From a virus, in the IMG/VR virus record IMGVR_UViG_3300028025_000793, positions 1 to 39,572 of that record: a stretch of 39,572 bases of DNA. One strand, given 5' to 3'. Below, one piece after another: positions 1-39,572 of this stretch; position 1 is the first letter of the stretch, and the number at the start of each line of letters is the position of its first letter. Position numbers and translations under genes: made by a program. The notes beneath the pieces were generated by a model, which worked only from the letters and a program-made list of their open reading frames with translations, was not told the origin of the DNA and did no database searches.

Positions 1-1
1 T

Positions 2-1144
2 ATGTATGAAGTTGCGCAAGACGCAAGGGATAAGGCTCAATCTGTACTTGAAGACCGTAATGATAAATTTATCAAGGCGCAAAAAAACCATGATGAACGA
101 GTATTAGATATAGGCAAAGATTTTGCTAAGCGTTCTACTGATCTGAAAAAACAGTTAGATGACAAACTTGCTGATCTGCAAGCAAACTCAGCAAAAAGAT
201 CGGCTGACTTAACTAAGACTGCATCTGATAAGCAATTATCAATTATTCAAGAATCAGTAAACCGTTTGCGTAATGCTTTTGCATCTTCTACTGCTTTTAG
301 TATTGCTGATGTTTTTGGTGGCGGTAAAAATGCCGCTCAAGGAATAGCAACTTTAAAGAAGAATTTAGAAGCGGCTAGAAAATTACAAGAAAATGCGGCG
401 GCTCTTGCTGGTTTGGGATACAGCCAAACCTTTATTGAAGAAGTAGTAAAGCAAGGGCCTAAAGCAGGTAATGAAATTGCCCAGGCTCTTAAAGATGCCT
501 CTCCTGAAGCAACAAAAGAATTACAAGATCTTTATGGGCAGGTTGTAAGCGTTAGCAATAACGGACTAAATGATTTGGCTAAGTCCATGAACGCAGGCGG
601 CAAACTTGCTACTCAAGAATTGATGGACGCATATACCCAGGTAGCCGTAGATCTCAAGGTGTCTTTGGCTGAAGTAGATGCTGAATTAAAGGCAAGCATG
701 GCAGATGCCAACAAAGCCTATGAGGAAGCCATAGCGGAGGCTAAAATTGCCCGTGATGAGGCACTGGCAGATGCCGCTAAAACCCTTCAGGAAGCGCTCC
801 TAGAGGCTCAAAAGGACTATGAAAAAGCCATTGATGACATAAACAAATCAACTATGAAGAAATTAGAAGATCTCAAAACTAAGTTGGCTGAAGTTGCCGC
901 TTCAATGAGGGCTTTAGGTGCGGCTCAAGCGGCTTCTAGTGCATTGGCAAGCGCTCCTACTACTACTCCAATACAAACAAAATTAGATACATTACAAACT
1001 TTAAGTGACAAGATTGCAAAGAAAACTGGAACTGCCCCTATTAACATTACACAAACATTTAATTCTAAAATGAACCCAGGAGATGTAGCCAGGGAAGCGG
1101 CTAGTGCAATTAAATTTGGCGAAGTAGTAAAGGTAAGTAGATGA
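2..1144 (+). CDS. Tape measure protein, C-terminal part (5'-truncated by window edge)
   Basis: The reading frame is open to the window edge, so the ATG at position 2 is probably an internal Met and not the start. The 380 visible residues are highly charged, Ala/Lys/Glu/Asp-rich heptad-type helices (about 1-95 and 205-305) around a less charged middle. They end in a short Thr/Pro linker and a compact tail. This is the usual C-terminal half of a siphovirus tape measure protein, which sets tail length and is expelled into the cell during injection. The next gene is a distal tail protein overlapping by ATGA, the normal order. The N-terminal half is the open gene at 38172-39572. The two halves do not join directly in frame, so some sequence is missing between them. 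Confidence 0.85.
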   Translation: MYEVAQDARDKAQSVLEDRNDKFIKAQKNHDERVLDIGKDFAKRSTDLKKQLDDKLADLQANSAKRSADLTKTASDKQLSIIQESVNRLRNAFASSTAFSIADVFGGGKNAAQGIATLKKNLEAARKLQENAAALAGLGYSQTFIEEVVKQGPKAGNEIAQALKDASPEATKELQDLYGQVVSVSNNGLNDLAKSMNAGGKLATQELMDAYTQVAVDLKVSLAEVDAELKASMADANKAYEEAIAEAKIARDEALADAAKTLQEALLEAQKDYEKAIDDINKSTMKKLEDLKTKLAEVAASMRALGAAQAASSALASAPTTTPIQTKLDTLQTLSDKIAKKTGTAPINITQTFNSKMNPGDVAREAASAIKFGEVVKVSR

Positions 1145-2001
1145 CAACTTTAACGCAGGTTTATTCCTTTGCATTTAACAATCAGGTTTTTGGTGGAGCA
1201 GGATCTCCTTATCAAATCCTTAGCGTTGATGGGCTTGAGTCTTTGCCTACTATCCGTAATCAAGATGACAACCGTGGATACCATGACGGTATGTTTACAG
1301 GGCGCGATTTCTTGAACGGGCGCGTAATTTCTATTATTTTTAACACTTTTGCCGATAGCAATGGATCTGCTCAAACCAACTACAACACTATTCAGCGTAC
1401 CCTTTTGCCTCAAACATCAGGCACTACACCTTTGTATTTTAAGTTTCCTAACAGCCCTACATCTGAGCAATTTGTAGATGCTCGCGTACGCAGTTTACGC
1501 ACAACCGTAGATCCCAACTACACCTATGGATACATTACATCTCAAGTTGATTTCTTTTGCCCTGATCCTAATTACTACGATAACAATTTACAGACATCTG
1601 TTATGCAGATCAGCGCGGCTTTAGGGCGTACCTATAACAAGACATTTAATTACACCTATGGCGGTGGCTCTGCAACAGTAACTACAACTATTAGCAACAT
1701 AGGTTGGGCTACTACCTATCCAATTATTAGAATTAACGGGCCAATTACTAACCCTGTTGTTGGCAATTCAACAAGCGGAGATACTCTTTATTTCTCAGGA
1801 ACATATAGCGCGTTAGATCTTCTTGAAATTGATTTGTATAACCAATTGATTACACTCAATGGAAATCCTGCTCGTAATCTATTGATTTCAGGAACATGGT
1901 TTGATGCCCCACCAGGTAACTCAAACTTTTTCTTTACAGGGACAGCCACTCTCGCAGGAACTACGCAGGCTACCGTTTCTTGGTATTCTGCATACATTTA
2001 G
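1141..2001 (+). CDS. Distal tail protein (Dit-like, phage tail family)
   Basis: A 286-residue protein directly after the tape measure gene, starting at the ATG of an ATGA overlap. The N-terminal half has the Dit/siphovirus tail-component pattern: a short beta-rich opening, a 'D..RGYHDG..FTGRDFL.GR' stretch (about residues 42-62), then an alternating beta segment and the 'Y.TSQVDFFCPDP.YY' strand near 130-147 that closes the N-terminal ring domain. The C-terminal half (about 150-286) is Thr/Asn/Gly-rich beta structure resembling the galectin-like domain of Dit proteins. Dit forms the hub between tail tube and baseplate. Assignment rests on position, size and these motifs; fine subtype is not determined. 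Confidence 0.75.
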   Translation: MTTLTQVYSFAFNNQVFGGAGSPYQILSVDGLESLPTIRNQDDNRGYHDGMFTGRDFLNGRVISIIFNTFADSNGSAQTNYNTIQRTLLPQTSGTTPLYFKFPNSPTSEQFVDARVRSLRTTVDPNYTYGYITSQVDFFCPDPNYYDNNLQTSVMQISAALGRTYNKTFNYTYGGGSATVTTTISNIGWATTYPIIRINGPITNPVVGNSTSGDTLYFSGTYSALDLLEIDLYNQLITLNGNPARNLLISGTWFDAPPGNSNFFFTGTATLAGTTQATVSWYSAYI

Positions 2002-2009
2002 GAGAATAA

Positions 2010-2564
2010 ATGACGCTTAATACACCGCCATCATGGTTACAGGCAGGCTCATACCCTGCCCAATATGACCGCATCATTCAACAAGCGCTATATGCTACAA
2101 CGGGCATTATTGGTTCATCTTCATTAGCCGTTAGCGCAAACAGCCCTGCGGGTATGTCGGTGCGTGTTGCAAGCGGTTGGGCCGCAGTTGTTGGAACTAC
2201 AACAACAGATATGGGTGTTTACACATTTTACAATGATGCGCTTACTACATTAACAATTACAACGGCAGATCCAACTAATCCACGGATTGACCTTGTATGC
2301 GCAACAGTAAGAGATGCTTTCTATTCAGGTGCTTTTAATGATGTTATTTTTCAAGTCATTGCAGGAACTCCTGCGGGATCTCCTGTTGCACCTGCTTTAC
2401 CTGCCAACTCAATCTCTCTTGCAACTGTTGCGGTAGGCGCGGCTGTAACTCAGATCAACTCAGGCAACATTACAAACACCCGCGTAGCAACAACAACCAA
2501 CCTCAATGTTGGTACAATTCAATCCGATCCAACCTCAACCGTATTCATGCTGATGGGAGCATAA
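2010..2564 (+). CDS. Minor tail / baseplate protein
   Basis: A 184-residue protein with a good ribosome site (AGGAG just before ATG) eight bases after the Dit-like gene. The N-terminal part starts with a short 'PPSWLQAGSYPAQ.DR' helix. It is followed by beta-rich segments with a 'NPRIDLVCATVRD' strand and a C-terminal run rich in Ala, Val, Asn and Thr ending near 'FMLMGA'. Proteins of this design (beta sandwich with 'NPRIDLV') are common among small structural proteins in the tail tip clusters of actinobacteriophages. It probably sits in the baseplate or at the base of the adhesins. No enzymatic motif is visible. Exact role unknown. Confidence 0.6.
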   Translation: MTLNTPPSWLQAGSYPAQYDRIIQQALYATTGIIGSSSLAVSANSPAGMSVRVASGWAAVVGTTTTDMGVYTFYNDALTTLTITTADPTNPRIDLVCATVRDAFYSGAFNDVIFQVIAGTPAGSPVAPALPANSISLATVAVGAAVTQINSGNITNTRVATTTNLNVGTIQSDPTSTVFMLMGA

Positions 2565-2567
2565 ACA

Positions 2568-2897
2568 ATGCCAACAAATTACAAAGTATTAGGACAATCA
2601 AACCCTACTGCTACAACTCTTACAACTCTTTACACTGTACCTTCTGCAACTGAGGCTGTTATTTCAAGCATTGTTGTAGCCAACTTAGCGGCAACAACAG
2701 CAACATTTAGAATTGCTGTACGCCCTGACGGTGCATCAATTACTAACTCTCAGTATGTCGGTTATGACATTACTGTTGGTGCATCTGATTCAACAGTTCT
2801 TACTCTAGGTATTACAATGAACGCGGCAGATGTTCTTTCTGTTTACGCTTCCACTTCAACTGTTACATTCTCAGCGTTTGGTAGCGAGATCTCCTAA
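2568..2897 (+). CDS. Small beta-rich tail protein
   Basis: A 109-residue protein three bases after the previous stop. It is almost entirely short beta strands rich in Thr, Ser, Ala and Val ('TTLYTVPSATEAVISSIVVAN', shortened here), without Cys, charged clusters or membrane segments. Such proteins are frequent in tail-tip or decoration positions of aquatic phages and resemble a single jelly-roll or Ig-like domain. It lies between a baseplate-like gene and the first glycine-rich adhesin, so a fibre-attachment or trimer-cap role is plausible, but this is inference from position only. Confidence 0.5.
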   Translation: MPTNYKVLGQSNPTATTLTTLYTVPSATEAVISSIVVANLAATTATFRIAVRPDGASITNSQYVGYDITVGASDSTVLTLGITMNAADVLSVYASTSTVTFSAFGSEIS

Positions 2898-2902
2898 AAC
2901 CT

Positions 2903-3799
2903 ATGGCAATTAAATCCGTCAAAAATGGCACCCGTAGCATTTCTATGCTTGTGGGTAATGCGTTCTACAACCCTGTTCCACCAACCGTTGAATACTTAGT
3001 TATTGCTGGCGGTGGTAGTGGTGGAACAATTGCAGGAAATGTTGGAGCAGGTGGCGGTGGTGCAGGTGGATACAGAACAGCATCAGGATTTGCTGTTACT
3101 TCAGGAACGCCAATAACAGTAACAGTTGGAGCGGGAGCGGCTGGAGTAACTTACAACCCTGGCGTAGATAATGATGTAAGTGGGTTACAAGGTTCTAATT
3201 CAGTTTTTTCTACTATAACTTCTATAGGCGGAGGTGGTGGTGGTGCTAATTCTACAGGTGGCACTGGCGGTTCAGGTGGTGGTGGTAATAGCGGAACAGG
3301 GTCAGCAGGTTTAGGAACAGCAGGACAAGGCAATAATGGTGGTGCAGTTACATCAGGTAATGCCGCAGGTGGCGGCGGTGGTGGTGCTGGAGCAGTAGGA
3401 ACAAACGGCAACAGTTCAACGGACACTGGTGGAAATGGTGGTGCTGGTTTAGCATCTTCAATTACAGGAACTTCCGTAACTAGAGCAGGTGGCGGTGGTG
3501 GTGGTGCTTATTATGGAACTGCGGGTGCAGGTGGAACAGGTGGTGGTGGAGTAGGCTATTCAGTTGCAACACCAACTGAAAGAAAACCAACCGCAGGAAC
3601 AGTAAATACTGGAAGTGGTGGTGGAGGTATGGGTGGAAACTCTAACACTTCTTCAGGAGCAGGCGGTTCGGGGTTTGTAGCCATTCGTTATTCTGATGCT
3701 TATGTATTAGCGGCATCAACAACAGGTTCGCCAACAATTACAACATCAGGTGGATACAGAATTTATGAATGGACAGGAAGCGGGAGTATAACTTTCTAA
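2903..3799 (+). CDS. Glycine-rich tail adhesin, paralog 1
   Basis: A 298-residue protein. A 30-residue N-terminal segment ('MAIKSVKNGTRSISMLVGNA') is followed by a 'VEYLVIAGGGSGG' strand, then about 220 residues dominated by Gly-Gly-X runs, a 'SGFVAIRYSDAY' strand and a C-terminal 'TTSGGYRIYEWTGSGSITF' closing motif. This layout is the Gly-rich domain architecture widespread in tail fibres and receptor-binding proteins of aquatic phages. Polyglycine helices form a distal adhesin tip, with host range set by the loops between them. No Cys in this paralog. It is followed by TAATG overlap with paralog 2. The opposite strand carries a long Pro-rich frame that is only a shadow of the Gly codons. 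Confidence 0.75.
   Translation: MAIKSVKNGTRSISMLVGNAFYNPVPPTVEYLVIAGGGSGGTIAGNVGAGGGGAGGYRTASGFAVTSGTPITVTVGAGAAGVTYNPGVDNDVSGLQGSNSVFSTITSIGGGGGGANSTGGTGGSGGGGNSGTGSAGLGTAGQGNNGGAVTSGNAAGGGGGGAGAVGTNGNSSTDTGGNGGAGLASSITGTSVTRAGGGGGGAYYGTAGAGGTGGGGVGYSVATPTERKPTAGTVNTGSGGGGMGGNSNTSSGAGGSGFVAIRYSDAYVLAASTTGSPTITTSGGYRIYEWTGSGSITF
2954..2982 (+). repeat. 29-bp direct repeat shared by Gly-rich paralogs 1 and 3
   Basis: A 29-base identical stretch encoding 'GNAFYNPVPP' occurs here and again at 5152-5180 in paralog 3. A second block of about 24 identical bases (encoding 'LASSITGT') is shared by the same two genes near 3448 and 5659. Such identity in otherwise diverged adhesin genes is what one expects from gene duplication followed by recombination at the conserved ends. 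Confidence 0.7.
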
Positions 3800-4716
3800 T
3801 GAGTATCTCTAGCGTAAAAACAGGTTTGATTGTTGATGAATTTTTAGCGGGTAATGCGGCATACATTCCACAAGTATCATCTGTTGAATATCTTGTTGTT
3901 GCAGGGGGTGCTGGCGGTGGTGCTGGCACGAACAATTTTAACATTTGGGTTGGTGGCGGTGGCGGTGGTGCTGGCGGTTATAGAACTGCTAGTGGTTTAT
4001 CAGTAACTCCAGGTTCTCCTATAACTGTAACTGTTGGTGCAGGCGGTGCTGGCGTAAATGATGATCAAGGCGCTAATGGAAGCAACTCTGTTTTTGGTGC
4101 AATTACTTCTACGGGTGGAGGTTTTGGCGGCGGAAATAACATAACAACTGGCAATACTGGTGGTTCAGGTGGTGGTGGACAAGGCAGAGCAGGTAGCGGT
4201 GTAGAACAAGGTGCGGCTGGCGGATCTGCTACTAGCGGACAAGGCAATACTGGTGGAACTGGATCTTTTACAACTGATAGCGCCGCAAGCGGCGGTGGTG
4301 GTGGTGGTGCTGGATCGGTTGGAAATAATGGAAGCGGTGGCACAGGTGGAAACGGTGGTTCAGGATTAAGTTCTAGTATTTCAGGTTCATCTGTAACTTA
4401 CGCTGGTGGCGGTGGCGGTGGTGCAAGTAGTACCGCTGGAACAGGTCAAGCAGGTGGTGGAAATGGCAGTAATTCCGTTGGAGTAAATGGTTCAAACGCA
4501 ACCGCCAATACTGGTTCAGGCGGTGGTGGTTCAGGTAGGCCAACTCACGGTAGTTTTACTTCAGCAAGAGGCGGTAATGGTGGTTCAGGTGTTGTAATTA
4601 TTCGTTATGACAGTTCATTGCCTGCGGCAACATCAACAACAGGTAGCCCAACTGTTACAACATCAGGTGGATTTAGAATTTATCAATGGACAGGATCAGG
4701 TAGTATTACCTTCTAA
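3799..4716 (+). CDS. Glycine-rich tail adhesin, paralog 2
   Basis: A 305-residue protein starting at the ATG of a TAATG overlap with paralog 1; the start gives 'MSISSVKTGLIVDEFLAGNA', aligning with the other two paralogs. The layout is the same: 'VEYLVVAGGAGGGAG', Gly-rich core from about residue 35 to 265, 'GVVIIRYDSS' strand, Ala/Thr hinge and the conserved ending 'TTSGGFRIYQWTGSGSITF'. No Cys. The N-terminal segment is more diverged than between paralogs 1 and 3. Predicted to be a distal tail adhesin/receptor-binding protein. Whether all three paralogs are assembled together or are alternative tips cannot be read from sequence. Confidence 0.75.
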   Translation: MSISSVKTGLIVDEFLAGNAAYIPQVSSVEYLVVAGGAGGGAGTNNFNIWVGGGGGGAGGYRTASGLSVTPGSPITVTVGAGGAGVNDDQGANGSNSVFGAITSTGGGFGGGNNITTGNTGGSGGGGQGRAGSGVEQGAAGGSATSGQGNTGGTGSFTTDSAASGGGGGGAGSVGNNGSGGTGGNGGSGLSSSISGSSVTYAGGGGGGASSTAGTGQAGGGNGSNSVGVNGSNATANTGSGGGGSGRPTHGSFTSARGGNGGSGVVIIRYDSSLPAATSTTGSPTVTTSGGFRIYQWTGSGSITF

Positions 4717-4729
4717 GGAGAAATAAACA

Positions 4730-5101
4730 ATGGCGCACTTTGCACAACTAGATGAAAACAACACGGTACTCCAGGTAATTGTTGTTGCTAATGAAGAACT
4801 ACTTTTAGATGGCGTTGAGAACGAGACTAAAGGTATTTTGTTTTGCAAATCTTTATTTGGTGAAGATACTAAGTGGGTTCAAACTTCTTACAACGGCAAC
4901 ATACGCAAAAATTATGCTGGCATTGGTTACACATATGATCCAATTGCAGATCACTTTTTTGCTCCATCACCTTTTGCATCATGGGTATTAAATGCTGATG
5001 CTCAATGGGAAGCACCTGTTGCTAAGCCAACTGACGGCAAAAAATACACATGGAATGAAGATACTCAGGAGTGGGATCTAGTAACAACTGAAGGTGCATA
5101 A
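4730..5101 (+). CDS. Conserved aquatic-phage tail-region protein
   Basis: A 123-residue protein preceded by AAGGAG. It opens with 'MAHFAQLDENNTVLQVIVV' and contains 'WVQTSYNGNIRKNYAGIGYTYD' (split here across residues about 56-77) and 'SWVLNADAQWEAPV.KP.DGK.YTWNEDTQEW'. I recognise this pattern from many cyanophage and pelagiphage genomes, where it lies among structural genes close to tail fibres; its function is not established. The Trp-rich C-terminal half resembles a small carbohydrate- or protein-binding fold, but that is a guess. It sits between two glycine-rich adhesins and overlaps the next gene by one base, so a role in adhesin assembly or attachment is likely. Confidence 0.65.
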   Translation: MAHFAQLDENNTVLQVIVVANEELLLDGVENETKGILFCKSLFGEDTKWVQTSYNGNIRKNYAGIGYTYDPIADHFFAPSPFASWVLNADAQWEAPVAKPTDGKKYTWNEDTQEWDLVTTEGA

Positions 5102-6018
5102 TGGCTTGCATTAGCGTTAAAAATAAAATTATCAGCCGCAGTATGCTTGTAGGTAATGCGTTCTACAACCCTGTTCCACCTACTGTAACGCTTTTGCAAA
5201 TTGCAGGTGGTGCTGGCGGTGCTGGTGGTTGCTCAAGTGGAGGTTCAGGCGGTGGCGGCGGCGGTGCTGGTGGATATATTTCAACAACTGCATCTATAAC
5301 CCCAGGAACTACTTACACAATTACAGTTGGCGCGGGTGGCCCAGGTAGAGCAAGAGATACCTGTGGTGGTGGTGCTGGAAGCAATAGTTCTGCTTTTGGT
5401 GTTACGGCATCTGTTGGTGGTGGTGGTGGTGGTATTGGTAGTCCTGGTGCTGGTGGCGGTTCAGGTGGCGGTGGTGGCGGTAGAGGCAGTGCGGGTATTA
5501 GATGTGGTGGAAGTGGAACCGCAGGACAAGGTTTTGCTGGTGGTTCAGGTGGCAGGGCTGGTGGCGCTGGTGGCGCTGGTGGCGGTGGCGGTGCTGGAAC
5601 CGTTGGCGCAAGTAGTTCAAGAGCATGCAATTCTTATGGTTACAACGGAGGTAGCGGTTTAGCATCTTCAATTACAGGAACATCTGTAACACGCGCTGGT
5701 GGAGGTGGAGGTGGTTCTAACTGTGGTGATCTTGGTGGATTAGCAGGTTCAGGCGGAGGCGGTGTAGGTGGTAGAGGTAATCCCAATAACACTAACGGAA
5801 CCGCAGGAACAGCAAACACAGGTTCAGGTGGTGGCGGTGGAGGAGGTAGAGGTTGCAACGGTTCTTCCGCTGGTGGTAACGGTGGATCAGGTGTAGTAAT
5901 TATTAGTTATTCAGATGCTTATTCTGCGGCTTCATCAACTACTGGTTCACCTACAATAACCACATCAGGCGGAAATAGAATTTATCAATGGACAGCATCA
6001 GGCAGTGTTACTTTTTAA
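5101..6018 (+). CDS. Glycine-rich tail adhesin, paralog 3 (cysteine-containing)
   Basis: A 305-residue protein with the same architecture as the genes at 2903 and 3799. It has an N-terminal 'SMLVGNAFYNPVPPTV' segment nearly identical to paralog 1, a Gly-rich core (about residues 38-265), a 'GVVIISYSDAY' strand and the closing 'TTSGGNRIYQWTASGSVTF'. It differs in carrying seven Cys, six of them inside the Gly-rich core in short contexts such as 'GGCSSGG', 'DTCGGG', 'IRCGG', 'RACNS', 'SNCGD' and 'RGCNG'; the other two paralogs have none. The cysteines could form disulfides or bind metal at the tip. Predicted receptor-binding protein. Confidence 0.75.
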   Translation: MACISVKNKIISRSMLVGNAFYNPVPPTVTLLQIAGGAGGAGGCSSGGSGGGGGGAGGYISTTASITPGTTYTITVGAGGPGRARDTCGGGAGSNSSAFGVTASVGGGGGGIGSPGAGGGSGGGGGGRGSAGIRCGGSGTAGQGFAGGSGGRAGGAGGAGGGGGAGTVGASSSRACNSYGYNGGSGLASSITGTSVTRAGGGGGGSNCGDLGGLAGSGGGGVGGRGNPNNTNGTAGTANTGSGGGGGGGRGCNGSSAGGNGGSGVVIISYSDAYSAASSTTGSPTITTSGGNRIYQWTASGSVTF

Positions 6019-6083
6019 TTAAGTCGGTTGTTGGATATTGTCTTATTTAATAGTAGGGTGTCCACAACACAATAGGGGGCGCT

Positions 6084-6785
6084 ATGAAAAAAATTATATT
6101 TACCGATACTCACAATCCTGATGGGGTATTAAAAAAACCTCAACCTGCTTCAGATTACATACCTGAATGGTATAAAAAAGCCATTCCGTATGTATCTCCT
6201 GACGGTAAAAAAGCACCAACTTTAGATGGAACACCTACGGCAACTATAAAAAGATGCATGCCTGTATTTGACATGATGACCGCTGGATACATTATGGAAA
6301 CTCCATATGATATTTATGTAAGACAAACTGAAACAGGGCCGTATTTTCAATGGGTTGAACAACCTGCCGTGGCGTTTCAGGCTATGGCGCAATTTCAAAA
6401 TCACCCTTATTCAAGAGACATAAATTACGCAGTGCGGATTGAAATTCCCTGGAGCATCAAAACTCCTAAAGGTTGGTCAATTATGGTGATGGAACCTCAA
6501 CACCGTGAACCAGGGCCAATAGAATGTTCTAGCGGAATTGTAGATACAGATGATTTTTCAATACCTTTTAATATGTTTCTTAAATTACGCGATTCTAAAT
6601 TTGAAGGAATGATCCCTGCGGGTACACCATTTTTACAAATTATTCCTTTCAAGCGTGAGGCGTGGGTATCTGAATTAGGTGGCAAAAAAGAAAGAGAAAA
6701 ATATCAATCTGATTGGCGTAAGTTTCTTACGGTATTCTTTGACCGTTACAAGAAATTTTGGTGGGTGAGAAAAGAGTATAAATAA
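6084..6785 (+). CDS. DUF6065-like protein of unknown function
   Basis: A 233-residue protein with a strong ribosome site (AGGGGG before ATG), starting a new block after a 65-base gap. The C-terminal half reads 'GWSIMVMEPQHREPG', then 'SGIVDTDDFSIPFNMFLKL' and 'IPAGTPFLQIIPFKREAW'. That order (GW strand, G(I/V)V(D/E)TD turn, GxPFxxIxPxxR strand) matches what I know of DUF6065-type proteins and of a family frequent in aquatic phages. The 'GIVDTD' and 'GTPFLQIIPF' motifs also recall the layout of dUTPase-type beta barrels, though the catalytic signature is not convincing. No signal peptide or membrane segment. Function unknown; enzyme, tail component and host-takeover protein are all open. Confidence 0.5.
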   Translation: MKKIIFTDTHNPDGVLKKPQPASDYIPEWYKKAIPYVSPDGKKAPTLDGTPTATIKRCMPVFDMMTAGYIMETPYDIYVRQTETGPYFQWVEQPAVAFQAMAQFQNHPYSRDINYAVRIEIPWSIKTPKGWSIMVMEPQHREPGPIECSSGIVDTDDFSIPFNMFLKLRDSKFEGMIPAGTPFLQIIPFKREAWVSELGGKKEREKYQSDWRKFLTVFFDRYKKFWWVRKEYK

Positions 6786-7888
6786 TGGCAACTACCTATC
6801 GCTATTTATTTGTAGATTTATTAAGCAATACCATTATTGGCGAATTGCCTCTAACTGATGTTTCTTTTACTCAGCAACTAAATCAACCTGGAGTATTTCA
6901 AGGTCATTTACTTTTGTCGGGCGTAAACGCTAATAAATACAATGTAAGCGCATCTACTATTCCCGCTAATTGTGGGCTGTATGTAGATCGTGATGGCATA
7001 TTGGTATGGGGTGGGGTCATTTGGGGCCGCACATATAACAGCAATTCACAGACGCTTACCTTTAGCGCTCAGGAATGGATCTCGTATTTTGACCATAGGC
7101 GGGTCACGCAAGATGTTGATTTTGTAAACATTGATCAATTAGTAATTGCTAAAACTCTTATAGAAGATGCACAAACTGCAACCTATGGTGACATAGGAGT
7201 TGGCTATAACAGTGCAGGGCAGACAACATCAGGGGTATTGGTAAGCCGAACTTACTATAACTATGAATATAAAAATGTATTTCAAGCAATTCAAGATCTT
7301 AGCCGTCAAGCAGATGGTTTTGATTTTTCAATTGATGTTGAGTATGACGCTATTACAGATCTGCCTGTTAAAAACTTTAACACTTATTTTCCGCGTAGTG
7401 GTTTGGTTTATTCATACGGTGATCCAAATGTTCCTGTATTTACATTTCCCGCAGGCAACATGGTTGAATATGAGTACCCTGAAGATGGTTCAGTTGTAGC
7501 CAACACGGTTTATGCACTAGGCGCTGGATCTAATGAAGGCAAGCAATTGGCAACAGGACAAGACACTACATTATTGCTAGATGGTTGGGCTTTGTTAGAA
7601 ACAACCGCTAATTATTCAGACATTACAGATCAAACGGTTTTGCAAGAATTGGCAACAGCCCAGGCTCGCGCAACTTCTTATCCTCCTACGGTACTTAAAG
7701 TTGTAGTGCCTGCCTATGTAGATCCTGTTTTTGGAACCTACCAATTGGGAGATGATGCTCGTATTATTATTACGGATAGCCGTTTCCCAAATACGCTAGA
7801 TGAGATTTATCGCATTGTGGGCTTAACCGTTGAGCCAGGTGAAGATGGGCCTGAGCGCGTAACCTTAACTCTTGCACAAGGAGCGTGA
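6785..7888 (+). CDS. Minor tail protein, baseplate hub-like (ReqiPepy6 gp37-like type)
   Basis: A 367-residue protein overlapping the previous stop by one base. It opens with a beta-rich domain ('YRYLFVDLLSNTIIGELPL', 'CGLYVDRDGILVWGGVIWG'), then 'FSAQEWISYFDHR', and a middle domain with 'YKNVFQAIQDLSRQADGFDFSI'. The C-terminal part has 'YQLGDDARIIITDSRFP' and 'YRIVGLTVEPGEDGPERVTLTL'. This is the pattern of actinophage minor tail proteins related to T4 gp27-like hubs: an adaptor ring at the tail tip to which spikes or adhesins attach. It is placed after the adhesins and not right after Dit, which is unusual but seen when adhesin cassettes are inserted. Confidence 0.7.
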   Translation: MATTYRYLFVDLLSNTIIGELPLTDVSFTQQLNQPGVFQGHLLLSGVNANKYNVSASTIPANCGLYVDRDGILVWGGVIWGRTYNSNSQTLTFSAQEWISYFDHRRVTQDVDFVNIDQLVIAKTLIEDAQTATYGDIGVGYNSAGQTTSGVLVSRTYYNYEYKNVFQAIQDLSRQADGFDFSIDVEYDAITDLPVKNFNTYFPRSGLVYSYGDPNVPVFTFPAGNMVEYEYPEDGSVVANTVYALGAGSNEGKQLATGQDTTLLLDGWALLETTANYSDITDQTVLQELATAQARATSYPPTVLKVVVPAYVDPVFGTYQLGDDARIIITDSRFPNTLDEIYRIVGLTVEPGEDGPERVTLTLAQGA

Positions 7889-7895
7889 GATATAA

Positions 7896-8111
7896 ATGGC
7901 ATACATTAACCAACCAATTGATTTACAAAGAATCTTTAAAGATCTTGATAACCGATTAAATAAATTAGAAACTGCGGTGCGTTTTACATTTCCTAATGTA
8001 ACTGTTGATCCAACTTACTACCGTATTGGTGATGCATGGTTAAACATTACAGACAATGAGGCAAAGATAGTAGATAGCACTGGAACTGTTCGCGTCATAA
8101 ATTGGACATAA
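7896..8111 (+). CDS. Small protein at end of tail operon
   Basis: A 71-residue protein seven bases after the hub-like gene. The N-terminal half is a predicted helix ('IFKDLDNRLNKLETAVRFT', heptad-like Leu spacing); the C-terminal half is beta-rich with 'YRIGDAWLNITDNEAKIVDS'. This helix-plus-strand design is typical of small tail-tip proteins that trimerise through a short coiled coil and carry a collar domain. No homolog recognised with certainty; the structural role is inferred from position and coiled-coil content. Confidence 0.45.
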   Translation: MAYINQPIDLQRIFKDLDNRLNKLETAVRFTFPNVTVDPTYYRIGDAWLNITDNEAKIVDSTGTVRVINWT

Positions 8112-8127
8112 GCGTTATACTTTTTTT
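8093..8127 (+). promoter_or_regulatory. Candidate promoter of lysis cassette, leaderless type
   Basis: A good -10 hexamer TATACT at 8116-8121 is followed by six T and then directly by the ATG at 8128, which has no ribosome binding site. A start site seven bases after the -10 would coincide with the ATG. No good -35 is visible at the expected distance (the hexamer at 8093-8098 is a poor match). Confidence 0.45.
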
Positions 8128-8346
8128 ATGAGCGCACTAGATTGGGCGGCATTAGCCGTCAGTATTATTACTATTTTAGGTGGTTTTGTAGCCGCAATAA
8201 GATGGCTTGTAAAACACTATCTTGCTGAACTTAAACCCAATGGTGGAACCAGTTTGCGTGACGAGCAAAATAGGCAAGGTGACACTATTAAGCGTTTGGA
8301 GAATCGCATTGATGAAATTTATAGTCTCTTGCTTAATCGCCCTTAG
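8128..8346 (+). CDS. Membrane protein with cytoplasmic/extracellular coiled coil (lysis cassette)
   Basis: A 72-residue protein with one N-terminal transmembrane helix ('WAALAVSIITILGGFVAAI', residues about 5-24). A polar linker with 'GGTSLRDEQNRQGD' and an amphipathic C-terminal helix ('IKRLENRIDEIYSLLL') follow. Its 3' end is overlapped for 35 bases by the lipoprotein gene at 8312 in another frame. One helix plus coiled coil, followed by a small embedded lipoprotein, is the arrangement of Rz/Rz1 spanins; similar single-span proteins are also common next to actinophage lysins and called holin-like. No ribosome site precedes the ATG. Role in lysis inferred from position. Confidence 0.55.
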   Translation: MSALDWAALAVSIITILGGFVAAIRWLVKHYLAELKPNGGTSLRDEQNRQGDTIKRLENRIDEIYSLLLNRP

Positions 8347-8497
8347 CCTTACGGGTTGCGGTTATCAGGGGTGGGTTCGTTATCCGTGTCAAGAATATGA
8401 AAACTGGACTAATGAAGAATGTAAACCGCCTAGATGTGAAGCGTTGGGCCAATGCACAAAAGACTTACTTCCTGAAGTGGAGACTCAGAATGGCTAG
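8312..8497 (+). CDS. Small lipoprotein (aquatic-phage type)
   Basis: A 61-residue protein; the ATG at 8312 is chosen because it starts a clear lipoprotein signal 'MKFIVSCLIALSLTGCG' with lipobox LTGC (modified Cys16). The mature part 'YPCQEYENWTNEECKPP' followed by 'RCEALGQCTKDLLPE' is a Cys-rich sequence pattern I recognise from cyanophage and pelagiphage lipoproteins of unknown function. Five further Cys could form disulfides outside the membrane. It begins inside the 3' end of the 8128 gene and ends eight bases into the 8490 gene. Rz1-like outer spanin or superinfection-exclusion lipoprotein are the two main possibilities. Confidence 0.65.
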   Translation: MKFIVSCLIALSLTGCGYQGWVRYPCQEYENWTNEECKPPRCEALGQCTKDLLPEVETQNG

Positions 8498-8777
8498 AAG
8501 AAGATTTACTAATGAAGAATTACACGCTCGCTTAATTGTTACTATTGGAATTGTTTTGGCAATTGTTTTTGCAATATCAGTAAGTAGTATGTTGTATGCG
8601 TTGTTATTTATTACACAGCCAATGGCCCAAGCGCCTAATGACGCGGCTTTTATTGATCTTATTTCTACATTGACAGTGTTTTTAACAGGAACTCTTGCAG
8701 GCATAGTTAGCGCCAATGGACTAAAATCCAAACCCAAACCAGTTCAAGAAGAAGGTACAGATGAGTCAAAGAAATGA
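8490..8777 (+). CDS. Holin-like membrane protein with two transmembrane helices
   Basis: A 95-residue protein. The ATG at 8490 gives 'MARRRFTNEELHARLIV', a basic N-terminus, followed by two membrane segments (about residues 16-42, 'IVTIGIVLAIVFAISVSSML', and 56-76, 'FIDLISTLTVFLTGTLAGIV') and a charged Lys/Glu-rich tail. Size, two helices and charged C-terminus fit a class II holin, and it directly precedes the endolysin, overlapping it by 17 bases. A second holin candidate lies after the endolysin (9273), so which one triggers lysis is unclear. Confidence 0.55.
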   Translation: MARRRFTNEELHARLIVTIGIVLAIVFAISVSSMLYALLFITQPMAQAPNDAAFIDLISTLTVFLTGTLAGIVSANGLKSKPKPVQEEGTDESKK

Positions 8778-9270
8778 TTTTGTAGCCATAGCCAAAGCAG
8801 AGGTTGGCACAATTGAAGGCCCAAAAGAAAACGAAACTAAATATGGTGCTTTTACTAAGGCTAACTTTTTACCGTGGTGCGGAAGTTATGTCATGTGGTG
8901 CGCTGACAAAGTGGCGTTAAAAATACCTAATTGTGTATCTACTGCCGCTGGCGCTTTAGCCTTTCAAAAGAATGGCAGATGGCAAGATGCCGAAACAGCA
9001 ACACCTGAACCAGGGGATATATGTTTCATGGACTTTCCAGGAGATAATGTCAATCGGATTTCTCATGTAGGTATTATTGAAAAAGATAATGGAGACGGCA
9101 CAGTAACCGTTTTAGAAGGAAATACATCTTCTGATAAAAAGGGAGATCAAAGAAATGGCGGAGAAGTTTGCATTAAAGTCCGCGCATACAAGAAGAAAAA
9201 TGGCGGTAAACTCCGCAAGTCTCAGCCCGTAGCAATTGTGGGCTTTGGCAAACCTAAATTCAAGGAGTAA
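8761..9270 (+). CDS. Endolysin, CHAP-domain amidase/peptidase
   Basis: A 169-residue single-domain enzyme. CHAP signature: 'FLPWCGSYVMWCAD' with catalytic Cys40, 'RISHVGIIE' with catalytic His102, and 'VLEGNTS' with the polar third residue near Glu119/Asn121; 'PEPGDICFMDF' lies before the His as usual. CHAP enzymes cut peptide bonds in peptidoglycan (amidase or endopeptidase). A Lys-rich C-terminal stretch (residues about 142-155) may help bind the wall. No signal peptide, so export needs a holin. Flanked on both sides by holin-like genes. Confidence 0.85.
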   Translation: MSQRNDFVAIAKAEVGTIEGPKENETKYGAFTKANFLPWCGSYVMWCADKVALKIPNCVSTAAGALAFQKNGRWQDAETATPEPGDICFMDFPGDNVNRISHVGIIEKDNGDGTVTVLEGNTSSDKKGDQRNGGEVCIKVRAYKKKNGGKLRKSQPVAIVGFGKPKFKE

Positions 9271-9272
9271 AA

Positions 9273-9539
9273 ATGAACTCAAAACACAAAGCAATTTTAG
9301 AATCCTATGGTCGCTCATTTGTTGTAGCCGCTATTGCCGCTTATTCATCAGGGGCAGTTGAACTAGAGGCTATTGTTATTGCAGGATTAGCGGCAATCGT
9401 TGGCCCTGCCATACGAGCAATCAATCCTAATGACCCTGCGTTTGGGCGTATTGCAGACTCAATTACGCTTGAATTAAACAAATTGGCTAAGGCTGATAAA
9501 AAGAAAACAGTAAAGAAGGCAACAAAGAAAAAAGCATAA
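9273..9539 (+). CDS. Holin-like membrane protein with Lys-rich tail
   Basis: An 88-residue protein with a ribosome site (AAGGAG) two codons upstream of ATG. Two hydrophobic segments (about residues 15-28 and 31-48, 'AIVIAGLAAIVGPAIRAI') are followed by 'NPNDPAFGRIADSITLELN' and a strongly basic tail 'KKKTVKKATKKKA'. Hydrophobic helix, 'INPND.AFG' turn and Lys/Ala tail is the usual design of holins next to actinophage endolysins. Last gene of the lysis block, followed by a terminator at 9567. Confidence 0.65.
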   Translation: MNSKHKAILESYGRSFVVAAIAAYSSGAVELEAIVIAGLAAIVGPAIRAINPNDPAFGRIADSITLELNKLAKADKKKTVKKATKKKA

Positions 9540-9566
9540 ATTCTTGCCTCTCTAAATAAAACACCT

Positions 9567-9592
9567 GAGCATGTGTCTAAAATGCTCTTTTT
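9567..9592 (+). terminator. Rho-independent terminator after lysis cassette
   Basis: GAGCAT (9567-9572) pairs with ATGCTC (9582-9587) across a nine-base loop and is followed by TTTTT (9588-9592). It ends the late transcript just before the early-region promoter. Confidence 0.7.
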
Positions 9593-9599
9593 ACATTTT

Positions 9600-9635
9600 A
9601 TGATGTAATCTTATGCTTGAGGCTAGGAGGCAATT
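9600..9635 (+). promoter_or_regulatory. Candidate early promoter with TGTAATCTT motif
   Basis: The motif TGTAATCTT (9604-9612) lies about 25 bases upstream of the ATG at 9636 and recurs in front of the gene at 16552; a related CAATCT lies before 11565. The hexamer TAATCT (9606-9611) is taken as the -10; no good -35 is visible, partly because the terminator occupies that space. AGGAGG precedes the ATG. Confidence 0.4.
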
Positions 9636-9875
9636 ATGGGTTTATCAGATCGTTTAAGTGAAATGACAAAGTTACAAAGGCCTAGAGGCTTTTGTGCTTA
9701 TCAAGGACTCTATGAATCACTCCCAAAAGAAGAACAAAAAGCATTAGATGAAGCAATAAACAAAGGCTACCCGCGTAGTTTGATCATAAGAGCGCTCAGA
9801 GCAGAAGGTTACAAATGCAGTTCAGATACTATGCGAGCGCATTTCAAAGGTGAATGTGCATGCCCGAAAATTTAG
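9636..9875 (+). CDS. Small HTH-like protein, first early gene
   Basis: A 79-residue protein with a strong ribosome site. The second half, 'INKGYPRSLIIRALRAEGY' then 'CSSDTMRAHFKGECACP', has the look of a helix-turn-helix: helix, turn at 'EGYKCS' and recognition helix 'DTMRAHFKG'. It ends in a Cys pair. Short proteins ending 'STVRRHRRG.C.C' are common in actinophage early regions and are usually called DNA-binding. Being first behind an early promoter, a regulatory role is plausible. Overlaps the next gene by 16 bases. Confidence 0.55.
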   Translation: MGLSDRLSEMTKLQRPRGFCAYQGLYESLPKEEQKALDEAINKGYPRSLIIRALRAEGYKCSSDTMRAHFKGECACPKI

Positions 9876-10111
9876 ACAAAATTCTTGCTGAACGCTTAGA
9901 ACAATACGGTGAAGCGGTAGTTGAGTTCACGGCTATTGGGCGCATTTGGGGCGCGTTGTTAAAAATTGAAGATATACCGCCGCATGAAGTGGCTCTAATG
10001 ATGGACTCATTAAAGACGGTACGGTGTTTTGCCAACCCAACTTATTTAGACTCATGGATAGACAAACAGGGTTATACCCAACACGGTATGGAGATAGCCA
10101 ATGAGTCTTAA
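9860..10111 (+). CDS. DUF6378-family protein
   Basis: An 83-residue protein. The ATG at 9860 is preferred over that at 9854 because AAAGG lies eight bases upstream. The sequence follows the DUF6378 pattern closely: 'ILAERLEQYGE', 'IGRIWGALLKIEDIPPHEVALMM' (in two parts), 'DSLKTVRCFANPTYLDSWID', 'QGYTQHGMEIA'. This family is all-helical, common in phages of many hosts and of unknown function; a link to nucleotide pyrophosphatase-like folds has been suspected but is not shown. No membrane or signal segment. Confidence 0.75.
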   Translation: MPENLDKILAERLEQYGEAVVEFTAIGRIWGALLKIEDIPPHEVALMMDSLKTVRCFANPTYLDSWIDKQGYTQHGMEIANES

Positions 10112-11135
10112 AAATCAATTTGATGAAATGCCTGAAGATATTGAGTCAGATGATGTAAAAGAATTACGCCAGGCAATGCTTAGATTACAAAAACAACTTA
10201 AACAATCTAAAGAGCGTAATGAAGATTTAGTTTTTGCTACAAGGCAAGCGGCTTATGATGCCATGCTGACATTTGGAAAAATTACACCTGTTCCTGAAAT
10301 TAAATTTGATAAGCGTAAAATCAAAAGTGAAGTAGCCCTATGGCACATGACAGATTGGCAAGGTGCAAAACGCACTGTAAGTTACAACTCAGAGATTATG
10401 AGAGATCGCGTTTTAGAGTTTGCTAAGAAGGCTGTTGCTATTACAGAAATTCAACGAGCAGATCACCCTGTAAAAGAAGTCACTATTGCTTTTGGTGGGG
10501 ATATGGTTGAAGGTTTGTTTAACTTTCCTACCCAAGCATTTGAAATTGATGCAACGCTTTTTGAACAGTATGTAAATGTTTCTCGTTTGATTGTTGATGT
10601 GGTGCGTTTTGCACTGGCAAATTACGAAAAAGTTACAGTAGTGCCTGAGTGGGGAAACCACGGGCGCATAGGATCAAAGCGCGACAATGTTCCGCGCTCA
10701 GATAATTTTGATCGCATGTGTTATGAATTGTCAAAACAATTATTGGCTGGAGAAAAACGCCTGACCTGGCAAGATTGCCCTGAAGATATACAGCGCATTG
10801 AAATTGGTAACTACCGCGCCCTGCTTATTCACGGTGATGAGGTAGGCCGAAACGGTTTTGCTTCTCCTGGTGCAATTGTGCAACACGCAAATAAATGGAG
10901 ATCAGGTTCTTATCCGTGGGAATTTAGAGATGTTTATATTGGTCACTATCACACACACGCAGAGTGGAGCATGGCTAATGGATTGGGTGCGGTGTATCAA
11001 ACAGGTTCTACTGAATCAGATAACCGCTACGCAGGTGTAATGCTTGCCGCTAGTGCTACGCCATCACAGCGTTTGCATTTTATTGATCCCGTAAAAGGTC
11101 GCGTTACCGCCGCTTACAAGGTTTGGTTGGATTAA
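10101..11135 (+). CDS. Calcineurin-like metallophosphoesterase
   Basis: A 344-residue protein. An N-terminal coiled-coil region (about residues 10-50) is followed by a metallophosphoesterase domain with motifs in order: 'TDWQ' (Asp85, with Gln in place of the usual His), 'GGDMVEG' (Asp134), 'GNHGR' (Asn186/His187), 'LIHGDE' (His244) and 'GHYHTH' (His282/His284). Phage members of this superfamily usually act as DNA exonucleases or phosphodiesterases of the SbcD/Mre11 type. No SbcC partner is present. Overlaps the preceding gene by 11 bases; its 3' end is overlapped by a minus-strand gene. Confidence 0.8.
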   Translation: MSLKNQFDEMPEDIESDDVKELRQAMLRLQKQLKQSKERNEDLVFATRQAAYDAMLTFGKITPVPEIKFDKRKIKSEVALWHMTDWQGAKRTVSYNSEIMRDRVLEFAKKAVAITEIQRADHPVKEVTIAFGGDMVEGLFNFPTQAFEIDATLFEQYVNVSRLIVDVVRFALANYEKVTVVPEWGNHGRIGSKRDNVPRSDNFDRMCYELSKQLLAGEKRLTWQDCPEDIQRIEIGNYRALLIHGDEVGRNGFASPGAIVQHANKWRSGSYPWEFRDVYIGHYHTHAEWSMANGLGAVYQTGSTESDNRYAGVMLAASATPSQRLHFIDPVKGRVTAAYKVWLD

Positions 11136-11217
11136 AAAAACTCTCTAGGGCCGCATCAACAGCATCATCTACGGTGCGAGCGTGTTCTTTAGAGCAGTTT
11201 CCACATTCTTTGCACAT
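11104..11217 (-). CDS. Tiny Cys-rich protein, minus strand
   Basis: A 37-residue frame starting at an ATG that overlaps the stop of the minus-strand gene upstream (TAATG). It begins 'MCKECGNCSKEHARTVDDA' and ends in basic 'KPCKRR'; CxxCxxC plus His could bind zinc. Its last 32 bases overlap the 3' end of the phosphoesterase gene on the other strand. Translational coupling and the Cys spacing argue that it is real; the small size keeps confidence low. Confidence 0.4.
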   Translation of the reverse strand: MCKECGNCSKEHARTVDDAVDAALESFFNPTKPCKRR

Positions 11218-11441
11218 TACTCATCTTCATCTTCATTGTCATAAATAAATGGATCTATGTCTCTAATATCCATGTTCATTTGTTTGCAATGAATAAGAGT
11301 GTTGGCAAATAACTCAAGAGCGCGATTGGCCAAATCATTCATTTGATCAGGGTATAGAGCCTCATGTTCAACTTCTACCCATAATTGGTGCAGGGCAAGA
11401 ACAATTCTGCCTTTAGGGTGCGGATCAGGGTTTTGTGCCAT
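11217..11441 (-). CDS. Small acidic protein, minus strand
   Basis: A 74-residue protein from the ATG at 11441 (an upstream GTG at 11471 would add 10 residues rich in Trp and Arg and looks less likely). It is mostly helical: 'GRIVLALHQLWVEVEHEAL', 'MNDLANRALELFANTLIH', ending in a very acidic tail 'DNEDEDE'. No known domain recognised. Together with 11104-11217 it forms a two-gene unit transcribed against the surrounding early genes, divergent from the gene at 11565, with an inverted repeat in between. A regulator or small inhibitor is possible. Confidence 0.55.
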   Translation of the reverse strand: MAQNPDPHPKGRIVLALHQLWVEVEHEALYPDQMNDLANRALELFANTLIHCKQMNMDIRDIDPFIYDNEDEDE

Positions 11442-11481
11442 GCCCCTAGTATGCCACCACCGCCACGCCACGCCGATAAAT

Positions 11482-11564
11482 TACAAGGTTCTTGTATTTG
11501 TCAGCCTCATAGTGTTCAATCTGCCTTACACGGGCTAGTTAGCCCCAAACCGAAAGGCTAGGCA
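11482..11564. promoter_or_regulatory. Divergent promoter region with 15-bp inverted repeat and leader hairpin
   Basis: TACAAG (11482-11487), a 3-base centre and CTTGTA (11491-11496) form a perfect dyad, a possible operator. Rightward, CAATCT (11517-11522) is a -10 candidate with TTGTAT (11492-11497) as a distant -35 inside the dyad. The leader then contains GGGCTA-GT-TAGCCC (11532-11545) followed by CCAAACCGAAAGG; a very similar leader precedes 16552. AAAGG lies seven bases before the ATG at 11565. Confidence 0.4.
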
Positions 11565-11759
11565 ATGGCTACAAAACTGATAGACGCAACAACAGGGCTG
11601 GAAATTACAGGTCAAATTAAGATGGTTTTTGTTTGCGACATGTGTAACAACACAGCCGATTTTTACCACGGCATGACTACCTTCACAAAAACTGTTGGCA
11701 CAACAATTACAAATGAAAGTTACTGCTCAGAGATTTGTGCAAGAAAGGCGGTTGCATAA
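11565..11759 (+). CDS. Small zinc-binding-like protein
   Basis: A 64-residue protein. A beta-strand start ('KLIDATTGLEITGQI') leads to 'FVCDMCNNTADFYHGM' and, near the end, 'YCSEICARKAV'. Two CxxC/CxxxC pairs about 30 residues apart suggest a treble-clef or zinc-ribbon fold. First gene behind the divergent promoter and overlapping the start of the ERF-like gene by one base. Function unknown; a small nucleic-acid- or protein-binding factor is likely. Confidence 0.6.
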   Translation: MATKLIDATTGLEITGQIKMVFVCDMCNNTADFYHGMTTFTKTVGTTITNESYCSEICARKAVA

Positions 11760-12349
11760 TGGCAAGTTACAAAGGCCCATTAGATTACATTGATGTGGCA
11801 ACACGCATTATTGAGTTTAGAGAAAAGTACCCAACGGGTTCATTGCAATCATGGAAAGACCCGTATGTAATTGAAGTAAAAATGCCTGACGGTAATTTTA
11901 AAAGTTACATGGTTTACAGCGCCGCGGCATATCGTTCACCTGATGACAAACTACCAGGCGTAGGTTGGGCATACGAGCCAATCCCAGGGCCAACCAACTT
12001 TACCCGTGACTCCGAATTACAAAATGCGGAAACTGCCGCATGGGGTCGCGCAATGGTTGCCGCTCTTGCTGTTGATACAAAAAAGGGAATTGCATCTTCT
12101 GAAGAAGTGCGCAACCGTCAAACAAAAACAACTGACGCACCACAAGCAAAAGCACCTGCCGCAAAGCGTGAGTACACAGAAGAAGAAAAAGCCAGTGCAT
12201 TTGCTGTATTTAGTTTGGTTGAAACACAATCAGATGTTGAAGAATTAAAAGCCGCATGGCAACTTAATTTAGATTTGCTTGATGTGTTTGTTGAAGGCGC
12301 AACTTTGCGTGATCACATTTTGGCGCGTAAGGCGGTTCTTAATGGATAA
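11759..12349 (+). CDS. ERF/Sak-like ssDNA-annealing or ssDNA-binding protein
   Basis: A 196-residue protein starting at the ATG that overlaps the previous stop. Features: 'YIDVATRIIEFREKYP' N-terminal helix, 'YMVYSAAAYRSPDD' and 'GVGWAYEPIPGPTNFTRDSE', then 'LQNAETAAWGRAMVAALAV' and 'GIASSEEVRNRQ', and a separate C-terminal helical segment (about 135-196) after an Ala/Pro/Lys linker. The order of a beta sheet followed by an '(S/N)AET.AWGRA..AL' helix parallels the 'TYARRY.L' helix of ERF-type annealing proteins, and actinophage homologs are often called ssDNA-binding. I therefore place it in that group with moderate confidence. Role: recombination with the exonuclease at 13968. Confidence 0.55.
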   Translation: MASYKGPLDYIDVATRIIEFREKYPTGSLQSWKDPYVIEVKMPDGNFKSYMVYSAAAYRSPDDKLPGVGWAYEPIPGPTNFTRDSELQNAETAAWGRAMVAALAVDTKKGIASSEEVRNRQTKTTDAPQAKAPAAKREYTEEEKASAFAVFSLVETQSDVEELKAAWQLNLDLLDVFVEGATLRDHILARKAVLNG

Positions 12350-12647
12350 CAGCGTAATCATTGCAAACAATGCTCAACGCACATCAAGAGCGGCGGCTGA
12401 AAAAGTTTTGCCTAAAACTGGATCATTAAAACGCAGAGTCTATGAATACATTTTATACCAGGGCTTGCGTGGCGCTACTGATCAGGAGATAGAGAAAACA
12501 TTACAGATAGATGGCAATACCGTACGCCCTACCCGTATTAGCCTTGTGCGTGACGGATACCTTATTGACACAGGCACAACAAGAAAAAACCAACACAACA
12601 ATGAGTGCATAGTATGGCGCGCAGTAGAGGAAGGAATGATGCTATGA
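12342..12647 (+). CDS. Winged-helix DNA-binding protein
   Basis: A 101-residue protein from the ATG at 12342, overlapping the upstream stop by eight bases. The core reads 'VLPKTGSLKRRVYEYILYQG', 'GATDQEIEKTLQIDGNTVRP' and 'RISLVRDGYLIDTG', the helix-helix-recognition helix-wing pattern of a winged HTH (MarR/LexA-like arrangement, about residues 25-82). Similar proteins are frequent in actinophage replication/recombination operons, where they may regulate transcription or assist replication initiation. No catalytic motif. Confidence 0.65.
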   Translation: MDNSVIIANNAQRTSRAAAEKVLPKTGSLKRRVYEYILYQGLRGATDQEIEKTLQIDGNTVRPTRISLVRDGYLIDTGTTRKNQHNNECIVWRAVEEGMML

Positions 12648-12904
12648 GTAACAAAGATAAAAAGTTTCAACCTGATGCAGGTTTTGTTGTAGCCGTTCAC
12701 CAAAACATTTTAGGAATCAGAGCAGTGGCATCAGCCCTAGATATATTTCCTGAAACACTGGCAGAGGCTATGGCGCACATGGGTTTTCAATTTATACCTG
12801 ACCCATTTAATCTTTCATCTGATGCAGGCAAGGTAATTGCATTGCAAAATAAAAGAGAAAATTCAAACATGAGCCTAGTAGGAAATGATCAAGATGATGA
12901 ATGA
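12644..12904 (+). CDS. Hypothetical helical early protein
   Basis: An 86-residue protein in ATGA overlap with the preceding gene. The first half, 'FVVAVHQNILGIRAVASALD' and 'IFPETLAEAMAHMGFQFIPD', looks like a short helical bundle, possibly a degenerate helix-turn-helix; the last 25 residues are polar and acidic ('VGNDQDDE'). No family recognised. Its place between a winged-helix protein and a coiled-coil protein in the recombination operon is the only clue. Confidence 0.5.
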   Translation: MSNKDKKFQPDAGFVVAVHQNILGIRAVASALDIFPETLAEAMAHMGFQFIPDPFNLSSDAGKVIALQNKRENSNMSLVGNDQDDE

Positions 12905-13265
12905 GATTATTACGCCTGCAATGGTGGAGCAAAAATTACGCGGGTTATCAAAAGAAGTAGATGATGCGCATAAAATTTTAGTAGAGGTTGAAACGATTTA
13001 CCACAGCGTCAAGGCAGATTATGAAATTGCTATGGCTAAATCGCGGATAACTTTATCTACAAAATCTTCACCTACTGGAAAGAATTACACAGTAGGAGAA
13101 AGAGAAGATTTGGCTCTTGTACAAAATGAAGAATTGCACAAAGATCTTGCAATTATTCAAGCCAAAGTTTTAGCATCTAGGGCTAATACAAACAGATTAA
13201 AAATGCAGGTAGATATTGCTAGATCAGTTGGCACATCAGTGCGCACCAGTATGGATCTAACATGA
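12894..13265 (+). CDS. Coiled-coil early protein (recombination-operon type)
   Basis: A 123-residue protein; the ATG at 12894 is preferred (AGGA ten bases upstream), with 12885 and 12897 as alternatives. Nearly all of it is predicted long helix: 'EQKLRGLSKEVDDAHKILVE', 'YHSVKADYEIAMAK', and 'ILASRANTNRLKMQVDIARS' type segments. The closing 'LKMQVDIARSVGTSVRTSM' resembles small proteins in actinophage genomes that accompany SSB/recombinase genes. Probable role as a partner of the recombination machinery; not established. Confidence 0.55.
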   Translation: MMNEIITPAMVEQKLRGLSKEVDDAHKILVEVETIYHSVKADYEIAMAKSRITLSTKSSPTGKNYTVGEREDLALVQNEELHKDLAIIQAKVLASRANTNRLKMQVDIARSVGTSVRTSMDLT

Positions 13266-13438
13266 CTTTATTTTTTACCGCATTAGCCCTGGGAATGATC
13301 ATTGGTTATTGGGCATACCCGCTAAACATGGCTTTTAAGTTAATGAAAATTAACAAAAAGTTAGTGGCATTAGAAATTGAACATATGAAAATTATGGAAG
13401 ATTTAAATGGACAACAATGGAATGAGGACAAACTATGA
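13262..13438 (+). CDS. Small single-span membrane protein
   Basis: A 58-residue protein between ATGA junctions on both sides, so translationally coupled. The N-terminus is a membrane segment ('LFFTALALGMIIGYWAYPL', residues 3-21), followed by an amphipathic basic/acidic helix ('KLMKINKKLVALEIEHMKIM'). Orientation is probably N-outside with a cytoplasmic coiled coil. It lies directly before a gene for an exported protein, which hints at a joint envelope function. Family not recognised. Confidence 0.6.
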   Translation: MTLFFTALALGMIIGYWAYPLNMAFKLMKINKKLVALEIEHMKIMEDLNGQQWNEDKL

Positions 13439-13971
13439 AAAAACTAATTATTATTTTAATAGCGCTGATAAATATTACACCCGCTGTTGCAGATCAAGGC
13501 GGTTGGGTTAAGGTCAATTCCGATAACCAGGTAGTAAGCGGCACAATTGTTTGCACACCTGATGTATGCGGAGACGCAAATAGCCCTTATTCAAAAGGCA
13601 CACTTTCTGCGGGTGAAAGATATGTACAAATTACAAAGGCTGACACAACAGGCAATGTTGCAGGCCCAAATGTTGTAGCACCCACTGCCCCAAATGAGGT
13701 TGTTGTAGGGCGCATAGATCCTGTAACAGAAGTTATGACGGTAACAAGAACAACAGAGGAACCTTTTGCCCCTGGCGTTACCGTTGTGCGAGAATCAGAG
13801 ACAAAGTTCGCTAAAAATGAACCAGTTATTATTACAAATTACAAAGAACTGGTATTAAAAATACAAAGCGTTGAAATTTTGCGTGAGAACGAAAGATTTA
13901 TTGAATGGATTAAGATAATTAGAAAGATATTAGAAAAGTTATATCCTGATTTTGTTTGGCCAACAGAATGA
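13435..13971 (+). CDS. Exported protein of unknown function
   Basis: A 178-residue protein with a clear Sec signal peptide: 'MKKLIIILIALINITPAVADQ', cleavage likely after 'AVA' (about residue 19). The mature part starts 'GGWVKVNSDNQVVSGTIVC' and has one Cys pair (in 'IVCTPDVCGD') that could form a disulfide. It continues with a Val/Thr/Pro-rich beta region and ends in a basic helical tail ('EWIKIIRKILEKLYPDF'). An exported product from a DNA-metabolism operon is unusual; superinfection exclusion or cell-surface modification are possible, none shown. Confidence 0.65.
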   Translation: MKKLIIILIALINITPAVADQGGWVKVNSDNQVVSGTIVCTPDVCGDANSPYSKGTLSAGERYVQITKADTTGNVAGPNVVAPTAPNEVVVGRIDPVTEVMTVTRTTEEPFAPGVTVVRESETKFAKNEPVIITNYKELVLKIQSVEILRENERFIEWIKIIRKILEKLYPDFVWPTE

Positions 13972-14639
13972 TTGACCTACAAAACATGGTTGCAAAAACT
14001 TTAGTAGCCAATGACAATGCCAGGGCTAGATCTAAACAGGTAGAAGTTGGCCCGTCATCTGTTGGTGGTTGCCACCGTAGGCTTTGGCATGATTTAGCCA
14101 TGACAGAGCCAACAAATGATGGTGACAAATTAGGAGCAATTCTAGGAACCTTTATTCATACAGGGCTAGAAGAAGCCATAAGGCGTGAAGATCCTTTTGG
14201 TGTGCAATATGAACTAGAAATATCTGTTGAATATAAAGGTATGCCTGGACATGTAGATTGCTATGACAAAATCAACCAAACCGTCATTGATTGGAAAACC
14301 AATAAAAAAGGTGGCGCTCGCTATTTTGGCAAAAACAATAGGCAACAAATTTGGCAAATACATTTGTATGGGTATTTGCTAACTAAAAACGGATACACAG
14401 TAAAAGATGTTGCGCTGGTTGGAATACCGCGTGATGGCAAAATGAAAGACATTATGGTTCACACAGAACCTTATGATGAGGCTATTGCATTAGATGCTTT
14501 GGCGCATTTAGATATGACAAGGCAAATGGTGATTGACAATTTAAAACCTTCTCCTGAAAAACCATTGGCTTTTTGTGCAGATTTTTGCCCTTACTACGAT
14601 CCGACAGGAGAACAAGGTTGTCCGAGTATCAAAAAATAA
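13968..14639 (+). CDS. Fe-S PD-(D/E)XK exonuclease, Cas4/RecB-like
   Basis: A 223-residue nuclease from the ATGA overlap start at 13968. RecB-type active site: 'GHVDCYD' (Asp97) and 'VIDWKTNK' (Asp108, Lys110), followed by a 'QIWQIHLYGYLL' helix like motif Q of this family. Four Cys (Cys35 in 'GGCHRRLW', Cys203, Cys207 and Cys218 in 'CADFCPYYDPTGEQGCP') are spaced as in Cas4/AddB-type nucleases that hold a 4Fe-4S cluster. Probable 5'-3' exonuclease that makes single-stranded ends for the annealing protein encoded at 11759. No CRISPR genes are nearby, so adaptation is not implied. Confidence 0.8.
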   Translation: MIDLQNMVAKTLVANDNARARSKQVEVGPSSVGGCHRRLWHDLAMTEPTNDGDKLGAILGTFIHTGLEEAIRREDPFGVQYELEISVEYKGMPGHVDCYDKINQTVIDWKTNKKGGARYFGKNNRQQIWQIHLYGYLLTKNGYTVKDVALVGIPRDGKMKDIMVHTEPYDEAIALDALAHLDMTRQMVIDNLKPSPEKPLAFCADFCPYYDPTGEQGCPSIKK

Positions 14640-14986
14640 ACGGATCTGACTATTCAAAAGTTAATTGGAATGAGGCTGAATGTAGAAAGTTAGAAATCTA
14701 CACGGACTTATTTTATGAAGTAGAGGAAGAACGATCTAGTAACGCCTATGACCATATAAACGCTTTGCGTGGGATCTGCGCTTCTTGTCCTATTTGGCAA
14801 GATTGTTTAACCTACGCTTTCAAAAACGAGCAGTATGGAATGTGGGGCGGTTTAACAAGTCAGGAGCGCATTAGTATGGTTCATACAGAGCAATACCCCA
14901 ATCAGCGTTCTAGGGCTTTAAAATCTTTGAGATCTTTAGGAATTACGGTGCAGGAAATTAGACAATGTTTGAAGGAGAAAAAATGA
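14618..14986 (+). CDS. WhiB-family transcriptional regulator
   Basis: A 122-residue protein starting at TTG 14618, chosen because AGGAG lies seven bases upstream and no ATG or GTG gives a sensible length; it begins inside the end of the nuclease gene. Diagnostic WhiB features: four Cys (Cys22, then Cys54, Cys57 and Cys63 in 'CASCPIWQDC') for a 4Fe-4S cluster, and the turn 'YGMWGGLTSQER' (residues 73-84). A C-terminal basic helix follows ('NQRSRALKSLRSLG'). WhiB proteins occur only in actinobacteria and their phages, bind the principal sigma factor and reprogram promoters. Likely early-to-late or host-takeover regulator. Confidence 0.88.
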   Translation: MSEYQKINGSDYSKVNWNEAECRKLEIYTDLFYEVEEERSSNAYDHINALRGICASCPIWQDCLTYAFKNEQYGMWGGLTSQERISMVHTEQYPNQRSRALKSLRSLGITVQEIRQCLKEKK

Positions 14987-15810
14987 CTTCACTGCCATAC
15001 ATGCAGTTGTATGTGTCAGATTATTTGGCTGATACAGCCCATCTGACGGCACAACAACATGGCGCTTACATGCTTTTGCTTATGAATTACTGGCAACGCG
15101 GAAAGCCGTTGGACAATACAAATGAACGGTTATCTCATGTTGCGCGTTTGACTCCTGAAGAATGGGAGCAAGCCAAACCGACACTAGAAGAATTCTTTGT
15201 AATTGAGGGTCATTTATGGATACATAGCAGAGTAGAAGATGACCTAGAAAAGATCCGTGAGAAGTCTGCCAAAGCATCATTTGCTGGCCGCAGATCAGTT
15301 GTTGCGCGTGGATTGAACGAGCGTTCAACAAACGCTGAACAATCGTTGAACCATAAAGAGGAAGATAAAGAGGAAGAAGAAGATAAAGATAAAGATAAAG
15401 ATAAAAAAGATTACGCGAAATTGTTTGATCAATTTTGGGAGGTTTATCCATTAAAGATGGGAAAAGCCAAAGCATTTTTATCATTTAAAAAAGTTCTTAG
15501 GACAATAGATTTTGAGATAGTCCTTAAAGGCGCTCAGAGGTACAAATCAGACCCTAACAGGGAGCAGGCATACACTTTGTATCCGACCACCTGGTTAAAC
15601 GGTCACAGGTGGCTTGATGAGCCTTTACCAACAATTACATCTCCGCAAGAAAATAAGCGGGAAAAAGAATTACAACAAGCCAAAGAAAAAGCAGAGCGAG
15701 AAAAGGCAGAGGCCGCTAAATGGTTCAAGGAGCAAGAAGAAAGACAAAAATCAGCCGTTCCACCACCCGCAGAACTCAGAGAACTTATGAGAAAGAATTT
15801 TACAAAATAA
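14983..15810 (+). CDS. DUF1376 replication-initiator-like protein
   Basis: A 275-residue protein from the ATG at 14983 (GGAG five bases upstream). N-terminal DUF1376 domain: 'LPYMQLYVSDYLADTAHLT', 'QHGAYMLLLMNYWQRGKPL'. Residues about 125-145 form an acidic linker of Glu/Asp/Lys repeats, encoded by a GATAAA/GAAGAT microsatellite-like stretch. The C-terminal domain ('FDQFWEVYPLKMGKAKA', 'YPTTWLNGHRWLDEP') resembles the C-terminal region of phage replication proteins, followed by a charged coiled coil. Such proteins load host helicase or open the origin. No polymerase or helicase gene accompanies it. Confidence 0.75.
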   Translation: MTSLPYMQLYVSDYLADTAHLTAQQHGAYMLLLMNYWQRGKPLDNTNERLSHVARLTPEEWEQAKPTLEEFFVIEGHLWIHSRVEDDLEKIREKSAKASFAGRRSVVARGLNERSTNAEQSLNHKEEDKEEEEDKDKDKDKKDYAKLFDQFWEVYPLKMGKAKAFLSFKKVLRTIDFEIVLKGAQRYKSDPNREQAYTLYPTTWLNGHRWLDEPLPTITSPQENKREKELQQAKEKAEREKAEAAKWFKEQEERQKSAVPPPAELRELMRKNFTK

Positions 15811-15830
15811 CTCAAACATTATCCGTAACT

Positions 15831-15863
15831 GTTACACTAAATGTAACCATTACAGGAGGAACT
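15831..15863 (+). promoter_or_regulatory. Inverted repeat (possible operator) and ribosome site
   Basis: GTTACA (15831-15836), a five-base centre and TGTAAC (15842-15847) form a perfect dyad in the 53-base gap. It overlaps an extended -10-like TGTTACACT (15829-15837). AGGAGG lies six bases before the ATG at 15864. A regulated internal promoter is possible. Confidence 0.35.
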
Positions 15864-16052
15864 ATGACTAAGCAATTAGTAGATCCCGCAGTTGTGCAAC
15901 CAGGTGATCATGTATTAGCAAATAATCATGATCTAATGGTGAAATACATACAAGGCCCTGACTCACTAGGCGTTTATGATTTTCATGGCGTTAATGAATT
16001 AGGTGCAGATCAAATTGCAATAGCGCAGGAATTTATTACACTCATCAGGTGA
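15864..16052 (+). CDS. Small hypothetical protein
   Basis: A 62-residue protein with the strongest ribosome site in this stretch (AGGAGG). The sequence 'VVQPGDHVLANNHDLMVKYI' followed by 'VYDFHGVNELGADQIAI' is mostly beta and hydrophilic; it may be a small SH3-like barrel. No known family. It overlaps the resolvase start by four bases (GTGA), so the two are probably translated together. Confidence 0.5.
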   Translation: MTKQLVDPAVVQPGDHVLANNHDLMVKYIQGPDSLGVYDFHGVNELGADQIAIAQEFITLIR

Positions 16053-16429
16053 TTACTTTTAAAGTTGATGGCCAACCAGTGCCGCAAGGCTCTATGAAGG
16101 TTATCAACGGGCATGTCATTCATGCCAAAGGATCTGAATTAGCGGTGTGGCGATCTTCCATTGCTTTGCGGGCAAAAGAGGCTGGAGCAAAACCTCACTT
16201 AGAGCCTGTTGAAATAGACATGATTTTTACTATGGCGCGCCCAAAGACAGTTACCCGTTTGGAGCCATCAGTAGCCCCTGACCTAGATAAGTTGGTCAGA
16301 GCCGTCTTAGACGGCCTTACAGCCATTGCCTACCGTGATGACGGCCAGGTGGTACGCCTGACGGCGGCAAAGCAGTATGGGGCCAATCCTGGCGTGTGGG
16401 TTCAAATGTGGGCCAAAATGCCTGCCTAA
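16049..16429 (+). CDS. RusA-like Holliday junction resolvase
   Basis: A 126-residue protein starting at GTG within a GTGA overlap. The RusA family pattern is complete: N-terminal 'VDGQPVPQGSMKV', then 'FTMARPKTVTR', the acidic motif 'APDLDKLVRAVLDGLTAIA' (Asp78, Asp80, Asp88) and 'YRDDGQVVRLTAAKQYG' (Asp97/Asp98). RusA enzymes dimerise and cut four-way junctions; in phages they resolve recombination or replication intermediates before packaging. This matches the ERF-like and exonuclease genes upstream. Confidence 0.88.
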   Translation: MITFKVDGQPVPQGSMKVINGHVIHAKGSELAVWRSSIALRAKEAGAKPHLEPVEIDMIFTMARPKTVTRLEPSVAPDLDKLVRAVLDGLTAIAYRDDGQVVRLTAAKQYGANPGVWVQMWAKMPA

Positions 16430-16551
16430 GCGTGTGCGACACGCCAAAAAGATTTTTACTTAAAATGTCACTTTTTTTGCCAAATAACTGATTTGTAGTG
16501 TAATCTTTCTTATGTAAGGGCAAGTAGCCCCCAACAGAAAGCAGGTGCAAG
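16430..16551 (+). promoter_or_regulatory. Intergenic region with hairpin, early promoter and leader motif
   Basis: A 6-bp hairpin GCGTGT/ACACGC (16430-16444) follows the resolvase stop but lacks an immediate T run. A promoter follows: TTGCCA (16477-16482), 18 bases, TAATCT (16501-16506), within the TGTAATCTT motif also seen at 9604. The leader has GGGCAAGTAGCCCCC then CAACAGAAAG, closely resembling the leader at 11532-11556. AGGTG lies just before the ATG at 16552. Confidence 0.5.
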
Positions 16552-16788
16552 ATGGCTAAGACAGCAACAGGAAACAAAAAAGGCAAGGAAGCATTTGCAG
16601 TTCTTATGCAATGGCGTGAGTACGGAGTTCCTGAATTTATTACATCTTATGAGGCTTATCATTTAACTGGTGGTTTGGTTGGCAAGCCTGCATCAATTCA
16701 ATCAATGAAACTAATTGAAGTTGCAGTTAAATATACAAATAAAGGTGGCTCTGTAAAAGATTATCTAGCAATGAAGGCAGGTAACTAA
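16552..16788 (+). CDS. Hypothetical early protein
   Basis: A 78-residue basic, helical protein ('GKEAFAVLMQWREYGVPEFI', 'ASIQSMKLIEVAVKYTNKGG'). No domain recognised. It is the first gene behind a well-formed promoter and leader, so it should be among the strongly expressed early products. Followed after two bases by the next gene. Confidence 0.55.
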   Translation: MAKTATGNKKGKEAFAVLMQWREYGVPEFITSYEAYHLTGGLVGKPASIQSMKLIEVAVKYTNKGGSVKDYLAMKAGN

Positions 16789-16790
16789 TT

Positions 16791-17126
16791 ATGGCAAGCA
16801 ATGTAGTCAAAAAACTTCAAATTGAATTAGATGGGTATAGTTTTGCTGACCTTGCTGGTTTAATTGAAGAAAAAGTTATTGAAAAGATACAAGAACTTAT
16901 TGAATCGGAATGTTCAGAACTATCAAACATGGGAGAAGATGGCAACACAGAACTTTTGTTAGAGGACACTGATGTTTCAATAACAGGTGACGGTTTAGAA
17001 GCCAACATTTACTTTAATCGTGAGTCAGGAAAATTTGCCTCAACAGAAGATGTAGAAGATGAAGTTATACGACTTTTGCAAAATCAAGAAATTGAAGTAT
17101 CTTTTAATTTTTCCCTAGTAGTTTGA
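16791..17126 (+). CDS. Hypothetical acidic early protein
   Basis: A 111-residue very acidic protein (Glu/Asp-rich: 'LIEEKVIEKIQELIESECSE', 'ELLLEDTDVSITGDG'). N-terminal half helical with a coiled-coil look, C-terminal half beta ('ANIYFNRESGKFA', 'IEVSFNFSLVV'). Strong negative charge is typical of phage proteins that mimic DNA or bind host DNA enzymes, but no specific family is recognised and this is only a possibility. Confidence 0.55.
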   Translation: MASNVVKKLQIELDGYSFADLAGLIEEKVIEKIQELIESECSELSNMGEDGNTELLLEDTDVSITGDGLEANIYFNRESGKFASTEDVEDEVIRLLQNQEIEVSFNFSLVV

Positions 17127-17141
17127 AAAGGAGGCAAAATA

Positions 17142-17249
17142 ATGAACTGTTCCGTATGTGGGGTAGAAACGACCCCAACACAGATGCGCAAAACAGGTAT
17201 GTGTAAAGTTTGCGAAAAACAAATAAAAAAAGAAAAGAGAACATGCTGA
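17142..17249 (+). CDS. 35-residue zinc-ribbon protein
   Basis: Small protein with an AGGAGG ribosome site. It starts 'MNCSVCGVETTPTQMRKTGM' and continues 'CKVCEKQIKKEKRTC': two CxxC knuckles about 16 residues apart, the spacing of a minimal zinc ribbon, then a basic tail. Stop and next start overlap as TGATG. One of four tiny Cys-pair proteins in about 1 kb. Confidence 0.6.
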   Translation: MNCSVCGVETTPTQMRKTGMCKVCEKQIKKEKRTC

Positions 17250-17419
17250 TGAAATTCAAAGTAGAAGTAACGGTGGATTGTAATAATTTTGCAATTCCAT
17301 CTTACAAAAGCAAGTCAATGATCAACGGCATGCAACGCGAGCAAGTGGTGTTGTTATTGCAGGATAAATTGGCTGATCTCAACCCACAGATCCACAATGT
17401 CTATAAGCAACGAAGTTGA
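17249..17419 (+). CDS. Small hypothetical protein
   Basis: A 56-residue protein starting at the ATG of the TGATG junction (17243 is an alternative start). Sequence: 'MKFKVEVTVDCNNFAIPSYK' then a helical 'QREQVVLLLQDKLADLNPQI'. Mixed beta-alpha, no recognised family. Its end overlaps the next gene by 23 bases. Confidence 0.5.
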   Translation: MKFKVEVTVDCNNFAIPSYKSKSMINGMQREQVVLLLQDKLADLNPQIHNVYKQRS

Positions 17420-17570
17420 AAATCCTCAATGTGCATGGTGTGGCACTTTTGGATCTCACGCAAACTTTGTAATAATTTATGAACAAACTAACGGAGGTAT
17501 TTTGTGTGAGTGCGAATGGTGCGCTGGCAACGAATACTTCAGAAGGAAGGCAAGCAATGGAAAAGAGTAA
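17397..17570 (+). CDS. 57-residue Cys-rich zinc-finger-like protein
   Basis: Frame from ATG 17397. It contains 'QCAWCGTFGSHANFV' and 'ILCECEWCAGNEYFRRK': a CxxC pair, a His, and a CxCxxC group, consistent with a zinc ribbon. It overlaps the genes on both sides (23 and 14 bases), as is common in this compact block. The competing frame at the same place from 17479 has no ribosome site before 17557. Confidence 0.55.
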   Translation: MSISNEVENPQCAWCGTFGSHANFVIIYEQTNGGILCECEWCAGNEYFRRKASNGKE

Positions 17571-17736
17571 AGGCACAATTACAAGACGCGGTTGGCTAGT
17601 TATATGGTTATTGGTATTGGCATTTACCATTTGGTTTACAAAGGCAACGGCTGATATTTGTTATGTAGGCGATCAAGGCAACTGGTTGGGCTACGGATCA
17701 TGTACAGAAATGATTGATGGCGTGGTGGGCAAATGA
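17557..17736 (+). CDS. Small exported or membrane-anchored protein
   Basis: A 59-residue protein; ATG 17557 is chosen because GGAAGG lies upstream and the product begins with a basic N-terminus and hydrophobic segment ('RGWLVIWLLVLAFTIWFT', residues about 11-28), followed by 'KATADICYVGDQGNWLGYGS' with 'CTEMIDG'. The 'ADIC' could be a signal-peptidase site. Similar short proteins with 'DIC.....W.GYGSCT.MIDG' occur in other actinophages. Function unknown. Confidence 0.6.
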   Translation: MEKSKGTITRRGWLVIWLLVLAFTIWFTKATADICYVGDQGNWLGYGSCTEMIDGVVGK

Positions 17737-17951
17737 CACCTGAACAAATAATTAAAGATTACCTAGATCCATTAGAAGATATTTTAACTAAATGGATTGA
17801 AGGCGATCATGTTAAAAAAATGATAAATGAGCCTGAACACCGCGAGCGCTATTTAGGTTTTGTAGAAGGCTTGAGATTAAGCAGGGCTAATGTAATTGCA
17901 ACGCGCATTAAATTAGAGCCAAAAGAAGAAGAAATAGAGGCAGAAGAATGA
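17733..17951 (+). CDS. Small hypothetical helical protein
   Basis: A 72-residue protein in ATGA overlap with both neighbours. Helical and acidic: 'EQIIKDYLDPLEDILTKWIE', 'YLGFVEGLRLSRANVIATRI', tail 'EEEIEAEE'. No domain recognised. Consistent amphipathic helices suggest a small bundle or dimer. Confidence 0.55.
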   Translation: MTPEQIIKDYLDPLEDILTKWIEGDHVKKMINEPEHRERYLGFVEGLRLSRANVIATRIKLEPKEEEIEAEE

Positions 17952-18034
17952 TTGCATTTTTTGCAGGCGTAATTATTGTGACAGTTTTAGGCATTGTAAT
18001 TGAACAAATTTGCTATAAAATAGAGAAGTCCTAA
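17948..18034 (+). CDS. 28-residue single-span membrane peptide
   Basis: The frame from the ATGA junction encodes 'MIAFFAGVIIVTVLGIVIEQ' and a short polar end 'ICYKIEKS'. It is almost entirely a transmembrane helix. Translational coupling to the upstream gene supports it. Role unknown. Confidence 0.5.
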   Translation: MIAFFAGVIIVTVLGIVIEQICYKIEKS

Positions 18035-18058
18035 AAATAACCTGAAAGGGGTAAAGCA

Positions 18059-18148
18059 ATGGACAGTATGATAAAAGTCTGTAAGTGCGGCAACAGAATT
18101 TACGGTGATGCCGTTTGCGAAGTGTGTAGAAAGTTGGCGAAAGGCTAA
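18059..18148 (+). CDS. 29-residue zinc-ribbon protein
   Basis: AAAGGGG lies before the ATG. The peptide reads 'MDSMIKVCKCGNRIYGDAVC' then 'EVCRKLAKG': CxC(G) and CxxC pairs about 10 residues apart, a minimal zinc-ribbon knuckle. Its stop lies three bases before the CTG that probably starts the following gene, in the same frame. Confidence 0.55.
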   Translation: MDSMIKVCKCGNRIYGDAVCEVCRKLAKG

Positions 18149-18151
18149 AGC

Positions 18152-18577
18152 CTGCGCCGTTTTGCACAAATCCTTTTAAGCGCCGCATTAGCGGTAGGAA
18201 TTGTGTTTGCTTCACCTGCAACTGCTCAAGCCCCAAAATTAGAGTTGCATCAAATGCCGCCCAAAGTAATTGCGCTGGCAATGGTGAAGAAAAATTACAC
18301 TGACCATAAAAAGCAGTTTGCTTGCTTGGAACAGTTAATTTACAAAGAGAGCGGCTGGCGCGTCAAAGCGCTTAATCCGTCATCAGGTGCGTTTGGGCTG
18401 TTTCAATTTTTGCCTTCCACCTGGAAGAACTACAATTATCCGTACAAGCCTAAAGATGCACACACGCAAATAAAGGCTGGATTACGGTATGTTTACAAGC
18501 GTTACCAAACACCCTGCAAAGCGTGGGAATTTTGGAAAAAGCAGGCTGGCCCTGACATGCATGGAGGTTGGTATTGA
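18152..18577 (+). CDS. Exported lysozyme-like transglycosylase (SLT/Rpf type), likely CTG start
   Basis: A 141-residue frame if begun at CTG 18152. Only this start gives a full signal peptide: basic 'RRFAQ' then 'ILLSAALAVGIVFASPATAQA'-like hydrophobic core (cleavage after about residue 27). The GTG at 18203 would cut the core in half. AAAGG lies eight bases before the CTG. The catalytic domain reads 'CLEQLIYKESGW' (catalytic Glu66), 'NPSSGAFGLFQFLPSTW' and 'QIKAGLRYVYKRY', the lysozyme-like soluble-transglycosylase pattern of actinobacterial secreted enzymes. It lies in the early region, away from the lysis cassette, so it may remodel the wall or serve entry or exclusion. Confidence 0.7.
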   Translation: MRRFAQILLSAALAVGIVFASPATAQAPKLELHQMPPKVIALAMVKKNYTDHKKQFACLEQLIYKESGWRVKALNPSSGAFGLFQFLPSTWKNYNYPYKPKDAHTQIKAGLRYVYKRYQTPCKAWEFWKKQAGPDMHGGWY

Positions 18578-18669
18578 TGAGTACAGCATCTCCTTTTGGT
18601 CTGCCTTTACGCGTTGATCTTCCTACCGTAGATCCTACGGAGTGGGAAGATGATGAAGATGGCGATTGA
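18577..18669 (+). CDS. 30-residue acidic peptide
   Basis: TGATG coupling to the upstream gene. Encodes 'MSTASPFGLPLRVDLPTVDP' and the acidic end 'TEWEDDEDGD'. Pro-rich, no domain. The 3' end overlaps the HNH gene by 20 bases. Coupling supports it, size argues caution. Confidence 0.45.
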   Translation: MSTASPFGLPLRVDLPTVDPTEWEDDEDGD

Positions 18670-19000
18670 TAAAAAAGTAGTAGTAATGATTATGAACAGG
18701 GCTAACGGCTACTGTGAAGTATGCGGAGGCGCTGGTTTGCCTGAGAACATGGCATTGCATCACCGCAAATTAAAATCTAGGGGCGGCAAAGACACGCCAT
18801 CTAATTTGATCGTAATACATCACGGGTGTCATAACTTAAAAACCGATAGTATTCACCTGCGGCCTGCAAGCGCAGAGCAAAAAGGTTGGATTGTGCCTAG
18901 TTACAGAGAGCCACATGAATTTCCTTTTGTAAAACCTGATGGTTCAATTGTATTACTACAAGATGACGGCACTGAAGCCGTGATGATGGAAGGTGACTAA
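18650..19000 (+). CDS. HNH endonuclease
   Basis: A 116-residue protein; ATG 18650 is preferred (GGAG seven bases upstream), 18653 and 18659 are alternatives. HNH pattern: zinc knuckle 'YCEVCGG' (Cys22, Cys25), 'ALHHRKLKSRGGKDTPSNLI' with the catalytic His37/His38 and Asn52, and 'IHHGCHN' (His57/58, Cys60, His61). After the domain comes a Trp/Pro-containing tail to residue 116. Free-standing HNH proteins in phages may nick DNA for packaging, replication or homing. It is not next to the terminase, though only the 19000-19816 genes separate them. Overlaps SSB by one base. Confidence 0.8.
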   Translation: MMKMAIDKKVVVMIMNRANGYCEVCGGAGLPENMALHHRKLKSRGGKDTPSNLIVIHHGCHNLKTDSIHLRPASAEQKGWIVPSYREPHEFPFVKPDGSIVLLQDDGTEAVMMEGD

Positions 19001-19356
19001 TGCACATAAGTGTAAAAGGTAATTTAGGCAGTGACCCTGATCTAAAGTTTTCTAAGAACAACACAGCGTATTGTAATTTTTCATTGGCTTACACACCGCG
19101 CAAGCAGGTAAACGGTCAATGGGTAGATGGTGAAACTAATTGGTTCAGAGTTGTAACTTTTGGCACAAAGGCTGAAATGGTTGCAGACAACATAAAAAAA
19201 GGTGACAGCGTTCTAGTCATTGGAGATCTTGCTCAAACTACCTACAAAGACAAAGAAGGTAATGAGAAAACTTCAATGGAGATTACGGCCAAAGAGGTAG
19301 GCTTGATCCCTAGATTACATAAAGCAAAACCAACACAGGAGGCGGCACCGTGGTAG
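19000..19356 (+). CDS. ssb: Single-stranded DNA-binding protein
   Basis: A 118-residue OB-fold SSB: 'ISVKGNLGSDPDLKFSKNNT', 'FSLAYTPRK', 'NWFRVVTFGTKAE', 'NIKKGDSVLVIGDLAQTTYK' and 'SMEITAKEVGLIPRL'. These are the five SSB strands in order. The C-terminal tail is very short and ends 'EAAPW'; the acidic DDDIPF-type tip that recruits host replication proteins is absent. Likely coats single strands for recombination with the annealing protein. Confidence 0.88.
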   Translation: MHISVKGNLGSDPDLKFSKNNTAYCNFSLAYTPRKQVNGQWVDGETNWFRVVTFGTKAEMVADNIKKGDSVLVIGDLAQTTYKDKEGNEKTSMEITAKEVGLIPRLHKAKPTQEAAPW

Positions 19357-19535
19357 ATGACCTACTTAGCGCATCAGAAGTATGCGAAAGACTTAACATT
19401 ACAATCAACAACCTGCGACAGATCCAACACCGCAAGAGCCTTGTATGGGTACAGAAAACAGGCCGTAATGTTTATTACGCAAAGCAAGATGTTGAGAACT
19501 ATTTAACAAAGCGCCAGGAGCGTAATCAAGGCTAA
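19350..19535 (+). CDS. MerR/excisionase-like HTH protein
   Basis: A 61-residue protein starting at GTG 19350, with AGGAGG seven bases upstream. The sequence 'LLSASEVCERLNITINNLRQ' then 'LVWVQKTGRNVYYAKQDVEN' is the winged MerR-type helix-turn-helix of excisionases and small phage regulators. As no integrase is seen, it more likely regulates transcription or binds a packaging or origin site. Confidence 0.7.
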   Translation: MVDDLLSASEVCERLNITINNLRQIQHRKSLVWVQKTGRNVYYAKQDVENYLTKRQERNQG

Positions 19536-19538
19536 CAT

Positions 19539-19730
19539 TTGCATGTGATCGTTATAGAAGATGAAGTAACCCTGGATCAGATAGATGAATGTCTGAGTCA
19601 CATATGCGCCATGCTTAAAACAGATGAGTTTGGCAATCGCATGGATTGGCGCAAAAAGGAAATGCTTTCAGAACAATTAGATGATCTTCTTGATGCTCGT
19701 ATGAACCTGGTAAGAACAGGTAAACCATGA
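19539..19730 (+). CDS. Small hypothetical helical protein
   Basis: A 63-residue protein, start uncertain: TTG 19539 has AAGG seven bases upstream, GTG 19545 is the alternative. Sequence 'VIVIEDEVTLDQIDECLSHI' and 'MLSEQLDDLLDARMNLV' is helical and acidic. Comparable small proteins occur in actinophages. Role unknown. Confidence 0.5.
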   Translation: MHVIVIEDEVTLDQIDECLSHICAMLKTDEFGNRMDWRKKEMLSEQLDDLLDARMNLVRTGKP

Positions 19731-19816
19731 CTAACTCACCCGTTGGCGGACTATTGGCTTTTCTTATCCTCAGTTTATTTGTTGCCGCAGTTGCAATGGG
19801 GCTAGGAGTTAGATAA
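19727..19816 (+). CDS. 29-residue membrane peptide
   Basis: ATGA coupling to the upstream gene. It encodes a polar start 'MTNSPVGG' followed by 'LLAFLILSLFVAAVAMGLGV', one membrane span. Last gene before the terminator at 19871. Role unknown. Confidence 0.5.
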   Translation: MTNSPVGGLLAFLILSLFVAAVAMGLGVR

Positions 19817-19870
19817 ATTACGCAGTACCGATTAGGGAACATAAGTACCTAATGTGAGTGCTGGACACAG

Positions 19871-19901
19871 CCCCTACTTACTGCATGTAGTAGGGGTTTT
19901 G
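19871..19901 (+). terminator. Rho-independent terminator ending the early region
   Basis: CCCCTACT (19871-19878) pairs with AGTAGGGG (19889-19896) across a ten-base loop, followed by TTTTG. It separates the early block from the terminase operon. Confidence 0.8.
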
Positions 19902-19911
19902 TTCTTTCAGT

Positions 19912-19947
19912 TTGCTAGAAAGTTTTTATGAGATAATAATAAGCATT
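19912..19947 (+). promoter_or_regulatory. Late promoter before terminase, leaderless type
   Basis: TTGCTA (19912-19917), 17 bases, AATAAT (19935-19940), then seven bases to ATG 19948. No ribosome binding site precedes the ATG. The predicted transcription start coincides with, or nearly touches, the start codon. Confidence 0.55.
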
Positions 19948-20463
19948 ATGGTAGAAAAAACACTCAATGAAGTAGAATTACTACAACGCGAGAGCGAAAT
20001 AGTAGAACTACGCACTGAGGGTTATGTATGGCGTGAGATTGCTCAGAGAGTAAACATGAGTACGGCTGGAGTGGCTAAGGCTTATGACAGGGCATTAGAG
20101 CGGATTATTGCCCCTGCGGTAGAGCAACACAGAACCACAGAGTTAGATCGCTTAGACATTCTCCAACGCGTGTATTGGCAACCTGCAATCAATGGCAATT
20201 TAAGAGCGGCAGATTTTGTATTACGCGTAATTGAAAAGAGAGCAAAATTACTAGGCTTAGATGCCGCGATAAAGATTCAAACAGAGGTGGTTACATATGA
20301 CGGATCAGATCTTGACGCCGAAGTTGAAAAGTACGCAAAACTCATTGAAGCAGGAACTCTCAGATATAGAGATGATGTTGCAACCATCACCGAACTCACG
20401 GATCAAGGCGAGCAGATGGATATGGAAGCACAAACTGGCCAGGAAGGAACAACTACCTCCTGA
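19948..20463 (+). CDS. Terminase small subunit
   Basis: A 171-residue protein. The ATG at 19948 is chosen; a TTG at 19912 would lie in the promoter. N-terminal HTH: 'IVELRTEGYVWREIAQRVNM' then 'STAGVAKAYDRALERI', which binds the packaging start site. The middle region, 'LDRLDILQRVYWQPAINGNL' and 'VLRVIEKRAKLLGLDAA', is the helical oligomerisation core typical of these subunits. The acidic/Gln-rich C-terminus is encoded in the 167 bases shared with the large subunit gene. Confidence 0.8.
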   Translation: MVEKTLNEVELLQRESEIVELRTEGYVWREIAQRVNMSTAGVAKAYDRALERIIAPAVEQHRTTELDRLDILQRVYWQPAINGNLRAADFVLRVIEKRAKLLGLDAAIKIQTEVVTYDGSDLDAEVEKYAKLIEAGTLRYRDDVATITELTDQGEQMDMEAQTGQEGTTTS

Positions 20464-21727
20464 AGGTGATTGGAACATTTGGCTTGCAATGGCAGGCCGT
20501 GGATTTGGCAAGACACGCTTAGGCGCAGAAGAAATAGCCTGGCAAGCAATACTGCAACCCGCTACACGGTGGGCAGTTGTAGCCCCTACATTTTCTGATG
20601 CAAGAGATACATGCGCAGAGGGTGAGTCAGGCATAGTTGCAATCTTGCAACGCTACCGAATGTTGGACAACTACAACCGCTCTCTTGGTGAGATCTTGCT
20701 CAAGAACGGATCTAAGATTAAATTATTTAGCGCAGACAACCCTGAGCGCTTCCGTGGCCCACAGCATCATGGAGCCTGGTGTGATGAGTTAGGTGCATGG
20801 CGCTATCAAGATGCCTGGGATCAATTACAGTTTGGATTGCGTTTAGGTCAAAAGCCACGAATTATTGTTACAACCACACCGCGCTCTACCGCTCTTATCC
20901 GCATGCTTGCAGGGCGTAAAGACGGATCTGTTGTTATCACCAGGGGATCTACATTTGATAACGCCGCAAACCTTGCCCCTAGCGCTCTTATTGAATTGCA
21001 AGCCCGTTACAACGGCACACGGTTAGGTAGGCAAGAGTTATACGGTGAGATTCTTGATGATGTTGAAGGCGCATTGTGGACTAGAGGTTTAATTGATCGC
21101 ACACGCATTGAAGTAGCACCAACTATGGCCCGTATTGTTGTTAGCGTAGATCCTGCCGTGACTAACTCAGAGAAGTCAGATGAAACAGGCATTGTTGTTG
21201 TTGGCTCTACATCAGATGGACAAGGCTATGTGTTGGGAGATTACTCATTTAGAGGATCACCGTTGCAGTGGGCTACAAAGGCAGTAGAACTATTTGATTC
21301 ATACAAGGCAGATGCAGTTTTGGTTGAAGTAAACCAGGGCGGTGACATGGTGGGCGCAGTGCTAAAGCAAGTACGGCCAACATTGCCAATCAGAGAAGTG
21401 CGAGCGCATATTGGAAAGAAACTACGCGCTGAACCAGTAGCGGCTATGTATGAGCAAGGCCGTATTCACCACATTGGTGAGTTAGCGGCGTTAGAAGATC
21501 AGATGTGTACCTGGACAGTTGATGAACCAAACTCACCTGACCGCATTGATGCAATGGTGCAAGGCTTTAGCGATCTGTTAGGAAAAGTTACAGTGAGCAA
21601 TTACTTTAACGCTATTGCTAATCATTGCCCTAGTTGCGGATTGCCTATGCCTAAATCATTTACACATTGTTCAGCATGTAGAAGCGCTATGATTAGCACA
21701 AATTCTGAAGTACCACAGGGAGCGTAA
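20297..21727 (+). CDS. Terminase large subunit
   Basis: A 476-residue packaging ATPase/nuclease. Start at ATG 20297 supported by GAGGTGG six bases upstream; ATG 20372 is an alternative. Walker A 'GRGFGKT' (residues 67-73), Walker B-like 'AWCDELGAW' (Asp163/Glu164), coupling 'IIVTTTPRS', and RNase H-like nuclease residues in 'VVSVDPAVTNSEKSDETGIV' and 'PDRIDAMVQGFSDLLG'. The last ~40 residues add a zinc-ribbon-like 'HCPSCGLPMP...HCSAC' tail, not usual in the family. It overlaps the small subunit gene by 167 bases. Confidence 0.92.
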   Translation: MTDQILTPKLKSTQNSLKQELSDIEMMLQPSPNSRIKASRWIWKHKLARKEQLPPEGDWNIWLAMAGRGFGKTRLGAEEIAWQAILQPATRWAVVAPTFSDARDTCAEGESGIVAILQRYRMLDNYNRSLGEILLKNGSKIKLFSADNPERFRGPQHHGAWCDELGAWRYQDAWDQLQFGLRLGQKPRIIVTTTPRSTALIRMLAGRKDGSVVITRGSTFDNAANLAPSALIELQARYNGTRLGRQELYGEILDDVEGALWTRGLIDRTRIEVAPTMARIVVSVDPAVTNSEKSDETGIVVVGSTSDGQGYVLGDYSFRGSPLQWATKAVELFDSYKADAVLVEVNQGGDMVGAVLKQVRPTLPIREVRAHIGKKLRAEPVAAMYEQGRIHHIGELAALEDQMCTWTVDEPNSPDRIDAMVQGFSDLLGKVTVSNYFNAIANHCPSCGLPMPKSFTHCSACRSAMISTNSEVPQGA

Positions 21728-22272
21728 TGGCCGACAATTACAACACAATAATTGATCAAGGCTCCGATTGGTTTCGCAATTTCCTGTACACACAACCTGC
21801 AACTATTACAAACGCAGTAGGCAACGGCACAACAGTTACATACACGGCAGAAAACGGATTTAGCGCAGGGCAAACTGTTTACATTGAAGGCATCATGCCT
21901 AGCCAATACAACTTAGGCAATGTAACAATTGCATCACGCACCGCATCACAATTTACAGTTACTAATCCTGCCACTGGTTTGTACATTCAAGGCGGAGATG
22001 CATTAAGCGCAGTAAACATTACTGGTTACACAGCCCGTATGCAGTTGCGCTCGCTACCTAATGACACAATTGCAGTTCTAACATTGACAGAGACAAGCGG
22101 CATTACAATTGATGGGCCTAGTGGAACTCTTGCAGTACGAGCAACAGCGATACAGACAGCGGCTATCATTGCAGGCCCGTATTATTACGATTTAGAAATA
22201 ACATCACCCGCTGGCATTAAAACGCGTATTGTTCAGGGTGAATTAAATGTAAATGCAGAGGTGACAAGATGA
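21727..22272 (+). CDS. Small structural protein with FCCH-like insert
   Basis: A 181-residue protein beginning at the TAATG junction with terL. The start 'YNTIIDQGSDWFRNFLY' and the ending 'GPYYYDLEITSPAGIKTRIV' are typical of small beta-rich phage proteins that attach to fibres or baseplates. Residues about 30-90 form a separate beta module ('TVTYTAENGFSAGQTVYIEG', 'VTIASRTASQFTVTNP') resembling the FCCH-type domain found repeatedly in viral structural proteins. It overlaps the collagen-like gene by four bases, so it may be its anchor. Confidence 0.6.
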   Translation: MADNYNTIIDQGSDWFRNFLYTQPATITNAVGNGTTVTYTAENGFSAGQTVYIEGIMPSQYNLGNVTIASRTASQFTVTNPATGLYIQGGDALSAVNITGYTARMQLRSLPNDTIAVLTLTETSGITIDGPSGTLAVRATAIQTAAIIAGPYYYDLEITSPAGIKTRIVQGELNVNAEVTR

Positions 22273-24407
22273 CATACAACCCAAATAACTTTTTAAACAA
22301 TCCAAATCCTGTTGGAACTCCAAATGTTATTGTTGTAACACCTGGCCCTATGGGGCAACAAGGTGTGCAGGGTATTCAAGGTATTTCAGGTAACTTCTCT
22401 GCTCAAGGTACGCAAGGTACACAGGGTTTACAAGGCGGCGGTTTTAACCAGGCACAAGGAACACAAGGTTTACAAGGCCCACAAGGAATAACAGGCGTAC
22501 AAGGTGCTAATGGTTTACAAGGTGTAACAGGTGCGCAAGGAACAACAGGTACACAAGGTTTAACTGGTGTTCAAGGTGTATTAGGTACGCAGGGTGCTAT
22601 TGGTGCAGGCATACAAGGCACTACTGGTACTCAAGGTTTAATAGGCATACAAGGATCAATTGGAATACAAGGCACAACTGGCGCTCAAGGTGTTCAAGGA
22701 TTAACAGGAACACAAGGCGCAATTGGAATTCAGGGTTTAACTGGTATTCAAGGTACGCAGGGTGTCTTAGGAGATACTGGTACACCTGGAACACAGGGAA
22801 CAATAGGATCTCAAGGTTTAACTGGTGTGCAAGGCGCTGTTGGTAACAACGGATCACAGGGAACAACAGGCAATACAGGATCTCAGGGTACAACTGGCAC
22901 ACAGGGCTTAACGGGTGCGCAAGGTACGCAAGGAATTCAAGGCAATGACGGAACACAGGGCATAACTGGTACTCAAGGAGCAACTGGTACACAAGGAACG
23001 CAAGGTGTGCAAGGTGTTAATGGCACACAAGGCGTAAATGGAACTCAAGGTATAACAGGTGCGCAGGGTTTAACTGGAATACAAGGTGTTACAGGCTCTC
23101 AAGGGCTAGATGGAATTCAAGGCACTGTTGGAGCGCAAGGAACACAAGGCGTACAAGGAACTATTGGTAGCCAGGGTGTTCAAGGCGTAAATGGTATTCA
23201 GGGTGTGCAAGGTAATACTGGTGCAAGCGGTACATCATCATCTATTTTTGATTATCTAGCAAGAACTAACTCACAAACACCTCCACCTAATGCTGGTGAC
23301 ATTAAATGGGATAATGCTACGCAGATCAGTGCAACAAACATTTATGTATCTCATTTAACAGACTCAAATGTGGACATTGATTTTCTATTAGCAAACATTA
23401 AAAACGGTGACATCTTCTTTATTCAAGATAGAAATAACTCTAATAACTATCAAGAATGGCAAGTAAACGGCACACCTACAAATGTTCCTAACAGTTACTT
23501 TACTTTTCCTGTTGCGCTCTTAGACTCAAGCGGAACAGGCACAACAGACTTTGCAAACGGTCACCCAATTTCTCTTATTACTCAAAGCATTGGTGTTCAA
23601 GGAGTTACTGGTGCGCAGGGTACGACAGGCGCGCAGGGAACTCAGGGCTTGCAGGGCGTTCAAGGCACTACTGGAATTCAAGGAACAACTGGAACGCAAG
23701 GACTTGTTGGCGCTCAGGGTCAAACAGGAACCCAGGGCATTGAAGGCTTGCAGGGTACTCAAGGAGTTCAGGGTGTAACTGGTTCTCAAGGACAAACTGG
23801 ATCACAAGGCTTAGACGGTATTCAGGGAACTGTTGGCGCACAAGGTTTAACTGGATCTCAGGGTATTACTGGCACACAGGGAACAGTGGGCGCGCAAGGT
23901 TTAGAAGGCTTGCAAGGAACTCAGGGAACTCAAGGTGTTCAAGGATTAACAGGTAGCCAGGGAACTAACGGAATTAACGGAACACAAGGCACTCAAGGAA
24001 CTCAAGGACTTGAAGGTTTGCAAGGTGTCACTGGATCTCAAGGTACTACTGGAGTAAACGGAACTCAGGGAACAACTGGTACTCAAGGACTTAACGGAAT
24101 TCAAGGAATTGAAGGACTACAAGGAATTACTGGTACGCAAGGTGTTCAAGGCGTAACAGGATCTCAAGGTGCTACTGGTGATACTGGTATTCAAGGAGTT
24201 CAGGGAACAACTGGAATTCAAGGTGCTAATGGAACTCAAGGAACGCAAGGAGTTCAAGGGTTACAAGGGTTGCAAGGAACTGATGGCCTACAAGGTACAA
24301 CTGGTTTACAGGGTATTACTGGAACAGGCACACAAGGTACTCAAGGTACTAGCGGTGTATCAACACCGATTCCATTTCAGGTTGGTTTAATGCTAGGTGG
24401 TATGTAA
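22269..24407 (+). CDS. Collagen-like fibre protein
   Basis: A 712-residue protein. Short non-repetitive N-terminus (1-25), then Gly-X-Y triplets to about residue 322, a globular insert (about 325-441, '[13 protein letters not shown]...', '[19 protein letters not shown]'), a second triplet block to about 695 and the end '[15 protein letters not shown]'. Triplets are mostly G-T-Q, G-L-Q, G-I-Q, G-V-Q and G-X-T/N: Gln- and Thr-rich with little Pro. Such triplets can form trimeric stalks. Known phage collagen-like proteins are fibres or neck/side appendages. Ends exactly where the minus-strand gene ends. Confidence 0.85.
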
Positions 24408-25082
24408 CTAGCGAACCCACAGCATGCCAACATCAGCCGTTGGCCGCAGGTTTGCTACTTTCCAACCGCCATCAATCCATTCATCTGATGTGAGTTGATG
24501 CCAGGCATTTAATTGATTGACATTGTTTGGTTGCATATTGCCCCACACTTTAGGCTTTTGTAAATGATCAACAATGTATTGCGCGGCCATTTCTCTGTAA
24601 CCTAATGTGTATAAATAATCTAATTGATCTTCATGCTCATGCATGGTTTCAAATGTCCACTCAAAACAGATCATGCCTCCATAATGGCGGGTCATACCTT
24701 TCATCACTTGCCACTCAGCACCTTCAACATCAATCTTGATAAGATCAGGACTGCCGTATTTGTCTGCAAGGGTGTCAATCGTAATTGTGTTTACTTCAAC
24801 CTGACGGTGAGGCTTTCCTTTATATGGCATGCCGTCTTTAGTTAGCCAATCTTTATTTAGCGTACTTAATCCATCTTCATCTGCCTCATAAAACTTGATG
24901 CGTTGGTCATCTAAGTCACTCACAGCCATTCTTAAAGGGGTTACATGGGAGTTGTAGATAAAGTTCCCAACCAACTCTGCAAACACGCGTGGGGCCGCTT
25001 CTAAGGCTACAACGCGGTATCCCTGGTTTAACCCTGCAAGCACTGCATCACCGCGGTTAGCCCCAATATCAAACAGAAGCAT
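24408..25082 (-). CDS. FkbM-family SAM-dependent methyltransferase
   Basis: A 224-residue enzyme; ATG 25082 is chosen because GAAAGGA lies six bases upstream (an earlier in-frame ATG at 25097 adds five residues). FkbM hallmarks: 'MLLFDIGANRGDAVLAGL' (SAM-binding GANRGD), 'YRVVALEAAPRVF' (acidic residue for SAM ribose), 'PDLIKIDVEGAEWQVMKGM' and 'ICFEWTF'. FkbM enzymes usually O-methylate sugars or polyketides. Overlaps the TPR gene by 14 bases. Its stop touches the collagen-like stop with no bases between, and no terminator is seen there. Confidence 0.85.
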   Translation of the reverse strand: MLLFDIGANRGDAVLAGLNQGYRVVALEAAPRVFAELVGNFIYNSHVTPLRMAVSDLDDQRIKFYEADEDGLSTLNKDWLTKDGMPYKGKPHRQVEVNTITIDTLADKYGSPDLIKIDVEGAEWQVMKGMTRHYGGMICFEWTFETMHEHEDQLDYLYTLGYREMAAQYIVDHLQKPKVWGNMQPNNVNQLNAWHQLTSDEWIDGGWKVANLRPTADVGMLWVR

Positions 25083-25632
25083 TGGCAATCCTTTCAAGGT
25101 TGTGTTTGACGGCCTGGCGATACCCAGGTTCTAAGTACATGGCGTTTAATTTATTAAATATCTCAACGCTTTCATCTTTGCGACCTATCCACCAGGCGGC
25201 TACTGCCTTCTCAAAATACAAAACATATTGGCCTTCAAAACCAACGCTTACAGGTAGAGGTGAATTCAATTGCTGACGCAATCCTATGCTTGCCCAGGTG
25301 TAACACTCTTGCCACTGACCTAAACGCTCATGGAATTGGGCTAAAAGGAAATAACCTTCAGGGCGATATGGCAAGAAAGCGACAGCCTGCAATAAACAAT
25401 TAGTTACAGTGGCCTGGCGGTCATTTTGATCATCAAAACAATGTGCTACTTTCAATAGAGATGTGTACACAAGGCTAGGGTGTGACTCAATCCCATATTC
25501 AGCCGTACGCAGATAGAAAGAAACGGCTGATGCGGTTTGATTTTGCTTTTCGTACTCAACTGCTACATCAAAATTAAGCGTAGGATTAAATGGATCTTTG
25601 GATAGTTCTATAACTAATTCCTCAATTTTCAT
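25069..25632 (-). CDS. TPR-repeat protein
   Basis: A 187-residue all-helical protein with tetratricopeptide repeats: 'NPTLNFDVAVEYEKQNQTAS', 'EGYFLLAQFHERLGQWQECY', 'KAVAAWWIGRKDESVEIFNK' and the short 'YRQAVKHNLERI' cap. Such repeats often follow or are fused to glycosyltransferases (GT2, OGT-like) in cyanophages and bacteria, and bind protein or sugar-modified partners. AAGGAGG lies nine bases before the ATG. The start overlaps the preceding gene of the operon by 11 bases. Confidence 0.75.
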   Translation of the reverse strand: MKIEELVIELSKDPFNPTLNFDVAVEYEKQNQTASAVSFYLRTAEYGIESHPSLVYTSLLKVAHCFDDQNDRQATVTNCLLQAVAFLPYRPEGYFLLAQFHERLGQWQECYTWASIGLRQQLNSPLPVSVGFEGQYVLYFEKAVAAWWIGRKDESVEIFNKLNAMYLEPGYRQAVKHNLERIANASV

Positions 25633-26623
25633 ACGCTAGTGCCTCCTTAATCAGATCTTCAACTACACACCCTGGTACTTGCAATACAAAAGCGGCGTTA
25701 TCTTGAAAACCAAACGAAAGTAAAAGGTTGCCGTTATGTACTGCCGCCCCCACACAGAACTCAACGCGAGCATCTAGGAATGAGAATTCCTTACTTAGCC
25801 CTACAACATTGAGTTCCTGATCCCACACAACAAGGCGGTGGCGATAGATAGCATCTTTTTGTTTGAGGTAATTCTTAAATAGATCTACTTCATGGGTTAC
25901 AGAAATGTACATGTTGCCCCACCGTATGACCTGACTAGATCCACGCTGATCTTTAGGCGCTGGAATTGTGTGGCGCACAAATACTTGCTCACATTCTCCG
26001 CTTAATGGATTTGCGTACACTAATTCTGTTGGCATAGTCCATTTGATAAAGTGATATGGCTTATCTACAACAGGAACCCAATTTTTCTCACAATAAGATG
26101 TGTTTGGCTCAGGTGCTTTGATGCGCACACGCCTAGCCTCTTTAACAGTCCAATTATCCCAATCAATTTCTATACGGCTGTATTCCATGCGCCCCTGGCC
26201 ATTGGTTGTTGTATCTCTACGCACTCCGACTAGGTAGTAATCGCCTAACCACTGCACAACACGGCAATCTTCTTCACCTACAAACTCCCACAGAGGCGCT
26301 ACATCTAATTCAGATGTGTCCACTTTGGTGTGATGGGTCATTTCAAGATCATCATTCAGGCGGCACAAATAATTAACCGTGACTAGACGGTGATCTTTTT
26401 CAGGGTGCAGATATGACAATGGCCCAAAACGGCTAGGAAATTGTTGATTGTTTTCTGCATGGTAAAGCGTGTAATTAACATGCCGTAGGTTCACTAAGAT
26501 ATGCCCGTCATCATCAATAAAAATTGATGGGTTCATCAAACCTGTACCAGTAGTTAATCCGTGAGGAATAACCAAAGGTGCTAACTTGCCTCCATAATGA
26601 ACTGCCTTTTCCACTAAGTTCAT
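25622..26623 (-). CDS. Glycosidase-like five-bladed beta-propeller protein
   Basis: A 333-residue protein from ATG 26623; upstream in-frame codons exist (Met at 26662, 26746) but the segment before 'MNLVEKAVHYGGKL' does not look like protein and runs into the portal start. Blade-like motifs: 'MNPSIFIDDDGHILVNLRHV', 'EEDCRVVQWLGDYYLVGVRR', 'YCEKNWVPVVDKPYHFIKWT', 'GSSQVIRWGNMYISVTHEVD' and 'LLLSFGFQDNAAFVLQVP'. The 'EKNW.P' element is typical of GH43/GH130-like and related sugar-active propellers. It may cleave, bind or transfer glycans. Ribosome site not seen; a TATTGT hexamer lies seven bases before the ATG. Confidence 0.65.
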   Translation of the reverse strand: MNLVEKAVHYGGKLAPLVIPHGLTTGTGLMNPSIFIDDDGHILVNLRHVNYTLYHAENNQQFPSRFGPLSYLHPEKDHRLVTVNYLCRLNDDLEMTHHTKVDTSELDVAPLWEFVGEEDCRVVQWLGDYYLVGVRRDTTTNGQGRMEYSRIEIDWDNWTVKEARRVRIKAPEPNTSYCEKNWVPVVDKPYHFIKWTMPTELVYANPLSGECEQVFVRHTIPAPKDQRGSSQVIRWGNMYISVTHEVDLFKNYLKQKDAIYRHRLVVWDQELNVVGLSKEFSFLDARVEFCVGAAVHNGNLLLSFGFQDNAAFVLQVPGCVVEDLIKEALAYEN

Positions 26624-26706
26624 AAGCGTTACAATACATGAACTGGCAGAAATCGCTATCATTGCAACACGCCTGATTTCTAAGGGGCATAACAAGGGAG
26701 ATACGC

Positions 26707-28554
26707 ATGGGTCTGCGTGACCGTATCGCAAGAGCAATAGCAACAACTAACATTGAAAAAGGCCCTAATCTGCCTGCGGGTGCAACAACAATTGGCACTG
26801 ACGCGTTGATGGCACAAAGCGGTTTAGCAATGCAACAGACTTATGGCAACAATGTGGCTCTCCCACGCGCACCATTTAGCGCAACAGTTCCATTTGGCCC
26901 AGGCAATCCAATTATTCCTGGTGCAATTAACCCAATCAATCCTGCAACAGGCCGACCTGAACCGCGCCGTTATGAATACCAGGTTGCTCAAAACATCAAC
27001 ATTGTTCCAACGCGGTTGGTTCCATTTTCAACATTGCGAGATGCGGCAGACAGCATAGATATTTTGCGCCGTTGCATTGAAGTAACTAAATCAAAAATGA
27101 ACGGTTTACAGTTTGACATTGTGCTTGGTTCAGATGCATCAGAAAAGATTGCGGCTGAGTCAGGTGGCGATCATGTGCGCGCTATGGCTAAGGCCCGTGA
27201 AAAATACACAGATGAGATTAACCGCATGCGAGAGTTTTGGGAAAACCCTGACAAAGCAAACGGATACACATGGCAAGATTGGATTAACATTGCAATTGAG
27301 GACATTCTTGTAATTGATGCGCTTGCCGTTTACCCACAGCCAACAGTAGGTGGAGATCTTTATGGTTTCCAAATTCTTGATGGTTCAACAATCAAACCTT
27401 TAATTGATGATCGCGGTATGCGCCCTATGCCACCTAACGCGGCTTTCCAACAGATTCTTTATGGTTTCCCACGCTCAGAATTTGCCGCAACCGAAGAAGA
27501 TCCAAAAGCAGATGGTGAATTTACTTCTGATCAATTGGCTTACATGGTGCGCAATCGCCGCTCAACAACAGTTTATGGATTTAGCCCAGTAGAGCGAGCG
27601 CTACCTCTTGCAGACATTTATCTACGCCGTCAGCAATGGATTAGAGCAGAGTACACAGATGGTGTAATGCCTGAACTTATGTTTACAACTGATGAGGATT
27701 GGGGAACTAACCCTGATCTCTTGCTTGCTTATGAGCGTATTCTCAATGATGATCTTGCTGGACAAACAGAGCAACGCAAGCGCGCTCGCCTATTGCCAAA
27801 AGGTTTAACACCTATTGTTAATGAAGGTTATGGCGAGAAGTTTAAAGACACACTTGATGATTATTTAGTTACTTCTATCTGCGGACACTTTGGTGTACAA
27901 CCTGCCGAAATTGGTTTCTCTCCTAAGAATGGATTAGGTGGGGCTGGTTATGCAGAAGGTCAGGCAGAAAATGGAGAGGCGCTAGGTATTGGGCCTCTTG
28001 CTAACTGGATCTCTAAGCAACTGACAAACCTTTCTTACACATATTTAGGTATGCCGCGTGAACTTGAATTCAAACTGCTTACATCAGAGCGCAGAGACAC
28101 AGAAGAAAACGCTCGCAAGAATGAAATTGAAGTGCGCTCAGGCGGTAAGTCAATCAATGAACGCAGATCTGAATTAGGCTTGCCATTGCTAGATACACCA
28201 CAGGCTGACATGCCAATCCTTGCAACTGGAGGGGCTGTTTATTTATTCTCACCTGATGGATTGATTGATGCGGCTACTGCCTCAGTTGCTCCAACATTAA
28301 GCGGCCCTGATGCAACACCTGATGCACCTACAACCCCTGATCCTCTTGAGCAAAAGCCATCTACTGAAGTAACACCTGAAGAAGATGAAGTAAATGAAGT
28401 AAAAGCATTTATGAAATGGGCGGCTAAGGGTAAGCGCGCAAGATTATTTGAGTTTAAAGCACTTGATCCTATTGTGGGAGATGCGCTTAACCGTTGCGCT
28501 TTTGATGGTGACATAGAAACCGCTAGGGCGCTTGCTAAGGCTTATCTAACATGA
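26707..28554 (+). CDS. Portal protein
   Basis: A 615-residue protein with AGGGAG upstream of ATG. After a low-complexity N-terminus (about 1-85, Pro/Gly/Asn-rich) comes the portal core: 'LRDAADSIDILRRCIEVTKS', 'YTWQDWINIAIEDILVIDAL', 'RRSTTVYGFSPVERALPLAD', 'QWIRAEYTDGVMPELMF' and the stem/wing region with 'ICGHFGVQPAEIGFSPKNGL'. A Pro/Thr/Asp-rich tail with a short helical end closes it. The dodecameric ring forms the DNA entry vertex. The tail overlaps the MuF-like gene by four bases. Confidence 0.88.
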   Translation: MGLRDRIARAIATTNIEKGPNLPAGATTIGTDALMAQSGLAMQQTYGNNVALPRAPFSATVPFGPGNPIIPGAINPINPATGRPEPRRYEYQVAQNINIVPTRLVPFSTLRDAADSIDILRRCIEVTKSKMNGLQFDIVLGSDASEKIAAESGGDHVRAMAKAREKYTDEINRMREFWENPDKANGYTWQDWINIAIEDILVIDALAVYPQPTVGGDLYGFQILDGSTIKPLIDDRGMRPMPPNAAFQQILYGFPRSEFAATEEDPKADGEFTSDQLAYMVRNRRSTTVYGFSPVERALPLADIYLRRQQWIRAEYTDGVMPELMFTTDEDWGTNPDLLLAYERILNDDLAGQTEQRKRARLLPKGLTPIVNEGYGEKFKDTLDDYLVTSICGHFGVQPAEIGFSPKNGLGGAGYAEGQAENGEALGIGPLANWISKQLTNLSYTYLGMPRELEFKLLTSERRDTEENARKNEIEVRSGGKSINERRSELGLPLLDTPQADMPILATGGAVYLFSPDGLIDAATASVAPTLSGPDATPDAPTTPDPLEQKPSTEVTPEEDEVNEVKAFMKWAAKGKRARLFEFKALDPIVGDALNRCAFDGDIETARALAKAYLT

Positions 28555-30188
28555 TTGAGGGCGCTCTCAAGGCAGATGGGCGCATAGCGGCAAAGAACGC
28601 GGTAAAGATTAGAGCGGCACTGCGAGAGTTAGCCGACTACAAAAAACTGTATTTGCAATACCAGGAAACTATGCCCGAAAGTTCAGGCAACCTTGCAAGA
28701 GATAGAACCCGCGCTCGCGCATGGGCAATTATGAATGTGACGCAATTGCGTACAGAGGCACTTGCCTCATCTTTATGGCGCATGTGGGCAGAGGCTTATG
28801 TTCTAGGAACCGTTGCCGCTAGTGAATGGCTACGCATAACCCGTGAACTCAACAAGGCTGATGATGATGTAAGCGTTGATTGGGATAACTGGAAACCAGG
28901 AGACAGAGCCGCAACACTTATGTTGCAAAGGCCAAAAGCATTTCAAGAAATCTTAGATTCTACGAATGTAACAATCAGAGGATTAACGCAAACTAGCATT
29001 ACAGATATAGGCAACTCATTAGCGGAAGCAATTGACTTAGGTTTAGACGCATCTAGTGCGGCGCTTTTAATTAGCCGTAATGTGGCAAGCCCTGCGCGAG
29101 CGCTAACAATTGCTATTACTGAACAAAACCGTGTTATTTCTGCCGCAACTATGGCGCGTTACAAAGAGGCTGGATTAGAAAAACAAGAATGGGCCGTGTC
29201 AGATCCTTGTGATATTTGTGCTAAAAATGATGGAACCATAGTTCCTATTGGCACATCATTTCCATCAGGAGATACCCAACCTCCTGCTCACCCACATTGC
29301 CGTTGCGTATTGCTACCTGTAATTCCTGGTATGGAAGAAGATAACAATGTTGGTGGAACAGTTACAACACCAACAACTGATACTGATGGAGCAATTGCAA
29401 ATGAACCTTTTGAACCAGGTGTTGCTCCTCAAGGCGCATGGAAACCTGTAACAGAAGATAGATGGGTAGAGCGTCAAGAGGCTATTCGTTTACAGCGCGG
29501 GCTTGGGCCTGCAAATGAAAATCATTTGCGTATTATGCGTGATCAGGTAGCAGATGCAAAAGCAATTTATGAACGCGGGCCAAACATTGTTGTTTTAGGT
29601 AATGATGTCAAAACAGTAACAGAAGAAGCAATGGAACAATTTATGAAAAACTTTGATCTTGCTTATGAAAAATTACCTGAATGGCGAAGGGTTAGCCCTG
29701 ACGGTTCTTTGAGAGGTTATTCTTTAATTATCAACAACAAAGACCGCTCCCGCTCTGCTTTGGCTTATACTTACATAGGCCATGATTCTATTTGGTTCTC
29801 TCCTGGTGATGTCACTACTTCACTAAACCTACCTAAAGATTGGGCTGGTTGGTTTATGCCTGCGGCTAATAATGTTTCTGAAAATCTTTACACAATCATG
29901 CACGAATTAGGTCACACAACAGATAGTTATGTAAATGATAATAAACGCGGGTATGTAAGAACCCGTTTAACTCGCAGGTATAAAGAATTATTCTCTAGGT
30001 ACAGTCGTAAAAATACTAAAGAAACTTATGCTGAAGTTTTTGCCCAATGGGGATTGGGTGAAAAAAACGCATTAACTGAAGCCTATTCAGAGGCATTTGG
30101 TTGGAATTTATCCGCCACAGAGTATTACGAAAAGTTTGGCGAGTTTGAGCGTTGGAAGCCTAGTATGAGACCGTCAGGAGTGCGTTAA
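28551..30188 (+). CDS. MuF-like head morphogenesis protein fused to a zinc metallopeptidase domain
   Basis: A 545-residue protein starting at the ATGA junction with the portal. Residues about 1-258 form a phage Mu gpF-like minor head domain: 'ITEQNRVISAATMARYKEAG', then the zinc site 'SDPCDICAKNDG' (Cys220, Cys223) and 'PPAHPHCRCVLLPVIPG' (His249/Cys250/Cys252). After a Thr/Pro linker (260-300) the C-terminal part (about 300-545) contains 'IMHELGHTTD' (His451, Glu452, His455: HExxH) and a downstream acidic residue in 'ETYAEVFAQW' (Glu495). This is the gluzincin-like layout. MuF proteins can carry injected toxin or effector domains. Confidence 0.82.
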   Translation: MIEGALKADGRIAAKNAVKIRAALRELADYKKLYLQYQETMPESSGNLARDRTRARAWAIMNVTQLRTEALASSLWRMWAEAYVLGTVAASEWLRITRELNKADDDVSVDWDNWKPGDRAATLMLQRPKAFQEILDSTNVTIRGLTQTSITDIGNSLAEAIDLGLDASSAALLISRNVASPARALTIAITEQNRVISAATMARYKEAGLEKQEWAVSDPCDICAKNDGTIVPIGTSFPSGDTQPPAHPHCRCVLLPVIPGMEEDNNVGGTVTTPTTDTDGAIANEPFEPGVAPQGAWKPVTEDRWVERQEAIRLQRGLGPANENHLRIMRDQVADAKAIYERGPNIVVLGNDVKTVTEEAMEQFMKNFDLAYEKLPEWRRVSPDGSLRGYSLIINNKDRSRSALAYTYIGHDSIWFSPGDVTTSLNLPKDWAGWFMPAANNVSENLYTIMHELGHTTDSYVNDNKRGYVRTRLTRRYKELFSRYSRKNTKETYAEVFAQWGLGEKNALTEAYSEAFGWNLSATEYYEKFGEFERWKPSMRPSGVR

Positions 30189-30198
30189 GGAGATGGCA

Positions 30199-30336
30199 AT
30201 GAAAGAACCAAACCTAGATGAAGTTGGTGAAATCAATGATTACGCCAACATGCCTAAATTTGAATTACAACAAAGGGCCATTTTTGGAGACGAGAAGGCG
30301 GAACGCATTTATTTAGAGCGTTATGGCAAAGACTAA
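30199..30336 (+). CDS. 45-residue protein between MuF and protease genes
   Basis: ATG 30199 has AAGGAG six bases upstream (30193 is too close to it). Sequence 'MKEPNLDEVGEINDYANMPK', then 'FELQQRAIFGDEKAERIYLE' and 'RYGKD'. Charged, helical, no recognised family. It may assist capsid assembly. Confidence 0.55.
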   Translation: MKEPNLDEVGEINDYANMPKFELQQRAIFGDEKAERIYLERYGKD

Positions 30337-30374
30337 CTTGATACAGTATGCGGTAAGGCTTTGAAAGGATAATA

Positions 30375-32363
30375 ATGGCTGATGGATTTGTTCCGCCGCA
30401 AGAAGTGCGTAATAACGCAAAACGCGGATTAGAACTTAGAGCCAAACATAATCGCGGTGGTACGGAAGTTGGAGTTGCCCGCGCCCGCGACTTATCAAAC
30501 GGAAAAGCATTATCATTAGATACCTTAAAACGCATGAACTCTTATTTTGCTCGCCATGAAGTAGATAAAAAAGGTGAGGGTTGGGGCGTAGATGCTGGCA
30601 GAGCATGGGCAAAAAGAATTACTAATGAACAAGAAAACAAGGAGAAATCAATGGCTAGTAATCTAACAACCACCTCATACTTTAGTATTGAGAAGGCTGA
30701 CCGTAACGCAGACGGAACAATGACCGTTTACGGAAAGGCAACAGATGATTCATTAGACATTGATCAACAAATTTGTGATGGCGATTGGCTCAAGCGCGCA
30801 ATGCCTGCCTGGTTTAAATCAGGTGGAAACATTAGAGAACAACACAGCAACATTGCCGCAGGAGTAGCAAAAGAATATGAGGCTAAGGCTGATGGACATT
30901 ACATTGGCGTTTTGGTTGTAGATCCTGTTTCAGTTAAGAAAGTTGATGCTGGCGTACTTAAAGGTTTCTCAGTAGGTATCAAAAACCCACGCGTTGTACG
31001 CGATAGCAAAGCGGCAAATGGCCGTATTGTTGATGGTCAAATTGTTGAAGTAAGTTTAGTAGATCGCCCTGCCAACCCTAATTGCCAATTGGTTTTGGCT
31101 AAGTCTGTTGATGGTGAGAAAGACTTAGTTCAGGTAGAAGAATGGATTGAGAAGAAAGAGGGCGAAGAAGATTTTACGCAAGTAATTAAACCGCGTAAGG
31201 GTGAGCCTGCCGATAAAGAATTATATGCAGAGGTCATTCAAGCCGCTAAAGCAAAGTTTGATGTGTACCCATCTGCCTACGCTAATGCCTGGGTAGTCCG
31301 CGAATACAAAAAGCGTGGTGGCAAATACAAAGCAGAGAGTAAGAAAAAAGGTTTACAATCTGATAGTAATTCAACAAAGGAGCGCCCAGTGGGATCAGAA
31401 ACAATTGCTGTACCTGAGTCTATTTTTGGCGATCTTTTTAAGTTCGATAAAGGTGAGTACGAGCGCGCCCGTGAAGCGTTAGCAAATCTTATTTCTATTG
31501 AAGCGCAAGGAATGAAGGAAGGTCACAACGAACTTTCTTCTATCTCACATTTATTAGAAGCCGTAGCCCACCTCCATGCTTGGTATGAGGGCGAAGAAGC
31601 AGAAGGAGAAGTTATGGAAGAAACAGAAATTGAAATGGCAGTAAAGCCTGAAGAAAAAGAAATGATGCCTAAAAAAGGTGAGTCATTGTCAGAGTTCAAA
31701 GCCCGTTGCAAAGAAGCAGGCATGGCTGAAGGATACGCCGATAAAATGTATGGCAAATACATGGCCGCTGAAAAAGAAATAGAAGCAGATGACACAAAAG
31801 AAATGTGTCCTGAATGTAACAAGGCTATGAAAGAGTGCATGTGCGATAAATCCGCCGCCGCTACTGACATGGTGCCAACAGCGGAGACAGGTGCAAACCT
31901 AGATACTGCAACAATTGTTCCTCCATCAGATACACCTAAATCTGCGGAGGCAGAAGAAACACCAGTTGCAGAAGAAGAAGCAACTGAAGAAGTAAAAGAA
32001 GAAGAAGTTTCTGTTGATGAAAACTCAACAGATAAGTTAGAAGCCATAGTAGAAGAAGTGGTAGATAAAGCAACAAAGGCTCTCAAATCAGAGATTGCTA
32101 ACCTTGTGTCCGCAAAAGAGGCGGCAGAGGCTAAAGCAATAAGTTTGGAAACTGAGTTGGCAACCGCGAAATCTTTGGCTCTAGGTGGTGGCCCAAAGCG
32201 AACAGCAAGCCCAATAGATGTGAAAACAACTAATGACTTGCTAACTAAGGCCGCTGTTTACAAAGAAAAAGCAAGAGCAACAACCGACTCAACACTTGCT
32301 AAAGGTTACAAACAACTTGCAGATGAATTTCTTGCAAAGTATGAAGAAACCCTTAACAAGTAA
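30375..32363 (+). CDS. Prohead protease/scaffold polyprotein
   Basis: A 662-residue multi-domain protein. Residues 1-90: a domain with 'FVPPQEVRNNAKRGLELRAK', 'GVARARDLSNGKAL' and 'RMNSYFARHEVDKKGEGWG', seen also in other phage head proteins. 93-240: HK97-type prohead protease: 'NIREQHSNIA' (His157), 'VLKGFSVGI' (Ser199), 'IVEVSLVDRPANPNC'. 265-320: a 'KFDVYPSAYANAWVVREYKK' module. 340-662: very acidic scaffold-like coiled coil with a small 'CPECNKAMKECMC' Cys cluster. A good internal start (ATG 30651, AAGGAG six bases upstream) would yield protease-scaffold without the first domain. Confidence 0.8.
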   Translation: MADGFVPPQEVRNNAKRGLELRAKHNRGGTEVGVARARDLSNGKALSLDTLKRMNSYFARHEVDKKGEGWGVDAGRAWAKRITNEQENKEKSMASNLTTTSYFSIEKADRNADGTMTVYGKATDDSLDIDQQICDGDWLKRAMPAWFKSGGNIREQHSNIAAGVAKEYEAKADGHYIGVLVVDPVSVKKVDAGVLKGFSVGIKNPRVVRDSKAANGRIVDGQIVEVSLVDRPANPNCQLVLAKSVDGEKDLVQVEEWIEKKEGEEDFTQVIKPRKGEPADKELYAEVIQAAKAKFDVYPSAYANAWVVREYKKRGGKYKAESKKKGLQSDSNSTKERPVGSETIAVPESIFGDLFKFDKGEYERAREALANLISIEAQGMKEGHNELSSISHLLEAVAHLHAWYEGEEAEGEVMEETEIEMAVKPEEKEMMPKKGESLSEFKARCKEAGMAEGYADKMYGKYMAAEKEIEADDTKEMCPECNKAMKECMCDKSAAATDMVPTAETGANLDTATIVPPSDTPKSAEAEETPVAEEEATEEVKEEEVSVDENSTDKLEAIVEEVVDKATKALKSEIANLVSAKEAAEAKAISLETELATAKSLALGGGPKRTASPIDVKTTNDLLTKAAVYKEKARATTDSTLAKGYKQLADEFLAKYEETLNK

Positions 32364-32392
32364 TCCAACTTAATCTCTGAAAGGAAACACAA

Positions 32393-34078
32393 ATGGCATT
32401 AACGCCCCCAAAGGCAGCCGATCTATTCAGTGATGCATCTCCTAAAGAAGCCGCAGAACGCTTTGAGGAATACTCAAACGAACTCTCAAAGAGTCTTTCT
32501 AACGCTTCTCATGTACCAGGACAAGCACCACAAGCAGATCCACTTGCAACACTAGAAGCATTAGCCGCTAACAAATCACTCACAGGTGATGCAATGAACG
32601 GTCTTAACACCGCTCTAGCGGCACAACGCGTAGCAATGCAGGACATTCAGAAGGAAATCACACTTACTTCTCCATTGTCCACATCATTTGCCGCGTTTGA
32701 CTTGGAAGCACCTGCAAAGTTGCTTACACCACGCCCAACACCACTCCGCAACCGTATCCCACGCAAAAAAGGCGTTGGTACATCTCACCGTGTAAAGAGA
32801 ATTCTTGGTTACACAGGTACAGGAACAGGCGGACAAGGACAGATTTGGCCTGGAATTACAGAAAGCACACAGAATAACTTTGCAGGTGGCGGTGCTACCC
32901 CACTTGAGTTAATCCGTGGCCCACAGATTTCATACACCGCAGATGACTTAATTCTGCCTTACAACTCATACTCACTATCTGATCAGGTTTCATTTGATGC
33001 AAACTTCTCAGGTATGGGCTACCAGGATCTCCGCCAGTTGTCATCAACTTCTACTCTATACGCAACAATGCTTATGGAAGAACGCATGATGCTAATGGCT
33101 CGCGGTACTGCTTCAGGTTACTCAGGAGCGATTGCCGCTCCAACAGCACTTGTTGCATCATCTCCTGCGACAACAGGTACACAAACTGCACTAGCGGCAG
33201 GCGTTTACTACATCTACATCACCGCAGACGCAGGTATTTCGGCTAACGGTTTTGGTGAATCTATTGTCTCAGCCGTTGCATCAGAAACAGTTGCGGCAGG
33301 TGATGTTCTTTCTGTTTCCTTTACAGGTTCAGTTGGCGCACTTGGTTACAATGTGTATGTTGGAACTGCAACAGGAACAGCAAACTGTAAGTTACAGGGA
33401 ACAGTAAAGGGCGGAACAACTGTAATTATTCAGGGTGCATCTGCAACTAACCTTCCTGCAAACAACTTTGCATTTAGCACAAGTGGCCCTGCGGCCTCAC
33501 GCGCTAACGCAGATACATCTGCTTATGCAACTGGTTATGACGGAATTCTTCCAACAGTTCTAGGCCCTAACACTGGTTTCAACAACGCAATCAATGCGGC
33601 TTTCTCAACTGCTAACCCAGGTGTAGAATTCCAAACTGTTTTTGCTAACTTGTACCAAAATGTAAAGGCTGATCCTGATGTTGTACTTATGAACGGTAAT
33701 GATCGTAAGCAACTATCTGATGCGATCAAGAACGGTTCAACTGCTAACTATCGTCTAGTTATCAACCAACCAGGTGAGAGCGGAACTACATACGGTTCTA
33801 TCGTCACAGGACTTCAGAATGAAGTAACAGGAAAAGCAGTGGACATTATGGTTCACCCGTGGCTGAACTCAGGTGTAGCACCTGTTCTTTCATTCACATT
33901 GCCAATTCCTGATACACAGGTATCTGATGTATGGGCTAACTTCCTTGTGCAAGATTACATGGGTGTTCAGTGGCCAGTAACTCAGTTTACTTATGACTTC
34001 TCAACATACTTCCGCGGAACTTTCTTCTGCACCGCTCCTGCATGGAATGGCGCAGTTTCAGGAATTCAGACAGCGTAA
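32393..34078 (+). CDS. Major capsid protein (HK97 fold) with Ig-like insertion
   Basis: A 561-residue coat protein, longer than the common 300-400 because of an insert. Residues 1-95: assembly arm. About 95-245: 'AFDLEAPAKLLTPRPTPLRN', 'SDQVSFDANFSGMGYQDLRQ'. 246-365: an Ig/FN3-like beta domain rich in Ala, Thr, Val and Gly ('ALAAGVYYIYITADAGISAN', 'GALGYNVYVGTATGTANC'). 370-561: the P/A-domain with 'FANLYQNVKADPDVVLMNGN', 'VDIMVHPWLNSG' and 'VQWPVTQFTYDFSTYFRGTF'. Position after protease/scaffold and strong terminator downstream fit. Confidence 0.85.
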   Translation: MALTPPKAADLFSDASPKEAAERFEEYSNELSKSLSNASHVPGQAPQADPLATLEALAANKSLTGDAMNGLNTALAAQRVAMQDIQKEITLTSPLSTSFAAFDLEAPAKLLTPRPTPLRNRIPRKKGVGTSHRVKRILGYTGTGTGGQGQIWPGITESTQNNFAGGGATPLELIRGPQISYTADDLILPYNSYSLSDQVSFDANFSGMGYQDLRQLSSTSTLYATMLMEERMMLMARGTASGYSGAIAAPTALVASSPATTGTQTALAAGVYYIYITADAGISANGFGESIVSAVASETVAAGDVLSVSFTGSVGALGYNVYVGTATGTANCKLQGTVKGGTTVIIQGASATNLPANNFAFSTSGPAASRANADTSAYATGYDGILPTVLGPNTGFNNAINAAFSTANPGVEFQTVFANLYQNVKADPDVVLMNGNDRKQLSDAIKNGSTANYRLVINQPGESGTTYGSIVTGLQNEVTGKAVDIMVHPWLNSGVAPVLSFTLPIPDTQVSDVWANFLVQDYMGVQWPVTQFTYDFSTYFRGTFFCTAPAWNGAVSGIQTA

Positions 34079-34097
34079 GTTACAACTTAATAAGAAG

Positions 34098-34130
34098 GGA
34101 AGGGTGCGGTGTAAAAGCCGCACCCTTTCC
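34098..34130 (+). terminator. Terminator after major capsid gene
   Basis: AAGGGTGCGG (34100-34109) pairs with CCGCACCCTT (34118-34127) over an eight-base loop; a flanking GG/CC pair extends it across a one-base bulge. A T run is short (TTTCC), so it may be a partial terminator or 3' end stabiliser of the capsid mRNA. Confidence 0.65.
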
Positions 34131-34150
34131 TAATTAACTAGGAGGCAAAA

Positions 34151-34426
34151 ATGGCAAAATGGGTAGCACCCGACAGAGGTGTAAAAGAAACTGTTATTGG
34201 CGGACAAAGTTATTTCTCAGATCGCCAGGGTATTTACAATGTAGAAAACAAGGCACATCAAAAGGCAATGAAGGCTGAAGGTTTTTTTGAAGCGGCATTA
34301 AACCCTTATTCTGCTCAAGACAACATGCGCGGATTTAATTGCGTAGAATGTGGATTTGGTGGTTGGTTTCGCAAATGTGGGCGTTGCGGACATGAATCAC
34401 AAGACATACCGCGAGATGGAGAATAA
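34151..34426 (+). CDS. Small zinc-ribbon protein in head region
   Basis: A 91-residue protein with AGGAGG upstream. N-terminal beta/turn segment ('MAKWVAPDRGVKETVIGGQS') and helix, then 'FNCVECGFGGWFRKCGRCGH': two CxxC pairs forming a zinc ribbon near the end (residues about 65-80). Located between capsid and head-tail connector genes, it is probably a head accessory or connector protein. No enzymatic motif. Confidence 0.6.
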   Translation: MAKWVAPDRGVKETVIGGQSYFSDRQGIYNVENKAHQKAMKAEGFFEAALNPYSAQDNMRGFNCVECGFGGWFRKCGRCGHESQDIPRDGE

Positions 34427-34429
34427 ATA

Positions 34430-35323
34430 ATGGCCGTAGGTATCACGCCCGACATTGGCAATGAAAACCCATACATCAGTGTGGCTGAATACAAAAACGC
34501 ACCAACGGCAATTAACTATGACATGTTAGTTGTAGGCGGTAACGCGGCGGCTCAAGATGCTGAACTTTCAGAAGTTATTTTGCGCGCTTCTTCATATATG
34601 AATGAATACCTTAATCAAAATTTAGTGGCTACTCAGTACACAGAAACGCAACGCATACGCTATTCAGCATCAGGTGGATACTACGCACTTCACCCATATA
34701 ACTCTCCCGTGATCTCTCTTTCAAAATTTTATTATGGGGCAAACCCAAATCAATTAAATGAATTACAAGATTGCTCAACAGCATGGTTTGAAGGGCAACA
34801 AATTATTATTCCTGGCAATCAAATTGGTTGGAATTACACCTCTCAAGGCCCGCTTCAATTTGGTGGCTCTATTAGTCAAAGCAATTGGACATTTACAAAA
34901 TACACATATATTGCAGGGTTTGCTAACACAGAAATTGCGGTTGCTACGAATGTAGGCGCATCAACTTTAACAGTGGCTTACGGAACAGGTATTTTGCCAG
35001 GCGAGCAATATCGTATTTTTGATGGTCAAAGAACTGAGCGTGTAACAGTAGCAAGCAATTATGTCTATGGATCAACCACGGTTCCTCTTGTTGCCCCTAT
35101 GGTTTTTGCTCATGGTACAGATGCAACATTTAGCAATTTGCCAACTGTTTTAAAGCAAGCCTGTATTTTAATTACAACTGCATTTATCAAAATGCGCGGT
35201 GACGCTTCAACTACTATGGCTTACACAACCTCACCCGCAGGCAATGTTGCTGGCTCAATGCGCTATGGCAGTGACATAGCCGTTGCTTTAGACATGGTGA
35301 ACAAGTACCGCAGGATTAGATAA
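34430..35323 (+). CDS. Head-tail connector (adaptor) protein
   Basis: A 297-residue protein. N-terminal helical region 'AELSEVILRASSYMNEYLNQ' followed by a beta part 'YALHPYNSPVISLSKFYYG' and a long central segment with 'TTLVAYG'-like strands, ending in a helix 'AVALDMVNKYRRIR'. The N-terminal helix-rich and 'SPVI.L..FY.G' features are those of the adaptor (gp6/gp15-type) family that docks under the portal. Ends in TAATG with the next gene. Confidence 0.7.
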   Translation: MAVGITPDIGNENPYISVAEYKNAPTAINYDMLVVGGNAAAQDAELSEVILRASSYMNEYLNQNLVATQYTETQRIRYSASGGYYALHPYNSPVISLSKFYYGANPNQLNELQDCSTAWFEGQQIIIPGNQIGWNYTSQGPLQFGGSISQSNWTFTKYTYIAGFANTEIAVATNVGASTLTVAYGTGILPGEQYRIFDGQRTERVTVASNYVYGSTTVPLVAPMVFAHGTDATFSNLPTVLKQACILITTAFIKMRGDASTTMAYTTSPAGNVAGSMRYGSDIAVALDMVNKYRRIR

Positions 35324-35829
35324 TGACGGCTGTACCTACACTTACTGGCCGCAATGCGGTACGCCAAACGCTTTCATTGTTTTTGGCTAATCCTAAAATT
35401 CAGAATGTTAATCAGGTTTTTACATCTTTTCCTAAGATCATCAATTACCAGGTAAACGCTGAACCAGGGCAAGCCACAAGAGCGGCAATTGTTGTTTACA
35501 TTGCTGATGAGTTTGAAACCCGTTTAGCAATTGGTGGGGCAACTAATGGGTGGAAGCGTGTTGATTACACCGTAATTGTTCAAATTTTCTGCATTTCTTT
35601 TCACAGAGAGGCAGAAGATGTTATGACCGACTTTGACACAATCGTTGATAACATTAAAGAACGCTTGAGATCAGATCATAACTTTGGCGATCCAACAGGT
35701 AATTTAGTTTGGCAAGGTGCAGAGCCAGTTATTCAGGCCCGCTATGGGGAACCTAGCACTGAGAAAGAAGGCGTTACAGAAATCTTTGCTGAGATACAAT
35801 TTCCTGTAACACAGATGATCCAAGCATAA
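35323..35829 (+). CDS. Tail terminator-like / neck protein
   Basis: A 168-residue protein starting at the TAATG junction. It shows 'AVRQTLSLFLANPKIQNVNQ', 'RAAIVVYIADEFETRLAIGG', 'RVDYTVIVQIFCISF' and the ending 'TEIFAEIQFPVTQMIQA'. Size and alpha-beta-beta-alpha layout fit tail terminator proteins, which cap the tail tube and join it to the head. Assigned mainly by order between connector and major tail genes. Confidence 0.65.
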   Translation: MTAVPTLTGRNAVRQTLSLFLANPKIQNVNQVFTSFPKIINYQVNAEPGQATRAAIVVYIADEFETRLAIGGATNGWKRVDYTVIVQIFCISFHREAEDVMTDFDTIVDNIKERLRSDHNFGDPTGNLVWQGAEPVIQARYGEPSTEKEGVTEIFAEIQFPVTQMIQA

Positions 35830-35837
35830 GGAGCATG

Positions 35838-36047
35838 ATGAAATACAAATACAACGGAACTGATGAACGCGTGTTCCCTAGCATTGGGAAAACTGTAAAA
35901 CCTGGTGATGAGTTTGACGCACCTGAAGGATTTGTTGCCGCAAATGTAACAGTGGCAGGCGCAAAACCATCAGTTACAGAATCAACAGAACCAAAAGAAC
36001 CAACAACAACTATGTCTGCCGCGTCAGACAAGAAACTAGGAGCGTAA
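35838..36047 (+). CDS. Small head-tail region protein
   Basis: A 69-residue protein; ATG 35838 is preferred over 35835 because GGAG lies four bases before it. N-terminal SH3-like strand set ('YKYNGTDERVFPSIGKTVKP', 'GDEFDAPEGFVAANV'), then a Thr/Glu/Pro-rich tail. Small beta proteins of this type are usual just before the major tail gene. Role unknown. Confidence 0.55.
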   Translation: MKYKYNGTDERVFPSIGKTVKPGDEFDAPEGFVAANVTVAGAKPSVTESTEPKEPTTTMSAASDKKLGA

Positions 36048-36051
36048 AATA

Positions 36052-37038
36052 ATGTCTGTTCAACAATCCGTACGCTCGTACTTAGGTATTGCCAAAGAAG
36101 CAACCCGCGGTACGGCAGTAGCACCAACCGATTTTATACCAGTAATGAAAGATGCTTTAAAACCAGTAGATATTGTAGATCCGCTCTATGACACAGGATT
36201 ACGCGGCTCAAATGCATTAAATTACAACTACATTCCTGGCCGTACCCGTTCAACAGTAGATTTTGGTGGAGCAGTATTTGCAGACACCGTTGGATACGCC
36301 ATTGCAGGCGTTCTAGGATCTGTTGCAACAACAGGAGCATCAGCACCATTTACCCACACAATTTCATTATTCAACAGCCTTACATCTAATGTAGATGTTC
36401 AACCTATCTCATACACATTAACTGACTTCTATGCAGTAGATGTGCGCTCATACCCTGGTTGCCAGTTCTCAGACTTCTCATTGAAGTTCAACGCAGATGG
36501 CATGCTTGAATATGATGCTAAATCAACTGGTTTCCAATCAGAGTTAGTGGCAGATCCAACACCTACATTCTCAACAGTTTTGCCAACCCCTGTATGGCGC
36601 GGCACTGTTTCAATTGGTGGATCAGCCGTATCAACAGCCATGAGTGGCAACATTGATATGACACGCCCTGCAACACCTATTTATGGAATCTCAAACACAC
36701 AAGATCCATACCAGGTATTTCTAGGCCCACTAGAAGTAACAGGAAAAATTACTTTTGTTATGGAAGATGACTCACAGTTACTTAACTTCCTTAATAACTC
36801 ACAGCCTGCACTTGTCTTTAACTGGGCTTATGGCGCTGGCGCTTCTGCGGTACAAATTCAAGCAACTCTTACTAAGGGCGCTTACACCACTGGTGTAATT
36901 GAACGCGGTGAAGATTTTGTACAGGTAACAGTGGACATTAACGCACAAGCAAACACAACTGATGATGGCGCTTCAGGCGGTTTTGCACCTATCAAATGGG
37001 TACTACAAAACGCTAAGCCATCAGGCACATACGCATAA
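36052..37038 (+). CDS. Major tail protein
   Basis: A 328-residue tail tube protein. It begins 'QQSVRSYLGIAKEATRGTAV', with 'TRSTVDFGGAVFADTVGY' and later 'TLTDFYAVDVRSYPGCQFS', and 'VFLGPLEVTGKITFVMEDDS' strands followed by 'GVIERGEDFVQVTVDINAQA'. The first motif ('LGIAKE.T.GTAV.P') is typical for major tail proteins of siphophages with actinobacterial hosts. It is followed by a strong terminator and then the chaperone, the usual arrangement. Confidence 0.85.
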   Translation: MSVQQSVRSYLGIAKEATRGTAVAPTDFIPVMKDALKPVDIVDPLYDTGLRGSNALNYNYIPGRTRSTVDFGGAVFADTVGYAIAGVLGSVATTGASAPFTHTISLFNSLTSNVDVQPISYTLTDFYAVDVRSYPGCQFSDFSLKFNADGMLEYDAKSTGFQSELVADPTPTFSTVLPTPVWRGTVSIGGSAVSTAMSGNIDMTRPATPIYGISNTQDPYQVFLGPLEVTGKITFVMEDDSQLLNFLNNSQPALVFNWAYGAGASAVQIQATLTKGAYTTGVIERGEDFVQVTVDINAQANTTDDGASGGFAPIKWVLQNAKPSGTYA

Positions 37039-37047
37039 ACTAGATCA

Positions 37048-37107
37048 GAGCGGCGGTGTGGTTGAGGGCGATTGCCTTCCCGCTCTCCCACACCGCTTGC
37101 TCCTTTT
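37048..37107 (+). terminator. Terminator after major tail gene
   Basis: GCGGTGTGG (37053-37061) pairs with CCACACCGC (37088-37096); an outer GAGC/GCTC pair (37048-37051 with 37099-37102) extends it and CTTTT follows. A smaller hairpin may form within the loop. The adjacent gene has its own ribosome site. Confidence 0.7.
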
Positions 37108-37145
37108 AGGTATGATTTAGGAAGGCAAACTAATTAGGAGGCAAT

Positions 37146-37502
37146 ATGTCTAAAGAAGTAAAACTGCCATCAGGGGCAACGGTTGTATTAAAAGATCCAT
37201 CAACATTACGCGTTAAAGATCGCAAGAATGTTATGCGTACGGCAGATAACGCCATAGGTGGAGATCTAACAAAAGCACTTGCATTAGGTGATGCTCTTGT
37301 TGCCATGCTTGTTGAGTCATGGTCATTTGATTTAATTCCGCCATCAATCAAAATGGAATCATTAGATGAATTAACAATGGCCGATTATGACGCTTTGGTT
37401 GAGCATACAAAAGATGCACAAAAATACCTGTTCCCTAATTTGGCTGAAACGCCTGAAACGGAGAAAGACCCAAAAGCGCCTGGCGGGAACTCCAACGCCT
37501 AA
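37146..37502 (+). CDS. Tail assembly chaperone, short form (G-like)
   Basis: A 118-residue protein: 'MSKEVKLPSGATVVLKDPST', 'DRKNVMRTADNAIGGDLTKA', 'LADALVAMLV'-type helix and 'ESLDELTMADYDALVEHTKD'. This is the helical chaperone that binds the tape measure and recruits tail subunits. Located between the major tail and tape measure genes, preceded by AGGAGG. The upstream segment 'TEKDPKAPGGNSNA' is where the ribosome may slip (see frameshift site at 37469), giving the long form. Confidence 0.8.
   Translation: MSKEVKLPSGATVVLKDPSTLRVKDRKNVMRTADNAIGGDLTKALALGDALVAMLVESWSFDLIPPSIKMESLDELTMADYDALVEHTKDAQKYLFPNLAETPETEKDPKAPGGNSNA
37469..37475 (+). promoter_or_regulatory. Programmed -1 frameshift site (slippery heptamer CCCAAAA)
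   Basis: In the chaperone's frame the bases fall as C-CCA-AAA, a canonical X-XXY-YYZ heptamer, 27 bases before the stop at 37500. A small stem (GGCG/CGCC) lies just downstream. A -1 slip continues in the frame ending at 37696. Confidence 0.8.
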
Positions 37503-37696
37503 AATGGTTACTTCAGGGTAATGAAAGGCATGAGGCTTTTTCTTATCCTGATGAGCAATGGTATTACTATCAAATGGCAGAGCGGTTTGGTTGGACACCA
37601 CAACAGGTAGATGACCTACCCGCACAAACGGCGGATTGGTTAATAGCGATTGCTAGAACTGTTGATGAAGTAAAAACAGAAGGGTTGCGAGAATAA
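37475..37696 (+). CDS. Tail assembly chaperone, frameshift extension (T-like part)
   Basis: This -1 frame has no own start. After slipping at CCCAAAA the product continues 'SAWRELQRLKWLLQGNERHE', 'AFSYPDEQWYYYQMAERFGW' and 'TADWLIAIARTVDE', 73 residues, making a fusion of about 183 residues with 37146-37475. The 'W.ELQ.LK....G.E....SYPDE.WYYYQMAERFGWTP' pattern matches the T domain of long-form chaperones (G-T) in siphophages, which binds the tail tube subunit. Ends in TAATG with the next gene. Confidence 0.8.
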   Translation, partial: SAWRELQRLKWLLQGNERHEAFSYPDEQWYYYQMAERFGWTPQQVDDLPAQTADWLIAIARTVDEVKTEGLRE

Positions 37697-38169
37697 TGGC
37701 TGGCATTGTTATCAAAAACCTGACTGAAGTTCTCGCCGCTATAAATGGCTCCGCTGACAAAATTGCGCAAGGCGCGCAAATAGGAATCATGCGCGCTGGC
37801 CTTGCAGTAGAACGGCAAGCAAAATTAAACTTTCAAGGCACAAGAAGTTATGAAAAGCGTGTTAGCAAAAAAACTGGCAGACCTTACATAGTAACTAGCC
37901 CTAAAAAACATGTTGGCGGGTCAGGGCCTAACACTGTTACAGGCAATCTCAAGCGATCTATTAAAACTACTTTTGTAGTTGGTTTGGGAACCTATACCGC
38001 TGAAGTTGGGCCAACAATGATTTACGCCCGTCAGGTTGAAAAAGGCGGTGGCAACTGGCCATCAGGAGTAAAATATCCTTACTTAGAGCCTGCGGCTTTA
38101 ATGCTATTAAAAAATGGCACATTGACAAGAATTTTTGCTACTGCCGTTAAAGAGAAAATGGGGAGTTAA
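37696..38169 (+). CDS. HK97 gp10-like neck/tail-completion protein
   Basis: A 157-residue protein starting at TAATG. 'AQIGIMRAGLAVERQAKLNF', 'VTGNLKRSIKTTFVVGLGTY' with 'AEVGPTMIYARQVEKGG' and the basic 'YLEPAALMLLKN' end give the gp10 family layout: an N-terminal helix, 'TGNL..S' then beta strands with 'Y....E.G'. Such proteins close or complete the neck. Here the gene lies between chaperone and tape measure and not with the connectors, a less usual position. Confidence 0.7.
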   Translation: MAGIVIKNLTEVLAAINGSADKIAQGAQIGIMRAGLAVERQAKLNFQGTRSYEKRVSKKTGRPYIVTSPKKHVGGSGPNTVTGNLKRSIKTTFVVGLGTYTAEVGPTMIYARQVEKGGGNWPSGVKYPYLEPAALMLLKNGTLTRIFATAVKEKMGS

Positions 38170-38171
38170 TC

Positions 38172-39572
38172 ATGGCTGATCTAATCCCCCCAATGCTTAT
38201 CAAACTACAAGCAGATGTAAGTGAATTAAAATCAGGGCTGGCTAATGCAGAAAATGCAATTAAAGGCGTAGATAAATCTGTACAACAAGCCTCAACAGGC
38301 ATGACTAATTTTGCTACAAAAATCAAACAAATTGGCGCATCAATAGGTATTGCTTTTGCTGGCACTCAGGTTTTGCAATTTGGTAGAGATGTTATTGCTC
38401 AGGCAATGGAAGCAGAAGCCCAACAACAGCGCTTGTACCAATTGATGAGGGTTGGAACTGGCGCAACTGATGAGCAGATAGCCTCTCTTAACGCTCAGGC
38501 AGATGCCCTAGAAAGAGTAGGCGTAGTAACAGGTTCAAACATTACGCAGACGCAATCACAGTTGGCAACATTCAACTTGCAAACCGACACAATCAAAAGG
38601 CTTACTCCTGCAATTCTTGATTATGTAACAGCGGAAAAAGGCGCAAACGCAAGCGCTGATGAGTTTAAGCAAATGACTAACGGCCTAGCCCAGGCTCTTA
38701 ACGGTAACTTTGGATCTCTTACCAGGGTGGGCTTTGTGCTTGATGATCACACAAAGAAACTTATTTCATCAGGTACAGAGGCAGAGCGATCTGCGGCAAT
38801 TGTTGATGTTCTCAATTCAACTTACAAAGGCTTCAATGAAGAATTACGCAATACCCCTGCGGGTCAGATGCAAGCATTACGAAATGACTTTGACAAAATA
38901 AAAGAAGATTTAGGTAAAAAATTATTGCCTGCTTTATTAGCCGTTACTGGTTTCTTAACTGGCACACTCTTTCCTGCTTTACGAACAACAGGTAAATTTT
39001 TTCAAGAAAACGCTAATGCAATTAAATTGTACTCTGCAATGGTTTTGACTTTAGTTGCCTCATTTTATGCTTACAGGGCCGCTTTAGTTGTAACTAAAGT
39101 TGCTCAACAGGGTTTTGTTGTCATGCAAACTATTATGAAAGGCGCAACACTAGCCTCAATTGCATCTACTAATGGGCTTGCCGCTTCTATGCTTTTGTTA
39201 AATGCGGCTATTCGCGCTAATCCAATTGGCTTAATTATCACAGGGGTTATTGCTTTAGGCGCGGCGTTTGTTTATGCCTGGAAAAATAGTGAAACATTTA
39301 GGGTTGTTGTAATTAAAGCCATGCAAGCGGTATTAAATTCTTTTGCTAAAGTTTCTGAATTTGCAGGTAAATTCTTTAGCATGTTAGGCAAGATCCCTGG
39401 CATGGGTTGGGCTAAATCAATAGGTAAAGGCCTTGATGATGTTTCTAACAAAATTACCGCAACAAGCAACAAACTTGCACTTTTACAAACTGGGGCTACG
39501 GGTATTGCCGCAAAACAAGATGCGGCGCTTGCAGGCCGTGGCCCTGGATCTACGGGCGGATCAGGCGGAGGC
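38172..39572 (+). CDS. Tape measure protein, N-terminal part (runs off the window)
   Basis: The frame is open to the last base (467 codons). 'MLIKLQADVSELKSGLANAE' and 'IKGVDKSVQQASTGMTNFAT' begin the helical N-terminus. A typical 'GNFGSLTRVGFVLDDHTKKL' segment and 'TPAGQMQALRNDFDKIKEDL' follow. Then come several hydrophobic stretches (about residues 245-275, 290-315 and 330-370, 'AIRANPIGLIITGVIALGAA') and a Gly/Ser linker 'GRGPGSTGGSGGG' at the cut. This gene and the C-terminal part at 2-1144 are the same protein. Combined visible length is at least 847 residues. Confidence 0.88.
   Translation, partial: MADLIPPMLIKLQADVSELKSGLANAENAIKGVDKSVQQASTGMTNFATKIKQIGASIGIAFAGTQVLQFGRDVIAQAMEAEAQQQRLYQLMRVGTGATDEQIASLNAQADALERVGVVTGSNITQTQSQLATFNLQTDTIKRLTPAILDYVTAEKGANASADEFKQMTNGLAQALNGNFGSLTRVGFVLDDHTKKLISSGTEAERSAAIVDVLNSTYKGFNEELRNTPAGQMQALRNDFDKIKEDLGKKLLPALLAVTGFLTGTLFPALRTTGKFFQENANAIKLYSAMVLTLVASFYAYRAALVVTKVAQQGFVVMQTIMKGATLASIASTNGLAASMLLLNAAIRANPIGLIITGVIALGAAFVYAWKNSETFRVVVIKAMQAVLNSFAKVSEFAGKFFSMLGKIPGMGWAKSIGKGLDDVSNKITATSNKLALLQTGATGIAAKQDAALAGRGPGSTGGSGGG

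Follow-up and report, generated by a model that had tools for sequence, protein, structure and literature searches.

What do three minus-strand genes, lodged between a collagen-like fibre gene and the portal gene of a phage, do for the virus that carries them? The window, by which we mean the whole stretch of DNA analysed, comprises the 39,572 bases of an IMG/VR virus record. The trio and its surroundings are as follows.

20297..21727, plus strand: terminase large subunit (phrog_979, 1.7e-37)
22269..24407, plus strand: collagen-like tail-fibre gene, 712 aa, the proposed acceptor (PF01391, tail-fibre PHROGs, composition)
24408..25082, minus strand: FkbM-family SAM methyltransferase, 224 aa (PF05050, TIGR01444, phrog_8156)
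25069..25632, minus strand: TPR protein, 187 aa, likely adaptor (PF13431, superhelical model, gene adjacency)
25622..26623, minus strand: GH130/GT108-like five-bladed beta-propeller protein, 333 aa (AlphaFold2 model, PDB fold matches, hhalign, column check)
26624..26706, no strand: divergent gap between propeller and portal genes, 83 bp (coordinates)
26707..28554, plus strand: portal gene, flanking the insertion (phrog_2662, 8.3e-57)

The gene trio and its setting

The open reading frames and a check of the sequence place the propeller gene from an ATG at 26623 to a stop at 25622, the TPR gene from 25632 to 25069 and the FkbM gene from 25082 to 24408, each likewise opening with ATG. The propeller and TPR genes overlap by 11 bp and the TPR and FkbM genes by 14 bp, exactly as first described. 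The terminase, collagen and portal genes all lie on the plus strand. Thus the collagen-like gene, which ends at 24407, converges on the FkbM stop at 24408 with a gap of 0 bp. The propeller and portal genes diverge, and the 83 bp between them would have to accommodate the signals from which both transcripts start. Between 24300 and 26800 no sigma-70-like site was found on the minus strand; the only site found there is on the plus strand.

The trio is not a chance arrangement, since almost all of 80 IMG/VR loci retain it and its genes evolve slowly at the protein level. Median dN/dS against relatives is 0.055 for the propeller, 0.116 for the TPR protein and 0.093 for FkbM, which indicates purifying selection. 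Its orientation is another matter. The preliminary description had the trio running against the structural operon, and this is true of the window but is no general rule. In three relatives (L035, L038 and L319) it lies between the collagen and portal genes and reads in the same direction as the structural operon. The same is seen in L047, while in most relatives of the window's terminase it is inverted. The antisense orientation is therefore specific to a lineage.

Other genes of the window are of interest in their own right. The MuF-like head protein (28551-30188, plus strand) carries an HExxH motif (MHELGHTTD) towards its C terminus, together with a weak match to the ATLF domain. In relatives it ranges from about 276 to 798 aa at 33-59% identity, far more variable than the adjoining portal, a variability that resembles that of polymorphic MuF effector fusions. 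A DUF6065/phrog_7084 gene (6084-6785, plus strand) is flanked by three Gly-rich adhesin-type genes (2903-6018) on one side and by a minor tail gene (6785-7888) on the other; its product could be a second modification enzyme. A gene for a WhiB-type regulator (14573-14986, plus strand) points to an actinobacterial host.

A propeller protein of the GH130/GT108 fold

Taken alone, the propeller sequence matched no family among the Pfam, PHROG and NCBIfam profiles, and a PDB search with it gave nothing useful. A profile of its close relatives went unrecognised as well, and hhalign failed to align that profile to a single GH130 protein. Kinship with GH130 emerged from sequence only when diverse members were used on both sides. 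The diverse profile (A5) matches phosphorylases of beta-1,2-mannobiose and of oligomannan, with the match at G-x-E-D-x-R. Against 17 GH130 proteins hhalign gives it 89.9%, with an E-value of 1.7e-6 over 254 columns. Six of 20 diverse members match PF04041 (E up to 0.1, best 1.3e-4); the window protein itself has no match, so the curated cut-off is not reached. These comparisons support a real kinship with GH130.

An AlphaFold2 model built from a 61-sequence alignment (mean pLDDT 89.9, pTM 0.90) has a five-bladed fold. Its closest solved relative in the PDB fold search is the GH130 mannoside phosphorylase 5ay9 (Z 23.7, rmsd 3.2 A, 280 residues), and the top 21 rows of that search are GH130 or GH130-like. 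Synthase and hydrolase members of GH130 score about 20-21, for instance the mannoside synthase Uhgb_MS (Z 20.8). Structure prediction and profile searches thus place the protein nearest to GH130, with GH43-type enzymes farther off (Z 16-18). The Leishmania GDP-Man mannosyltransferases of family GT108 reach Z 18.0. GT108 enzymes are five-bladed propellers, unlike other glycosyltransferase folds, and so provide a precedent for this fold as a true glycosyltransferase (PMC8476585). The Leishmania MPT proteins, which are GDP-mannose mannosyltransferases/phosphorylases (6q4x, 6q4z; Z about 18), share the fold at about 16% identity to the phage protein.

The active site can be read against that of BT3780. 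There, Asn74, Asp142 and Asp363 bind the -1 mannose, Arg89 and Glu141 contact the +1 sugar, and the mutants D142N, E141Q and D363A are inactive (PMC4599007). In the alignments these residues correspond to Asn31, Asp119, Asp308, Arg47 and Glu118 of the phage protein, respectively. The pair E118-D119 is invariant in 20 diverse members, N31 and R47 are invariant where present, and D308 is found in 19 of the 20. Further invariant residues are E179-K180-N181, R227, H244, Y260 and E288. The preliminary description had taken the propeller for a sugar-active protein, and both fold and catalytic motif bear this out.

The other side of the site is different. GH130 hydrolases use Glu227/Glu268 as base, and the phosphorylases have three basic residues instead (PMC4599007). 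In the 20 diverse members no acidic residue stands in the Glu268 column, which holds Q/L/F/P/H/I, and this speaks against hydrolysis; the column for Glu227 is less certain. A lysine, which the phosphorylases have at the Glu268 position, is missing too. The basic phosphate-binding residues of the phosphorylases are not all recognisable. The Lys of their KIG motif is replaced by Q or L, with the invariant Arg227 adjoining and Lys180 and Lys194 nearby. Lys180, in an invariant EKNW, matches Lys199 of BT3780 by eye, though not by hhalign. As judged from these columns, the family appears to have kept its sugar site and altered its nucleophile side, a pattern that a transferase would fit best.

In short, the phage protein resembles GH130 in its five-bladed fold (Z 20-24 over about 280 residues) and in its active-site Asn, Arg, Glu-Asp and Asp. 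It differs in its low identity (12-15%, below Pfam recognition), in lacking the hydrolase base Glu268, and in being viral and locked to TPR and FkbM genes. Since its nearest structures are phosphorylases and hydrolases, it might be a degradative glycosidase or phosphorylase, acting as a depolymerase or in carbon metabolism. We consider this very improbable, given the Glu268 column and the biosynthetic character of the propeller's partners.

A glycosyltransferase had been reported as missing from the locus. A Pfam scan of the 27 larger ORFs of the window recognises none, but relatives have such genes. The claim is probably wrong in substance, because the fold group of the propeller includes GT108 and the cassettes of relatives hold GT2, GT25 and GT17 domains. 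To judge from the model, the propeller itself may be the "missing glycosyltransferase".

Partners of the propeller and the reach of the family

The FkbM protein is readily recognised. It matches PF05050 (3.5e-17; 63.5 bits against a cut-off of 22.7), TIGR01444 (1.7e-22; 80.5 bits against 37.7) and phrog_8156 (1.7e-18), and it carries the motifs DIGANRGD and IDVEGAE. The TPR protein scores 25.5 bits with TPR_17 (PF13431), just over the cut-off of 24.4. Its model (pLDDT 97) is a superhelix of ten helices that matches TPR structures at Z 15-17. O-GlcNAc-transferase TPRs are found among its PDB matches and, being one of many ties, show the fold only. Profiles and models together support all three of the original assignments, namely FkbM, TPR and propeller.

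Viral relatives of the TPR fold include TPR-FkbM proteins, at identities of up to 54%, and, in phages and giant viruses, fusions of TPR with a glycosyltransferase. In other phages, TPR domains are fused to FkbM (13/36), other methyltransferases, GT2, GT25, GT17, WavE, radical SAM/SPASM or DUF6445. The idea that the TPR protein partners glycosyltransferases thus finds backing in viral relatives fused both to these enzymes and to methyltransferases. GT25-GT2, radical SAM and DUF6445 genes are also among the neighbours of the cassette in relatives. For instance, three large phages (L083:8959-11702, L113:8168-9085 and L112:11640-12236) have radical SAM/SPASM and DUF6445 proteins either next to a TPR domain or joined with it. 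Judged by domain content, these are putative further tailoring enzymes.

Propeller and TPR genes are almost inseparable. Of the propeller loci, 148 extend far enough downstream to be assessed. In 137 of them a TPR gene adjoins or is fused to the propeller gene, and in 10 more it lies within 6 kb, or 147 of 148 in all. Single ORFs combine propeller and TPR in L122 and the L157 group, and propeller and FkbM in L150 and L126. So strict a pairing, beside fibre genes, could also be that of a chaperone pair. TPR proteins are often chaperone-like, and the two might assist fibre assembly with no sugar chemistry while FkbM methylates protein. This is improbable in our judgement, because the catalytic Glu-Asp and the sugar-site residues are invariant over very diverse members, and because the domains found as partners make or tailor glycans.

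The combination is not a peculiarity of one phage; it is present in many aquatic phages, and hundreds of viral contigs carry the cassette. One scan found the propeller family in at least 588 viral stretches, and about 85,000 cell genomes gave 8 loci. Several of these are on short aquatic MAG contigs, and the cellular loci were judged to be phage-derived. Among Bacteroidota, one of the 296 genomes searched has the family. It is apparently virus-specific. The same propeller fold is found in giant-virus BFVD entries (A0A481Z9G3, A0A3G5AFP7 and A0A1V0SDN7, from a Pithovirus, a Solivirus and an Indivirus), and some of the giant-virus proteins with this fold are long and annotated as fucosyltransferase or LicD. 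The family may therefore be common to phages and giant viruses.

The nearest described examples are in the Synechococcus phages DSL-LC02 (metagenome-assembled, PMC10611076) and S-SCSM2R. Their propeller (48% identical) and TPR (42% and 34%) genes are adjacent, and DSL-LC02 has a collagen-like gene next door. These phages differ in having T4-like genomes of 168-244 kb and a TPR domain joined in one protein with FkbM and radical SAM, or with DUF6445. The proteins are annotated as beta-mannosyltransferase or MGP protein, and the cassette is not discussed there. No paper describing the propeller/TPR/FkbM/collagen combination was found in the open-access literature.

A likely target in the collagen-like fibre

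The collagen-like gene matches PF01391 (1.1e-82) and the tail-fibre family phrog_6320 (2.1e-111, a score inflated by low-complexity repeats). As first noted, it abuts the trio and is rich in threonine. Its roughly 175 Gly-X-Y triplets have Thr in 30% of X positions, Gln in 56% and Thr in 23% of Y positions, and about 1% Pro. Composition was examined in 37 non-redundant collagens of the window lineage and 36 of other lineages. Collagens near the cassette have 30-38% Thr at X, 57-66% Gln and 20-23% Thr at Y, Pro at 1-3% of X and 0.1% of Y, and low charge. In viral collagens described earlier, Pro makes up 22% and Asp/Glu 35% of X, and Lys/Arg 38% of Y; collagen helices can be stabilised by imino acids, charged residues or glycosylation of threonine (PMC3368898). 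Because imino acids and charge are both scarce here, stabilisation by glycosylation is an attractive, if putative, alternative.

Two samples independent of the cassette were used to examine the link. The first starts from relatives of the window's terminase, 59 of which reach as far as the portal gene. Of these, seven have collagen and cassette, three collagen only and 49 neither (Fisher 3.5e-7, inflated by shared ancestry), so that the cassette is present in 7 of 10 relatives with collagen and in 0 of 49 without. The seven are not one clone, since their terminase identities include 92, 91, 70 and 61%. In relatives with neither, the portal often follows straight after the terminase. The three collagens without a cassette are shorter and have no Gln signature.

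The second sample comprises contigs of at least 20 kb chosen solely by a DNA motif that encodes GTQGTQG(L)QG, with GPKGDKGD as the control motif. The propeller is present in 24 of 50 GTQ-collagen contigs and in 0 of 41 GPK-collagen contigs. The p-value of 2.2e-8 is a guide only, because there are near-duplicates among the 50 contigs and habitats are unmatched. In one further GTQ contig the TPR gene is cut at the contig edge. This sampling upholds the proposed association with collagen or fibre genes. The cassette tracks one type of collagen, with Thr at X, Gln or Thr at Y and almost no Pro or charge.

The link is not absolute. About half of the GTQ-collagen contigs have no propeller, so these collagens can exist without it. 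Contigs such as L375, L379, L390 and L420, among others, have neither propeller nor TPR; some are longer than 60 kb and some are fragments. A TPR-glycosyltransferase standing in for the propeller does not account for the propeller-less contigs, since 1 of 26 has a TPR gene (at the contig edge) and 5 of 26 have GT2. Conversely, about half of the assessable propeller loci have no collagen gene within 3.5 kb; where collagen is not adjacent, matches to tail-fibre, spike or baseplate families are frequent among the genes upstream. In L019 and L034, Gly-rich adhesin-type genes lie between FkbM and collagen. Fibre genes are thus often near, and constant co-occurrence with collagen does not hold.

These observations bear on where the sugar might go. 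The cassette could modify the surface polysaccharide of the host during infection, for receptor masking or superinfection exclusion, with its place near fibres reflecting co-inherited host-range genes. FkbM, GT2, GT25 and WavE domains are typical of surface-glycan loci, and the trio of the window, being on its own strand, could be expressed apart from the structural genes. GDP-mannose-dehydratase-type genes, present in 9 of 20 module-bearing records (mostly large phages; absent from the window), would also suit such a role. We nevertheless regard it as unlikely, because the cassette follows a type of collagen, not any fibre, and in L035, L038 and L319 lies in line within the structural operon.

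In our assessment it is somewhat more likely than not that the phage uses the trio for glycan modification of its own collagen-like fibre, or of another of its tail fibres, with a GH130/GT108-like enzyme at the core of the cassette. Because it travels with a Thr-rich, proline-free collagen-like gene, it probably puts sugars, perhaps methylated, on the phage's own fibres. The late, structural-operon position in co-directional relatives is a further point in favour.

The transferase activity, donor, acceptor, order of steps and benefit that we infer would be as follows. Working in the synthetic direction, the propeller would use an activated donor of a mannose-type sugar, either GDP-Man or a sugar phosphate, which the host would supply in small phages such as this one. 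Transfer would be inverting, would use Asp119 and the conserved sugar site, and would be directed to a fibre threonine or a primed glycan. The TPR protein would hold the enzyme on the repetitive fibre, recruit the acceptor or join partner enzymes, roles suggested by its many natural fusions. FkbM would then cap the sugar by O-methylation. The glycosylated threonine may stabilise or shield a collagen poor in proline and charge.

Modification of phage virions by glycosyltransferases and a methyltransferase is already known, as is the GH130/GT108 fold. In mycobacteriophages, phage-encoded sugar transfer and an O-methyltransferase act on virion proteins (Freeman et al. 2023, cited in PMC11600133). 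According to that secondary account, tandem glycosyltransferases there act on the capsid and tail tube. By comparison, the cassette of the window has a propeller enzyme, a likely TPR adaptor and a collagen-like fibre, without a recognised glycosyltransferase gene. What is apparently new, in that it was not found described in the open-access literature, is the strict pairing of a viral GH130-like family with a TPR partner and its association with a single type of collagen.

A broader proposal can be made tentatively, though it is less likely than not to hold. In aquatic phages, virus-specific glycosyltransferases of the GH130/GT108 fold, with a TPR adaptor, would attach sugars to threonine in (Gly-Thr-Gln)-type collagens that lack proline and charge, and the sugar would take the place of proline hydroxylation or charge as the stabiliser of the triple helix. 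Such a system would be dedicated to modifying collagen, and FkbM, radical SAM, DUF6445 and GT25 would be swappable tailoring enzymes.

The propeller enzymes are a conserved family, yet in the phage of the window they are recognised by neither Pfam, PHROGs nor NCBIfam. If the fibres are glycosylated, this would explain how proline-free collagens hold together and would represent a third design of virion glycosylation. It would also provide an experimental handle on the host-contact surfaces of abundant freshwater and marine phages.
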